Of a stretch of DNA of 64,000 nt, positions 1 through 64,000 are shown in pieces. Source of the DNA: Bosea sp. PAMC 26642 (lineage in GTDB: Bacteria; Pseudomonadota; Alphaproteobacteria; Rhizobiales; Beijerinckiaceae); the NCBI RefSeq assembly GCF_001562255.1, contig NZ_CP014301.1, positions 1,798,001 through 1,862,000 on the forward strand, in the 5' to 3' direction. The translations under genes were made by a program, and so were the position numbers. The notes beneath the pieces were generated by a model. That model was not told the origin of the DNA. It made no database searches and saw only the letters and a program-made list of their open reading frames with translations. The stretch's first letter is position 1; every line of letters starts with the position of its first letter.

Positions 1-1174
1 GATGCGGCAGCACGATGCGGCGCGCCAGCAGGTGCAGCTTGTTCTGGATGCCGCCGGGCAGCTCCCAGTTCTTGATGTTGAAGTATTTCGGATCGCCGAC
101 GATCGGATGGCCGATATGGGCGGCGTGCGCGCGCAGTTGGTGCGTGCGGCCCGTTACCGGCTTCAGCGACAGCCAGGCAAGTTTCTGCGCCGCCGTCTCG
201 ACCACGGCATAATAGGTCACGGCGTGCATGGCGCCGTCGTCGCCATGCTTGGCCACGGCCATGCGCTGGTCGCCGTCATAAGCCTCCTCGCGGGCGAGAT
301 AGGTCGAGATCCGGCCCTGCCGGACGCGCGGCACGCCGGCCACCAGCGCCCAGTAGACCTTGCGTGCCGAACGCGAGCGGAACGTCTTTGCCAAAGTCGC
401 GGCGGCAAAGCGCGATTTCGCGATGACGAGGCAACCGGCCGTGTCCTTGTCCAGACGGTGGACGAGGCGCGGCTTCTGTCCGCTCTTGTCGATCAGGACA
501 TCGAGCATCTGATCGACATGGCGCGTCGTGCCCGAGCCGCCCTGCACGGCCAGGCCGGCCGGCTTGTTCAGCACGATGACGTCGTCATCCTCGTAGAGCG
601 TGATCGAGCGCAGGAATTCCGCCGTGTCGTCATCGGCCTTGAGCGAGCGCGGACGCTGCTCCTGCGGGTCGAGCCGCAGCGGCGGAATCCGCACCGTCTG
701 GCCCTCTTCGAGCCGGTCCTTGCTGTCGGCCCGCTTGCCGTTGACGCGCAGCTCGCCCTTGCGGACGATGCGCTGGATGTGGCCGAAGGAAAGTTGCGGA
801 AAACGCGTTTCGAGAAAGCGGTCGATCCGCATCTCGTTCTCGTCGGGCGTCACCACGAGCTGCTGCACGCCGGTCGCCAACACCTGCGCCGTCTCGGCCT
901 TGATCTCGGCGCGGGTCGGAACAGGAGCGACCGCCGCCGGCTTCCGCGCGGCAGGCTGGCGTGGGCCCGCCGGCCGGGGCGCGGGATGATGCGGCGCCGG
1001 GTTGCGGGTCGGCTCAGTGCGCACGACCTCGTCCTCGGCGGCAGCGCGCGGCCTGGCCGGCGCGCGCGAAGGATGGCGCGCATCACGGCTCGGCCGCTTG
1101 CCCTTGGGCGCGCCCGAGGCCGGCGGCCGGCCGCCGCGATTGGCGCCGCCGCCCCGCGTCTTGCCGGGCTTCAT
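1..1174 (-). CDS. RluC/RluD-type 23S rRNA pseudouridine synthase (3' end cut by window edge)
   Basis: This enzyme family converts specific uridines of 23S rRNA to pseudouridine in the cytoplasm. Reading leftwards from the ATG at 1174, the protein has about 100 residues of Arg/Pro/Ala/Lys-rich low-complexity sequence. An S4 RNA-binding domain follows at about residues 115-170, then the catalytic core with the family motif HRLDKDTAG near residue 240, whose Asp is the known nucleophile. The reading frame is still open at base 1, so the last C-terminal residues are missing. The ATG overlaps the crcB stop codon (ATGA), so the two genes are probably translationally coupled. The basic tail is an unusual length for RluC. 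The exact target uridine (RluC or RluD type) cannot be decided from the sequence. Confidence 0.9.
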   Translation of the reverse strand, partial: MKPGKTRGGGANRGGRPPASGAPKGKRPSRDARHPSRAPARPRAAAEDEVVRTEPTRNPAPHHPAPRPAGPRQPAARKPAAVAPVPTRAEIKAETAQVLATGVQQLVVTPDENEMRIDRFLETRFPQLSFGHIQRIVRKGELRVNGKRADSKDRLEEGQTVRIPPLRLDPQEQRPRSLKADDDTAEFLRSITLYEDDDVIVLNKPAGLAVQGGSGTTRHVDQMLDVLIDKSGQKPRLVHRLDKDTAGCLVIAKSRFAAATLAKTFRSRSARKVYWALVAGVPRVRQGRISTYLAREEAYDGDQRMAVAKHGDDGAMHAVTYYAVVETAAQKLAWLSLKPVTGRTHQLRAHAAHIGHPIVGDPKYFNIKNWELPGGIQNKLHLLARRIVLPH

Positions 1175-1554
1175 GGCAGGCTCCGCATCAGCGACAACCC
1201 GCCAGCGAGCGCAGCGAGCGAAACCACGACCGAGCCCGCGACATAGATCGCGGCAAGCGACACGTCGCCCCGCTCCCAGAGCGTCATCGCGTCGAGCGAA
1301 AAGGCCGAGAAGGTGGTGAAGCCGCCGAGGATTCCGGTGGTCAGAAACAGCCGCAGGTCCTGCGGCCAGCTATCGCCCGCCTTGAAGGCGAACCAGCCGG
1401 CGACGAGACCCATCAACCCTGAGCCGATGATGTTGATCGCCAGCGTGCCCATGGGAAAGCCGGAGCCGAACCATTTGGGCGAGACGAGATTGACGCCGTG
1501 CCGCAGCACGCCGCCGATGCCGGCGCCGAGAAAGACGAGAAGCGTGGAGATCAT
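1171..1554 (-). CDS. crcB: CrcB/Fluc fluoride channel
   Basis: A 127-residue four-helix inner-membrane protein of the CrcB/Fluc family. These proteins work as antiparallel dimers that let toxic fluoride leave the cell. Visible family signatures are GTLAINIIGSGLMG in helix 2 and GGFTTFSAFSLD in helix 3, which carries the conserved Thr/Phe fluoride-pathway residues. The start was set at the ATG giving MISTLLVFLGAGIGG, because the upstream in-frame extension runs through a palindromic repeat. The gene overlaps the pseudouridine synthase start by 4 bases. No fluoride riboswitch was recognised upstream; the upstream gap is repeat DNA. Confidence 0.93.
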   Translation of the reverse strand: MISTLLVFLGAGIGGVLRHGVNLVSPKWFGSGFPMGTLAINIIGSGLMGLVAGWFAFKAGDSWPQDLRLFLTTGILGGFTTFSAFSLDAMTLWERGDVSLAAIYVAGSVVVSLAALAGGLSLMRSLP

Positions 1555-1609
1555 GGGAAGGGGATAGCGGGCGGGGGCGTGGCGCACAAACGAAATCGGG
1601 GCGATTCTT

Positions 1610-1757
1610 CCTTCTCCCCTCGGGGGAGAAGGTGGCAGCGCGAAGCGCTGACGGATGAGGGCAGTGCCGGCGCACAAGTAAGCATGTCGAATCAGGGCTA
1701 TCCTTCCCTCATCCGACCCGGCTGCGCCGGGCCACCTTCTCCCCCGAGGGGAGAAGG
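1610..1757. repeat. Large imperfect inverted repeat (Rhizobiales-type intergenic palindromic element)
   Basis: Two copies of a roughly 50-base unit face each other at 1610-1661 and 1706-1757. The outer 27 bases (gccaccttctcccccgaggg...) and a 10-base block ccctcatccg match perfectly in inverted orientation. The middle part differs between copies but keeps its own short stem. Each outer arm is itself a hairpin (cttctccc/gggagaag). This resembles the RIME-like palindromic elements scattered through Rhizobiales genomes. It fills the gap between rarA and crcB and could act as a transcript stabiliser or terminator. Confidence 0.8.
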
Positions 1758-1764
1758 GAAAGGC

Positions 1765-3072
1765 CTACTCCCCCCGCTCCTCCCGCAGCTTCGCCCAATA
1801 CTCCAGCCGCTTCCTGATCTCGCGCTCGAAGCCGCGCTCCGGCGGGTCGTAGAACACCTGCCGGCCGAGCGCGTCGGGCCAGTAGTTCTGCCCCGAGAAC
1901 GCGTCGGGTGCGTCGTGGTCATAGGCATAGGCGGCGCCGTAGCCCTCATCCTTCATCAGCTTCGTCGGAGCGTTGAGGATCGTCTTGGGCGGCATCAGCG
2001 AGCCGCCCTGCTTGGCGGCACGAACCGCGTTCTTGTAGGCAAGGTAGGCGGCGTTCGATTTCGGCGCGGTCGCGAGATAGATCACCGTATTGGCGAGCGC
2101 GAGTTCTCCCTCCGGCGAACCCAGCTGCTCATAGGTCTGCGCCGCTGCGCGCGCATGCACCAGCGCCTGCGGATCGGCCAGCCCGATATCCTCGATCGCC
2201 ATCCGCACCAGCCGCCGCGCCAGAAAGCGCGGATCCTCGCCGGCATCGAGCATCCGGGCGAAATAATAGAGCGCCGCATCGGGGTCGGAGCCGCGGATCG
2301 TCTTGTGCAGGGCGGAAATGAGATTGTAGTGGCCGTCCTGCGCCTTGTCGTAGATCGGGGCTCGGCGCTGGATCACCTCGGCCAGGCCCGCCTCGTCGAA
2401 GATCTCGTCGGGCTTGGCGGCGCGCCACAACTCCTCGGCCAGCGTCAGCACGGCGCGCCCGTCGCCATCGGCGAAGCGCGCCAGCGCCAGCCGCGCCTCT
2501 GGCGTCACCGGCAATTGCCGGTTCTCCAGCAGCTCGGCGCGGCCGAGCAGGAACAGCAGCGAGCCTTCGTCCAGCGCCTTGAAGGTCAAGACGCGCGCCC
2601 GCGACAACAGCGCTGCGTTCAGCGCGAAGGACGGGTTCTCGGTCGTGGCGCCGACCAGCGTGATCGTGCCGTCCTCCATCACCGGCAGGAAGGCGTCGAG
2701 CTGCGCCCGGTTGAAACGGTGGATCTCGTCGACGAACAGCAAGGTGCCCTTGCCGCCGAGCCTGTGGCCCCGCGCCTGCTCGAAGACCTTCTTGAGATCG
2801 GCGATGCCCGAGAAGATCGCAGAAATCTGCTCGAAGCCGAGATCAACCTGCCCCGCCAGCAGCCGCGCCACGGTCGTCTTGCCTGTGCCGGGCGGCCCCC
2901 AGAAGATCAGGCTGCCGATCGAGCCCGAATGGACGAGCCGCGTCAGCGCTCCGTCAGGCCCGGTCAGGTGCTCCTGCCCCGAGACCTCCGCCAGCGTCGT
3001 CGGACGCAGGCGGTCGGCAAGCGGCCGCGGGCCGGACTTGTCGAGCCCGGAGGCTGAAAAGAGGTCGCTCAT
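1765..3072 (-). CDS. rarA: Replication-associated recombination protein A (AAA+ ATPase, RarA/MgsA)
   Basis: A 435-residue AAA+ ATPase of the RarA/MgsA/WRNIP1 family, related to clamp loaders, acting at stalled replication forks. Walker A GPPGTGKT lies at about residues 59-66 and Walker B LLFVDE at about 111-116, followed by the sensor and lid region and the C-terminal tetramerisation domain. The start was placed at the ATG giving MSDLFSASG, which has AGAAGG upstream. The in-frame extension further upstream lies inside a palindromic repeat and is not conserved coding sequence. The length is typical for the family. Flanking genes are unrelated in function. Confidence 0.95.
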   Translation of the reverse strand: MSDLFSASGLDKSGPRPLADRLRPTTLAEVSGQEHLTGPDGALTRLVHSGSIGSLIFWGPPGTGKTTVARLLAGQVDLGFEQISAIFSGIADLKKVFEQARGHRLGGKGTLLFVDEIHRFNRAQLDAFLPVMEDGTITLVGATTENPSFALNAALLSRARVLTFKALDEGSLLFLLGRAELLENRQLPVTPEARLALARFADGDGRAVLTLAEELWRAAKPDEIFDEAGLAEVIQRRAPIYDKAQDGHYNLISALHKTIRGSDPDAALYYFARMLDAGEDPRFLARRLVRMAIEDIGLADPQALVHARAAAQTYEQLGSPEGELALANTVIYLATAPKSNAAYLAYKNAVRAAKQGGSLMPPKTILNAPTKLMKDEGYGAAYAYDHDAPDAFSGQNYWPDALGRQVFYDPPERGFEREIRKRLEYWAKLREERGE

Positions 3073-3084
3073 GACGATCCTTCT

Positions 3085-3213
3085 GTCATTCCGGGGCGGG
3101 CCAAAGGCCCGAACCCGGAACCCACGAGCGGGCGACACCGGGACAACGCCGGCCGACAACTCGCACCCGGTCGTGGGTTCCGGGTTCTTCGCTGCGCGAA
3201 GCCCCGGAATGAC
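3085..3213. repeat. Nested inverted-repeat element between the HtrA-type protease gene and rarA
   Basis: Two perfect nested arm pairs are visible: a 13-base outer pair (gtcattccggggc at 3085-3097 and its complement at 3201-3213) and a 17-base inner pair (gaacccggaacccacga at 3111-3127 and its complement at 3171-3187). The element occupies almost the whole gap between the two genes. Its 'tcattccggggc' ends are typical of repetitive palindromes of Bradyrhizobium/Bosea-type genomes. It may serve as a terminator for the protease gene. Confidence 0.85.
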
Positions 3214-3226
3214 AACGCGTGTTCGC

Positions 3227-4666
<1,440 letters not shown>

Positions 4667-4814
4667 TCTTGTCCTGAAACAAAGCCGAACTTTCGGCGTT
4701 TGACTCCACAACGCGAGGAAGAGCGCCAAAATTACGGCGATCTCCCCTTCATCATGATGCATCCCCCGGCGACTTTGCGATTTTTGCCGAACCGCACTGA
4801 GAAGGAGCGGCCCG

Positions 4815-5234
4815 ATGAGCCTTATCCGCCTTGTTTATGTCAGCGAAAGCCGCCTCGTCGAGGCTAATCGCAGTGAGGAAGTCGGCCGGATCATTGCAAG
4901 CGCGCAGCGCAAGAACCTAGCAAACGGCGTAACAGGCTTCCTGATGGTCACACCTGGCGCCTTTGCACAGGTGATCGAGGGCGAGCCCCATCAAGTGGCC
5001 GAAACCTATGGCCGCATCGTGGCCGACAAGCGCCACATGAATCTGCATTTGCTCGACGAGAAATCTGTGCCGTCACGCGACTTTCCAGGTTGGTCGATGG
5101 GGCTCGCCGAGCGCGACGAAACGACGGCCTTCATCTTCGGCCTCTATGGCGTCACGCCCGACGCCGATCTACCGACGCAGCCCGTCGATGCTCTGCTCGA
5201 CCTCGCCGGCGAATTGTCACGCCGGCAGGTCTGA
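4815..5234 (+). CDS. Stand-alone BLUF-domain blue-light sensor
   Basis: A 139-residue protein that is essentially a single BLUF (blue light using FAD) domain. The residues known to shape the flavin switch are all present in family context: Tyr8 (VYVSES), Asn34 (QRKNLANGVTG), Gln52 (FAQVIEG) and Trp93/Met95 (WSMGL). Compared with AppA or Slr1694, about two extra residues lie between Tyr and Asn. No effector domain (EAL, GGDEF or cyclase) is attached, so it would need a partner protein. AAGGAG lies 8 bases before the ATG. It is divergent from the HtrA-type gene and ends 9 bases from the convergent binding-protein gene. Its partner is not evident from the neighbours. Confidence 0.9.
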   Translation: MSLIRLVYVSESRLVEANRSEEVGRIIASAQRKNLANGVTGFLMVTPGAFAQVIEGEPHQVAETYGRIVADKRHMNLHLLDEKSVPSRDFPGWSMGLAERDETTAFIFGLYGVTPDADLPTQPVDALLDLAGELSRRQV

Positions 5235-5243
5235 TCGTATCCC

Positions 5244-6218
5244 TTACTTATCCTGCAGTAGAAGCCTGTAGCGTTCGATTTCGCCGGGAACGAGGTTCGC
5301 AACAAAAGCCGGCGTCAGCTCCTGCTCGGTCGGCGTCACCGAAGACAGCTCCTTGAATCGATTTTTCAGATTTTGGCTGGAAAGCGCTGTCCGCAAAGCC
5401 TGATTCAGTTTGGCGATGATCGGCTGCGGGGTATTTTTGGGAGCGAAAAGCGCGTTCCAGCCCTGCGCCTCGAAAGCCGGCAAGCCAGCCTCCTTGGAGG
5501 TCGGCACATCGGGCAGGCTCTCCAGCCGGTTGGGCGTCGCGACAACCAGCGCCTTGACCTTCTTGCCCTCGACCGCACCCGACAGCGACGTCGCCGCATC
5601 GCAGACGCCGTCGATCTGCCCGCCCATCGCGTCGTTCAGCGCCGGCCCCGCCCCGCGATAGCTCACGAGCGCCACGTCGACACCGGCCGCCTTCACGAAA
5701 TTGCGGCAGATCAGGTAGTTCGACGATCCGACGCCGGCATGGCCGAGACTGACCTTGCCCGGATTCTTCTTCGCGTAATCGACGAACTCCATCAGGGTGT
5801 TCGCCGGGAAATCGAGCTTGAGCGCGATCATCGGAGACGTCTTGGCCACGAGCCCGATCGGCGCGAAATCGGCATTGGTGTATTTCAGGTCGGGATAGAT
5901 CGTGTAGGACGCGGCATTGGTGCCGCTGTTGCCGATCACGACCGTATAGCCGTCGGGATCGGCCCGGGAGGCGCGCGTCAGCGCGGTCGCTCCCCCTGCC
6001 CCGCCCATGTTCTCCATGACGATGCGCTGCCCGAGAACCCGGCCCATCTCGTCGCCGACCAGCCGCGCGATCACGTCCGACGACCCGCCCGCCGCGAAAG
6101 GCACGATCATGGTGATAGGTTTGGACGGGTAGTTGTCCTGGGCCGAGGCTGTCGTGCCAGGCGCGATGACGAATGCCGCGGCCGCAAAGAATCCGATCCC
6201 GACTGCCAACTTGCTCAT
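5244..6218 (-). CDS. Tripartite tricarboxylate transporter (TctC/Bug family) periplasmic binding protein
   Basis: A 324-residue extracytoplasmic solute receptor of the Bug/TctC family, which binds carboxylates and delivers them to TctAB membrane components. It has a cleavable signal peptide (about residues 1-27, ending TTASA), then the typical YPSKPITMIVPFAAGG start of the mature domain, an internal GHAGVGSSNYL segment and a C-terminal region ending near IERYRLLLQ. GGGAGGA precedes the ATG. No tctA or tctB gene is adjacent, as is common for Bug proteins, so the ligand is unknown. It converges on the BLUF gene with no obvious terminator between them. Confidence 0.92.
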   Translation of the reverse strand: MSKLAVGIGFFAAAAFVIAPGTTASAQDNYPSKPITMIVPFAAGGSSDVIARLVGDEMGRVLGQRIVMENMGGAGGATALTRASRADPDGYTVVIGNSGTNAASYTIYPDLKYTNADFAPIGLVAKTSPMIALKLDFPANTLMEFVDYAKKNPGKVSLGHAGVGSSNYLICRNFVKAAGVDVALVSYRGAGPALNDAMGGQIDGVCDAATSLSGAVEGKKVKALVVATPNRLESLPDVPTSKEAGLPAFEAQGWNALFAPKNTPQPIIAKLNQALRTALSSQNLKNRFKELSSVTPTEQELTPAFVANLVPGEIERYRLLLQDK

Positions 6219-6302
6219 GATATCCTCCCACTCGCGATCTGGTGCCGCGATGATGTCGATGCAGCGAAGCTAACCGTCCGAAGGGCAGCCGCCAAGCGCC
6301 TC

Positions 6303-6851
6303 CTATTTGACACGCGCGGGATTGCCGAACGCTGTCGCCCCGTCGGGAACGTCACGCGTCACCACGCTGCCCGCGCCGATAATCGCATCATCGCCGATCG
6401 TGACGCCCGGCAGGATGATGGCACCGCCGCCGATCCAGACGTTCCGGCCGATCCGAACCGGACGACCGAACTCCAGGCCGGCTTCGCGCTGCGCGGCATC
6501 GCGAGGATGGTCCGCGGTCAGGATCTGCACGCCGGGGCCGATCTGCGTCCGCTCGCCGATTGTCACGGCGACGACATCGAGGATCAGGCAGTTGAAGTTC
6601 AGGAAGACGCCCTTGCCCAGGCTGATGTTGAAGCCGTAATCGCAATGGAAAGGCGGCCGGATGGTGCAGCCATGGCCGACCGCCCCAAGGCGCTCGGTCA
6701 GCAGCGCGCGCCGCTCATTGCTCGGCATGGCCAGTGCTGCGTTGTAGCGGACGAGCCAATCGCGCGTTCGGGCAAGATCGGCCTGAAGTTCCGGATCGCC
6801 AGCGTCGTAGAGTTCGCCGGCCAGCATCTTGTCTTTTTCGCTGCGCGCCAT
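6303..6851 (-). CDS. Maltose/nodulation-type sugar O-acetyltransferase (hexapeptide repeat)
   Basis: A 182-residue acetyl-CoA-dependent O-acetyltransferase of the LacA/Maa/NodL family. The N-terminal segment EKDKMLAGELYDAGDPEL is the family's mac domain. It is followed by left-handed beta-helix hexapeptide repeats (IGPGVQILTADHP, VWIGGGAIILPGVTIG, AIIGAGSVVT) and the terminal GNPARV. The His in TADHP corresponds to the catalytic base. The start at 6851 gives the family length; in-frame ATGs at 6884 and 6890 would add 11-13 residues but lie directly on the rplQ terminator. The acceptor sugar is unknown. It is downstream of the ribosomal operon but separated from it by that terminator. Confidence 0.88.
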   Translation of the reverse strand: MARSEKDKMLAGELYDAGDPELQADLARTRDWLVRYNAALAMPSNERRALLTERLGAVGHGCTIRPPFHCDYGFNISLGKGVFLNFNCLILDVVAVTIGERTQIGPGVQILTADHPRDAAQREAGLEFGRPVRIGRNVWIGGGAIILPGVTIGDDAIIGAGSVVTRDVPDGATAFGNPARVK

Positions 6852-6894
6852 CTGCACCCGTCCCGCCAGCCATGGTTCGCTCATGGCCACGAAA

Positions 6895-6922
6895 AAGGGC
6901 GACCCGAGGGCCGCCCTTTGAA
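6895..6922 (-). terminator. Intrinsic terminator of the ribosomal supercluster (after rplQ)
   Basis: On the minus strand the sequence forms a GC-rich stem (AAAGGGCGgCC paired with GGgtCGCCCTTT, small loop) followed immediately by a run of T. It lies about 20 bases past the rplQ stop codon and before the acetyltransferase, and so marks the end of the rpsM-rpsK-rpoA-rplQ transcript. Confidence 0.85.
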
Positions 6923-6942
6923 ATCTTGCTATCCGAGGAAGC

Positions 6943-7362
6943 TCAAGCCGCCTCGTCTTCCGCCACGAACTGAACCGGGCCGGAATCCTTGCCCTTGGCG
7001 TCGACGTCGCGATCGACGAACTCGATCACGGCCAGCGGGGCATTGTCGCCGAAGCGGAAGCCCGCCTTCATGATGCGCAGATAGCCGCCATTGCGCTCCT
7101 TGTAACGCGGTCCGAGGACCGCAAAGAGCTTGGCCACCAGGACGACGTCCTTGATCTGCGCGATCGCCTGGCGGCGGGCGTGCAGGTCGCCGCGCTTGGC
7201 GAGCGTGATCAGCTTCTCGACGACGGGACGCAGATCCTTGGCCTTGGGCAGCGTGGTGGTGATCTGCTCGTGCTTGATCAGGGCCTGGGACATGTTGGCG
7301 AACATCGCCTTGCGATGCTCGACCGAGCGGTTGAAACGACGACCGCGGAAACCGTGACGCAT
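6943..7362 (-). CDS. rplQ: 50S ribosomal protein L17
   Basis: A 139-residue L17, a structural protein near the peptide exit tunnel of the large subunit. The N-terminal [20 protein letters not shown] and the segment [16 protein letters not shown] are diagnostic. The C-terminus carries the short acidic extension common in alphaproteobacteria (ends VAEDEAA). It is last in the alpha operon, after rpoA, and is followed by an intrinsic terminator. Confidence 0.98.
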
Positions 7363-7473
7363 TTGGCTCTCCTGTGATTTACGGCCGCCGTGCCACGGTA
7401 CGGCCGTCCTTTATGCTCCGGCACTTATGCACCGGGCGGGAAAACGGCACGGGTCGAACCCCCGCCGGTGATC

Positions 7474-8490
7474 TCAGTAATGCTCTTCGAAGCGCTTCGC
7501 GAGCTCTTCGATGTTCTCCGGCGGCCAGCCGGTGACGTCCATGCCGAGATGGAGGCCCATAGTGGCGAGCACTTCCTTGATCTCGTTCAGCGACTTGCGG
7601 CCGAAGTTCGGGGTGCGCAGCATCTCGCCCTCCGACTTCTGGATCAGGTCGCCGATATAGACGATGTTGTCGTTCTTCAGGCAGTTCGCCGAACGCACCG
7701 AAAGCTCGAGCTCGTCGACCTTCTTGAGCAGCGCCGGGTTGAAGGGCAGCTGCGGCGCAGTCGAGACGGCCTCTTCCTTGCGCGGCTCCTCGAAGGTGAT
7801 GAAGACGGCGAGCTGATCCTGCAGGATGCGGGCGGCGAGCGCCAGCGCGTCCTCAGGCGTCACCGAGCCGTTTGTCTCGATCTGCATGGTCAGCATGTCG
7901 CGGTCGAGATTCTGGCCCTCGCGGGTATTCTCGACGCGATAGGACACCTTCTTGACCGGCGAATACAGGCTATCGACCGGGATCAGGCCGATCGGCGCAT
8001 CTTCCGGGCGGTTTTGCTCGGAGGGGATGTAGCCCTTGCCGGTGTTGACGGTGAACTCCATGCGGATCTCGGAGCCCTCGTCCAGCGTGCAGAGCACGAG
8101 GTCGGGGTTCAGGATCGAGACGTCGCCGATGGTGTTGATGTCGCCGGCGGTGACGGTGCCGGGGCCGGTCTTGCGCAGGGTCATGCGCTTGGGGCCCTCG
8201 CCCTGCATCTTGACCGCGATGGCCTTGATGTTGAGGACGATGTCGGTGACGTCCTCGCGGACGCCGGGGATCGACGAGAATTCATGCAGCACGCCGTCGA
8301 TCTGGACGGCGGTGACGGCCGCGCCCTGGAGCGAGGACAGCAGCACGCGGCGCAGCGCGTTGCCGAGCGTCATGCCGAAGCCGCGCTCGAGCGGACGCGC
8401 GATGACGGTGGCCTGACGCTTCGGGTCGTCGCCGACCTTGATTTCGAGCTTGTTGGGCTTTGACAGATCCTGCCAGTTCTTGCTGATCAC
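7474..8490 (-). CDS. rpoA: DNA-directed RNA polymerase alpha subunit
   Basis: A 338-residue alpha subunit that dimerises to scaffold beta and beta' and contacts activators and UP elements through its C-terminal domain. The N-terminal assembly domain includes [18 protein letters not shown]. The C-terminal domain contains [14 protein letters not shown] and the helix-hairpin-helix [12 protein letters not shown]. Translation starts at GTG (8490), with AGGAG 8 bases upstream. A 111-base gap separates it from rplQ. Confidence 0.98.
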
Positions 8491-8578
8491 GACCGCACTC
8501 CTGGTGCTTCAATGCAATGGCGGCGGCGGGCCGCCCCGGACAGGTTCCCGCCGGTGCGGGAACCTCGAATATCAGGTG

Positions 8579-8968
8579 TCAGACGCGCCGACGCTTGCGC
8601 GGGCGGCAGCCATTATGCGGGATCGGCGTCACGTCGCGGATCGAGGTCACGGTGAAGCCCGCGGCCTGCAGGGCGCGCAGAGCCGATTCACGTCCCGAAC
8701 CCGGGCCGGTGACCTCGACTTCGAGCGTGCGCATGCCGTGTTCGGCAGCCTTGCGTGCGGCGTCTTCGGCGGCGACCTGGGCGGCATAGGGGGTCGACTT
8801 GCGCGAGCCCTTGAAGCCCATCGTGCCGGCAGACGACCACGAGATCGTGTTGCCCTGCGCGTCGGTGATGGTGATCATGGTGTTGTTGAACGAGGCGTTC
8901 ACATGGGCGACGCCGGAGACGATGTTCTTGCGTTCGCGGCGCTTCACGCGCTGTGCTTCTTTGGCCAT
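8579..8968 (-). CDS. rpsK: 30S ribosomal protein S11
   Basis: A 129-residue S11, part of the small-subunit platform that helps shape the mRNA exit region. Diagnostic segments are [38 protein letters not shown] and the C-terminal [12 protein letters not shown]. It follows rpsM after a gap of 171 bases that contains a palindromic repeat, which is longer than usual for this operon. Confidence 0.98.
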
Positions 8969-9029
8969 AGGTCTTTCATCCTTCGAGCGCGCCCGTCATT
9001 CCAGGCGCTGGGGAGATGGTCCCCGCCGT

Positions 9030-9122
9030 CATTCTCGGCCTTGAGCCGAGCATCTCAGGCAGGAGAAGGCGCACGAAACGCGCCTTCGTCACTAGATCCT
9101 CGGGTCAAGCCCGAGGATGACG
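9030..9122. repeat. Palindromic intergenic repeat between rpsM and rpsK
   Basis: Two perfect small inverted repeats stand side by side: gaaggcgc/gcgccttc (9065-9072 and 9080-9087) and atcctcggg/cccgaggat (9096-9104 and 9110-9118). The 'cctcgggtcaagcccgagg' core is a familiar dispersed palindrome of alphaproteobacterial genomes. It would be transcribed between rpsM and rpsK and could affect mRNA stability. Confidence 0.7.
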
Positions 9123-9139
9123 ATTGCCTCAGGCAATCG

Positions 9140-9508
9140 TCACTTCTTCTTGCCGGCGATCGCCTTCGGCTTGCCCTTCCGGGTGCGCGCATTGGTATGC
9201 GTGCGCTGGCCGCGAACCGGCAGGCCACGGCGATGGCGCAGGCCGCGATAGCAGCCGAGATCCATCAGGCGCTTGATGTTCATCGAGACTTCGCGGCGCA
9301 AATCGCCCTCGACGAGATAATCGCGATCGATCGCTTCGCGGATCTGGAGCACTTCAGCGTCGGTCAGCTGGTTGACCCGGCGCTCGGCGGCGATGCCGAC
9401 CTTGGTGCAGATTTCCTGGGCCTTGGACGCGCCGATGCCGTGGATGTACTGCAGGCCGATGACGACGCGCTTGCCGGTGGGAATATTGACGCCTGCGATG
9501 CGGGCCAT
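9140..9508 (-). CDS. rpsM: 30S ribosomal protein S13
   Basis: A 122-residue S13 of the small-subunit head, which contacts P-site tRNA and forms intersubunit bridges. It begins [19 protein letters not shown] and contains [14 protein letters not shown] and the C-terminal [15 protein letters not shown]. The start at 9508 is fixed by family alignment; the open frame further upstream is not conserved. It normally follows secY/adk directly, but here a vapBC pair on the opposite strand lies in between. Confidence 0.98.
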
Positions 9509-9842
9509 AGTCTCTTCTCCATGTCGGCCGAGGCGCCCGATGGCCGCCCGGCGGTGAAAATGACCCCGCGCCGGTGGAGGCCGGCCCTTGCGGAGCGTTG
9601 AGCAGGCTCCACGCGAGAATACGACGCCAACCCTTCTTTCGAAGGCGTCGGCATCGCTCACATGAAACCGGATGGGCAGGCGTTAATCGTTTGGCGACAA
9701 CGAGTCAACCCGCAACGATCAAGAAACGTGCCATGGCTGAGATGCTCGCATCCTATATGGCTGATCCTGACAATGCCAGTTCGGCAGGCACCTTGAACAG
9801 GCCGATCGGCTGGCCTATGCTCGGGCCTATGCCGAGGACACG
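9509..9842. other. Intergenic region between divergent rpsM and vapB
   Basis: A 334-base stretch with no supported gene. It must hold the rpsM promoter or leader reading left and the vapB promoter reading right. Just before vapB, GAGGA lies 5 bases from its ATG. A short in-frame segment upstream of vapB (HLEQADRLAYARAYAEDT) looks protein-like but is preceded by a stop codon; it may be chance or a remnant. No convincing promoter boxes could be assigned by eye. Confidence 0.5.
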
Positions 9843-10079
9843 ATGAACCCTGCCAGACACGTCAAATTATTCCGGAACGGCCGAAACCAGGCTGTTCGCA
9901 TTCCCGTCGAATTCGAGCTTCCTGGTCAGGATGCATGGATGCATCGCGACGGCAACCGGCTCATCATCGAGCCCATGCCGAAAAGAGGCCTCTCCGCGCT
10001 TCTCGAATCCATGACGCCTCACGACGAAGAGTTTCCAGATATCGCCGACCCTGCTCCGGCTCCGGCGTCCGTCTTTTGA
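9843..10079 (+). CDS. vapB: VapB-type antitoxin (AbrB/SpoVT fold)
   Basis: A 78-residue antitoxin. The N-terminal swapped-hairpin DNA-binding domain (VKLFRNGRNQAVRIPVEFELPG...) is followed by the LIIEPMPKRGL strand and an acidic, Pro/Ala-rich tail (HDEEFPDIADPAPAPASVF) of the kind that wraps around a VapC toxin. Its stop codon overlaps the start of the toxin gene by three bases. The pair would autoregulate through the VapB domain. It lies antisense inside the alpha-operon joint between adk and rpsM. Confidence 0.9.
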   Translation: MNPARHVKLFRNGRNQAVRIPVEFELPGQDAWMHRDGNRLIIEPMPKRGLSALLESMTPHDEEFPDIADPAPAPASVF

Positions 10080-10477
10080 AGCGCTATCTTCTCGACACCA
10101 ACATCATCTCGGACCTTATCAGGAACCCGCAGGGCAAAGCCGCGCGCCGGATTGCGGACATCGGCGATCGGGCCGTCTTCACGAGCATCATCGTGGCGGC
10201 TGAACTGCGTTATGGAGTCGAGAAGAAGGGTTCGGTCCGGTTGCGTGACGCAGTCGAAGCCATCCTTGGCGAAATCGAAGCTGCCCCCTTCGATGAGCCA
10301 GCGTCGATTGCTTACGGCGCCCTGCGCGCGTCACTGGAGGTAGGAGGGCAACCAATCGGCGGCAACGACATGCTGATCGCCGCCCAAGCCCTCGCACTTC
10401 AAGCGACACTGGTCACCGCCAACACGAGCGAGTTCGCCCGTGTCGACGACCTTAAGCTGGAAAACTGGCTGGCCTGA
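10076..10477 (+). CDS. vapC: VapC-type PIN-domain ribonuclease toxin
   Basis: A 133-residue PIN-domain endoribonuclease, the toxin partner of VapB. Acidic metal ligands are visible at Asp7 (LLDTNIISDL), Glu43 (AAELRYGV) and Asp98 (GGNDMLIAA), with VTANTSEFARV as the last conserved strand. The only sensible start is TTG at 10076, which overlaps the vapB stop codon (TTGA). Expression is therefore probably coupled to, and lower than, that of vapB. It ends 24 bases from the convergent adk stop. All key residues are present, so it is predicted to be active. Confidence 0.9.
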   Translation: MKRYLLDTNIISDLIRNPQGKAARRIADIGDRAVFTSIIVAAELRYGVEKKGSVRLRDAVEAILGEIEAAPFDEPASIAYGALRASLEVGGQPIGGNDMLIAAQALALQATLVTANTSEFARVDDLKLENWLA

Positions 10478-10501
10478 AATACGACGTGCGAGTTGCGATG
10501 C

Positions 10502-11086
10502 TCACGCTCCCGCCAGCGCCTTCTCGATCGCCGCCGTCACCGCATCGATCGGCTGCATGCCGTCGATGTCGATGACCTTGCCGCGCTTGGCGTAGTAGGG
10601 CGCCACGACTGCCGTATCACGGTTATAGGCTTCGAGCCGGGTCTTGAACACCTCCGGATCATCGTCGCGCCGCACCGGTTGCCCCGCAGCCTTGGCCTCG
10701 GCCGCGCGCTTGACGATGCGCTCGACCAGCTTGCTCTGGTCGACCTTGAGCTCCAGCACACGGTCGAGCTTCAGCCCCTTGGAAGCTAGCATCGCGTCGA
10801 GCGCCTCGGCCTGCGCCAGCGTGCGCGGAAAGCCGTCGAGGATGAAGCCTTTCTTCGCGTCGGGCTCCTCGATCCGGTCGGCGACGATGCCGATGACGAT
10901 GTCGTCGGAGACGAGATCGCCCGCATCCATGACCGCCTTCGCCTTCACGCCGATCGGGGTGCCGGCCGCGACTGCGGCACGCAGCATGTCGCCCGTGGAC
11001 AGTTGCGGAATGCCGTGCTTCGCGACGATGCGCGCCGCCTGAGTGCCTTTGCCCGCCCCCGGCGGCCCCAGAAAGATCAATCGCAT
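10502..11086 (-). CDS. adk: Adenylate kinase (short form)
   Basis: A 194-residue adenylate kinase interconverting ATP + AMP and 2 ADP in the cytoplasm. The P-loop GPPGAGKGT is at about residues 7-15, the AMP-binding segment [10 protein letters not shown] follows, then [10 protein letters not shown]. The LID is the short form without the zinc-binding insert, as usual in alphaproteobacteria. The ATG overlaps the secY stop codon by one base (TGATG), so it is co-translated with secY. Confidence 0.98.
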
Positions 11087-12423
11087 CAGCGCTTCGAACC
11101 CCGCAGCTTCGCCTTCTTCACCAACCCCTCATACTGATGGGCCAGCAGATGTCCATGGACTTGCGCCACGGTATCCATCGTCGTCGTCACCACGATCAGC
11201 AGCGACGTTCCGCCCAGAAGGATGATCGGTATCTGGGCATAGGTGATCATGAACTCGGGGATAAGGCAGACGATAGTCAAATAGCCGGCTCCGAGCACCG
11301 TGATGCGCGTCAGCACCCGGTCGATATGCTCGGCGGTGCGCTCGCCGGGACGGATACCCGGCATGAACCCGCCATGCTTCTTGAGGTTGTCGGCCGTCTC
11401 GACCGGATTGAACACGATCGCGGTGTAGAAGAAGCAGAAGAAGATGATCAGCGCCGCATAGAGGATCATGAACAGCGGCCGGCCATGCGCCAGATAGGTC
11501 GCCACGGTCGAGAGAAAGCCCGTGCCGCCAGAAGCCTGCGAGAAGCTCGCGATCGTCGTCGGCAGCAGCAGCAGCGAGGAGGCGAAGATCGGCGGGATGA
11601 CGCCGGCCGTGTTGAGCTTCAGGGGCAAAAACGAGGTCTGGCCCTCATACATCCGGTTGCCGACCTGGCGCTTGGGATAGTTGATCAACAGCCGGCGCTG
11701 GGCGCGCTCCATGAACACGCAGAACGCGATCACGCAGATCGCCATCACCAAGATCAAAAGCAGCAGCCCGGTCGAGATCGCGCCCTGACGGCCGAGTTCG
11801 AGCGTCTGGGCCAGCTGCGACGGAAATTCCGCGATGATGCCTGCGAAGATGATCATCGAGGTGCCGTTGCCGATGCCGCGGCTGGTGATCTGCTCGCCGA
11901 GCCAGAGCAGGAACATCGTGCCGCCGACGAGCGTGATCGTGGTCGAGAGCAGGAAGAACGGTCCCGGCTCCAGCACGAGATTGCCGGACCCCTGCAGGCC
12001 GACCGCGATGCCATAGGCCTGGAACACGGCCAGCACGAGCGTCAGGTAGCGGGTGTACTGGTTCAGGATCTTGCGGCCCTGCTCGCCTTCCTTCTTCAGC
12101 GCCTCGAAGGTCGGGATCACGCTGGAGAGCAGCTGGACGATGATCGAGGCCGAGATGTAGGGCATGATCGCGAGCGCGAAGATCGCAAGCCGGCCGACCG
12201 CGCCGCCCGAGAACATGTTGAACAGCCCGAGCACGCCCGACTGCGACTGCTTGAACAGATCGGCGACGGCATCGGGGTTCATGCCCGGCAGCGGGATATA
12301 GGTGCCGAGCCGATAGATGATCAGCGCGCCCAGCGTGAACCAGATGCGCTTCTTCAGCTCGTCCGCCTTGGCGAACGCACCGAAGTTCAGGTTTGAAGCA
12401 AGCTGTTCAGCCGCCGATGCCAT
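11086..12423 (-). CDS. secY: Preprotein translocase subunit SecY
   Basis: A 445-residue inner-membrane channel protein with ten predicted transmembrane helices, the core of the SecYEG translocon. Diagnostic segments are [14 protein letters not shown] in the plug region, [13 protein letters not shown] and [17 protein letters not shown]. It is the last classical gene of the spc operon before adk. Its partner gene secE is also in this window at about 46 kb. A 228-base leader with strong hairpins separates it from rplO. Confidence 0.98.
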
Positions 12424-12466
12424 GCGTCCGGTCCTTGGGTGTTGTCGATTCGGTCGTCAGACAGTC

Positions 12467-12502
12467 GAACGGCGGCCAGGGCTTCTGGCCCGGCCGCCGT
12501 TC
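12467..12502 (-). promoter_or_regulatory. Strong hairpin in the rplO-secY spacer (possible attenuator or processing site)
   Basis: A near-perfect stem (gaacggcggcc-a-gggc paired with gccc-g-ggccgccgttc, loop ttct) lies about 45 bases before the secY ATG. No T-run follows, so it is unlikely to be a simple terminator. It could be an mRNA processing or attenuation element between the ribosomal part of the spc operon and secY. Confidence 0.5.
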
Positions 12503-12536
12503 GCTGAGTCGTCATGTAAGCGCGACAGCCGGATGG

Positions 12537-12648
12537 TTCCAGATAAAAACGCAGGGCGATTTTATCTGGAAGCTGAATCCGTCTCTCAACGAAGATTGAG
12601 AGCAGGACTCGTGCGGAAAACCGGTTCCCACTTTTCCGCGTCCTGCTC
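12537..12648. repeat. Two adjacent palindromic repeats in the rplO-secY spacer
   Basis: The first palindrome has perfect 12-base arms ttccagataaaa/ttttatctggaa (12537-12548 and 12560-12571). The second pairs agcagga with tcctgct and cggaaaa with ttttccg (12600-12648). Both look like dispersed Rhizobiales intergenic elements. Here they have landed inside the spc operon, adding over 100 untranslated bases before secY. Confidence 0.75.
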
Positions 12649-12651
12649 GGC

Positions 12652-13131
12652 TCACGCCTGTGAAGCGGCAGCAGCCAGGATCTTGACCGAACCGCCGGCC
12701 TTTTCGATGGCCTCGACGGCCGACTTCGACGCACCGGCGACCTCGAAGGCGAGCTTGGCCTTCAGTTCGCCGACGCCCAGGATCTTCACGCCGTCGGTCG
12801 CCTGACGCGTGATCACACCGGCGGCGACAAGCGCCTCGATGGTGACGACGCCCTTGGCGTCGAGCTTGCCGGCTTCGACCGCCTGCTGGATCCGGCCGAG
12901 ATTGACCTCGTTCAGATCCTTGGAGAACAGATTGTGGAAGCCGCGCTTGGGCAGGCGCCGATAGAGCGGCATCTGGCCGCCCTCGAAGCCCTTGACCGCC
13001 ACGCCGGCACGGGCCTTCTGACCCTTGACGCCGCGGCCGCCGGTCTTGCCCTTGCCGGAGCCGATGCCCCGGCCGACGCGGATGCGCGACTTGTGCGCGC
13101 CTTCGTTGTCACGGATTTCTGTGAGTTTCAT
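12652..13131 (-). CDS. rplO: 50S ribosomal protein L15
   Basis: A 159-residue L15, a late-assembly protein of the large subunit. The glycine-rich RNA-threading N-terminus ([17 protein letters not shown]) and the segment [13 protein letters not shown] are diagnostic. It follows rpmD by 12 bases in the usual spc order. The intergenic gap after it, before secY, is unusually long. Confidence 0.98.
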
Positions 13132-13143
13132 CGAGCGATCCCC

Positions 13144-13338
13144 TCACTTCTCGTCGACGACGCGCACGAGATGCCTGACCTTGTCGATCATGCCTCGCAC
13201 GGACGGCGTATCGACCAGGGTCGAACGCTTGCGCATCTTGTTCAGGCCCAGACCGATCAGGGTCTGGCGTTGCGAGGCCTCGCGGCGGATCGGGCTGCCG
13301 ATCTGCTCGACGACGACGGTGGTTTCAGCTTTTGCCAT
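13144..13338 (-). CDS. rpmD: 50S ribosomal protein L30
   Basis: A 64-residue L30 of the large subunit, a small protein binding 5S/23S rRNA. Recognisable segments are [32 protein letters not shown] and a C-terminal [10 protein letters not shown]. The start at 13338 gives the family length. It sits between rpsE and rplO with short gaps. Confidence 0.96.
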
Positions 13339-13348
13339 GATCCCGCCC

Positions 13349-13909
13349 TCACGCTTCTGCCACGGCGTCGGTACCGGCATCGCGGCGACGCGTCTGCAGG
13401 GACGAAACCTTGAGGTTGCGACGAGCGGCGACGCCACGCGGGCTGTCCTCGTTCTTCAGCGCGTCGAATGTCGCGCGGACGAGGTTGTAGGGGTTCGAGG
13501 AGCCGAGCGACTTCGACACCACGTCCTGCATCCCGACCGCCTCGAAGACGGCGCGCATCGGGCCGCCGGCGATGATGCCGGTACCGGCCGGGGCTGCACG
13601 CAGCACGACCTTGCCGGCGCCGTGACGGCCCTGGACGTCGTGATGGAGCGTGCGGCCTTCGCGCAGCGGAATGCGGACGAGGCCGCGCTTGGCGGCTTCC
13701 GTCGCCTTGCGGATGGCTTCCGGCACTTCACGCGCCTTGCCATGTCCGAAGCCGACGCGGCCCTTCTGGTCGCCGACGACGACGAGAGCGGCGAAGCCGA
13801 AGCGACGTCCACCCTTCACCACCTTGGCGACGCGGTTGATGTGGACCAGACGGTCCACGAATTCCGAATCGCGCTCTTCGCGATCGCGGTCACGAGGCTC
13901 TCTCGCCAT
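13349..13909 (-). CDS. rpsE: 30S ribosomal protein S5
   Basis: A 186-residue S5, which lines the mRNA entry channel and affects decoding fidelity. The dsRNA-binding-like N-domain ([18 protein letters not shown]) and the C-domain ([32 protein letters not shown]) are clear. The highly charged N-terminus ([12 protein letters not shown]) is typical of alphaproteobacteria. A 132-base untranslated gap separates it from rplR. Confidence 0.98.
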
Positions 13910-14041
13910 GTCATATCCTCTTACTTGCGCGGAACGAGGCGCCAGGCCCCGCCGCTCGCTCGAGCGTCCCTGATGGAACGACGTTGAATGCGTCGCACGG
14001 AAGACCGGAAGCCGGCTCCCGCGCGACGCTGGTAATCAGGC

Positions 14042-14407
14042 TCAGAAGTTCAGCCCGCCCTCGCGGGCGGCCTCGGCCAGCGCCTTGACGCGGCCGTGAT
14101 ACATGTAGGAGCCGCGGTCGAAGACCACGTCCTTGACGCCGGCCTTGACGCCACGCTCGGCGATCAGCTTGCCGATCGCGGAGGCCGCATCGACATTCGC
14201 GCCCGACTTGATGTCGCCGCGGATGTCCTTGTCCAGCGACGAGGCGGAGGCCAGCGTGACCCCCTTCACGTCGTCGATGATCTGCGCGTAGATCTGCTTG
14301 CCGGTGCGATGCACCGAAAGGCGGGCGCGGCCATTGGCCACGGCCTTGATCGCGCGGCGGACGCGGGCCTTGCGGCGCGCAGTGTTGTCTGTCTGCTTGC
14401 TGCTCAT
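14042..14407 (-). CDS. rplR: 50S ribosomal protein L18
   Basis: A 121-residue L18 that binds 5S rRNA and anchors it to the central protuberance together with L5. The segments [18 protein letters not shown] and [21 protein letters not shown] are diagnostic. It follows rplF by 5 bases, so translational coupling is likely. Confidence 0.98.
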
Positions 14408-14412
14408 GGCCC

Positions 14413-14946
14413 TTACTTCTTCTTCCCTTCCTTGCGGAAGATGAACTCGCCGGCGTATTTGACGCCCTTGCCCTTGTAGGGCTCGGGTCCGCGATAGTCG
14501 CGGATTTCGGCGGCGGTCTGTCCGACCACCTGCTTGTCGATGCCGGTGATGACGATTTCGGTCGGCTTCGGCGTGACGATCGCGACACCCTCGGGGATCG
14601 CGTAGTCGATGTCGTGGCTGTAGCCGAGCGACAGCTTAAGTACCTTGCCGTTGACGGCGGCCTTGTAGCCGACGCCGTTGATCTCGAGCTTCTTCTCGAA
14701 GCCCGTGGTGGTGCCGATCACGAGGTTGGCGATGCGGGCGCGCGAGGTGCCCCAGAGCGCGCGGGCACGCTTCGACTGCGAGCGCGGCTGAACCGCGATC
14801 GAACCGTTCTCCATCGCCACCGAGACGTCGTCGGGAACGCTGAAGGAGAGCTCGCCCTTCGAGCCCTTGATCTTGACGAGCTGCCCGGCGACGTTGGCGG
14901 TGACGCCAGCGGGGACCGGAACAGGCTTCTTGCCGATACGAGACAT
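14413..14946 (-). CDS. rplF: 50S ribosomal protein L6
   Basis: A 177-residue L6 made of two related domains near the sarcin-ricin loop and the factor-binding region. It begins [15 protein letters not shown] and contains [33 protein letters not shown] and [15 protein letters not shown]. The start at 14946 is set by this conserved beginning. Confidence 0.98.
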
Positions 14947-14983
14947 TGGATTTCTCCTGAAAATGAGCGGCGCGGAAGGTCTT

Positions 14984-15379
14984 TTAGAAGACCTTGCAGA
15001 GCACTTCGCCGCCCACGTTCTGTTCGCGGGCAAGATGATCGGGCATCACACCCTTCGGCGTAGAGATGATGGTCACGCCAAGGCCGTCGGCCACGCGGGG
15101 CATCGTCTCCACCGAAGAATAGACGCGGCGGCCGGGCTTCGACACACGCGAGATCGACCGGATGACCGGCAGTCCCTCATGATACTTAAGCTCGATATCG
15201 AACTCGGTCCGGCCATTGCCGAACTCGGTCTGGGTGTAGCCGCGGATGTAGCCCTCGGACTGAAGCACGTCGAGGACGCGGGCCCTCAGCTTCGAACCGG
15301 GCGTCGAAACGCGCGACTTGCGCCGCATCTGCGCATTGCGGATGCGGGTCAGCATATCTCCAAGCGGATCAATGATCAC
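14984..15379 (-). CDS. rpsH: 30S ribosomal protein S8
   Basis: A 131-residue S8, a primary 16S rRNA-binding protein and, in other bacteria, the translational repressor of the spc operon. The N-terminus [19 protein letters not shown] is diagnostic. The start is read as GTG at 15379, with AGGGGG upstream and only 13 bases after the rpsN stop; the longer open frame overlaps rpsN and is not conserved. The C-terminus ends in GGEVLCKVF. Confidence 0.96.
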
Positions 15380-15392
15380 GATCGTGTCCCCC

Positions 15393-15698
15393 TCACCAGC
15401 TCGACTTGACGAGGCCGGGAACCAGCCCCTTGTTGCCGAGCTCGCGCAAGGCAATGCGCGACATCTTCAGCTTGCGGTAGACGGCGCGCGGACGCCCCGT
15501 GACTTCGCAGCGGTTGCGCACGCGGGTCGGAGCCGAGTTGCGCGGCAGTTCGGCCAGCTTGAGGCGAGCGAGAAAACGCTCGTCCATGGACTGGCTGTCG
15601 TCATTGGCGATCGCGAGAAGCCGCGCGCGCTTGCCCGCGAATTTCTTCACGAGAGCCTTGCGGTGGTTGTTGTTCTCGACGGAGCTTTTCTTAGCCAT
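15393..15698 (-). CDS. rpsN: 30S ribosomal protein S14 (zinc-free form)
   Basis: A 101-residue S14 of the small-subunit head. Its length and the absence of paired CxxC zinc motifs place it in the long, zinc-independent form. Diagnostic parts are [32 protein letters not shown] and a C-terminus ending GLVKSSW. It sits between rplE and rpsH. Confidence 0.97.
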
Positions 15699-15734
15699 CG
15701 ATATCTCCTGGTTTCCGCGTATGAGCGGTCAAGC

Positions 15735-16304
15735 TCACTGCCGGAACGGGAAGTTGAAGTGCTTGAGCAAGGCGCGTGCCTCGTCGTCCGACTTCGCAGT
15801 CGTGCAGACGATCACGTCCATGCCCCAAACGGCGTCGACCTTGTCGTAGTTGATCTCGGGGAACACGATGTGCTCCTTGATCCCGAGCGCGAAATTGCCG
15901 CGCCCGTCGAACGACTTCGGATTGAGACCACGGAAGTCGCGCACGCGGGGCAAGGCGATGGTGACGAGCCGGTCGACGAACTCGAACATCTTGGTCTTGC
16001 GCAGCGTGACCTTGCAGCCGACCGCCATGTTCTCGCGCAGCTTGAAGCCGGCGATGGCGAGGCGGGACTTGGTGATGACCGGCCTCTGGCCGGCGATCAA
16101 AGCGAGGTCGCCGGCAGCGTTGTCGACCTTCTTGCGGTCGGCGGTCGCTTCGCCAACGCCCATGTTGATGACGACCTTCTCGATGGTCGGCACTTCCATG
16201 GCGTTCTTGTAGCCGAACTCGGCGATCATCGCAGGGCGGACGACCTCCTCGTAATGCGTCTTCATGCGCGGCGTGAGAGCCGCCTGCTGCTGATTATCAG
16301 CCAT
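15735..16304 (-). CDS. rplE: 50S ribosomal protein L5
   Basis: A 189-residue L5 that binds 5S rRNA in the central protuberance and contacts P-site tRNA. Diagnostic segments are [37 protein letters not shown] and [16 protein letters not shown]. Its start overlaps the end of rplX by 8 bases, an unusually deep overlap implying coupled translation. Confidence 0.98.
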
Positions 16305-16614
16305 CGATCAGATCCCCCGAACGCTTGGCGAAACGAACCTTGCGGCCGTCGTCCAGAACCTTGAAGCCGACGCGGGTCGGCTTGCCGTCCTTCGGATCGG
16401 CAACGGCCAGGTTCGACAGGTCGATGGTGGCTTCCTTCGAGATGATGCCGCCTTCGGACTGCGCAGAAGCCTTGGTGTGCTTCTTGACCATCATGACGCC
16501 GCGCACGATGGCGCGGGCGTCCTTCGGGATCACCTGGAGCACTTCGCCGGCCTTGCCCTTGTCACGGCCGGCCAGCACGACGACCTTGTCGCCCTTCTTG
16601 ATTTTCGCAGCCAT
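16297..16614 (-). CDS. rplX: 50S ribosomal protein L24
   Basis: A 105-residue L24, an assembly initiator of the large subunit near the exit tunnel. The KOW motif [20 protein letters not shown] at the N-terminus is diagnostic. Its ATG overlaps the rplN stop codon by one base (TGATG), and its end overlaps rplE by 8 bases, so rplN-rplX-rplE form a tightly coupled block. Confidence 0.98.
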
Positions 16615-16982
16615 CAAAGCACCTCTGGCGCAAGCGAGATGATCTTCATGTGGTTCTTGGCACGCAATTCGCGCGGAACCGGTCCGAAGATGCGGGTGCC
16701 GACAGGCTCCTTCTGGTTGTTGATCAGCACGGCCGCATTGCGGTCGAACCGGATCACCGAACCATCGGCGCGCTTGACGTCCTTGGCGGTGCGAACGACG
16801 ACCGCCTTCATGACGTCGCCCTTCTTCACGCGGCCGCGGGGAATGGCTTCCTTGATCGAGACGACAATGATGTCGCCGATGCGGGCATAACGCCGCTTCG
16901 ACCCGCCGAGAACCTTGATGCACATCACGCGACGGGCGCCGGAATTATCCGCGACCTCGAGATTCGTTTGCACCTGGATCAT
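16614..16982 (-). CDS. rplN: 50S ribosomal protein L14
   Basis: A 122-residue L14, which bridges to the small subunit. It begins [20 protein letters not shown] and contains [16 protein letters not shown] and [15 protein letters not shown]. It is the first gene after a 211-base gap following rpsQ; no gene or clear promoter was recognised in that gap. Confidence 0.98.
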
Positions 16983-17193
16983 GGCCTTGATCCTTCCAGT
17001 GTGTATCAGCGCGGTTTCCCGGCCGCATGAGCGCTGCCGGGACTACGACTGACGGGGGTCGATCGCCCCCTGGCCTCAAAACAAAGCATGGACCGCAAAA
17101 GTGGCTTTCACCCTTGCGGCTTGAACATGCCCGACTCTTAAATTCGCGCCCTCCCCGCCCGACATGATTCGGACGGAAGGAAGCCGCGTTGAC

Positions 17194-17436
17194 TTACGCC
17201 TTGGGAGCGCCGTCGAGCAAAACCCAGCTTTTCAGCTTGGAAATGGGCTTGGACTCCTCGATCCAGACCTGGTCCCCGACCTTGACCACCTGCGCCTCGT
17301 CATGGGCGTGATAGTTCTTGGTGCGGCGAACGGTCTTCTTGAGCAGCGGGTGCGTATAACGCCGCTCGACCTTCACCACAACAGTTTTGTTTTGCTTGTC
17401 GCTGACGACGACGCCCTGCAGCACGCGCTTCGGCAT
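17194..17436 (-). CDS. rpsQ: 30S ribosomal protein S17
   Basis: An 80-residue S17, an OB-fold protein that binds 16S rRNA early in assembly. Diagnostic segments are [18 protein letters not shown] and [20 protein letters not shown]. It follows rpmC after 11 bases and is the last gene before the long rpsQ-rplN spacer. Confidence 0.98.
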
Positions 17437-17447
17437 GGTCTAACTCC

Positions 17448-17660
17448 TCAGGCGCTCGCCGCGACGGTCTTCGACCGCTGCAGCGTTTTGATGCGGGCGA
17501 TGTCCTTGCGCACTTCGGTGACGCGCGAGGTGTTCTCGAGCTGGCCGGTGGCGCGCTGGAATCGCAGGTTGAACTGCTCCTTCTTCAGCTTCAGGAGCTC
17601 GTCCTGAAGCAGGTCCACGCTCATGGACTTCAGGTCGGACAGGCGTTGTGCGGTCTTCAT
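17448..17660 (-). CDS. rpmC: 50S ribosomal protein L29
   Basis: A 70-residue two-helix protein at the tunnel exit, part of the docking site for signal recognition particle and trigger factor. The sequence [20 protein letters not shown] and [13 protein letters not shown] are the family signatures. It lies between rplP and rpsQ with 11-base gaps. Confidence 0.97.
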
Positions 17661-17671
17661 GTCGTCCTCCC

Positions 17672-18085
17672 TTACTCGGCGATGCGCTGGATGAAGCGGG
17701 TCTTGATCGGCAGCTTGGCGGCGCCGAGGCGCATGGCCTCGCGCGCGGTATCCTCCGGCACGCCGTCGATCTCGAACATGATCCGGCCCGGCTTGACCTT
17801 GGCTGCCCAGAATTCAGGCGCGCCCTTGCCCTTGCCCATGCGGACTTCGGTCGGCTTCTTCGACACCGGAACGTCCGGGAAGATCCGGATCCAGACGCGG
17901 CCGGCGCGCTTCATGGCACGGGTGATCGCGCGGCGGGCCGCCTCGATCTGCCGGGCGGTGACGCGCTCGGGCTCCTGGGCCTTGAGGCCGAACTGGCCGA
18001 AATTCAGGTCCGTGCCGCCCTTGGCGACGCCGGAAATGCGCCCCTTGAACTGCTTGCGGAACTTGGTCTTCTTTGGTTGCAACAT
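17672..18085 (-). CDS. rplP: 50S ribosomal protein L16
   Basis: A 137-residue L16 near the A-site tRNA elbow. It begins [16 protein letters not shown] and contains [31 protein letters not shown] and [16 protein letters not shown]. It lies 18 bases downstream of rpsC in the S10 operon. Confidence 0.98.
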
Positions 18086-18103
18086 GGCTTTTCTCGATCA
18101 GCC

Positions 18104-18811
18104 TTATGCATGCTCGCGACGATTGCCACCGCCGGAGCGGCCGCCTTCGTCTGCCATGCGCTTGTCCTGGGCCATCGGATCGTGCTCGAGGATCTCGCCC
18201 TTGAAGATCCAGACCTTGATCCCGCACGTGCCGTAGGTGGTGAAGGCGGTGCCGACGCCGTAATCGACGTCCGCGCGCAGGGTGTGCAGCGGCACGCGAC
18301 CTTCGCGATACCACTCCAGCCGCGCGATTTCGGCGCCGCCGAGACGGCCCGAGCAGTTGATGCGGATGCCCTCGGCGCCCAGACGCATGGCCGACTGGAC
18401 GGCCCGCTTCATGGCGCGACGGAAGGCGACGCGACGCTCGAGCTGCTGCGCGATCGAATCGGCGACCAGCGTGGCGTCGATCTCGGGCTTACGCACCTCG
18501 ACGATGTTGATCGTCACATCGGCCTTGGTCAGCTTCATCACCGACTTGCGCAGCTTCTCGATGTCGGCGCCCTTCTTGCCGATCACCACGCCCGGACGCG
18601 CCGAGTGAATGGTGACGCGGCACTTCTTGTGCGGGCGCTCGATGATGATCTTCGAGATCGCGGCCTGCTTGAGCATCTTCATGAGGGAGGCGCGGATCGC
18701 CATGTCCTCATGCAGAAGCTTGCCGTACTCGCCCTTCTGGGCGAACCAGCGCGAATCCCAGGTGCGGTTGATGCCGAGGCGGAAACCGATCGGATTGATT
18801 TTCTGACCCAT
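18104..18811 (-). CDS. rpsC: 30S ribosomal protein S3
   Basis: A 235-residue S3 at the mRNA entry tunnel, part of the ribosomal helicase. It starts [14 protein letters not shown]. The KH domain has the [11 protein letters not shown] loop, and the C-terminal domain includes [20 protein letters not shown] and the [15 protein letters not shown] segment. A polar, Gly/Arg-rich tail ([15 protein letters not shown]) ends it. Confidence 0.98.
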
Positions 18812-18821
18812 CGTTCTCTCC

Positions 18822-19205
18822 TCAGGCCTTGGCCGCGGCGACTTCGCGCACGATGATCGTGATGTTCGCGAACGGCTTCAGGATGCGCGCGCCACGGCCG
18901 CGGGCGCGGGCATGGAAGCGCTTCATGACCAGCGCCTTGCCGACGAAGGCCTGCGCCACGACGAGATCGTCGACGTCGAGATCATGGTTGTTCTCGGCAT
19001 TGGCGATGGCGCTCTGCAGGCACTTGCGCACGTCCAGCGAGATCCGCTTGCGCGAGAACTCGAGGTCGGCGAGCGCCGTCGAGACCTTCTTGCCACGAAT
19101 GAGCTGGGCGAGAAGGTTCAGCTTCTGCGGGCTGACGCGAAGGTTGCGGGCGACCGCGACGGCTTCGTTGTCAGGCAGCGCACGGGGGAATGATGTTTTT
19201 CCCAT
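18822..19205 (-). CDS. rplV: 50S ribosomal protein L22
   Basis: A 127-residue L22, whose extended loop lines the nascent-peptide tunnel and is a known site of macrolide resistance. The segments [17 protein letters not shown] and the loop [20 protein letters not shown] are intact and of wild-type form. It lies 3 bases after rpsS. Confidence 0.98.
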
Positions 19206-19208
19206 GGC

Positions 19209-19487
19209 TTACTTCCTCTTCGCCTTCTTGTCGGCGGCGTGGCCGTGGAAGGTGCGCGTCGGCGAGAACTCGCCGAACTTGTGGCCCACCATTTCCTCGG
19301 ACACGGACACCGGCACATGCTTGTGGCCGTTGTAGACGCCGAACGTCAGACCGACGAACTGCGGAAGGATCGTGGAGCGGCGGCTCCAGATCTTGATGAC
19401 CTCCGACCGGCTCGCCGAACGGGCGACCTCGGCCTTTTTCAGAAGGTATCCGTCGACAAACGGACCTTTCCAAAGCGAACGCGCCAT
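19209..19487 (-). CDS. rpsS: 30S ribosomal protein S19
   Basis: A 92-residue S19 that forms a complex with S13 in the small-subunit head. It begins [18 protein letters not shown] and contains [18 protein letters not shown] and [19 protein letters not shown]. It follows rplB by 8 bases. Confidence 0.98.
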
Positions 19488-19495
19488 GACGGACC

Positions 19496-20338
19496 TCAGT
19501 TCTTCTTCTTGCGGGCGTGACGGCTCGACACGATGAACGTATCGGTCCGCTTGTTCGAGCGGGTCTTCTTACCCTTGGTCGGCTTGCCCCAGGGGGTGAC
19601 CGGGTGACGACCGCCCGAGGTGCGGCCTTCGCCGCCGCCATGGGGGTGATCGACAGGGTTCATCGAGACGCCGCGGTTATGCGGACGACGGCCGAGCCAG
19701 CGCGAGCGACCCGCCTTGCCGTCGTTCCTGTTCATGTGGTCGGGGTTGGAAACCGCGCCCACGGTGGCATAGCACAGGCCGCTGATCAGGCGCTGTTCGC
19801 CCGAGTTCAGGCGGACGATGACATAGCCCTGGTCGCGACCGACGATCTGGGCGTAGTTGCCCGCGGACCGGGCGAGCTGCCCGCCCTTGCCGATCTTCAG
19901 CTCGAGATTGTGGACGATCGTGCCGATCGGCAGCGAACCCATCGGGGCCGCATTGCCGGGCTTCACGTCGACCGACGGTCCCGAGATCACGCTGTCGCCG
20001 ACGGCGAGGCGCTGCGGCGCGATGATGTAGGCCTGCTCGCCGTCGCTGTACTTGATCAGCGCGATGAAGGCCGAGCGGTTGGGATCGTACTCGATCCGCT
20101 CGACGACCGCCGGAATGCCATCCTTGCCGCGACGCTTGAAGTCGATCAGGCGAAGCGTCCGCTTGTGTCCACCGCCGCGGAAGCGGACGGTGATGCGGCC
20201 GAGATTGTTGCGGCCGCCCGAAGACGACTTGCCTTCGGTCAGCACCTTCAGCGGCTTGCCCTTATAGAGCTCGCTGCGGTCGACGATCACGAGCTGGCGA
20301 AGGCTCGGCGTGGTCGGCTTGAAACTCTTCAAAGCCAT
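19496..20338 (-). CDS. rplB: 50S ribosomal protein L2
   Basis: A 280-residue L2, required for subunit association and peptidyl-transferase activity. The C-terminal hallmark [15 protein letters not shown] contains the His residue important for activity. Other diagnostic segments are [17 protein letters not shown] and [17 protein letters not shown]. It lies between rplW and rpsS. Confidence 0.98.
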
Positions 20339-20354
20339 GATGCAGATCCTCCCT

Positions 20355-20666
20355 TCACAGACCCGTGGTCACGTCGATGGAATGACCATCTTCGAGAGTC
20401 ACGATTGCCTTCTTGACGTCCGAGCGCTGGCCGAGGCGGCCGCGGAAGACCTTCATCTTCCCTTCGGTGACGAGCGTGTTGACGCTCTTCACCTTGACGT
20501 CGAACAGCTTCTCGATCGCGGCCTTGATCTGCGGCTTCGTCGCAGTCTTGGCGACCTGGAAGACGACCTTGTTGTGCTCGGAGAGCATCGTCGCCTTCTC
20601 GGTGATCACCGGGCTACGAATGACATCGTAGTGCCGGGGATCCGTATTCTTCGCGGCCTGGCTCAT
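20355..20666 (-). CDS. rplW: 50S ribosomal protein L23
   Basis: A 103-residue L23 at the tunnel exit, the docking site of trigger factor and SRP. Diagnostic segments are [38 protein letters not shown] and [15 protein letters not shown]. Its ATG overlaps the rplD stop codon (ATGA). Confidence 0.97.
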
Positions 20667-21283
20667 TTGAAGCGCGCCTCCAGCGCATCGACAGCCGAGC
20701 GGGTCAGCACGAGCTTCGTGCGACGCAGGATGTCATAGACGTTGATGCCCTGGACCGGCAGCACGTCGACATTCGGGATCGAACGCGCGGCCAGGCCGAA
20801 ATTGACGTCGATCTCGGCGCCGCCGATCACCAGTGCGCTCGACAGGTCGAGCTTGCTGAAATGGCCGAGCAGCAGCTTGGTCTTGGGCTCCGAGAGCTTG
20901 GCATCATCGATGATGATGATCTCCGAACCCTTGGCCTTGGCCGAGAGAGCGTGACGCAGGGCCAGCGCCCTCACCTTCTTGGGAAGGTCATGGGCATGGT
21001 CGCGCACGACCGGGCCGAAGGCCTTGCCGCCGCCGCGGAACTGCGGGGCGGAAGCCGCGCCGTGGCGTGCGCCGCCGGTGCCCTTCTGCTTGTAGATCTT
21101 CTTGCGGGTGCGGTCGACTTCCGACCGGCCCTTGGACTTATGCGTCCCGGCGCGGCGCTTGGCGAGCTGGTAGCGCACCATGCGGGCGAGGATGTCGGCG
21201 CGCGGCTCGAGGCCGAAGATCGCATCCGAAAGCTCGACCGAACCGGCCGAACCGCCTTCGAGAGTGGTGATATCGAGTTTCAT
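20663..21283 (-). CDS. rplD: 50S ribosomal protein L4
   Basis: A 206-residue L4, which lines the exit tunnel and in enterobacteria represses the S10 operon. The tunnel loop region [20 protein letters not shown] and [20 protein letters not shown] is intact. Two adjacent ATGs exist (21286, 21283); the second gives [11 protein letters not shown], the usual family start. Both overlap the rplC stop codon. Confidence 0.97.
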
Positions 21284-22008
21284 CACGCGTTCTCCTCAAC
21301 GGTCTCGGTCGCGGGAGCCTGCGTGTCGCCGCCAGCGGTCTTGAACTTGCCCGGCAGCGGCGCATCCTTCGGCAGGGCGCGCTTGAGCGCGTCCCGCACA
21401 TGGATCCAGCCGCCGGCATGACCGGGAACCGCACCCTCGACCAGGATCAGGCCGCGCTCGACATCCGTCTGGACGACGCGCAGGTTCTGCGTGGTGACGC
21501 GCTCGGTGCCGAGATGGCCGGGCATCTTCTTGTTCTTGAAGGTCTTGCCCGGGTCCTGGCGGCCACCGGTCGAACCGATCGAGCGATGCGAGACCGAGAC
21601 GCCGTGGGTGGCGCGAAGGCCGCCGAAGTTCCAGCGCTTCATGCCGCCGGCAAAGCCCTTGCCGAGCGTCGTGCCGCTGACATCGACGAACTGGCCGACG
21701 ACGAAATGATCCGCCGTCAGTTCGGCGCCGACCGGGATCAACGCGTCGTCGCTGACGCGGAACTCGACGATCTTGCGCTTGGGCTCGACCTTGGCGACGG
21801 CGAAGTGGCCGCGCTCAGCCTTCGAGACGTTCTTGACCTTGGCCAAGCCCGACCCGAGCTGCACGGCGACATAGCCGTTCTTCTCGATCGTGCGATGCGC
21901 GACGACCTGGCAGTTGTCGAGCTTCAGCACGGTGACCGGGATATGTTCGCCAGCATCTGTGAAGATGCGGGTCATCCCGACTTTCTGTGCAATCACACCG
22001 GAACGCAT
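21283..22008 (-). CDS. rplC: 50S ribosomal protein L3
   Basis: A 241-residue L3 with a long loop reaching the peptidyl-transferase centre. It begins [16 protein letters not shown] and contains [37 protein letters not shown] and [17 protein letters not shown]. The tail after residue 210 is alphaproteobacteria-like and polar. It lies 73 bases after rpsJ. Confidence 0.98.
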
Positions 22009-22081
22009 CGGTGCATACCTTCCCTTGGGGTCATACTCATCCAGCCAAAACGCTGGAGGCAGAGGACCCGGCTAAAACAAA

Positions 22082-22390
<309 letters not shown>

Positions 22391-22460
22391 GGTCTTATCT
22401 TCCTGGTGACGTGAGAAGGCGATGAGCCCGGGTAGGGCCAATCGCCCTCACGAAAACGCG

Positions 22461-23651
<1,191 letters not shown>

Positions 23652-23706
23652 CGTAGCCTCCGTCCGTCAGGTCGTTTTAAGTCGAAAAGGGTTCAGATCG
23701 AGCAGG

Positions 23707-25782
23707 TCAGGCGTATTTGGCCTGGACTTCGGCGGCGACCGCCGAAGGAACCTGCTCGTAGTGGTCGAACTGCATGGTGTAGTTGGCGCGTCCCTGGCTG
23801 AACGAGCGCAGCTGGTTGACGTAGCCGAACATGTTGGCGAGCGGGACCATCGCATTCACGACGACCGCGTTGCCGCGCATGTCCTGGCCCTGGATCTGGC
23901 CGCGACGCGAGTTCAGATCGCCGATGACCGAACCGGTATAGTCTTCCGGGGTCACCACCTCGACCTTCATGATCGGCTCGAGCAGCACGGAGCCGCCCTT
24001 CTGCAGACCTTCGCGCAGCGCAGCACGCGACGCGATTTCGAAGGCGAGAGCTGACGAGTCAACCTCGTGGAAGGCGCCGTCGACCAACGTCACCTTGACG
24101 TCCACGACCGGGAAGCCGGCGATGACGCCCGAGCCGATGACCGAGTTGAGGCCCTTCTCGACGCCAGGGATGTATTCCTTCGGCACCGTGCCGCCGACGA
24201 CCTTGGACTCGAACAGAAAGCCCTTGCCGACTTCGTTGGGCTCGACCACCAGCTTGACGCGGGCGAACTGGCCCGTACCGCCTGTCTGCTTCTTGTGGGT
24301 GTAGTCGATATCGACCTTCTTGGTCAGGGTCTCGCGATAGGCCACCTGCGGCGCGCCGATATTGGCGTCCACCTTGTAGGTCCGGCGCAGGATGTCGACC
24401 TTGATGTCGAGATGAAGTTCGCCCATGCCCTTGAGAATGGTCTGGCCGCTCTCCTGGTCGGTCGAAACGCGGAACGACGGATCCTCGTTCGCGAGCTTGG
24501 CCAGGGCCAGGCCCAGCTTCTCCTGGTCGGCCTTGGACTTCGGCTCGATCGCGATCGTGATGACCGGCTCGGGGAATTCCATCCGCTCCAGGATGACGGC
24601 CTTGATCGGATCGCACAGCGTGTCGCCGGTGCGGACATCCTTGAGGCCGGCCAGAGCGACGATGTCGCCGGCGAAAGCCTCCTTGATGTCTTCGCGGTTG
24701 TTCGCGTGCATCAGCAGCATGCGGCCGACGCGCTCTTTCTTGTCGCGGGTCGAGTTGATGACGCCAGCGCCCGTCTCGACCTTGCCAGAATAGACGCGGC
24801 AGAAGGTGATCGTGCCGACGAAGGGGTCGTCCATGATCTTGAAGGCAAGCATGGAGAAGGGATCCTCGTCCGTCGGATGACGAACGGTCTCTTCCTCGGT
24901 CTTGAAGTCGATGCCCTTGATCTCGCCGCGATCCACGGGGGACGGCAGGAAGTCGACAACTGCATCAAGAAGCGGCTGCACGCCCTTGTTCTTGAAGGCC
25001 GAACCGCAAAGCACGGGATGGAAGGCGCGGCGCTGGACAGCAGTGCGGATCAGGCGGCGCAGCGTCTCGGCGTCGGGCTCGGTGCCTTCGAGATAGGCCT
25101 CCATCGCCACGTCGTCCATGTCGACGGCGGCTTCGACCAGCTTGCTGCGGTATTCGGCGGCCTTGTCGGCAAGGTTGGCAGGAATGTCCTGCTCCTCGAA
25201 CGAAGCGCCCAGCGCTTCACCGTTCCAGACGATCGCCTTCATCTTGATCAAGTCGATCACGCCGACGAAGTCGGACTCGGACCCGATCGGGATCTGCAGG
25301 CACACCGGCTTGCCGGCGACACGGTCGATGATGTCCTGAACGCAGCGATAGAAATCGGCGCCGATCTTGTCCATCTTGTTGACGAACACGATGCGCGGCA
25401 CGTCGTATTTGTCGGCCTGGCGCCAGACGGTCTCAGTCTGGGGCTCGACGCCCTGGTTGCCGTCGAGAACGCAGACGGCGCCATCGAGCACACGCAGCGA
25501 ACGCTCGACTTCGATGGTGAAGTCGACGTGGCCGGGGGTGTCGATGATGTTCAGGCGATGCTCGCGCCACAGGCAGGTGGTCGCAGCCGAGGTGATCGTG
25601 ATGCCACGCTCCTGCTCCTGCTCCATCCAGTCCATGGTGGCTGCGCCGTCATGGACTTCGCCGATCTTGTGCGACTTGCCGGTGTAATACAGCACGCGCT
25701 CGGTGGTCGTGGTCTTGCCGGCGTCGATATGCGCCATGATGCCGAAATTGCGGTATCGGTCGATGGGATGAGTGCGTGCCAT
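23707..25782 (-). CDS. fusA: Elongation factor G
   Basis: A 691-residue translocase GTPase. The G1 motif [13 protein letters not shown] lies near the N-terminus, followed by DTPGHVDFT (G3) and [10 protein letters not shown] (G4). The later domains include [17 protein letters not shown] and the C-terminal [18 protein letters not shown]. It is in the standard str order after rpsG and before tuf, with a 55-base gap to tuf. Confidence 0.99.
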
Positions 25783-25818
25783 GGTAGCGCTCTGTCTTTC
25801 TCTAAAGCCGACGGACGG

Positions 25819-26289
25819 TTACCAGCGATAATGCGAGAAGGCGCGGTTGGCTTCCGCCATCCGGTGCGTGTCTTCACGCTTCTTCACGGCATTTCCGCGG
25901 TTGCTGGCGGCGTCCATCAGCTCGGACGAGAGACGCTCGACCATCGTCTTGTCGTTGCGGCCGCGAGCGGCCGTGATCAGCCAGCGGATCGCCAGCGCCT
26001 GACGGCGCTCGGTGCGAACCTCGACCGGAACCTGGTAGGTGGCGCCGCCGACGCGACGCGAACGGACCTCGATCGCCGGAGCGACGTTCTCGAGCGCGCT
26101 CTTGAACACGGCGAGCGGATCGCTCTTCATCTTGCCCTCGATGATGTCGAAGGCGCCGTAGACGATCCGCTCGGCGGTCGACTTCTTGCCTTCATACATC
26201 ACCGAATTCATGAACTTCGTCACGATGATATCGTGGAACTTCGGATCCGGGATAACTTCGCGCTTTTCAGCACTATGGCGGCGGGACAT
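25819..26289 (-). CDS. rpsG: 30S ribosomal protein S7
   Basis: A 156-residue S7, the assembly initiator of the small-subunit head and, in enterobacteria, the repressor of the str operon. Diagnostic segments are [36 protein letters not shown] and the C-terminal [20 protein letters not shown] ending (seen as [18 protein letters not shown]). It lies 70 bases after rpsL. Confidence 0.98.
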
Positions 26290-26359
26290 CGTCTAGTCTC
26301 CGTAAAATCTTCAAAGCTGCGAACCGGCGGGGCATCGGGCCCTGCCGATCAGGCAGAAC

Positions 26360-26731
26360 TCACTTCGGACGCTTGGCGCCGTACTTCGAACGACGCTGCT
26401 TGCGGTTCTTGACGCCCTGGGTGTCGAGCACGCCGCGCAGGATGTGGTAGCGCACGCCGGGCAAATCCTTGACGCGGCCGCCGCGGATCATGACGACGGA
26501 GTGTTCCTGAAGGTTGTGGCCTTCACCGGGAATGTATCCGATCACCTCGAAGCCGTTGGTCAGGCGCACCTTGGCGACCTTACGCAGAGCGGAGTTCGGC
26601 TTCTTCGGCGTCGTCGTATAGACGCGCGTGCAGACGCCGCGCTTCTGCGGGCAGGACTCGAGCGCCGGAGCGGTGTTGCGCGCCTTGACGGGCGAACGCG
26701 GCTTGCGAATGAGCTGGCTGATTGTCGGCAT
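26360..26731 (-). CDS. rpsL: 30S ribosomal protein S12
   Basis: A 123-residue S12 at the decoding centre. The segments [16 protein letters not shown] and [14 protein letters not shown] contain the lysines corresponding to the classical streptomycin-resistance positions, here in wild-type form. It heads the str operon. The upstream 345 bases should carry its promoter. Confidence 0.98.
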
Positions 26732-27076
26732 TCTGGCCTCTCGCTCCCACTGAGCGTTTGGAAATCGCTAAATCTTTGCCCAGACCAACCAAAGCCATGA
26801 CACAAACGAAGCCGCGCCATCGGCTCCCGGCAGGGAAACCTCAGGCGCGTTCGCCAGCAGAGGAACACGGATCGCTCCGCGTTCATGCATCTTGCCATGT
26901 CGTCAATCGACGCTGGAATTCCGGTGGAGTTTCGGCCGCGAAATTCGCCAGCAACAAAGGCTAAGGCGACATACGTGTCCGACAACCACCGATAGTGGCG
27001 CGCTTATGACTCGGGCGGAGATTCGCGTCAACCCCGAATATGCAGTGCCGCAAGGCGGGACCGCCGGGCCGGCGCC
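26732..27076 (-). promoter_or_regulatory. Upstream region of the str operon (rpsL), promoter not resolved
   Basis: A 345-base stretch without a supported gene, between the ABC exporter stop and the rpsL start. It must carry the promoter of the long rpsL-to-secY transcription unit and the end of the exporter transcript. No T-tailed hairpin and no confident -35/-10 pair was identified by eye. Confidence 0.4.
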
Positions 27077-29125
27077 TCAATCCTCGTCCTCTTCGGCGCT
27101 CTCGCGCATCTGATCGGTCCAGAGGCGCCGGTAGAGACCGCCCCGCTTCTTCAGCAGTTCGGAATGGGTTCCGCGCTGGACGAGGCGCCCGGCATCGAGA
27201 ACGACGATTTCGTCCATGTCGATAACCGATGTCAGCCGATGCGTCACGAACAGCAGGGTCCGCCCCTTGCCGATCTTCTTCAAGGTGCGGTTGACGGCCG
27301 CCTCAGTCGTCTGGTCGAGCGCCGAGGTCGCCTCGTCGAGCAGCAGGATCGCGGGATCGCGGACCAACGCTCGCGCAATCGCGATGCGCTGGCGCTGCCC
27401 GCCCGACAGCGTATCGCCGCGTTCGCCGACCATGGTCTCATAGCCCTGCGGCTGGGCCGCGATGAATTTATGGATTTCGGCTTGCCTGGCCGCTGCCTCG
27501 ACCTGCGCGTCGCTCGCATCAAGCGACCCTAGCCGGATGTTCTCGCGAAACGTCGTGTTGAACAGCACGTTCTCCTGGAACACGATCGCCATCTGCGCCC
27601 GCAGGGAATCGCGCGTGACGTCGGCGATGTCGACGCCGTCGATCGTCACCCTGCCCTGCCTCGTATCGTAGAAGCGCAGCAGCAGGCTCAGCAGCGTGCT
27701 CTTGCCCGCCCCGCTCGGCCCCACGATCGCGACGCGGCGCCCCGCCGGAATCACGAGATCGAGCCGGTCGAGCTGCCTGCGCACGCCATCATAGGAAAAG
27801 CTGACCCGCTCGAAGGCGATCTGCGTCGTGATGCGCGGCGCCTCGACGGCATCGGGCTTGTCGGAGACCCTGATCGGCTCGTCCAGGATCTGGTTCATGT
27901 GCCGGACGGCTCCCGCGGCGTCGATGACCACGGGGATGTACTGGGTCAGGTGGTTCAGGTTGTAGGTGATCTCCCAGAACACGCTCTCGAACGCGACGAA
28001 GGTGCCGATCGTGATCACGTCGTTGAAGGTCAGATAGGCGCCGACCGCCAGCACGAGCAGATGCAGCCACAGCACCGCGATCGTGATCGAGCGTTCGACG
28101 ATGGTGTTGAGGAAGGTCGAGCGCTGCTGGGCCGCCCGCAGCATCTGGTTGCGCTGGGTGAACCAGCGCAGCGACAGGCCCTGCAGTCCAAATGCCTTGA
28201 CGACCGCCTGGGCGCCGACATTCTCCTGCACCACCCCGAGCTCGCCGGCCTGCGCCCGCTTCACCTCGTAGCTTGCCAGAACCGCTCGCGGCGTCACGAT
28301 CCGCGGCACGATCAGCACGAGCGGAAAGATCAGAAGCGCCAGCAGGCCGAGTTGCGGGTTCAGCACCATCAACAGGACGATGCCGGCGATCAGTTCCAGA
28401 AGCGGCAGCACGCCCCAATTGGCGAGGTTGATGACGGCTTCCTCATAGGTCGTCATGTCGTTAGAGAAACGCGACAGAACCTCGCCCTTGCGGCTCCTGT
28501 TGTAGAAGCTCACCGGCAGTTTCTGGATATGGGCGAAAAGGTTCCGGCGAACGTCCGCGGCTATGGCCGAGGTCACTTTCGCATCCTGCCATTCGTACCA
28601 GATCGCGACGACCGAGGTGACGAGGCCAGCGACGCCGAGGACGGCGAGGACGAGAAGCAGCTGCGAGTAGTTCTTCTCCTCGAAGACCTCGTCGATCAGG
28701 TATTTGAGCACGAGCGGCATCGAGACGTTGAACGCCATCTCGACCAGCAGGCCGAGCCCGACCAGTACGATGCCGGAGCGATGGGCCGATAGATAAGGCC
28801 TCGTGAAGGCGAAGACGCTGCTGAAGGCCCCTGCCGCTTCGGCGGCAGAGTAGTTCACCGGGCCGTCATGGTCCTCGTCGTCATCGATATCGTCTTCCTC
28901 ATCATCCTCGTCGTCATCGTCGTCATCGTCGACTTCGACTCGCGACTGCGAAGACTTCGCCGGCGCAGCGACGGGGAGCACGCTCTTGCGTTCCACGGGG
29001 ACAGCAGCTGTGACGGACGGGACATCGATCGCTGCCGCAGAGGTGGTGGCCCGGCCCGGGTCACTGGCATCGTCGGCCGCTGGAGGCTGCTTGTCGTCAC
29101 TCACGCGATCTTCGGCAGAACGCAT
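27077..29125 (-). CDS. ABC exporter half-transporter (membrane domain-ATPase) with acidic N-terminal tract
   Basis: A 682-residue ABC transporter of the exporter type (MsbA/HlyB-like fold), expected to homodimerise in the inner membrane. Residues 66-87 are an extraordinary run of 20 Asp/Glu in 22 positions. A six-helix membrane domain follows at about 100-410, then an ATPase domain with GPSGAGKST near 470, LSGGQRQR near 570 and [13 protein letters not shown] near 595. The start at 29125 is the only good ATG before the tract. It lies 63 bases downstream of the FAD/methyltransferase gene on the same strand and is probably co-transcribed. The substrate is unknown; pairing with a modifying enzyme suggests export of a tailored small molecule or lipid. 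Confidence 0.9.
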   Translation of the reverse strand: MRSAEDRVSDDKQPPAADDASDPGRATTSAAAIDVPSVTAAVPVERKSVLPVAAPAKSSQSRVEVDDDDDDDEDDEEDDIDDDEDHDGPVNYSAAEAAGAFSSVFAFTRPYLSAHRSGIVLVGLGLLVEMAFNVSMPLVLKYLIDEVFEEKNYSQLLLVLAVLGVAGLVTSVVAIWYEWQDAKVTSAIAADVRRNLFAHIQKLPVSFYNRSRKGEVLSRFSNDMTTYEEAVINLANWGVLPLLELIAGIVLLMVLNPQLGLLALLIFPLVLIVPRIVTPRAVLASYEVKRAQAGELGVVQENVGAQAVVKAFGLQGLSLRWFTQRNQMLRAAQQRSTFLNTIVERSITIAVLWLHLLVLAVGAYLTFNDVITIGTFVAFESVFWEITYNLNHLTQYIPVVIDAAGAVRHMNQILDEPIRVSDKPDAVEAPRITTQIAFERVSFSYDGVRRQLDRLDLVIPAGRRVAIVGPSGAGKSTLLSLLLRFYDTRQGRVTIDGVDIADVTRDSLRAQMAIVFQENVLFNTTFRENIRLGSLDASDAQVEAAARQAEIHKFIAAQPQGYETMVGERGDTLSGGQRQRIAIARALVRDPAILLLDEATSALDQTTEAAVNRTLKKIGKGRTLLFVTHRLTSVIDMDEIVVLDAGRLVQRGTHSELLKKRGGLYRRLWTDQMRESAEEDED
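28867..28940. repeat. Asp/Glu-coding trinucleotide-like tract inside the ABC exporter gene
   Basis: The plus-strand sequence is an irregular series of 'gtc', 'atc' and 'ctc' triplets, encoding Asp and Glu on the minus strand. The repeats are imperfect (both GAC and GAT, with some GAG and GAA), which limits slippage but still makes this a likely length-variable site between strains. Confidence 0.75.
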
Positions 29126-29188
29126 TCAAGCGGCCACCGCCCTCTATCTAGATGATGTGTTCGGCGACTGGATGATGATCGGCGGACA

Positions 29189-31285
29189 TCAGTCGCCGCG
29201 GGTCGGCTTCAGCCGGTCGAAGAAGCAGTAGCGCAGGCTTTCCGCATCTTCGTACCACTGACCCGGCCCTTTGCCTGCCGCGAGCGTGCGTTGCCAGGCG
29301 GCATCCAGCCGGTCGCGCTGCTCAAGCGCCACATCGAAATCCTCGTCGAAGAAAAGCTCCGACCACTCCCACCATGTCGCCAGCTTCTTCACCCCGCGCA
29401 GAAGATCGTACCTGTCGCAGACCTGGGAGGTGAGATCGCTGGTCACCGAGCCGAAATAGACTCCTCGCCTGCATACGCGATGCAGTTCGGAGATCGCCGC
29501 CTTGACGCGGCGTGGGCTGAGATGGCTGAGGCAGGTCTCGTAGACGACGTCGAAGGAGCGCGTTTTGAACGGCAAGTCCGCTACCGTGCCGCAGCGGTTG
29601 TACTTGCGCAGATGCGCCGGCGTCTTCGCGTGGATGTAGCGGTTCTTCTCGATTCCCCAGGCGTCGATGCCGAGATCGCGCAACGCTCCGACGAGTTCTC
29701 CGGACGCCGAGCCCGCCACGAGCAGCCGATATGCCGGCCCCGTTTCCCACACCAGCTCGATCATGTCGCGGATGTAGAGGGGGTCGCTGAACCGCGACCA
29801 GACCTCTGCATAGGGGCCGGCACCGCGATAGAGGTCGAAATAGCTGCGGTCGATACGGGGGCTAGGCTTTGGTACGACGACCGGATCTGGGCCGTTGGCA
29901 GCAGCAGCCCGGGCGAGCCCGGTGTCGTAGCGCCGCTTCATCAACTCGGTCAGGAGGAGATCGGTCGCAATATCGGAAGAATCGAGCAGACCGTTCAGGG
30001 TCGAGTCGAACAGATAGTCGCCGACGACCAGAAGCCCCGGATGCTCCTTGGGCTCGGGGCGATGGTTGGTCAGGACATCGCGAACCGGCATTCCACCGGG
30101 GATCGCGTTCACCGATGCGAGCCAGCGGTGAACCTTGCCCTCGATGAAATGCGGATGGGGGTCTCCGATCGATGCGGGCACCGATTTCAGAACCGTCCTG
30201 ATCAGTTCGTCATCGCTGAGATTGGCAAAGGACAGCGCATCGACGCCGGCGATCAGCCAGTTCAGGACGCCATTGCGTCCGACATCGTGACGCGAGCCTT
30301 CGATATAGACGCAGCAGCCTCCGAAGCTCTCGGACATGAACCACGAGCCCTCCACCTTTCCCTCCCAGAAAGGCCGATCGAAGAGCGCGGCGACCCGCAG
30401 ATAATGGGCGGGGCGGTCGAAATGGGCGATGTGCCGGGACATGCTGCGCCTCAGGACTTCGCTGTCCCAGGCGACGGTGCCGAGCCAGTTGTGCGGAAGG
30501 CACATCACCACGAGATCGAACTCTCGGCTCTCCGGACCCTTGCCGTTCAGCATACCGAGGCGATAGCGCCCCTCTTCCGTCTTGCCGACGTTCAGGACCC
30601 TGTGGTTGAGCTGGATATCGGCATCGATGGCGGCGCTCAGCCCTTCGATGATCTGCTCGTTGCCGTTCTGGACCGAATAGACCTCGATATAGCCGTCAAC
30701 ATCCATCAGATAGTTCTTCAGCGCGTTGAGGCCATTCGAGACATGCCCCTCGGACGCGATGTCGGATCGGGCCATGACTTGCAGGAAACGGCGCGCCTTC
30801 GCGTCGGCCACCTCGCGATCAAGCACCTCTTCGGCGCTGATGAAGGCCCAGGGGTGACGGTTGTCCTGCTTGCCCGCTCCCTGATAGTAGGCGGCCGGAG
30901 ACATGCTGTCGGCGCAGGTCTTGCGGAACGCGACGATCGCATCGGCGGTTGCGGTGCCATAGCGTGTCCGCATCCCATCGACGCCCAAGACCACCTCGCC
31001 GTCCAGCACGACCGCTTCGGAATCCATCGCTGTGGTCTGAAAGCCCAGTTCCTGCACCAGTTCGCGCAAGGGGTCGTGGCCCAGCATCGAATAGCCGTAG
31101 ATTTCAGCGACACCCGCCTCGTACATCGCCGGAGTACTGTCAAATTTCCGCGTCAGGACCTTTCCGCCAAGCCGCTCTGACGCCTCGAAAATCGTAACCC
31201 GGCACATTTCGCCGATTTTCTTCTTGATATGCCACGCAGTCATCAAGCCGCCGGGCCCACCGCCGACGATCGCTAGTTCCAACAT
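29189..31285 (-). CDS. Fusion protein: FAD-dependent amine-oxidase-like domain + SAM-dependent methyltransferase
   Basis: A 698-residue two-domain protein. The N-terminal part is a flavoprotein of the amine oxidase/phytoene-desaturase-like class: the dinucleotide motif GGGPGG is at residues 8-13, the ribose-binding Glu34 sits in IFEASERLGGKV, and a C-terminal FAD motif VVGDYLFDSTLNGLLDSSD lies near 415-440. After a linker (about 455-490) comes a class I methyltransferase, with motif I LLVAGSASGELVGAL near 517-530, an acidic GIEKN strand end, and a LPFKTRSFDVVYE motif near 575. Both active-site regions look complete. It is followed 63 bases later by an ABC exporter. The start at 31285 has only weak ribosome-binding sequence. 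Its substrate is not recognisable; a biosynthetic role is an inference. Confidence 0.85.
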   Translation of the reverse strand: MLELAIVGGGPGGLMTAWHIKKKIGEMCRVTIFEASERLGGKVLTRKFDSTPAMYEAGVAEIYGYSMLGHDPLRELVQELGFQTTAMDSEAVVLDGEVVLGVDGMRTRYGTATADAIVAFRKTCADSMSPAAYYQGAGKQDNRHPWAFISAEEVLDREVADAKARRFLQVMARSDIASEGHVSNGLNALKNYLMDVDGYIEVYSVQNGNEQIIEGLSAAIDADIQLNHRVLNVGKTEEGRYRLGMLNGKGPESREFDLVVMCLPHNWLGTVAWDSEVLRRSMSRHIAHFDRPAHYLRVAALFDRPFWEGKVEGSWFMSESFGGCCVYIEGSRHDVGRNGVLNWLIAGVDALSFANLSDDELIRTVLKSVPASIGDPHPHFIEGKVHRWLASVNAIPGGMPVRDVLTNHRPEPKEHPGLLVVGDYLFDSTLNGLLDSSDIATDLLLTELMKRRYDTGLARAAAANGPDPVVVPKPSPRIDRSYFDLYRGAGPYAEVWSRFSDPLYIRDMIELVWETGPAYRLLVAGSASGELVGALRDLGIDAWGIEKNRYIHAKTPAHLRKYNRCGTVADLPFKTRSFDVVYETCLSHLSPRRVKAAISELHRVCRRGVYFGSVTSDLTSQVCDRYDLLRGVKKLATWWEWSELFFDEDFDVALEQRDRLDAAWQRTLAAGKGPGQWYEDAESLRYCFFDRLKPTRGD

Positions 31286-31450
31286 CGAAAACTACGCCAG
31301 TTCCTGTTACGATATGGCGCATGATGACGTACTCCGGCTCCAAAAGCGACCCGAAAATGCCTTAATTGACGGTCGTTCCGTATGACCGTCCTGGACGAGC
31401 GGGGAAGACGCGATATCGTCGGCCGCACCTCAGCGGATTGGGTCCAACAT

Positions 31451-31477
31451 GAAAAAGGCCGCCCGAAGGCGGCCTTG
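31451..31477 (-). terminator. Intrinsic terminator of the rpoBC transcript
   Basis: On the minus strand AAGGCCGCC-TTCG-GGCGGCCTT is followed by TTT, a classical UUCG-capped stem with a T-tail. It begins about 45 bases after the rpoC stop codon, so the FAD/methyltransferase gene downstream needs its own promoter, in the remaining ~165 bases. Confidence 0.92.
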
Positions 31478-31521
31478 ATCAGGACGATAGGGTTGGGAGA
31501 CGCGCAGAAAGCGCGTCCCGA

Positions 31522-35730
<4,209 letters not shown>

Positions 35731-35859
35731 CGCCTGCTCTCCTGCGACCAGTGGGGGTTCTTGAACCGCCCTGCCCGGCCTTCATGCGATCGGCCGGCGG
35801 CGTGAGTGCCGCCGGCTTTCTGTCTCGTGACGACGCTGCCCTCTGCGGGCCTGCGCGCC

Positions 35860-40011
<4,152 letters not shown>

Positions 40012-40035
40012 GTTGTTCCTCGCAATCTCTCGGAC

Positions 40036-40092
40036 GGCTCACCCGGCGGTCCTCCGCCGAAGGTGAGTGGCGGTCGGACCGCCGGGTGAGCC
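40036..40092 (-). promoter_or_regulatory. Perfect 17-bp inverted repeat in the rplL-rpoB leader
   Basis: The arms ggctcacccggcggtcc (40036-40052) and its exact complement (40076-40092) can form a very stable 17-bp stem in the mRNA about 25 bases before the rpoB ATG, with a 23-base loop that has its own small stem. A second, imperfect hairpin lies near 40199-40232. The rplL-rpoB gap is a known site of attenuation or RNase III processing in other bacteria; that role here is inferred. Confidence 0.7.
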
Positions 40093-40271
40093 GTTCGGCG
40101 CCGTATCGCGCCGACTTCATCTGGACTGAGCCCTGCAACGCCAAGCTGCGCTGACGGCCCCTGCAACCTGCCCGCACACTGGTGCGGAAACGACGCAACA
40201 GCCCCGGAGGCGGCGAGCGCCCCGGGACTGTCTGTAGTGTTAGTCTCGGACCGGCATCATGCCGGCCCTGC

Positions 40272-40646
<375 letters not shown>

Positions 40647-40702
40647 GTTAGGCTCCTATATGGTAAGAGGTTCGAACGATTTTCAGGGGTAACTGGCCTG
40701 GA

Positions 40703-41218
40703 TCAGGCCGCATCCTTGTCGGCATAAGCCTGAAACACGCGCGCGAGCTTGGCGGCAGGCGCGGTCGAGAGCTGGGCGATCTTGGTTGCCGGGGCCACGA
40801 GAAGGCCGAGCAACTTGGCGCGCAGTTCGTCGAGCGAGGGCATCGAGGCGAGAGCCTTGACACCTTCGGGGTTCAGGGCGGTCTTGCCCATCGCGCCGCC
40901 CAGGATGACGAGCTTGTCGTTTTCCTTGGCGAAAGCGGTGGCGACCTTCGGCGCCGCGACCGGATCGTTTGAATAAGCGATCAGGGTGGGACCCGTCAGC
41001 AGGTTGCTGATGGACGCGACGTCGGTGCCTTCAAGAGCGATCTTGGCCAGCCGGTTCTTTGCGACCTTCACGGTGGCGCCATTGGCCTTCATCTCGCGAC
41101 GAAGCTTCTGGAACTGGGCCACCGTCAAACCCGCATAGTGGGCCACGACGACGACCGAGGTGTTTGCAAACACCCCGTTCAGCGTCGCGACGGCATCAGT
41201 TTTTGCCGTTCTATCCAC
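40703..41218 (-). CDS. rplJ: 50S ribosomal protein L10
   Basis: A 171-residue L10, the base of the L7/L12 stalk. Segments [20 protein letters not shown] and [16 protein letters not shown] are diagnostic. The start is read as GTG at 41218 (protein beginning [10 protein letters not shown]). It is preceded by a 506-base leader in which L10-mediated autoregulation would be expected. Confidence 0.97.
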
Positions 41219-41724
41219 TGGGCTCTCTCCGGTAGGCGGCAGGCTTGAGGGCTTGCCGCCAGTTGCACGTGCCGCTCGTCCAAAACCCCGGTTGACACCG
41301 GTACTTCATCGGAGCGACGCTCAGTGCCCTGTCCCCTCTCCGGCTTGGAAGCCGCGATCGGGCGAGATGGTTCGAACCGTCTTCGGGATCTTGCGACCCC
41401 GCTTGAGCTCTTGCACCGTCTATGCAGGCCTCTTGGCGAAATTATGCCCTCGGGCGAGCCCTCGGTGCACCTGCAGTCTCAGACAGGACTGGGTGATTCT
41501 GGCCTGGAACAAAGCGAACCATGCCACGAAAAACCCATCTTTCGGCGGCGAACCGCCAAAAAACGCGAAACGGACCCCCTCGTGACAAGCACGCTGGAGC
41601 CCACATCACTTATGGAAACAGGCCTGCGTCTTAACGCTTCAGCCTGCCTCTGCCAAGTGGTGTTTTGATCTCGGGAGATCAAGGGTGGCTGGCGGCCGGC
41701 ATGAGGCCGGCCGCGCTGAATGGC
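41219..41724 (-). promoter_or_regulatory. Long rplA-rplJ leader, candidate L10 autoregulatory region
   Basis: A 506-base untranslated stretch between the rplA stop and the rplJ start. Directly after rplA, at 41692-41714, there is a perfect 9-bp hairpin (gcggccggc, loop atgag, gccggccgc) without a T-tail. Several GC-rich inverted segments lie closer to rplJ, including gcggcaggcttgagggcttgccgc near 41236-41260. The L10(L12)4 complex represses its own leader here in many bacteria; the specific binding structure could not be confirmed by eye. A promoter may also be present. Confidence 0.5.
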
Positions 41725-42423
<699 letters not shown>

Positions 42424-42434
42424 GATTGCTCCCC

Positions 42435-42866
42435 TCAGCCCACGACTTCCAGGCCCATGGACCGGGCGGAGCCCTTGATCATGGACGAGGCGGATTCGAC
42501 CGAATCGCAGTTGAGATCGGCCATCTTCTTCTCGGCGATCTCGTTGATCTGGGCGGCGGTGACCTTGCCGACATTGCCGCCGCGGCCGGGGGTCTTGGAA
42601 CCCGCGGTCAGGCCGGCAGCCTTCTTCAGCCAGTAGGACACCGGCGGCTGCTTCATCTCGAAGGTGAAGGAGCGATCCTGATACGCGGTGATGATCACCG
42701 GGATCGGCATGCCCTTTTCCATCTGCGCAGTCTTCGCGTTGAAGGCCTTGCAGAATTCCATGATGTTGAGGCCGCGCTGACCCAGCGCCGGACCGATCGG
42801 CGGCGACGGATTTGCCGCGCCCGCCGGAACCTGAAGCTTCACGTAGCCCGTGATCTTCTTTGCCAT
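42435..42866 (-). CDS. rplK: 50S ribosomal protein L11
   Basis: A 143-residue L11 of the GTPase-associated centre, needed for stringent-response activation. The Pro-rich N-terminus ([20 protein letters not shown]) and the C-terminal rRNA-binding domain ([28 protein letters not shown]) are clear. Normally it follows nusG directly; here about 2.4 kb with a chemoreceptor and a cytochrome gene separates them. Confidence 0.98.
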
Positions 42867-43021
42867 GATGGCTGCTCCTGTCGCCTGCCCCGATGCCTAT
42901 CGGAACGACGACGACCCTGCCCGGACATTGCGTGTCCCGGACCAGGGTGGTTGCAGAGCGTGGTGCGGCATGAAGCTCCGGTTGGCGAACCGGCATACCT
43001 CCCACGCATGTGAGGCCGGGG

Positions 43022-43642
43022 CTATGGCATATCCGGGCCGGCAGGGGAAGCACTATTGTCCGGTTCGCGCGGCTCGGCAGGGAAACTCGCCCGGTTGCCG
43101 CCGCGTTCGATATAGTCGCCGAGCGCCAGGCCGATATGGATCGCGACACAGGCGACGAGGAGGAAGGCCAACACGGCGTGGCTCTTGAACAGCCACCAGT
43201 CATATCCCGCCCCTTCCGGCCAGATCGCCGGCAGCGACAGTCCGAAATAGACAGCCCTCGCACCATAGTCCGAAATGCCGGCCCAGCCCAGCAGCGGCAC
43301 CAGGATCAGCCCCAGATACAAAACGGCATGGACGCCACGGCTGCCCGCTCCCGGGCTCCAGCGCCCGGCCAGATGCACCGCGGCACGGTAGATCAGCCTG
43401 ACGATCACCAGCACGAGGATGCTCGCGCCGCTCGTCTTGTGGAAGGTGTAGAGTTGATCGGCGAGAGCCCCCTCGCCGATCTGCTTCATCATGACGCCGC
43501 TGGCGAACATCGCCAGCACCATCACGGCGATCAGCCAGTGCAGGACCACCGACACCCGTGGGAAGGCGCGCACCATCGGCACGGTGGACGCCGCCGTCAT
43601 GCGGGCCGGCATCTGCGGCTCCGGAACCACCGTCATCGTCAT
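43022..43642 (-). CDS. Cytochrome b561 (CybB-type, di-haem membrane protein)
   Basis: A 206-residue inner-membrane protein with four transmembrane helices. Candidate haem ligands are His35 (VLHWLIAV), His68 (YTFHKTSG), His155 and His169 (SHAVLAF...AIHIG); the 14-residue spacing of the last pair and the 33-residue spacing of the first match E. coli CybB. It would move electrons between quinol and an acceptor. The first 26 residues form a cytoplasmic extension. The ATG overlaps the upstream chemoreceptor stop codon (ATGA), so the two are translated together. An electron-transfer partner other than the chemoreceptor is not visible nearby. Confidence 0.9.
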
Positions 43643-45240
43643 GAGACTGCCTGCTGCGTATCGAAGATGTAGCCGCCGACCGCTTCGCGCAGTTCGACCG
43701 CCTGGCGGTCGAGATCCGCCGAGGCGAGCGTCACGACCTCGCCGGTGCGCCGCCAGTTCTCGACCATGCCCGCGACCTGCCGCACCTGCTCCGCGGCGAG
43801 GCGCACATCGTCGGCGGTCTTTTCCGTGCTGACGCTGATATCCTGCGAACTTGTCTCCTGGCGCCGGGCGAGACCTGCGATCGCGGCAGCCGCGCGATCG
43901 ACCTCGGCGACGGCAGAGACCAGCGCCCCGACCCGGGCCGACATGCCGTCCGCAGCCGAGCGCACCGCCGCCAGTCCGATCCTGACCTCGTCCGTCGCCG
44001 TCGCGGTCCGGCTCGCCAGCTGCTTGACCTCGGTTGCCACCACCGCGAAGCCACGACCGGCCTCGCCGGCATGGGCCGCCTCGATCGTGGCATTGAGCGC
44101 GAGCAGGTTCGTCTTGCTGGCCACGACCTGGATGATGTCCATCACCTGGTCGATGCCCAGCACCGCTTTCGCCAGGGCGGTGCTGTCGGCAGCGGCGGCG
44201 GCGACCAGCGTTTTCGCGGCCTCGGCCACGCGCGACGTCGTCTGCGCTTCACCGGCGGTGTTGGCCAGCAGCACGGAGACCTCCGCGACGGAGCGGGCGA
44301 CATCATCGACATGGGAAGAGGCGCGCCCGGTCGACCGGGCTGCCGCGCCGGCATGCTCATCGACGAACTGGGACAGGCCGGCAAGCTCCCCCGATGCGCT
44401 CGACATGCGGGCTGCATGCTCTTCGAGCACTGAGGCGATCCTTGCGATGCGGGCCTGGAAGGCAGTGCTTTGCGCCTGCATCCGCTCCTGATGCGCGATC
44501 TGCTCGGACAGCGTCGAAAGCCGCGTCGCCGCCGCCTCCTGCTGCGTCCGCTGCTGGCGCAGATGCGCAAGGAGGGCCCGGCCGAGCGTGCCGATCTCGT
44601 CACGACGCAGCGCCGTCCGGCTCAGCCAGTCCTGGCGCTCCTGGCCCGGCCTCAGAACCCGCGCCATGCCGATGACCGGTCGCACCAGCCAGCGATATTC
44701 AAAGGAGACGATGAGCAGCACGATGAAAAGGCCGAGCACCGCCAAAAGGATCGCATTCTGGCGCGCATTGTCGAGATGATAGGCCAGACGCCCGCTGAGG
44801 CTCGACAGGCTCTCAGTGATGGCCTCATGCAAGGCTTCGCGCGTCTTCGTCGCATGGCCGAGCGCCTCGCGGAAACCGGCTTCGCCCGCAGCCGCCCGCG
44901 AGAGCGCGCGCAGCGCATCGGTGGCACTCACGGCCTTGTCCCGCGCATCGCCTTCGAGCGAAGCGGTGAGACGCTGCGTAACGGACAGGAGCTCACGCAG
45001 ATCCGCGGCGCGGCCATCGCTGCTGAAAAACGCATTTTCGCTCAGACGCCGGTGAACCGCGTTCGTCCGCACCATCTCGGCCGACGCGGCGACGTTGCTG
45101 GCGATCTGCCTGGAAAAGCCGTCGATACGGCGGGCGCCGATGATCTCGGTCGCGGCGAACAACACGGCCAGCAATCCGAGGAGACATCCCCAGAGCACGA
45201 GCCGCTGATCGACGGTTGCCTTGAAGCTCTTGGGAAACAT
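43639..45240 (-). CDS. Methyl-accepting chemotaxis protein
   Basis: A 533-residue transmembrane chemoreceptor. The first membrane segment is at about residues 14-34. A periplasmic, mostly helical sensor region without a named domain spans about 35-161. The second membrane segment is at about 162-181, followed by a HAMP-like linker. The signalling hairpin contains [20 protein letters not shown] near residues 375-393 and [15 protein letters not shown]. No NWETF-like CheR-binding pentapeptide ends the protein. It is the first gene of a two-gene unit with cytochrome b561, inserted between nusG and rplK. The ligand is unknown; a link to redox state is inferred from the coupled cytochrome. Confidence 0.93.
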
Positions 45241-45345
45241 TCAGTCCACGCCAGATGATCGGCGTGGACGTTCGGTCAATCCGCTTTCGAGATGGTTAAC
45301 GGACCATCATCCCACGCGAATGTGAGGCGCTCGATCTGTCGAGGA

Positions 45346-45879
45346 TCAGAGCTTCTCGACCTGGCTGTATTCGAGCTCGACCGGCGTGGCGCGGCCGAAG
45401 ATCGAGACCGCGACCTTGAGGCGGGCGCGGCCATGATCGACGTCCTCGACGACGCCATTGAACGAGGCGAACGGACCGTCGGCGACCTTGACCTGCTCGC
45501 CGATCTCGAAGGTGACCGTCGGCTTGGGCCGCTCGATCCCCTCGGCAACCTGCCCCTTGATCCGCAATGCCTCGGTCTCGGGGATCGGCATGGGCTTGGC
45601 CTTGTCGGCGCCCAGGAAGCCCGTGACCTTCGGCGTGTTCTTGATCAGATGGTAGACCTCGTCGGTCATCTCGCACTTCACCAGCACATAGCCGGGAAAG
45701 AACTTGCGCTCGGCATCGACCTTGCGGCCGCGTCGGACCTCGACGACCTTTTCGGTCGGGACCAGCACCTCGTCGAACTTGTCGGCGAGATTGCGCTGCG
45801 CCGCCTGGTCGCGAATCGACTGCGCGACCTTGTTCTCGAAGTTCGAATAGGCGTGGACGATGTACCAGCGGGTGTTCAC
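45346..45879 (-). CDS. nusG: Transcription termination/antitermination protein NusG
   Basis: A 177-residue factor that binds RNA polymerase beta' and links it to Rho or to S10/ribosomes. The NGN domain starts with RWYIVHAYSNFENKVAQ and contains FFPGYVLVKCEMTDE. The KOW domain has GEQVKVADGPFASFNGVVED. The start is GTG at 45879, 14 bases after secE. Confidence 0.98.
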   Translation of the reverse strand: MNTRWYIVHAYSNFENKVAQSIRDQAAQRNLADKFDEVLVPTEKVVEVRRGRKVDAERKFFPGYVLVKCEMTDEVYHLIKNTPKVTGFLGADKAKPMPIPETEALRIKGQVAEGIERPKPTVTFEIGEQVKVADGPFASFNGVVEDVDHGRARLKVAVSIFGRATPVELEYSQVEKL

Positions 45880-45893
45880 GTGTCTGATTCCGT

Positions 45894-46088
45894 TCAGCGG
45901 GCGCCGAGGATGAGGCCGAGCGACCAGCGGATGATGGTGTCGGTAAAGAGGAAGAACAGGCTCGAAACCACGACCATGGCGAGCACGAGGCCGGTGGTGA
46001 TCAGCGTCTCGCGCCGCGACGGCCAGGTCACCTTGGACGCTTCGGTGCGCACCGCCTGCAGGAAGCTGAAGGGGTTGGTATTCGCCAT
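45894..46088 (-). CDS. secE: Preprotein translocase subunit SecE
   Basis: A 64-residue single-span SecE of the short bacterial form. The amphipathic segment FLQAVRTEASKVTWPSRRET and the following transmembrane helix (LVLAMVVVSSLFFLFTD) are diagnostic. It clamps SecY in the translocon. It pairs with nusG as usual. The 187 bases upstream, up to the binding-protein gene, hold no supported gene. Confidence 0.97.
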   Translation of the reverse strand: MANTNPFSFLQAVRTEASKVTWPSRRETLITTGLVLAMVVVSSLFFLFTDTIIRWSLGLILGAR

Positions 46089-46275
46089 TCGTAAGTCACC
46101 TCGGGTTCCGAAAATCGCGACGCGAACCTGAAGCCGCGACGCCGAATCGGCCGTCCTGAAACATTCGCGGCGCGGGGCTCAGGGAGCCGCGCGCCGTTTC
46201 GGTGAGCGTAATACATGGCCGGGACGGCTAAGCCAAGCCTCTTTTGCGGCGCCTCGGGGAAGACGGCGGTGCCGG

Positions 46276-47040
46276 TCAGTTCGCGGCGCTTTCCATGCCC
46301 TTCTCCGCGAGAATGCGCCGGGCAGCGTCGCCGCGCAGGAAGCTAAGGAAAGCGCCCGCAGCCTCGGCTTGCGCGCTGGAGGCGGCGAGGCCGCCGGTAT
46401 AGGTCGTGTAGCTCTGGATTTCGGCCGGCAGCGGCCCGACCAGAATCGCACCTTTCACAGCCAGGATCTCGCTGATTTGATGTATCGCGAGATCGGCCTC
46501 GCCCGTAACGAGACGCTGGGCCACGAGACCGCCGGGCACCAGAACCGCCTTGGCCTTGACCGCGTCGGCGATGCCCATCGTTTCGAGCAGCTTGGCAAAG
46601 TAGATGCCGCTGGAGCCTCCTGCAGCCGGGTCGATATAGGCCACCTTGCGCGCGGCCAGCAGCGCGGCCTTGAACGCGGGCACCGTCGCGATGTCGGGAC
46701 GCTCGGCGCCCTCCTTGACCGCAACGCCCACGGATGTACGGGCGAGATCGGCGGTCGTCCGGGCGGCGATCTTCCCCTTGCCGACGAGGTCGTTCACGGC
46801 AGCCGGCGTCAGGACCGCGACATCGAAAGCCTCGCCCTCACTGATCCGCCGCAGCAATGCACCGGCCGTGTCGTTGTCGACGACGAGCTTGTGGCCGCTC
46901 TGCTTCTCGAATTCGGCTGCGGTGGCGAGGATGATTGGCTTGAAGGCACCCGCCGTCAACACCCTGATCTCGTCGGCCTGCGCGCTGGAGCAGCACCAGA
47001 AGCCGGCAAGGACCGCGACGGCGGCAAAGATCGGACGCAT
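46276..47040 (-). CDS. Orphan ModA-like periplasmic substrate-binding protein
   Basis: A 254-residue secreted binding protein with a signal peptide (about residues 1-22, ending SSAQA) and a two-lobed SBP fold of the molybdate/extracellular-solute type (ADEIRVLTAGAFKPIILATA, DNDTAGALLRRISEGEAFDV, LAIHQISEIL). It differs strongly from the canonical ModA at 51722 and has no membrane or ATPase gene nearby. It sits between tRNA-Trp and secE, a position that is usually empty. The ligand is unknown; an oxyanion or small organic acid is possible. Confidence 0.85.
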   Translation of the reverse strand: MRPIFAAVAVLAGFWCCSSAQADEIRVLTAGAFKPIILATAAEFEKQSGHKLVVDNDTAGALLRRISEGEAFDVAVLTPAAVNDLVGKGKIAARTTADLARTSVGVAVKEGAERPDIATVPAFKAALLAARKVAYIDPAAGGSSGIYFAKLLETMGIADAVKAKAVLVPGGLVAQRLVTGEADLAIHQISEILAVKGAILVGPLPAEIQSYTTYTGGLAASSAQAEAAGAFLSFLRGDAARRILAEKGMESAAN

Positions 47041-47195
47041 GACGTTCTCCGGCTTGATCCACCCTCTTGGCGGACTGTTCGGGCCGGAGCTTAGCGCAGC
47101 TGCGCAAAAGCCGAATAGCTGTTTCGTTTTGAAATCGCGCTCACGCCGGTTGGGCGGATGAGAGGGTGGCGCGTTCTGCGGTCATCCGCAGGGAC

Positions 47196-47271
47196 TGGCA
47201 GGGGCGGTAGGGCTCGAACCTACGACAACCGGTTTTGGAGACCGGTACTCTACCAACTGAGCTACACCCCT
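47196..47271 (-). tRNA. tRNA-Trp (anticodon CCA)
   Basis: On the minus strand a 76-base cloverleaf: acceptor AGGGGTG pairs with CGCCCCT, D-arm GTAGCTCAGTTGGTAGAG, anticodon stem ACCGG/CCGGT with loop containing CCA, T-arm GTTCGAGCCCTAC and encoded 3' CCA. It lies between tuf copy 2 and secE, the usual place in alphaproteobacteria apart from the inserted binding-protein gene. Confidence 0.97.
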
Positions 47272-47342
47272 GTAGTCGCCGGTGGTTTGCCTTAACGGGC
47301 TCGGCTTTTCAAGTCGAAAACGGCAGCAGCGTCGTCGCAGAT

Positions 47343-47372
47343 ATAAAAAGGGGCGGCTTTCCGCCGCCCCTT
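47343..47372 (-). terminator. Intrinsic terminator of tuf copy 2
   Basis: On the minus strand AAGGGGCGGC-ggaaa-GCCGCCCCTT is followed by a T-rich run (TTTATAT). It starts about 25 bases after the tuf stop codon and isolates tuf from the tRNA-Trp gene. Confidence 0.9.
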
Positions 47373-47397
47373 CAGAGCTTTGCAGCCGATCCTTGAA

Positions 47398-48588
<1,191 letters not shown>

Positions 48589-49050
48589 GACACCTGTTTC
48601 CTGACAACGGCCCGACGAGGCCTTCCGAAAGCGCGGTCGCATTAGGGTGTTTTGAGCGGGGACGCAAGGTTTGCTCCCGCATCTCCGACCGATCGGGATC
48701 GGGCCGGGCTGGTGCCGACCGCTTACGTGTATGGACGTCCCTCACCGTAATGTATCCGGCCCAATACCGGACCCGACCTGTTTTGTCGGCGCTGCCTTGC
48801 GGAACGGCAACACAACGGCACTGCCGAACTGTTCGGGAGCGCAGGGTCAAGTCTGACCCGACTGCTTAAAATTTGATGCAATGGACAGGCACGAATGAAA
48901 CCTGATGGCGCGATGCTTGGCGTCATGAACATCGGCGACGTGCTGATGTGCAGTTATCAACACACAAGACGAAATTCAAATGCCTCTACGTCATTTGAGC
49001 CTTCCTTTTCTCATCGTTGCACCGCACTCTCATGATCGGGGAGCGAAGAG
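48589..49050. other. Intergenic region between divergent tuf copy 2 and higA-like gene
   Basis: A 462-base gap. It holds a candidate tuf promoter at 48640-48668 and, from about 48860, a locally AT-richer stretch leading to the higA-like gene. A 46-codon open frame starting at 48895 is present but has no recognisable features and was not called. No higB toxin gene was found here. Confidence 0.5.
48640..48668 (-). promoter_or_regulatory. Candidate promoter of tuf copy 2
   Basis: On the minus strand CTTGCG (48668-48663) and CTAATG (48645-48640) are separated by 17 bases, similar to the alphaproteobacterial housekeeping pattern CTTGAC-N17-CTATAT. This would give a leader of roughly 45 bases before the tuf ATG. 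The match is imperfect and was judged by eye. Confidence 0.35.
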
Positions 49051-49320
49051 ATGAACTACAGGCGCCTGCGTCCGCAGCATCCGGGCAAGATTTTGAGCGA
49101 GGAATGGCTACAGCCTCTGGGCTTCGGGGCCGCTGAATTTGCCATGATCTGGGGATTCGACCAGCGCGCGCTCTGCGACATCGTAGCCGGCAAGAAACCG
49201 ATCGATCCGGCGATGTCACGCCAGCTCGATATCTCGCTGGGTACCTCGGAAGACTACTGGCTCGACAAGCAGCGCCAATATGAGAGCCTTGCCAGCCGCG
49301 CGCTGGACTTAACACACTAG
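49051..49320 (+). CDS. HigA/VapI-type antitoxin-like HTH protein (orphan)
   Basis: An 89-residue protein with the HigA-family opening RRLRPQHPGKILSEEWLQPLG and an XRE-like helix-turn-helix. The C-terminal LDISLGTSEDYWLDKQRQYE corresponds to the usual 'FGTSPEFWLNLQ' segment. GGGGAG lies 7 bases before the ATG. Its partner toxin HigB, normally just upstream, is absent, so it is an orphan antitoxin or a repurposed regulator. The HTH core is less canonical than in typical HigA (WGFDQRALCDIVAGK). Confidence 0.8.
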   Translation: MNYRRLRPQHPGKILSEEWLQPLGFGAAEFAMIWGFDQRALCDIVAGKKPIDPAMSRQLDISLGTSEDYWLDKQRQYESLASRALDLTH

Positions 49321-49476
49321 AAGGTCCGGACGACGGCCTGGATTATCCTGAGGAAACTTTCCGACATAAACATCGGCGCCGCAGCCGTGGCGCTTCGCTC
49401 CCGAGAGCGGCGTAGCCCCAGCGCGAGCCGCCGCCTCATATGGAATTGATGCGGAAAACCGTCAGCAACGCCTTGC

Positions 49477-50130
49477 CTATTCCGCCACGCTCCAGCGCCC
49501 GTCGATGCGCCTGAGGAGCCGCCTCGTGATCGGAAAGCCATCCGTCGGCATCGTCGCGATGCTGCGCAACCGCCTCAAGACATCGGGATCGTTGCCGTCG
49601 CCGAAGGCGACGATGTCGCGCGCCGGCACCGCGACGACGAGGTTTGCCGGCAGGTCGGGGACGGTAGACCAGACGTCTCGCACCAGAAGCAACGAAGCAT
49701 TGTAGTCGGCCTCGAACGACAGCGCACGCACAGGTCCCAGATCATGAACAGCGACCCTGGTCGCCCGATTCAGCAGGTTCTTGAAGGCCGCATCGAAGAC
49801 ATCCTTGTCGCTCATCCCGAATGTCCGGCCGTCTCCGACGGCGATGAAACGCGAGATCCTCGCACGGTCCTCGACCGGCACGACGATAACGTCCGCCACC
49901 AGTGTCTTGTGGAGCAACTTCGCGTCCGGCTTGCCCTGCGCGCGTGCTTTTGCGGCAAATTCCGCGACATAGGATCTGTTCTTCAGGGCAAGCAGCAGGG
50001 ATGGTTTGAACCGTGCGGAATCGCTGGGCGCGCATGCCGCGCAATCGGGCGCCTCGAAGGCCAGCGCGCCAGTCTGGAAGGCGCCGGCCATCGCCAGAAC
50101 GCCCGACATCATGAACTGACGACGCTGCAC
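49477..50130 (-). CDS. Secreted protein of unknown function (possible DUF1444-like)
   Basis: A 217-residue protein beginning with GTG and an RR-containing signal sequence (QRRQFMMSGVLAMAGAFQTG) that may be Tat- or Sec-type. The mature part contains a CAAC motif soon after the signal, then alternating alpha/beta sequence (LVADVIVVPVEDRARISRFI, SLLLVRDVWSTVPDLPANLV). The pattern recalls the DUF1444 family of uncharacterised proteins, but this assignment is weak. It is flanked by pncB upstream on the same strand and converges with the higA-like gene. Function is unknown. Confidence 0.65.
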   Translation of the reverse strand: MQRRQFMMSGVLAMAGAFQTGALAFEAPDCAACAPSDSARFKPSLLLALKNRSYVAEFAAKARAQGKPDAKLLHKTLVADVIVVPVEDRARISRFIAVGDGRTFGMSDKDVFDAAFKNLLNRATRVAVHDLGPVRALSFEADYNASLLLVRDVWSTVPDLPANLVVAVPARDIVAFGDGNDPDVLRRLRSIATMPTDGFPITRRLLRRIDGRWSVAE

Positions 50131-50189
50131 GACACACCCCCCGGATGCATCCTAAACGTGCATCGTCGCGCAACGCAACCGCCGACGCG

Positions 50190-51473
50190 CTAATGCTGCA
50201 CGGCTCCGAACACCCGCCGATACCGCGCCACCACATCGGCCGCGCCCGAAACCTTCTCGGGATTGTCGGAGAGCTTCACCGCAGGCCGCCCGTTCGCCTT
50301 CGAGACCTTGCAGACCAGCGACATCGGGTCTAGCGCCCGCGACCCGTCCGGCGAGCAGCCGACGAGATCGTTGGTCAGGTCCGTGCCCCAGCCGAAGGCC
50401 ATCCGGACCTTGCCGTCGAAATGATGGTAGACGCGCTCGATCGCTGAGACATCGAGCCCGTCCGAGAAAACCAGCAGCTTCTCGCGGGGATCGCGGCCCT
50501 TGGCCCGCCACCACGCCATGATCTCCTCGCCGGCCTCGATCGGCGGAGCGCTGTCGGGCCGAAAGCCCGTCCAGTCGGCGACCCAGTCCGGCGCGTGCCG
50601 CAGGAAGCTCGTCGTGCCAAAGGCGTCGGGCAAGGCGATCAGCAGATTGCCGCCATAGACCTGTCGCCACTCGTCGAGCACGCGGTAGGGCGCGCGCAGC
50701 AACTCGTAGTCGCTCTCGGCAAGCGCCGCCAGCACCATCGGCAGTTCATGCGCATTGGTGCCGATCGCCTCCAGATCGGCATCCATCGCAAGCAGGATGT
50801 TGGATGATCCGGTGAAGGCCGATCCCAGCCCCTCCTTCAGCGCCTCGACGCACCAGCGTTGCCAGAGATGGCCGTGGCGCCGGCGCGTGCCGAAATCCGA
50901 GAGCCTGAGATTGGGCAGCTTCTGCAGCCGCTCGACCTTGTCCCACATCTTGGCCTTGGCGCGGGCATAGAGCACGTCGAGCGAGAAACGCTTCTGGCCG
51001 ACCATGACGCGCCGCGCCCGAAGCTCGTTGATGATCGCGAGCGCCGGGACCTCCCACATCGTCGAATGCGTCCATGGCCCCTCGAAATGCAGCTCGTACT
51101 GACCATCGACCTTGCGCAGATCGTAGTCGGGCAGGCGGAAATCGGCGAGCCAGGCGATGAAGTCCGGCGAGAACATCTGCGTCTTGCCATAGAACGAGTT
51201 GCCGGCGAGCCAGATCAGCTCCTTCTTGGTGAAGCGCAGCGAGCGGGCATGGTCGAGCTGGGCTCGCAATTCGGTCTCGTCGACGAGGTCGGCGAGCCGG
51301 ATATGCTTCGAGCGGTTGATCAGCGAGAAGGTGACCTGCACCTCCGGATGAAAGCTCCGGATCATCTGCAGCATCAGCAGTTTGTAGAAATCCGTGTCGA
51401 GCAGGCTTCGGATGATCGGGTCGAGCCGCCAGCCGTGATTATAGGTCCGCGACGCGATATCGGTGAGTGTCAT
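50190..51473 (-). CDS. pncB: Nicotinate phosphoribosyltransferase
   Basis: A 427-residue enzyme converting nicotinate and PRPP to nicotinate mononucleotide, the entry step of NAD salvage (Preiss-Handler pathway). Diagnostic segments are [16 protein letters not shown] near the N-terminus, [15 protein letters not shown], and FSDGLDV...[11 protein letters not shown] near the C-terminus. It is divergent from modA and lies in the same neighbourhood as a nicotinate-dehydrogenase-like enzyme. Confidence 0.96.
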
Positions 51474-51671
51474 GGCGGCGGCATCGGGTCCGGTGGCGCG
51501 AAAGGCGCAACATGACTATGCGAGATCGCATGGTTTTGACAGTCGCCGGCAAACAGGGCGCGGCGACGATCATGCATGGCGCTCGAGTCCCGTCAGACCG
51601 GAACGAAAGCCTGAGCCGACGCCGATCCGGGTCGGCGACGCCTCGACAAAAGCTCGACCGATCGACGCAAG

Positions 51672-51695
51672 CGTTATATTCAGTCATATCTAGCG
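51672..51695 (+). promoter_or_regulatory. Candidate ModE-binding Mo-box upstream of modA
   Basis: An imperfect palindrome CGTTATAT-N6-ATATCTAGCG lies 27 bases before the modA ATG. The CGTTATAT half-site and the A/T-rich inner arms resemble known ModE operators. A modE gene ends this operon, which supports molybdate-responsive repression, but the right half-site is degenerate. Confidence 0.55.
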
Positions 51696-51721
51696 AAAGC
51701 AAATCCGGGGAGCCGTGGACG

Positions 51722-52525
51722 ATGGTGAAGCGCCGGTCGATGATAGGGCTCGCAGCCGCATTTCTGGTCGGGCTTGCGCCCGCGATCGGGGCTGCACGGG
51801 CACAGACCAGGGACCTCGTGATCTTTGCTGCCGCCAGCCTTAAAAACGCGCTCGACGAGACCGCGGCCGCCTGGGCCAGGGAGACCGGAAAGCCTGCTCC
51901 GAAGATCTCCTATGCGGCCAGCAATGTGCTCGCCAGGCAGCTCGAACAGGGTGCGCCGGCCGATCTTTTTCTCTCCGCCGATCTCGACTGGATGAACTAC
52001 GTGGCCGGCAAGGGGCTGATCAGACCTGAGACCCGCGTCACGCTGCTGGCGAACCGCATCGCCCTGATCGCGCCGTCGGATTCGGCTGCCGCCGTCACGC
52101 TCGCGCCGGGCGTCGATCTCACATCTGCGCTCGGCGACGGCCGTCTCGCCATGGGCAATGTCGATTCCGTGCCGGCCGGCAAATACGGCAAGGCGGCGCT
52201 GGAGAAGCTCGGCGGCTGGGACAAGATCAAGGACAAGGTCGCGCAGGCCGACAATGTCCGCGCCGCTTTGCTGCTGGTCTCGCGCGGCGAGGCGCCGCTC
52301 GGCATCGTCTACACCACCGACGCCGCCGCCGACCCGAAGGTCAAGATCGTGGCGACCTTCCCGGAGGATTCGCATCCGCCGATCCTCTATCCCGTCGCCG
52401 TGACGAAGGATTCGACCCATCCCGACGCGGCTGGCTTCCTGACCTATCTGCGTGGCCCCGGTCCCAGGGGCGTCTTCGAGAGGCAGGGTTTCACGGTGCT
52501 CAACAAGGCTGCGAATGCCTCCTAG
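51722..52525 (+). CDS. modA: Molybdate ABC transporter periplasmic binding protein ModA
   Basis: A 267-residue secreted binding protein for molybdate/tungstate. A signal peptide (about residues 1-27, ending IGAARA) is followed by the classical start DLVIFAAASLKNALDETAAAW, the YAASNVLARQLEQGAPADLF segment and DNVRAALLLVSRGEAPLGIV. The start at 51722 has GGGGAG 8 bases upstream; the longer open frame covers the promoter region. It is the first gene of modABC-modE. Confidence 0.96.
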   Translation: MVKRRSMIGLAAAFLVGLAPAIGAARAQTRDLVIFAAASLKNALDETAAAWARETGKPAPKISYAASNVLARQLEQGAPADLFLSADLDWMNYVAGKGLIRPETRVTLLANRIALIAPSDSAAAVTLAPGVDLTSALGDGRLAMGNVDSVPAGKYGKAALEKLGGWDKIKDKVAQADNVRAALLLVSRGEAPLGIVYTTDAAADPKVKIVATFPEDSHPPILYPVAVTKDSTHPDAAGFLTYLRGPGPRGVFERQGFTVLNKAANAS

Positions 52526-52537
52526 ATCTTTGGCAAC

Positions 52538-53236
52538 GTGAGCGACTGGCTCTCTCCCGAGGAATGGACGGCGGTCAGGTTGAGCCTGATCGTCGCGACC
52601 ACGGCCATGTTGGCGAGCCTGCCTTTCGGCCTCGCCGTCGCCTGGCTGCTGGCGCGCGGCCGCTTCTGGGGCAAGTCGATCCTCGACGCGGTCGTCCATC
52701 TGCCGCTCATCTTACCGCCCGTTGTCACCGGCTATCTGCTGCTGATCTGGTTCGGCCGCCGTGGGCCGGTCGGACACTTCCTCCATGACTGGTTCGGCAT
52801 CGTGCTCTCCTTCCGCTGGACGGGCGCCGTGCTGGCGAGCGCGGTGATGGGCTTCCCGCTGATGGTGCGCGCGATCCGGCTCTCGATCGAGGCGGTCGAC
52901 CGCAAGCTCGAGGATGCGGCCGGTACGCTGGGCGCCAACCCAGCTTACGTGTTTCTGGTGGTCACGCTGCCGCTCTGCCTGCCGGGCATTCTGGTGGGCA
53001 TGATCCTGTGCTTCGCCAAGGCGATGGGCGAGTTTGGCGCCACCATCACCTTCGTCTCCAACATCCCCGGCGAGACCCAGACCCTGCCCTCGGCCATCTA
53101 CACCTTCACTCAGGTTCCCGATGGCGATGCCGGCGCCATGCGGCTGACACTGATCTCGATCGCGATCTCGGTCACGGCGCTGTTTGTCTCCGAATGGCTG
53201 GCGCGCCTGGTCGCACGGCGAATCGCCGCCGAATGA
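52538..53236 (+). CDS. modB: Molybdate ABC transporter permease ModB
   Basis: A 232-residue inner-membrane permease with about five transmembrane helices. It has the ABC-permease coupling segment EDAAGTLGANPAYVFLVVTL and the typical HLPLILPPVVTGYLLL and GEFGATITFVSNIPGETQT segments. It starts at GTG (52538), 12 bases after the modA stop, with weak ribosome-binding sequence, and overlaps modC by 4 bases. Confidence 0.97.
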   Translation: MSDWLSPEEWTAVRLSLIVATTAMLASLPFGLAVAWLLARGRFWGKSILDAVVHLPLILPPVVTGYLLLIWFGRRGPVGHFLHDWFGIVLSFRWTGAVLASAVMGFPLMVRAIRLSIEAVDRKLEDAAGTLGANPAYVFLVVTLPLCLPGILVGMILCFAKAMGEFGATITFVSNIPGETQTLPSAIYTFTQVPDGDAGAMRLTLISIAISVTALFVSEWLARLVARRIAAE

Positions 53237-54321
53237 GCCCCGTCATCGAAATCGCGGTTCAGCACCGCCTTGGCCAGTTCGAGCTTGATGCGGCTTTCAC
53301 CTCGACTGGCCGGCTGACCGCGCTGTTCGGCCGCTCGGGCGCAGGCAAGACGTCTCTGGTCAATATCGTCAGCGGCCTGATCGCGCCGACGCAGGGGCGC
53401 GTCGTCGTCGACGGGAAGGTGCTGGTCGACACGCAGGCCGGCATCTTCGTCCCGGTTCATGAGCGCCGCATCGGCTATGTTTTCCAGGAAGCGCGGCTCT
53501 TTCCGCATCTCAGCGTGCGCCGGAATCTTCTTTTCGGACGCTGGTTTTCGCCACGGGATGCCAGGACCATCAGCAACCTCGAGGGCGTGCTCGACCTGCT
53601 CGGCATCGCCCATCTGCTGGAACGCAGGCCCGGCGCGCTTTCGGGCGGCGAGAAGCAGCGCGTCGCGATCGGCCGCGCCCTGCTGGCCAATCCGCGCCTG
53701 CTGCTGATGGACGAGCCGCTGGCCTCGCTCGACGAGGCCCGCAAGGCCGAGATCCTGCCCTATATCGAGCGGCTGCGCGACGAGACCGGCGTACCGATCG
53801 TCTATGTCTCGCATTCGGTCACGGAGGTGGCGCGGCTGGCGACGACGCTGGTCACCGTCGACCAGGGCCGTGTCACCGCCTGCGGCCCGACAGCTGAGGT
53901 GATGTCGCGCCTAGACGTCGCGGGTCTTTCGGGTGCGGCCGAGGCTGGCTCGATCATCGAGGGCCGTGTCGCCGGCCATGACGAAGCCTACGGCCTGACC
54001 ACGCTGGCGACACGTGCCGGCCTCCTGCATGTGGCGCGCAGCATGATGCCGATCGGCGCGACCGTCCGCGTCCGCATCCTCGCCAGCGACGTGCTGATCA
54101 GCCTGACTTCCCCGGTTGGGGTCAGCGCCCTCAACATCCTGCCCGGCACCATCGCCGGGATCGGCGCGCGCCGCCCGGGTGGCGCCGTGGAGCTGCTGAT
54201 CGACTGCGGCGGAGAAAGTCTCCTTGCCCGCCTGACCGCCAAATCCGTCGATACGCTCGGACTGGCTAAGGGTGTCACCGTCCATGCCGTGATCAAGAGC
54301 GTCTCGATCGATGCCCCCTGA
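53233..54321 (+). CDS. modC: Molybdate ABC transporter ATP-binding protein ModC
   Basis: A 362-residue ATPase that powers ModB. Walker A GRSGAGKT is at residues 33-40, the signature LSGGEKQR at about 136-143, and Walker B LLLMDE at about 156-161. A C-terminal Mop/TOBE domain (about 290-360) provides the molybdate-sensing module known to inhibit transport. The ATG overlaps the modB stop codon. Confidence 0.97.
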   Translation: MSPVIEIAVQHRLGQFELDAAFTSTGRLTALFGRSGAGKTSLVNIVSGLIAPTQGRVVVDGKVLVDTQAGIFVPVHERRIGYVFQEARLFPHLSVRRNLLFGRWFSPRDARTISNLEGVLDLLGIAHLLERRPGALSGGEKQRVAIGRALLANPRLLLMDEPLASLDEARKAEILPYIERLRDETGVPIVYVSHSVTEVARLATTLVTVDQGRVTACGPTAEVMSRLDVAGLSGAAEAGSIIEGRVAGHDEAYGLTTLATRAGLLHVARSMMPIGATVRVRILASDVLISLTSPVGVSALNILPGTIAGIGARRPGGAVELLIDCGGESLLARLTAKSVDTLGLAKGVTVHAVIKSVSIDAP

Positions 54322-54379
54322 GCACTTCCCTGCGAAACCACTCGCCCCCGCGAAGCATCGAGACGCAAAGGATGCCGCC

Positions 54380-54754
54380 ATGCCCGAACGCCGGCTGCAC
54401 AATCCCTCGGCGATGATCAGTCTTCGGGTCGATCTGCCCCCGGCAGGCCGTCTTGGTCCGGGCAAGGTCGCGTTGCTGGAGGCGATCGGGGAGATGGGCT
54501 CGATCTCGGGCGCCGGCCGCGCCATGAAGATGTCCTATCGCCGCGCCTGGCTGCTGGTCGACGACCTCAATCGCATCTTCCGCGCGCCCCTCGTCGAAGC
54601 CGCGCCGGGCGGCGCTAAGGGCGGCGGCGCGCATCTGACACCGCTCGGCCGCGAGATCGTGGCGCATTATCGCGCCATCGAAAGCAAGGCGATGAAGGCC
54701 GCCGCGCTGCATATCGAAGCCCTGCGGGACGCTCTGGCCAAGCCGCCAGCGTAG
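54380..54754 (+). CDS. modE: ModE-type molybdate-responsive regulator (single-domain form)
   Basis: A 124-residue winged-helix protein matching the N-terminal DNA-binding half of ModE: VALLEAIGEMGSISGAGRAM, YRRAWLLVDDLNRIF and GGAHLTPLGREIVAHYRAIE. The C-terminal molybdate-binding TOBE half is missing, as in the short ModE-like repressors of some proteobacteria. The start at 54380 has AAAGGA 7 bases upstream; an ATG at 54311 overlapping modC would add 23 residues. It converges on the nicB-like gene with a 45-base gap. How it senses molybdate without a TOBE domain is unclear. Confidence 0.85.
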   Translation: MPERRLHNPSAMISLRVDLPPAGRLGPGKVALLEAIGEMGSISGAGRAMKMSYRRAWLLVDDLNRIFRAPLVEAAPGGAKGGGAHLTPLGREIVAHYRAIESKAMKAAALHIEALRDALAKPPA

Positions 54755-54799
54755 CATCGAGCAATTCGGTATTGAACAAGCGGGGAGACCCCCTGCCCT

Positions 54800-57700
54800 T
54801 CAACCTCCGCCGGCCCGCACCCTCGCGACCGCCGCCTCGATGTCGCGCCACTCCGGCCGGCCCGGCGCGAAGCGCTGGCGCGCATAGCGGGTGAGTTCGG
54901 CAATCTGCCGGTCGTCGAGCACATCGCGGAACCGTGGCATCGCGTTCTGCCCCGGCCGCGCACCTCCGGCGATGCCGTGCATGACCGCCTGCAGGAAATT
55001 CTCGGGCCGGTCCGCGTGGAGGTTGCTGTTGAACCCGAGCGGCGGTCCGGCACCGAGCGTCACCGCGCCGCGCCCCGCCTCGTGGCAGGAGGCACAGGCG
55101 CCGTCATAGAGCCGGGCCGCCGGCGTCTGGGCCGGATGCGCCGCTGACGCCGTCAGCGTCTCGATTTGCGTTGCCCGCGCCGCAGCCTCAGCGGCCGGCA
55201 ACGGATCGTTGACGCTCCCGAGATAGCTCGCCATCGCCCTGATATCGCTGTCGGGCAGCGCACCGAGTTCCTTGACGACGTGCGCCATCGGCCCCGCCGC
55301 CGCGCCATGATGCGGCGAGACGCCGTGGCGCAGATAGGCAAACAGCGTCTCCTCGCTCCACGGGATCGGCGCCTGCGACAGCCGCGTCAGCGCCGGTGCG
55401 TCCCAGCCCTCGGCAACGCCCCCGGCAAGATAGGCCGCGCCGCTGCGCTCGGCTCCGAGAACGTTCCGCGGCGTATGGCAGGCGCCGCAATGGCCGAGCC
55501 CGTCGACGAGATAACGCCCCCGGTTCCACGCCTCCGACCGGGCCGGCTCCGCCGCGACAGGGCCGGGCCGGTTGAACAACAGGTTCCAGCCCGCCATCAG
55601 CGGCCGAAGGTTGAAGGGAAAGGCGAGCTTTGTCTCCGGATTGACCTGCCGAACCGCCGGCTGCGCCATCAGAAATGCGTAGAGCGCCTGCAGATCGGCA
55701 TCGCTCGTCTTGGTGAAGCTCGGATAGGGAAAGGCCGGATAGAGCTGGCGCCCGTCGCGATGCACGCCCTCGCGCATCGCCCGCTCGAAGGCCGGGTAGG
55801 ACCACGAACCGATCCCGGTCTCCGGATCGGGCGTGATGTTGGTCGCCATCACCGTTCCGAAGGATGTCTCCAGCGCCAGCCCGCCGGCATAGGCCGCGCC
55901 GCCCGGCGCCGTATGGCAGACCGCGCAAGCGCCCAGCGCCGCCAGCACGCGCCCGCGCTCGATCGTCGCCTGCGAGTAGGCCGACGGGTCGGGCCGTGGG
56001 ATCGGCGCGATAGCAGGCCGGATCGGCAAGGCGACGGTCGCAAGGCCCGTCAGGCCGGCGAACAGCCCGCCGAGCCAGCCGAACCGCTTGAACCAACCCG
56101 GCGGCTTCGTCGGCTCAGGCGGCCTGGCGAGCAACGGCCTGCCGAGCCCCGCCAGCACCCTCTCCGGCGTCAGCGGCAATTCGCGAAAACGCACGCCGGT
56201 CGCGTCATAGACCGCATTTACGATCGCCGCTGCCGAGGGCACGGAGGCCGACTCGCCCGCCCCCATCGGCGGCTCGCTTTGCCGGTCCATCAGCACGACG
56301 TCGATCGCCGGCAGTTCGGGGAAGGTCAGGATCGGATAGCCGCCCCATTCGCGGCTCGCGACCGCGGTGGTCTCGCTGAACGCGACCTCCTCGCGCAGCA
56401 CCCGGCTGGTCGATTGCACGACATTGCCGTGGATCTGGTGGCGCACCCCGGCCGGATTGATCATCATGCCGGTGTCCTGGCCGACGACGACGCGGGTGAC
56501 GTTGACCTCGCCGGTCGAGCGGTTGACCGCGACCTCCGCGACCCAGGCCGACCAGGCCGCCCCGACGCCGGGCCAGTTGCCATGGACGTAGCGCGCCTGC
56601 GCAAAGCCCCTGCCCCGCACGATTTCCGTCTCGTCTTGCACGGCAGGCCCGACTCGCTCCTGCCAGCCGGCCCGCTCCGCCGTCGCCTTCGTCAACTCCG
56701 CCGCGCGCGGATCCGTAAGATGGCGCAGCCGGAACGCCACCGGATCCTCGCCCGCCTCCTCCGCAAGTTCGTCGATGAAGCTCTCATGCGCGAAGACATT
56801 GGGCATCGCCGAGACGCCGCGCAGCCAGGAGGCCCGCACGATCGGCGCCATATCGTGCACCGTGACGCGGATGTTCTCGTAGTCGTAAGGAGGACGCGCC
56901 GTCCGGTCGCCCATCTGCAGCGTCGCAGGCTGGGGCGAGACCTTGCCCGTCAACAAAAGCGCCAGCGTCGGCGCTGCATTGGAGGGATAGCGCGTCTGGA
57001 AATCATAAGCCGAGAGCGATCCGCCGGGCCCGAGCGCGCCCGAGACGTCGATGAGCTGGCCCGCGCCCTTGGGCTCCCAGAGGTGCTCCTGCTCGCGGGT
57101 CAATTGCACCCGCACCGGCCGCCCGACCGCCCGCGACAGCAGGACAGCGTCGGCACTGACATCGTCGGCGCAGTTGCGGCCATAGCAGCCGGCAGCCTCG
57201 GCCCGCACGACCGCGATCGCCTCTTCCGGCAAGCCGGTCAGGAGGGCGAGATCGCCGCGCAGCGGATAGGGATTCTGCGTCCCCGACCAGACCGTGATGC
57301 CGTCTTCGCGCACGTCGGCAACAGCGCAGGACGGGCCGATCGAGCCATGCATCTGGTAGGGCCAGACATAGGTCCGGTCGATCCGCTTCACCGCCGCCGC
57401 CAGCGCCGCATCGACATCGCCCTCGTCGACGAGGACGCGCGATTGCGACGGATGCGCACGTAGCGCCGTTTCAAGATCGCCGAGCCTGGCCCCGACCGCC
57501 CAGGGCTTCCACGACACCCTGAGGCTCTCGGCGGCGTCGGCCGCATCCTCCTCACGCGCGGCGACGACACCGACGAAATCGCCCTCGACCACGACGGCGA
57601 TAAGCCCCGGGATATGCGCGACCGACGCCTCATCTACGGATTCGAAGCAACGCCCGACGAACTCCCCGCCATCGATGCCCGAATACGGCGGCCGCACCAC

Positions 57701-58351
57701 GCGGCCATGCAGCATGCCCGGTACACGCACGTCGTGAACGTAGACGAACTGCCCCCTCGCCTTCGTTGGGATGTCCACTCGTGGAATCGATACGCCGATG
57801 ACGCGATGCTCGGAGACGGGCTTGAACGCGATCTCGTCCGCCAGCGGCAGATGAATGCGGACATTACGCAGCAGCTCGGCATAGGGCACAGGCGCACCCG
57901 GACCGGTCGGCCGCAGCATCGCATCCGAAGTCGTCAGCTCCGCCTCGGCGACGGAGAGATAGCTCACTCCCAGCCGCACCAGATGGGCGCGAGCCTGCGC
58001 CGCCGCGATCCGCAACGGCATGGCGGTGACCTGGATCGTCTCGCTGGCGATCGTCGGTCCCTGATCGGGTGCATCGTCGGTATCGCCCAGCACCATCGTC
58101 ACGGCCTCGACCGGAACGTCGAGCTCCTCGGCGACGATCTGCGCCAGCGCCGTGCGGATGCCGGTGCCAAGATCGACATGGCCGTTGAAGGCATAGATTC
58201 CGCCGTCGTCGGTCAGGCAGAGATGCAGGTCGAACGCATCCTCGGGCGCCTCGCTGTCCGCCGTGCCCGGCCTGCGCGCCACCACGGCCAGCACGCCGCT
58301 GCGTCTTAGCAATTCACGGCGGGAAAGCGCCCCGGGCTTAAGACCGTTCAC
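54800..58351 (-). CDS. Molybdenum hydroxylase large subunit fused to tri-haem cytochrome c (nicotinate dehydrogenase NicB-like)
   Basis: A 1183-residue fusion. The first ~735 residues are a xanthine-dehydrogenase-family Mo-binding subunit of the isoquinoline/nicotinate type: NGHVDLGTGIRTALAQIVAE near the start, WSGTQNPYPLR, GCYGRNCADDVSADA and the PMGAGESASVPSAAAIVNAV segment with the catalytic Glu. A transmembrane helix follows at about 755-775 (WLGGLFAGLTGLATVALPI), then three c-type haem sites: CAVCH near 807, CGACH near 953 and CASCH near 1085. Length and order match P. putida NicB. A GTG start (58351) overlaps the small-subunit stop (GTGA). An RRELLRRSG motif near the N-terminus resembles a Tat signal. 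Substrate specificity is inferred. Confidence 0.85.
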   Translation of the reverse strand: MNGLKPGALSRRELLRRSGVLAVVARRPGTADSEAPEDAFDLHLCLTDDGGIYAFNGHVDLGTGIRTALAQIVAEELDVPVEAVTMVLGDTDDAPDQGPTIASETIQVTAMPLRIAAAQARAHLVRLGVSYLSVAEAELTTSDAMLRPTGPGAPVPYAELLRNVRIHLPLADEIAFKPVSEHRVIGVSIPRVDIPTKARGQFVYVHDVRVPGMLHGRVVRPPYSGIDGGEFVGRCFESVDEASVAHIPGLIAVVVEGDFVGVVAAREEDAADAAESLRVSWKPWAVGARLGDLETALRAHPSQSRVLVDEGDVDAALAAAVKRIDRTYVWPYQMHGSIGPSCAVADVREDGITVWSGTQNPYPLRGDLALLTGLPEEAIAVVRAEAAGCYGRNCADDVSADAVLLSRAVGRPVRVQLTREQEHLWEPKGAGQLIDVSGALGPGGSLSAYDFQTRYPSNAAPTLALLLTGKVSPQPATLQMGDRTARPPYDYENIRVTVHDMAPIVRASWLRGVSAMPNVFAHESFIDELAEEAGEDPVAFRLRHLTDPRAAELTKATAERAGWQERVGPAVQDETEIVRGRGFAQARYVHGNWPGVGAAWSAWVAEVAVNRSTGEVNVTRVVVGQDTGMMINPAGVRHQIHGNVVQSTSRVLREEVAFSETTAVASREWGGYPILTFPELPAIDVVLMDRQSEPPMGAGESASVPSAAAIVNAVYDATGVRFRELPLTPERVLAGLGRPLLARPPEPTKPPGWFKRFGWLGGLFAGLTGLATVALPIRPAIAPIPRPDPSAYSQATIERGRVLAALGACAVCHTAPGGAAYAGGLALETSFGTVMATNITPDPETGIGSWSYPAFERAMREGVHRDGRQLYPAFPYPSFTKTSDADLQALYAFLMAQPAVRQVNPETKLAFPFNLRPLMAGWNLLFNRPGPVAAEPARSEAWNRGRYLVDGLGHCGACHTPRNVLGAERSGAAYLAGGVAEGWDAPALTRLSQAPIPWSEETLFAYLRHGVSPHHGAAAGPMAHVVKELGALPDSDIRAMASYLGSVNDPLPAAEAAARATQIETLTASAAHPAQTPAARLYDGACASCHEAGRGAVTLGAGPPLGFNSNLHADRPENFLQAVMHGIAGGARPGQNAMPRFRDVLDDRQIAELTRYARQRFAPGRPEWRDIEAAVARVRAGGG

Positions 58352-58842
58352 GGCTGCGCACTCCGCGACGCGCGAACCAGACGGGCCGCCAGCATCGCGG
58401 CCCGCATGATCTCGACATGGGTTCCGCAACGGCACAGATTATAGCGCAGCTCCTCGCGCAGCTCCGCCTCGTCGGGATCGGGATTACGGTCGAGCAGGGC
58501 TTTGATCGTGATGATCATACCGTTGAGGCAATAGCCGCATTGCGCGCCCTGCTCGGCGATGAAGGCCTGCTGGACCGGGTGCGGCTTTTCCGCCGTCCCG
58601 AGCCCTTCGAGCGTGACGATCTCGCAGCCCTCCGCGATCCCCGCCGGCAGCACACAGGCGCGCGCCGCGACACCATCGACGATGACAGCGCAGGCGCCGC
58701 ACTCCCCAAGCCCGCAGCCATATTTGGGGCCATTCAGGGCCAGATCGTTGCGCAGGATATAAAGCAGCGGGACGCTGCGCCTGGCCTCGACGACATGCTC
58801 GGCCCCGTTGACGCGCAGCCTGATCGGCGACGGCGTCGTCAT
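58348..58842 (-). CDS. Molybdenum hydroxylase [2Fe-2S] small subunit (nicotinate dehydrogenase NicA-like)
   Basis: A 164-residue iron-sulfur subunit that passes electrons from the Mo site to the cytochrome. The plant-ferredoxin-type cluster is bound by Cys43, Cys48, Cys51 and Cys63 (GCGLGECGAC...CVLP). The second cluster is bound by Cys102, Cys105, Cys137 and Cys139 (CGYCLNGM...NLCRCG). All eight cysteines are present. The start at 58842 has AGGA upstream. It is translationally coupled to the large subunit (GTGA) and forms a two-gene operon. No separate FAD subunit is present, as in NicAB. Confidence 0.92.
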   Translation of the reverse strand: MTTPSPIRLRVNGAEHVVEARRSVPLLYILRNDLALNGPKYGCGLGECGACAVIVDGVAARACVLPAGIAEGCEIVTLEGLGTAEKPHPVQQAFIAEQGAQCGYCLNGMIITIKALLDRNPDPDEAELREELRYNLCRCGTHVEIMRAAMLAARLVRASRSAQP

Positions 58843-59240
58843 GCGGGCGCGTCCTCGCCGCAAGCCGCCCTATGCACAACTCCAGCGTCCATCCGCACCA
58901 GCCAGGCTTCCGGCTCGCTTGCAGGGCAACAGCGCGCCTTTCATTTGTATACAAACAAGCTGCATGACCCGCCGGTGTCTGACAAGCCCTCCTTGCGGCA
59001 GTTGTCGTCCAGGGCCGAATGGCGGAGAGTACAAATTCGGCAAGCGGGATCTTGAGGATCGGACGGTCGCGCAGGCGCCCTGGTCCATCTGTCGTTGCCG
59101 CGCCGGTCATAGGCCGTTGGACCAGCCGTCCCGACATAGCTTCCGAACAGACAAATCATCCGGTGAAGCATCGCGCCCGACCGCCGAACTGGCGATCAGG
59201 CAACACCCTGATTGGAGCGGCGGCCGAGCTTGGCGAAAGC
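58843..59240. other. Intergenic region between nicA-like gene and tRNA-Gly
   Basis: A 398-base stretch with no supported gene. It carries the upstream control region of the molybdenum hydroxylase operon, including the palindrome at 58944-58955. The remainder, toward the tRNA gene, holds nothing recognisable. Confidence 0.5.
58944..58955. promoter_or_regulatory. Perfect 12-bp palindrome TTTGTATACAAA upstream of the molybdenum hydroxylase operon
   Basis: TTTGTATACAAA is a perfect palindrome about 100 bases before the nicA-like start. The TTGTATACAA core matches the operator style of GntR-family (FadR/FCD subgroup) regulators. TATACA on the minus strand could also be part of a -10 element. No GntR gene lies within the window, so the regulator is not identified. 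Confidence 0.5.
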
Positions 59241-59314
59241 TGGAGCGGGTGGAGGGAATCGAACCCTCGTATTCAGCTTGGAAGGCTGCTGCTCTACCAT
59301 TGAGCTACACCCGC
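59241..59314 (-). tRNA. tRNA-Gly (anticodon TCC)
   Basis: A 74-base cloverleaf on the minus strand: acceptor GCGGGTG pairs with CACCCGC, D-arm TAGCTCAATGGTAGAGC, anticodon stem-loop with TCC between CAGCCT and AAGCTG, T-arm GGTTCGATTCC, and encoded CCA after discriminator T. It decodes GGA and GGG. tRNA 3' ends are common integration sites; no repeat of its 3' end was noticed in the window. Confidence 0.96.
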
Positions 59315-59399
59315 ATCGCCAACGGAAATCGACGATGCCGAGGGCGATGTCAAGACGTCCGCAGCCGCATTGCGTCCGCGGACACAGCCGCACACGCAC

Positions 59400-60602
59400 C
59401 TAACAGTAGGCAGTGGAGCCGTCGGGCCGCCGGGGCACCTTTCGCTCCCAATGCACATAATCTTCCTTGCCAAGGACCTCCATATCCATCTCGACGCCCC
59501 AGCCCGGGCGGTCGGGCCGCAAGTCGAGATAGCCGTCCTTGGGCAGGTATGGGTCCTTGACGTACCAGGCGCCTTGCGAGCGGTCGGCCTTGGTGTTGGC
59601 GTCGCCGCTGCCATCCCCGAAGATGTAACCGGGCCCGTGCGGCAGGCGATATTCGAGGATGCGGAAATTGGGCTGCGCTGCCGAGAAATGCAGGTTGATG
59701 GCGGTCGCCAGCGGGCCCATCGGGTTGTGCGGCGCGACCGTGACATGATGGGCCTCGGCGATCGCGGCGATCTTGCGCATCTCCAGCAGGCCGCCGACGA
59801 CGCAGATGTCGGGCTGGATGATGTCGCAGCCCCTGACGGACAGCAGGCGCAGGAACTCGTAGCGGCTGTAGAGTGATTCACCCGTCGCCAGCGTGCAGTC
59901 GAGCCGGCTCTTCAGTTCGCCCCAGGCTTCGAAATTCTCGGGCCGTAGCGGTTCCTCGAAGAACAGCGGGTCGTAGGGCGCCAATGCATTGCCAAGCTGG
60001 ATCGCCTGCCCGACCTCGAAGATCTTGGCGTGGGCGTCAAAGGCGATGTCGTAATCGGCGCGCACGGTCTCACGCAGACCGCGGAAATACTCGGCGCTGG
60101 CGCGCACCACCTCGCCCCAGCGATGGGCGTGCATGTCGATGCGCCAGGGACTGAGCTTGAAGGCCGTCAATCCCCAGGCCTCGTTGAGCGCATCGAACTC
60201 GTCGCGTGCGATCGCGGGATCGGGCGCGGTGTAGACGCCGGCATAGACGCGCACCCGGTCGCGGACATGGCCGCCGAGGAGCTGGTAGACTGGCACGTCG
60301 AGCGCCTTGGCCGAGATGTCCCACAGGCAATGGTCGATCGCGGAGATCGCCGCCAGGCCCAGCGCGCCCGGCGGAAAGCGGCACTGCTGCATCAGATACT
60401 GGATCAGATATTCGATCCGGCGCGGGTCATGCCCCTTGATGAAGCCGAAGAGATAGTCGAGCAGCGGCTGCAGCGCCTTGTCGGGGCCGTGGTTGTAGCA
60501 TTCGCCCCAGCCGGTCAGGCCGTCATCGGTGTCGATGGCGATGACGAGCCGCGGACGGTCCTTGTCGCGGGTCATGTACGCCCGCAGGCGCTCGATCTTC
60601 AT
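59400..60602 (-). CDS. Enolase-superfamily sugar-acid dehydratase 1 (galactonate dehydratase-like)
   Basis: A 400-residue mandelate racemase/muconate lactonising enzyme family member. Metal and catalytic residues in galactonate-dehydratase style are visible: Asp189-x-His191 (FDAHAKI), Glu216/217 (FFEEPLRP), Glu242 (ATGES) and His292 (APHNPMGP). Such enzymes dehydrate sugar acids to 2-keto-3-deoxy acids. It begins MKIERLRAYMTRDKD at 60602, with GGAG upstream. It lies 4 bases after the second dehydratase gene and is the last gene of the block before tRNA-Gly. The exact sugar acid is unknown. Confidence 0.88.
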   Translation of the reverse strand: MKIERLRAYMTRDKDRPRLVIAIDTDDGLTGWGECYNHGPDKALQPLLDYLFGFIKGHDPRRIEYLIQYLMQQCRFPPGALGLAAISAIDHCLWDISAKALDVPVYQLLGGHVRDRVRVYAGVYTAPDPAIARDEFDALNEAWGLTAFKLSPWRIDMHAHRWGEVVRASAEYFRGLRETVRADYDIAFDAHAKIFEVGQAIQLGNALAPYDPLFFEEPLRPENFEAWGELKSRLDCTLATGESLYSRYEFLRLLSVRGCDIIQPDICVVGGLLEMRKIAAIAEAHHVTVAPHNPMGPLATAINLHFSAAQPNFRILEYRLPHGPGYIFGDGSGDANTKADRSQGAWYVKDPYLPKDGYLDLRPDRPGWGVEMDMEVLGKEDYVHWERKVPRRPDGSTAYC

Positions 60603-60606
60603 GGGC

Positions 60607-61830
60607 TCAGTTCTCCGAAAAATAGGCGCCGCGCTTCCAGCGGGTCTGGACATAGACATGTTCACGGAAAGTGCCCTCGGCGTAGGAGCCGGCTCCTTCC
60701 GTCACCGGGATCGAGACGTTCATCTCGCTCGGCCATTGCGCAACGAAATCCTCGTCGATCTCGACGCCAAGCCCCGGACGGTCGGGAACCTCGATATAGC
60801 CGTCGCGCGCAACGGGATGGGGAATGACCGTCTTGGCCCGGCCCTCCCAGTCATCCTCGATGCGCTCGAGGACGAGGCCATTGGGACAGCTCGCGAGAAG
60901 ATGCAGGGCAGCGTATTCCGCGACCGGCCCGAGCGAGCCTGAATGCGGCGCCAGCATGATGTGATGCGCCTCGGCCATCGCCGCGATCTTCTTCATCTGC
61001 GTGATGCCGCCGGCGCGCCCGGTATCGGGCTGCACCACATCGATCAGGTCGCGCTCGATCAGGTCGCGCTCGCCGAAGATCGTCGCCATGCGCTCGCCTG
61101 CCGCCAGCGTGACCGAGGAATGGTTGCGGATGCGCGCATAACCGTCGAGATTGTCGGGCGCGATCGGATCCTCGACCCACATCAGCCGGTAGGGTTCCAG
61201 CGCGCGGCAGAGCTGCGTCGCGTCGGCCGGGGTCAGCCAGGGCGGACCATGCAGGTCGATGGCGATGTCCATCTCGGCGCCGACCGCTTCGCGCAGCGCC
61301 GCGACTTTCCTGACGGGATCGGAGACGCCGCCGCATTTGATCGCGGTGACGCCGCGCTGCTTCAGCGACAGCGCCGTCTCGGGCGTGTTGGCGTGTCCAT
61401 AGATCCGAATCCTGTCGCGCAGCTTGCCGCCGAGCAGGTTCCAGACAGGCGTGTTCAGCGCCTTGCCCTTGATGTCCCACAGCGCCATGTCGATGCCGGT
61501 CATCGCACCGGCGCCGACGACGCCGGTCATGCCGTGGCCCATGATCGCGATCTGCATCTTCTGCCAGAGCCGCTCGATATGGGCCGGATTCTCACCGACG
61601 AGCAGCGGCGTCAGGTCCTGGATCGCCGTTGCGATGACACGCGGCCAGCCCGAGCATTCGCCGATACCCGTGATGCCCTCGTCGGTGACGATCTTGACGA
61701 AGAGCCAGTTGCGGCTGCCCGTGAGGTTCTTCGAGAAGTGCTGTGCGCCAAACGAGCCGTCCGAGGCCCAGCTTTTCAGGCTGGGCGCGCCGGCGTGCAT
61801 CAGGAAGGTCCGGATGTCGACGATTTTCAT
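60607..61830 (-). CDS. Enolase-superfamily sugar-acid dehydratase 2
   Basis: A 407-residue enzyme of the same superfamily as its downstream neighbour but clearly divergent from it. Key residues are Asp192-x-His194 (IDLHGPP), Glu220 (WVEDPIAP), Glu246 (LAAGERM) and His296 (APHSGSLGP), again the acid-sugar dehydratase pattern. GGAGG lies 5 bases before the ATG. It stands 18 bases after the ABC ATPase gene, so import and catabolism appear to form one transcript. Two such paralogues in tandem may act on different epimers. Confidence 0.88.
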   Translation of the reverse strand: MKIVDIRTFLMHAGAPSLKSWASDGSFGAQHFSKNLTGSRNWLFVKIVTDEGITGIGECSGWPRVIATAIQDLTPLLVGENPAHIERLWQKMQIAIMGHGMTGVVGAGAMTGIDMALWDIKGKALNTPVWNLLGGKLRDRIRIYGHANTPETALSLKQRGVTAIKCGGVSDPVRKVAALREAVGAEMDIAIDLHGPPWLTPADATQLCRALEPYRLMWVEDPIAPDNLDGYARIRNHSSVTLAAGERMATIFGERDLIERDLIDVVQPDTGRAGGITQMKKIAAMAEAHHIMLAPHSGSLGPVAEYAALHLLASCPNGLVLERIEDDWEGRAKTVIPHPVARDGYIEVPDRPGLGVEIDEDFVAQWPSEMNVSIPVTEGAGSYAEGTFREHVYVQTRWKRGAYFSEN

Positions 61831-61848
61831 CGAGGCCTCCAATATTCA

Positions 61849-63573
61849 TTAGCCGGCATATCGATGCCGGAGATGAATGTTGCGGGCCCGCGGATCGGGG
61901 CGAGGAATAGCCGAGAGCAGCGCCTGCGTGTAGGGGTGCGTCGGCGCATCGCAGACCTGTTCGGCTGACCCCGTCTCAACCACCTTGCCGCGATACATCA
62001 CCGCCACCCTGTCGCACATGTAGCGGATGACGCCGATATCGTGGCTGATGAAGACATAGGACAGGCCGAGCTTGTCCTGCAGGTTCATCATCAGGTCGAG
62101 CACGTGCGAACGGACGGACACGTCCAGCGCCGAGGTCGCCTCGTCGGCGACGATGATGCGCGGGTTGAGCGAGATCGCCCGCGCGATGCCGATGCGCTGA
62201 CGCTGGCCGCCGGAGAAGGCGTGCGGATAACGCTCCCGCCAGGACGGCTCGAGCCCGACCTGGCTGAGGAGGTCGGCCACGCGGTCGTCGAGTTCCTTGC
62301 CCTTGGCGATGCCGTTGACCAGGAGCGGCTCGCCGACGATCTGGGCCACCGTCATGCGCGGGTTGAGCGACCCGACCGGATCCTGGAAGATCATGCGGAT
62401 CTCGCGCCTGCAGGCCTTCAGCGTCTGCGCATCGGCCTTGAGCAGATCGACGACACTGCCATCGGGGCGGCGGTAGTCTATGGCCCCGCCTTGCGGCTCG
62501 TAGACCCGCAGCAGGCAGCGCCCCATCGTCGTCTTGCCCGAGCCGGACTCGCCGACGATGCCGAGCGTCTCGCCCGGCCTGACCACCAGCGAGACGTCGT
62601 CCACGGCCTTCACCGGCGCCTTGGGGGAGCCGAAATACATCTGCAGGTTCTTCACCTCCAGGACGGGCGGCGCATCCTCCGGGATCGGCGGCCGACGCAG
62701 GCGGATCTCCGCCTTCTGCTCCAGCTTCAGCACGGAGCCGATCAACATGCGCGTATAGTCGTCCTTAGGCGCATGGAAGATCGTATCGACCGGGCCGCTC
62801 TCCTTGACCTTGCCGTAGTGCATCACGAGCACCTCGTCGGCGATCTCGGCCACCACGCCCATGTCGTGGGTGATGAACATCACAGCCATGCCGTGCTGCG
62901 TCTGCAGCCGCTTGATCAGGTCGAGGATCTCGGCCTGCGTCGTGACGTCGAGCGCGGTCGTCGGCTCGTCGGCGATCAGGAGCGAGGGATTGCAGGCCAG
63001 CGACATGGCGATCATGACGCGCTGGCGCATCCCGCCGGAGAACTCGAAGGTGTAGCGATCGACCGCGGCGTCCGGCTTGGGGATCTCGACCTGGGTGAGC
63101 AACTCGACGCAGCGCGCCCGGGCGTCCTTCTTGCTCATCTTCAGATGCAGCCGCAGCACCTCCATGATCTGGTCGCCGACCGTATGGACCGGCGACAGTG
63201 ACGACATCGGCTCCTGGAAGATCATCGCGATCTCGCGTCCGCGCACGCTGCGGATCTCGCGGCCGCGCGGGTTCAGCTTGGCCAGATCGACCGAGGAGCC
63301 GTCGAGCCGGTTGAGCAGGATCGAGCCGGAGACGATGCGGCCAGGCGCATCGACGATCTGCAGGATCGAGCGCGCGGTGACGCTCTTGCCCGAGCCGCTT
63401 TCGCCGACGATGCACAGGGTCTTGCCGCGATGGAGCGTGAACGAGACGCCATCGACGGCCTTGACCACGCCGTTGCGCACGGGGAAGTGCGTGACGAGGT
63501 CGCGGACCTCGAGGATGGGTTGGGACGGCGCGGCGCGCTGTTCCAGGCGGGGCGCGAGATCGGTGACATTCAT
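61849..63573 (-). CDS. Dipeptide/oligopeptide-type ABC importer, fused double ATPase (DppD-DppF-like)
   Basis: A 574-residue protein containing two complete ATPase halves. The first has GESGSGKS at 57-64 and SGGMRQR near 180. The second has GESGSGKTT near 339, SGGQRQR and ADEATSALD. Each half ends in the oligopeptide-transporter C-terminal segment ([32 protein letters not shown]). Such transporters import peptides, opines, glycosides or sugar acids. The ATG overlaps the permease stop (ATGA). Adjacency to two sugar-acid dehydratases suggests a sugar-acid-derived substrate rather than a peptide. Confidence 0.94.
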
Positions 63574-64000
63574 TTGTTGTACGGGTCCGCGGCGTCGCGC
63601 AACCCGTCTCCCAGGAAGTTGAGGGCGATCACGGCGACAACCACCGCGACACCGGGCGCAAACAGCCAGGGCGCGGTTGCAATCGAGCGAATGTTCTGGG
63701 CCTCGCGGAGCAGCACGCCCCAGGAGATGGTCGGCGGCTGCAGACCGAGGCCGAGGAAGCTGAGCGAGGTCTCCGCCAGGATCATCGCGGGAATGGCCAG
63801 CGAGACCGAGGCGATGATGTGGCTGGCGAAGCTCGGCAGCATGTGGCGGAAGATCACGCGCCCTTCCGAGGCGCCGTCGAGCCTGGCAGCCGTGACGAAC
63901 TCCTCCGTGCGCAGGCTCAGGAAGCGGCCGCGCACCACGCGGGCGAGCTGGGCCCAGCCCGTGAGCGACAGGATCAGCGTGATCATGAAATAGTTCAGCG
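63570..64000 (-). CDS. ABC transporter permease, DppC-like (5' end beyond window)
   Basis: The C-terminal 143 residues of an inner-membrane permease are visible. The reading frame is open to base 64000 (LNYF upstream of an internal Met), so the start lies outside. The coupling motif FVTAARLDGASEGRVIFRHM and segments SLSFLGLGLQPPTISWG and LNFLGDGLRDAADPY are typical of DppC/OppC permeases. It overlaps the double-ATPase gene by 4 bases. The partner permease and binding protein are presumably further upstream. Confidence 0.93.
   Translation of the reverse strand, partial: LNYFMITLILSLTGWAQLARVVRGRFLSLRTEEFVTAARLDGASEGRVIFRHMLPSFASHIIASVSLAIPAMILAETSLSFLGLGLQPPTISWGVLLREAQNIRSIATAPWLFAPGVAVVVAVIALNFLGDGLRDAADPYNK

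Follow-up and report, generated by a model that had tools for sequence, protein, structure and literature searches.

A flavin oxidase/methyltransferase fusion and an ABC exporter: a candidate tailoring-and-export gene pair in the rpoC–rpsL joint of Bosea and Bradyrhizobium-like bacteria

In the 64,000-nucleotide stretch of Bosea sp. PAMC 26642 DNA analyzed here (the window; contig NZ_CP014301.1, positions 1,798,001–1,862,000), known domains occur in an uncharacterized, widely conserved combination: a gene encoding a flavin oxidase fused to a class I methyltransferase is followed by an ABC exporter gene, and both lie between rpoC and rpsL (Table 1). Our best explanation, held tentatively, is a two-gene tailoring-and-export unit, in which the fused enzyme would modify a hydrophobic precursor and the exporter would move the product outward. 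Nearly all sampled genomes of an apparent major nitrogen-fixing genus retain the pair, which has no assigned product. If a modified lipid or signal is indeed exported, the pair would supply a missing piece of the Bradyrhizobium envelope or chemistry.

Table 1. Features of the locus in window coordinates; the last row gives positions in other records.
Feature	Coordinates	Strand	Remarks
rpsL	26360..26731	-	Flanking context, outside the unit
Stretch absent from G010	27036..31519	.	
ABC half-exporter	27077..29125	-	682 aa, ATPase motifs present
Exporter acidic tract	28856..28939	-	Residues 63–90, Asp/Glu 21/28
Fused flavin oxidase/class I methyltransferase	29189..31285	-	698 aa, single ORF
Methyltransferase core	29456..29716	-	Residues 524–610
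Flavin amine-oxidase domain	30008..31252	-	Residues 12–426; Arg297 at the presumed place of the usual lysine
Terminator-like hairpin	31455..31476	-	Between rpoC and the fusion gene; pattern match
rpoC	31522..35730	-	Flanking context, outside the unit
280–297 aa proteins	L138 10312-11154; L103 7169-8062		

Pfam analysis of the 698-aa protein identified Amino_oxidase (residues 12–426, E 1.2e-26) and Methyltransf_11 (residues 524–610, E 2.8e-8) in the same frame, with the GGGPGG motif at residues 8–13, just upstream of the Amino_oxidase domain. The flavin amine oxidase family PF01593 scored 94.5 bits against a cut-off of 19.8, while a DAO match (18.4 bits against 27.9) and the protoporphyrinogen oxidase equivalog TIGR00562 (34.8 bits against 97.85) stayed below theirs. 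These results bear out the initial sequence-only reading of the window, which had seen one polypeptide joining an amine-oxidase-like flavoprotein to a C-terminal class I methyltransferase. In an alignment of 30 rows that we chose from the broad family, Gly 8, 9, 10 and 13, which we take to form the flavin site, were invariant together with the GDY motif at 422–424, as were G525, G529 and E546, presumably the S-adenosylmethionine (SAM) site judging from general knowledge of class I folds. The two halves appear intact, as had also been proposed.

Flavin amine oxidases share an active-site lysine close to N5 of the flavin. At the position that we take to be the place of this residue, the fusion carries Arg297, which aligned with the lysine of putrescine oxidase, and arginine was present in 30/30 aligned rows. 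The oxidase half has its fold and PF01593 in common with putrescine oxidase, L-amino-acid oxidase and VioA, and its structural neighbors were amino-acid and amine oxidases, with no lipid enzymes among them. The family formed a clade of its own: in a tree that also included 15 amine oxidases from outside the family, drawn from six genomes after 6 of 21 loci had been dropped because no frame was found by motif, 11 family members grouped together (support 97/99). The arginine indicates that "amine oxidase" chemistry, as first read, was overstated. The fusion probably binds FAD and SAM, and its chemistry need not be amine oxidation.

The predicted structure of the full-length fusion was confident (pLDDT 86, pTM 0.84), whereas the methyltransferase half modeled alone was poor (pLDDT 66.8), a difference that fits a predicted packing of the two halves against each other. 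A fold search with this weak half model pointed only to "class I methyltransferase". In addition, PF02353 (CMAS) was not among the families matching the fusion up to E 0.1; PF02353 genes are present separately in the same genome.

The exporter comprises ABC_membrane and ABC_tran domains (Pfam), the fused membrane and ATPase architecture of an ABC exporter, and Walker A, Q-loop, signature, Walker B and H-loop patterns were all found. Its best curated models were TIGR02204 (425.5 against a cut-off of 780.4) and TIGR02203, the MsbA lipid A flippase (387.8 against 602). It has the half-transporter architecture in common with MsbA and MsbA-related exporters and, unlike the members of these two models, lies below both cut-offs; on these scores it is probably MsbA-related. 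A near-N-terminal stretch with at least 10 Asp/Glu within 20 residues occurred in 72 of 75 homologous exporters. Most of the 75 also have an acidic C-terminal tail; to our knowledge, acidic tails are not an MsbA feature. Another ABC ATPase, encoded elsewhere in the window (61852–63573), matches ABC_tran twice and has a C-terminal region of the oligopeptide type; it is unrelated to the exporter.

ORF coordinates placed the exporter 63 bases downstream of the fusion gene and the pair between rpoC and rpsL, in agreement with the sequence-only reading. We fetched 80 loci from named genomes (65–74% identity; Bosea, Bradyrhizobium, Tardiphaga, Afipia and others). The exporter followed the enzyme in 79, and the 80th stops at a contig edge. 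The order rpoC, enzyme, exporter, rpsL on one strand was found in 73/73 loci long enough to show both flanks, Bosea included. The 63-base spacing is not conserved, ranging from 55 to 352 bases in 75 loci counted, with the first start codon as end point (ATG if available). A terminator-like hairpin follows rpoC (pattern matches in the region: 6 observed versus 2.7 expected), which hints that the pair may have a transcript separate from that of rpoBC. No Rfam family reached its gathering score within 26300–31800, and a sigma-70 promoter scan, uninformative in this group, gave no match.

The variable spacing would suit two functionally unlinked proteins whose separate genes are carried by the conserved rpoC–rpsL stretch, and so would the enzyme homologs of G074 (44% identity) and G314 (41%, from another order), which have no adjacent exporter. 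The arrangement in other genomes makes this reading improbable. In a second genus (g23), the exporter adjoins a 39%-identity enzyme in 6/6 matching genomes. In the five read at length, the exporter was 44–46% identical, retained the acidic N-terminal stretch and lay with the enzyme away from rpoC–rpsL; in two g23 genomes the rpoC–rpsL joint was itself read, and the pair was absent there. Because the pair occupies another chromosomal place in g23, the link does not stem solely from a conserved neighborhood. Among 13 whole genomes, the neighboring exporter scored 521–1475 bits in 6/6 with the pair, and the best exporter match reached 302–319 bits in 7/7 without such a neighbor, namely six same-genus genomes lacking the enzyme and G074. 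Enzyme and exporter presence thus agreed in 12/13 genomes, G074 being the exception. No exporter orthologue was found in 6/6 tested same-genus genomes without the fusion, so that both genes are missing together. A pair conserved in this way excludes chance, and the exporter–enzyme link is real. The exporter had been proposed as the partner of the enzyme: as a conserved neighbor it held up in 79/80 loci, at two unrelated chromosomal places and in joint absence, and as a pairing it applies to most loci without being universal, given G074 and G314.

In G074 and G314, the enzyme is followed by a 280–297 aa protein; the two proteins are 38–39% identical, carry a C-terminal hydrophobic segment and had no Pfam match. 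This arrangement suggests that the enzyme can have another membrane partner, for which these proteins are the candidates. For a further homolog (G113, 45%), the 4.7-kb contig ends too soon downstream to show a partner. In g23, TRAP-transporter genes lie upstream of the pair in 5/5 genomes (assigned by Pfam for one and by eye for the others), and a fabI-like gene lies downstream in four of the five (by eye). Apart from the exporter, no gene was conserved beside the enzyme in all lineages read.

The pair is standard in Bradyrhizobium-like soil bacteria and patchy in the window's genus. Matches were near-universal in the Bradyrhizobium-like genus (that of G195, probably Bradyrhizobium judging from sequence identities to the named loci), occurring in 96/98 genomes; no internal stop was found in any of the 96, and five were partial or split (G059, G604, G607, G647 and G648). 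In G059 (L108 8019-10078), the fusion gene runs in two frames, split near residue 347, and the exporter frame is open; the split is either a sequencing error or a real loss. Full-length matches occurred in 4/25 genomes of the window's genus and in 0/16 others. At the set limit, we found matches in 14/199 sampled genomes of the order, 2/190 of the class and 4/200 of the phylum, each count including the window's own genome. Nine plasmid records had a match, each covering 12–14% of the query, and none reached 80% coverage.

The fusion is conserved among homologs, which are not consistently split into two unlinked genes, the finding that would have counted against the sequence-only reading: 119 of the best 120 (of 2114) have a called methyltransferase domain, and the one without, P0019, has a length of 696 aa. 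Database labels read "monoamine oxidase/SAM-dependent methyltransferase" or similar. A divergent-oxidase profile retrieved fusions from Beijerinckiaceae, from Rhodopseudomonas and from one Candidatus Tectimicrobiota record; the oxidases that it retrieved from Pyrinomonadaceae records were shorter, and no methyltransferase domain was called in them. In a 60-row tree (rows chosen by us, midpoint root), fusions fell on both sides of the root and stand-alone oxidases were nested among them; judging by their length or record name, some of the 15 rows taken as "stand-alone" represent fragments. The simplest reading of this topology is that the fusion is old and that its methyltransferase half was lost several times. 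The existence of stand-alone oxidases further suggests that this half is dispensable in some lineages. For one family comparison, 62 of the 120 listed proteins were taken, and locus set A3 comprised 40 of 59 non-redundant segments plus the window.

The opposite emphasis, in which the oxidase half is redox-inactive or merely stabilizing and the unit amounts to a methyltransferase with an exporter, draws on the missing lysine, on the poor predicted folding of the methyltransferase half alone and on the precedent of a cotton cyclopropane synthase that keeps about 30% activity without its oxidase half (PMC3132707, accessible part). The invariant flavin-site glycines and GDY motif argue against it, and so does the persistence of oxidases without a methyltransferase in Pyrinomonadaceae records, where the oxidase half seems to be kept for itself. 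We consider this reading quite unlikely.

Among curated models, none of full length scored above its cut-off for the fusion or the exporter, and only general domain models did so, in line with the expectation that no database family is already assigned to a known pathway. MnmC is a bifunctional tRNA enzyme that combines an FAD oxidase and a SAM methyltransferase in one chain, with the methyltransferase N-terminal and a DAO-type oxidase C-terminal. As a well-known natural fusion of these two activities, it invites an MnmC-like interpretation of genes sitting among translation genes, whereby RNA or protein would be oxidized and methylated and the exporter would be an unrelated neighbor. However, the fusion has the reverse domain order and other families, the exporter tracks the enzyme in all but one (G074) of the 13 genomes, and the pair is also found away from translation genes, leaving this interpretation only a slight chance.

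An architectural precedent in plants shows that the claim of no system with this composition was too strong. According to the accessible part of PMC3132707, plant cyclopropane synthases carry a ~400-aa N-terminal FAD oxidase before a SAM-dependent lipid enzyme. The fusion shares this domain order with the plant-type cyclopropane fatty acid synthases (cotton GhCPS, Sterculia), a likeness of architecture only, sequences not having been compared. The methyltransferase family differs: the plant enzymes end in CMAS (PF02353), whereas the fusion ends in Methyltransf_11. An exporter partner is present here, and the accessible part of the same source mentions none for the plant enzymes.

In the tailoring-and-export explanation that we prefer, the N-terminal half would bind FAD and the C-terminal half SAM. 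A hydrophobic precursor would be oxidized or dehydrogenated, perhaps at a carbon–carbon or carbon–oxygen position rather than at a simple amine, and would also be methylated, both domains acting on one substrate. The MsbA-related exporter, presumably as a homodimer, would carry the product out of the inner leaflet or the cytoplasm. The substrate is perhaps lipid-like, because the plant cyclopropane synthases with the same domain order act on lipids (PMC3132707, in part), because the exporter is apparently MsbA-related, and because the nearest other amine oxidases on the tree are three that lie within ~4 kb of a PF02353 gene, a grouping with weak support (89/90) and a very long branch (2.1) that leaves the placement unsure. 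Against a lipid-like substrate stand the structural neighbors of the oxidase half, which are amino-acid and amine oxidases. A more specific version is doubtful: a new membrane-lipid or isoprenoid modification would be made by one oxidizing-methylating polypeptide, and a dedicated flippase would deliver it to the outer leaflet or the outer membrane, the unit being core in Bradyrhizobium and a cassette gained or lost elsewhere. Alternatively, a small amino-acid- or amine-derived compound, serving as a signal or defense metabolite, might be made by the oxidase half acting as an amino-acid or amine oxidase with arginine for lysine, capped by the methyltransferase and exported. We find this rather unlikely, given the arginine in all 30 rows, the presence of the gene as core in a whole genus, which is unusual for a specialized metabolite, and the lack of any neighbor besides the exporter conserved in all lineages read.

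A search of the open-access literature, with subscription papers mostly outside it, returned no description of the pair or its locus tags. In the accessible part of PMC8225791, the two RNA polymerase genes carry the tags bll5409 and bll5410, which would make the pair bll5408 and bll5407; no mention of either tag was found in the open-access literature. Likewise, rpa3268 is rpoB (PMC6974649, in part), and no open-access mention of RPA3264–3267 was found. In the accessible part of PMC7290934, rpoC and rpsL serve as reference genes only.

The rpoC–rpsL joint had been described as normally empty. This stands for relatives without the pair, as neither gene occurred in any of 10 joints from genomes lacking the pair there, and fails for Bradyrhizobium-type loci, where all 73 hold it. 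In 5/5 pair-less same-genus genomes compared, rpsL-side homology with the window resumes at 27035–27041, and in one of them, G010, the other edge lies at 31520, two bases past rpoC. The joint measures ~431–2667 bases in five pair-less same-genus genomes (tblastn edges). The ratio of module to rpoC distance was 4.9–6.0 in 5 Bosea-like rows, one record being counted twice (L003, L109), versus 1.5–1.8 in 63 others. Horizontal transfer, considered on the basis of this divergence, was set aside after comparison with control genes: in the same carriers, identity to the window is 75–76% for a trypsin/PDZ protease, 79–80% for NAPRTase and 72–79% for the module. Ordinary genes are as diverged as the module, and divergence therefore does not decide between gain and loss in the window's genus.

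Other sequence was also observed in the joint. In the pair-less same-genus genome G020 (L132 832-3498), ~2.7 kb of different sequence occupies it, so that the joint may be open to repeated insertion. One Bosea record (L001 6399-8791) has two ORFs of ~390–410 aa between rpoC and the fusion gene. Five further loci (L005, L006, L010, L018 and L055) have a convergent ORF of 391–403 aa between the exporter and rpsL, the start of which resembles an FAD monooxygenase by eye.
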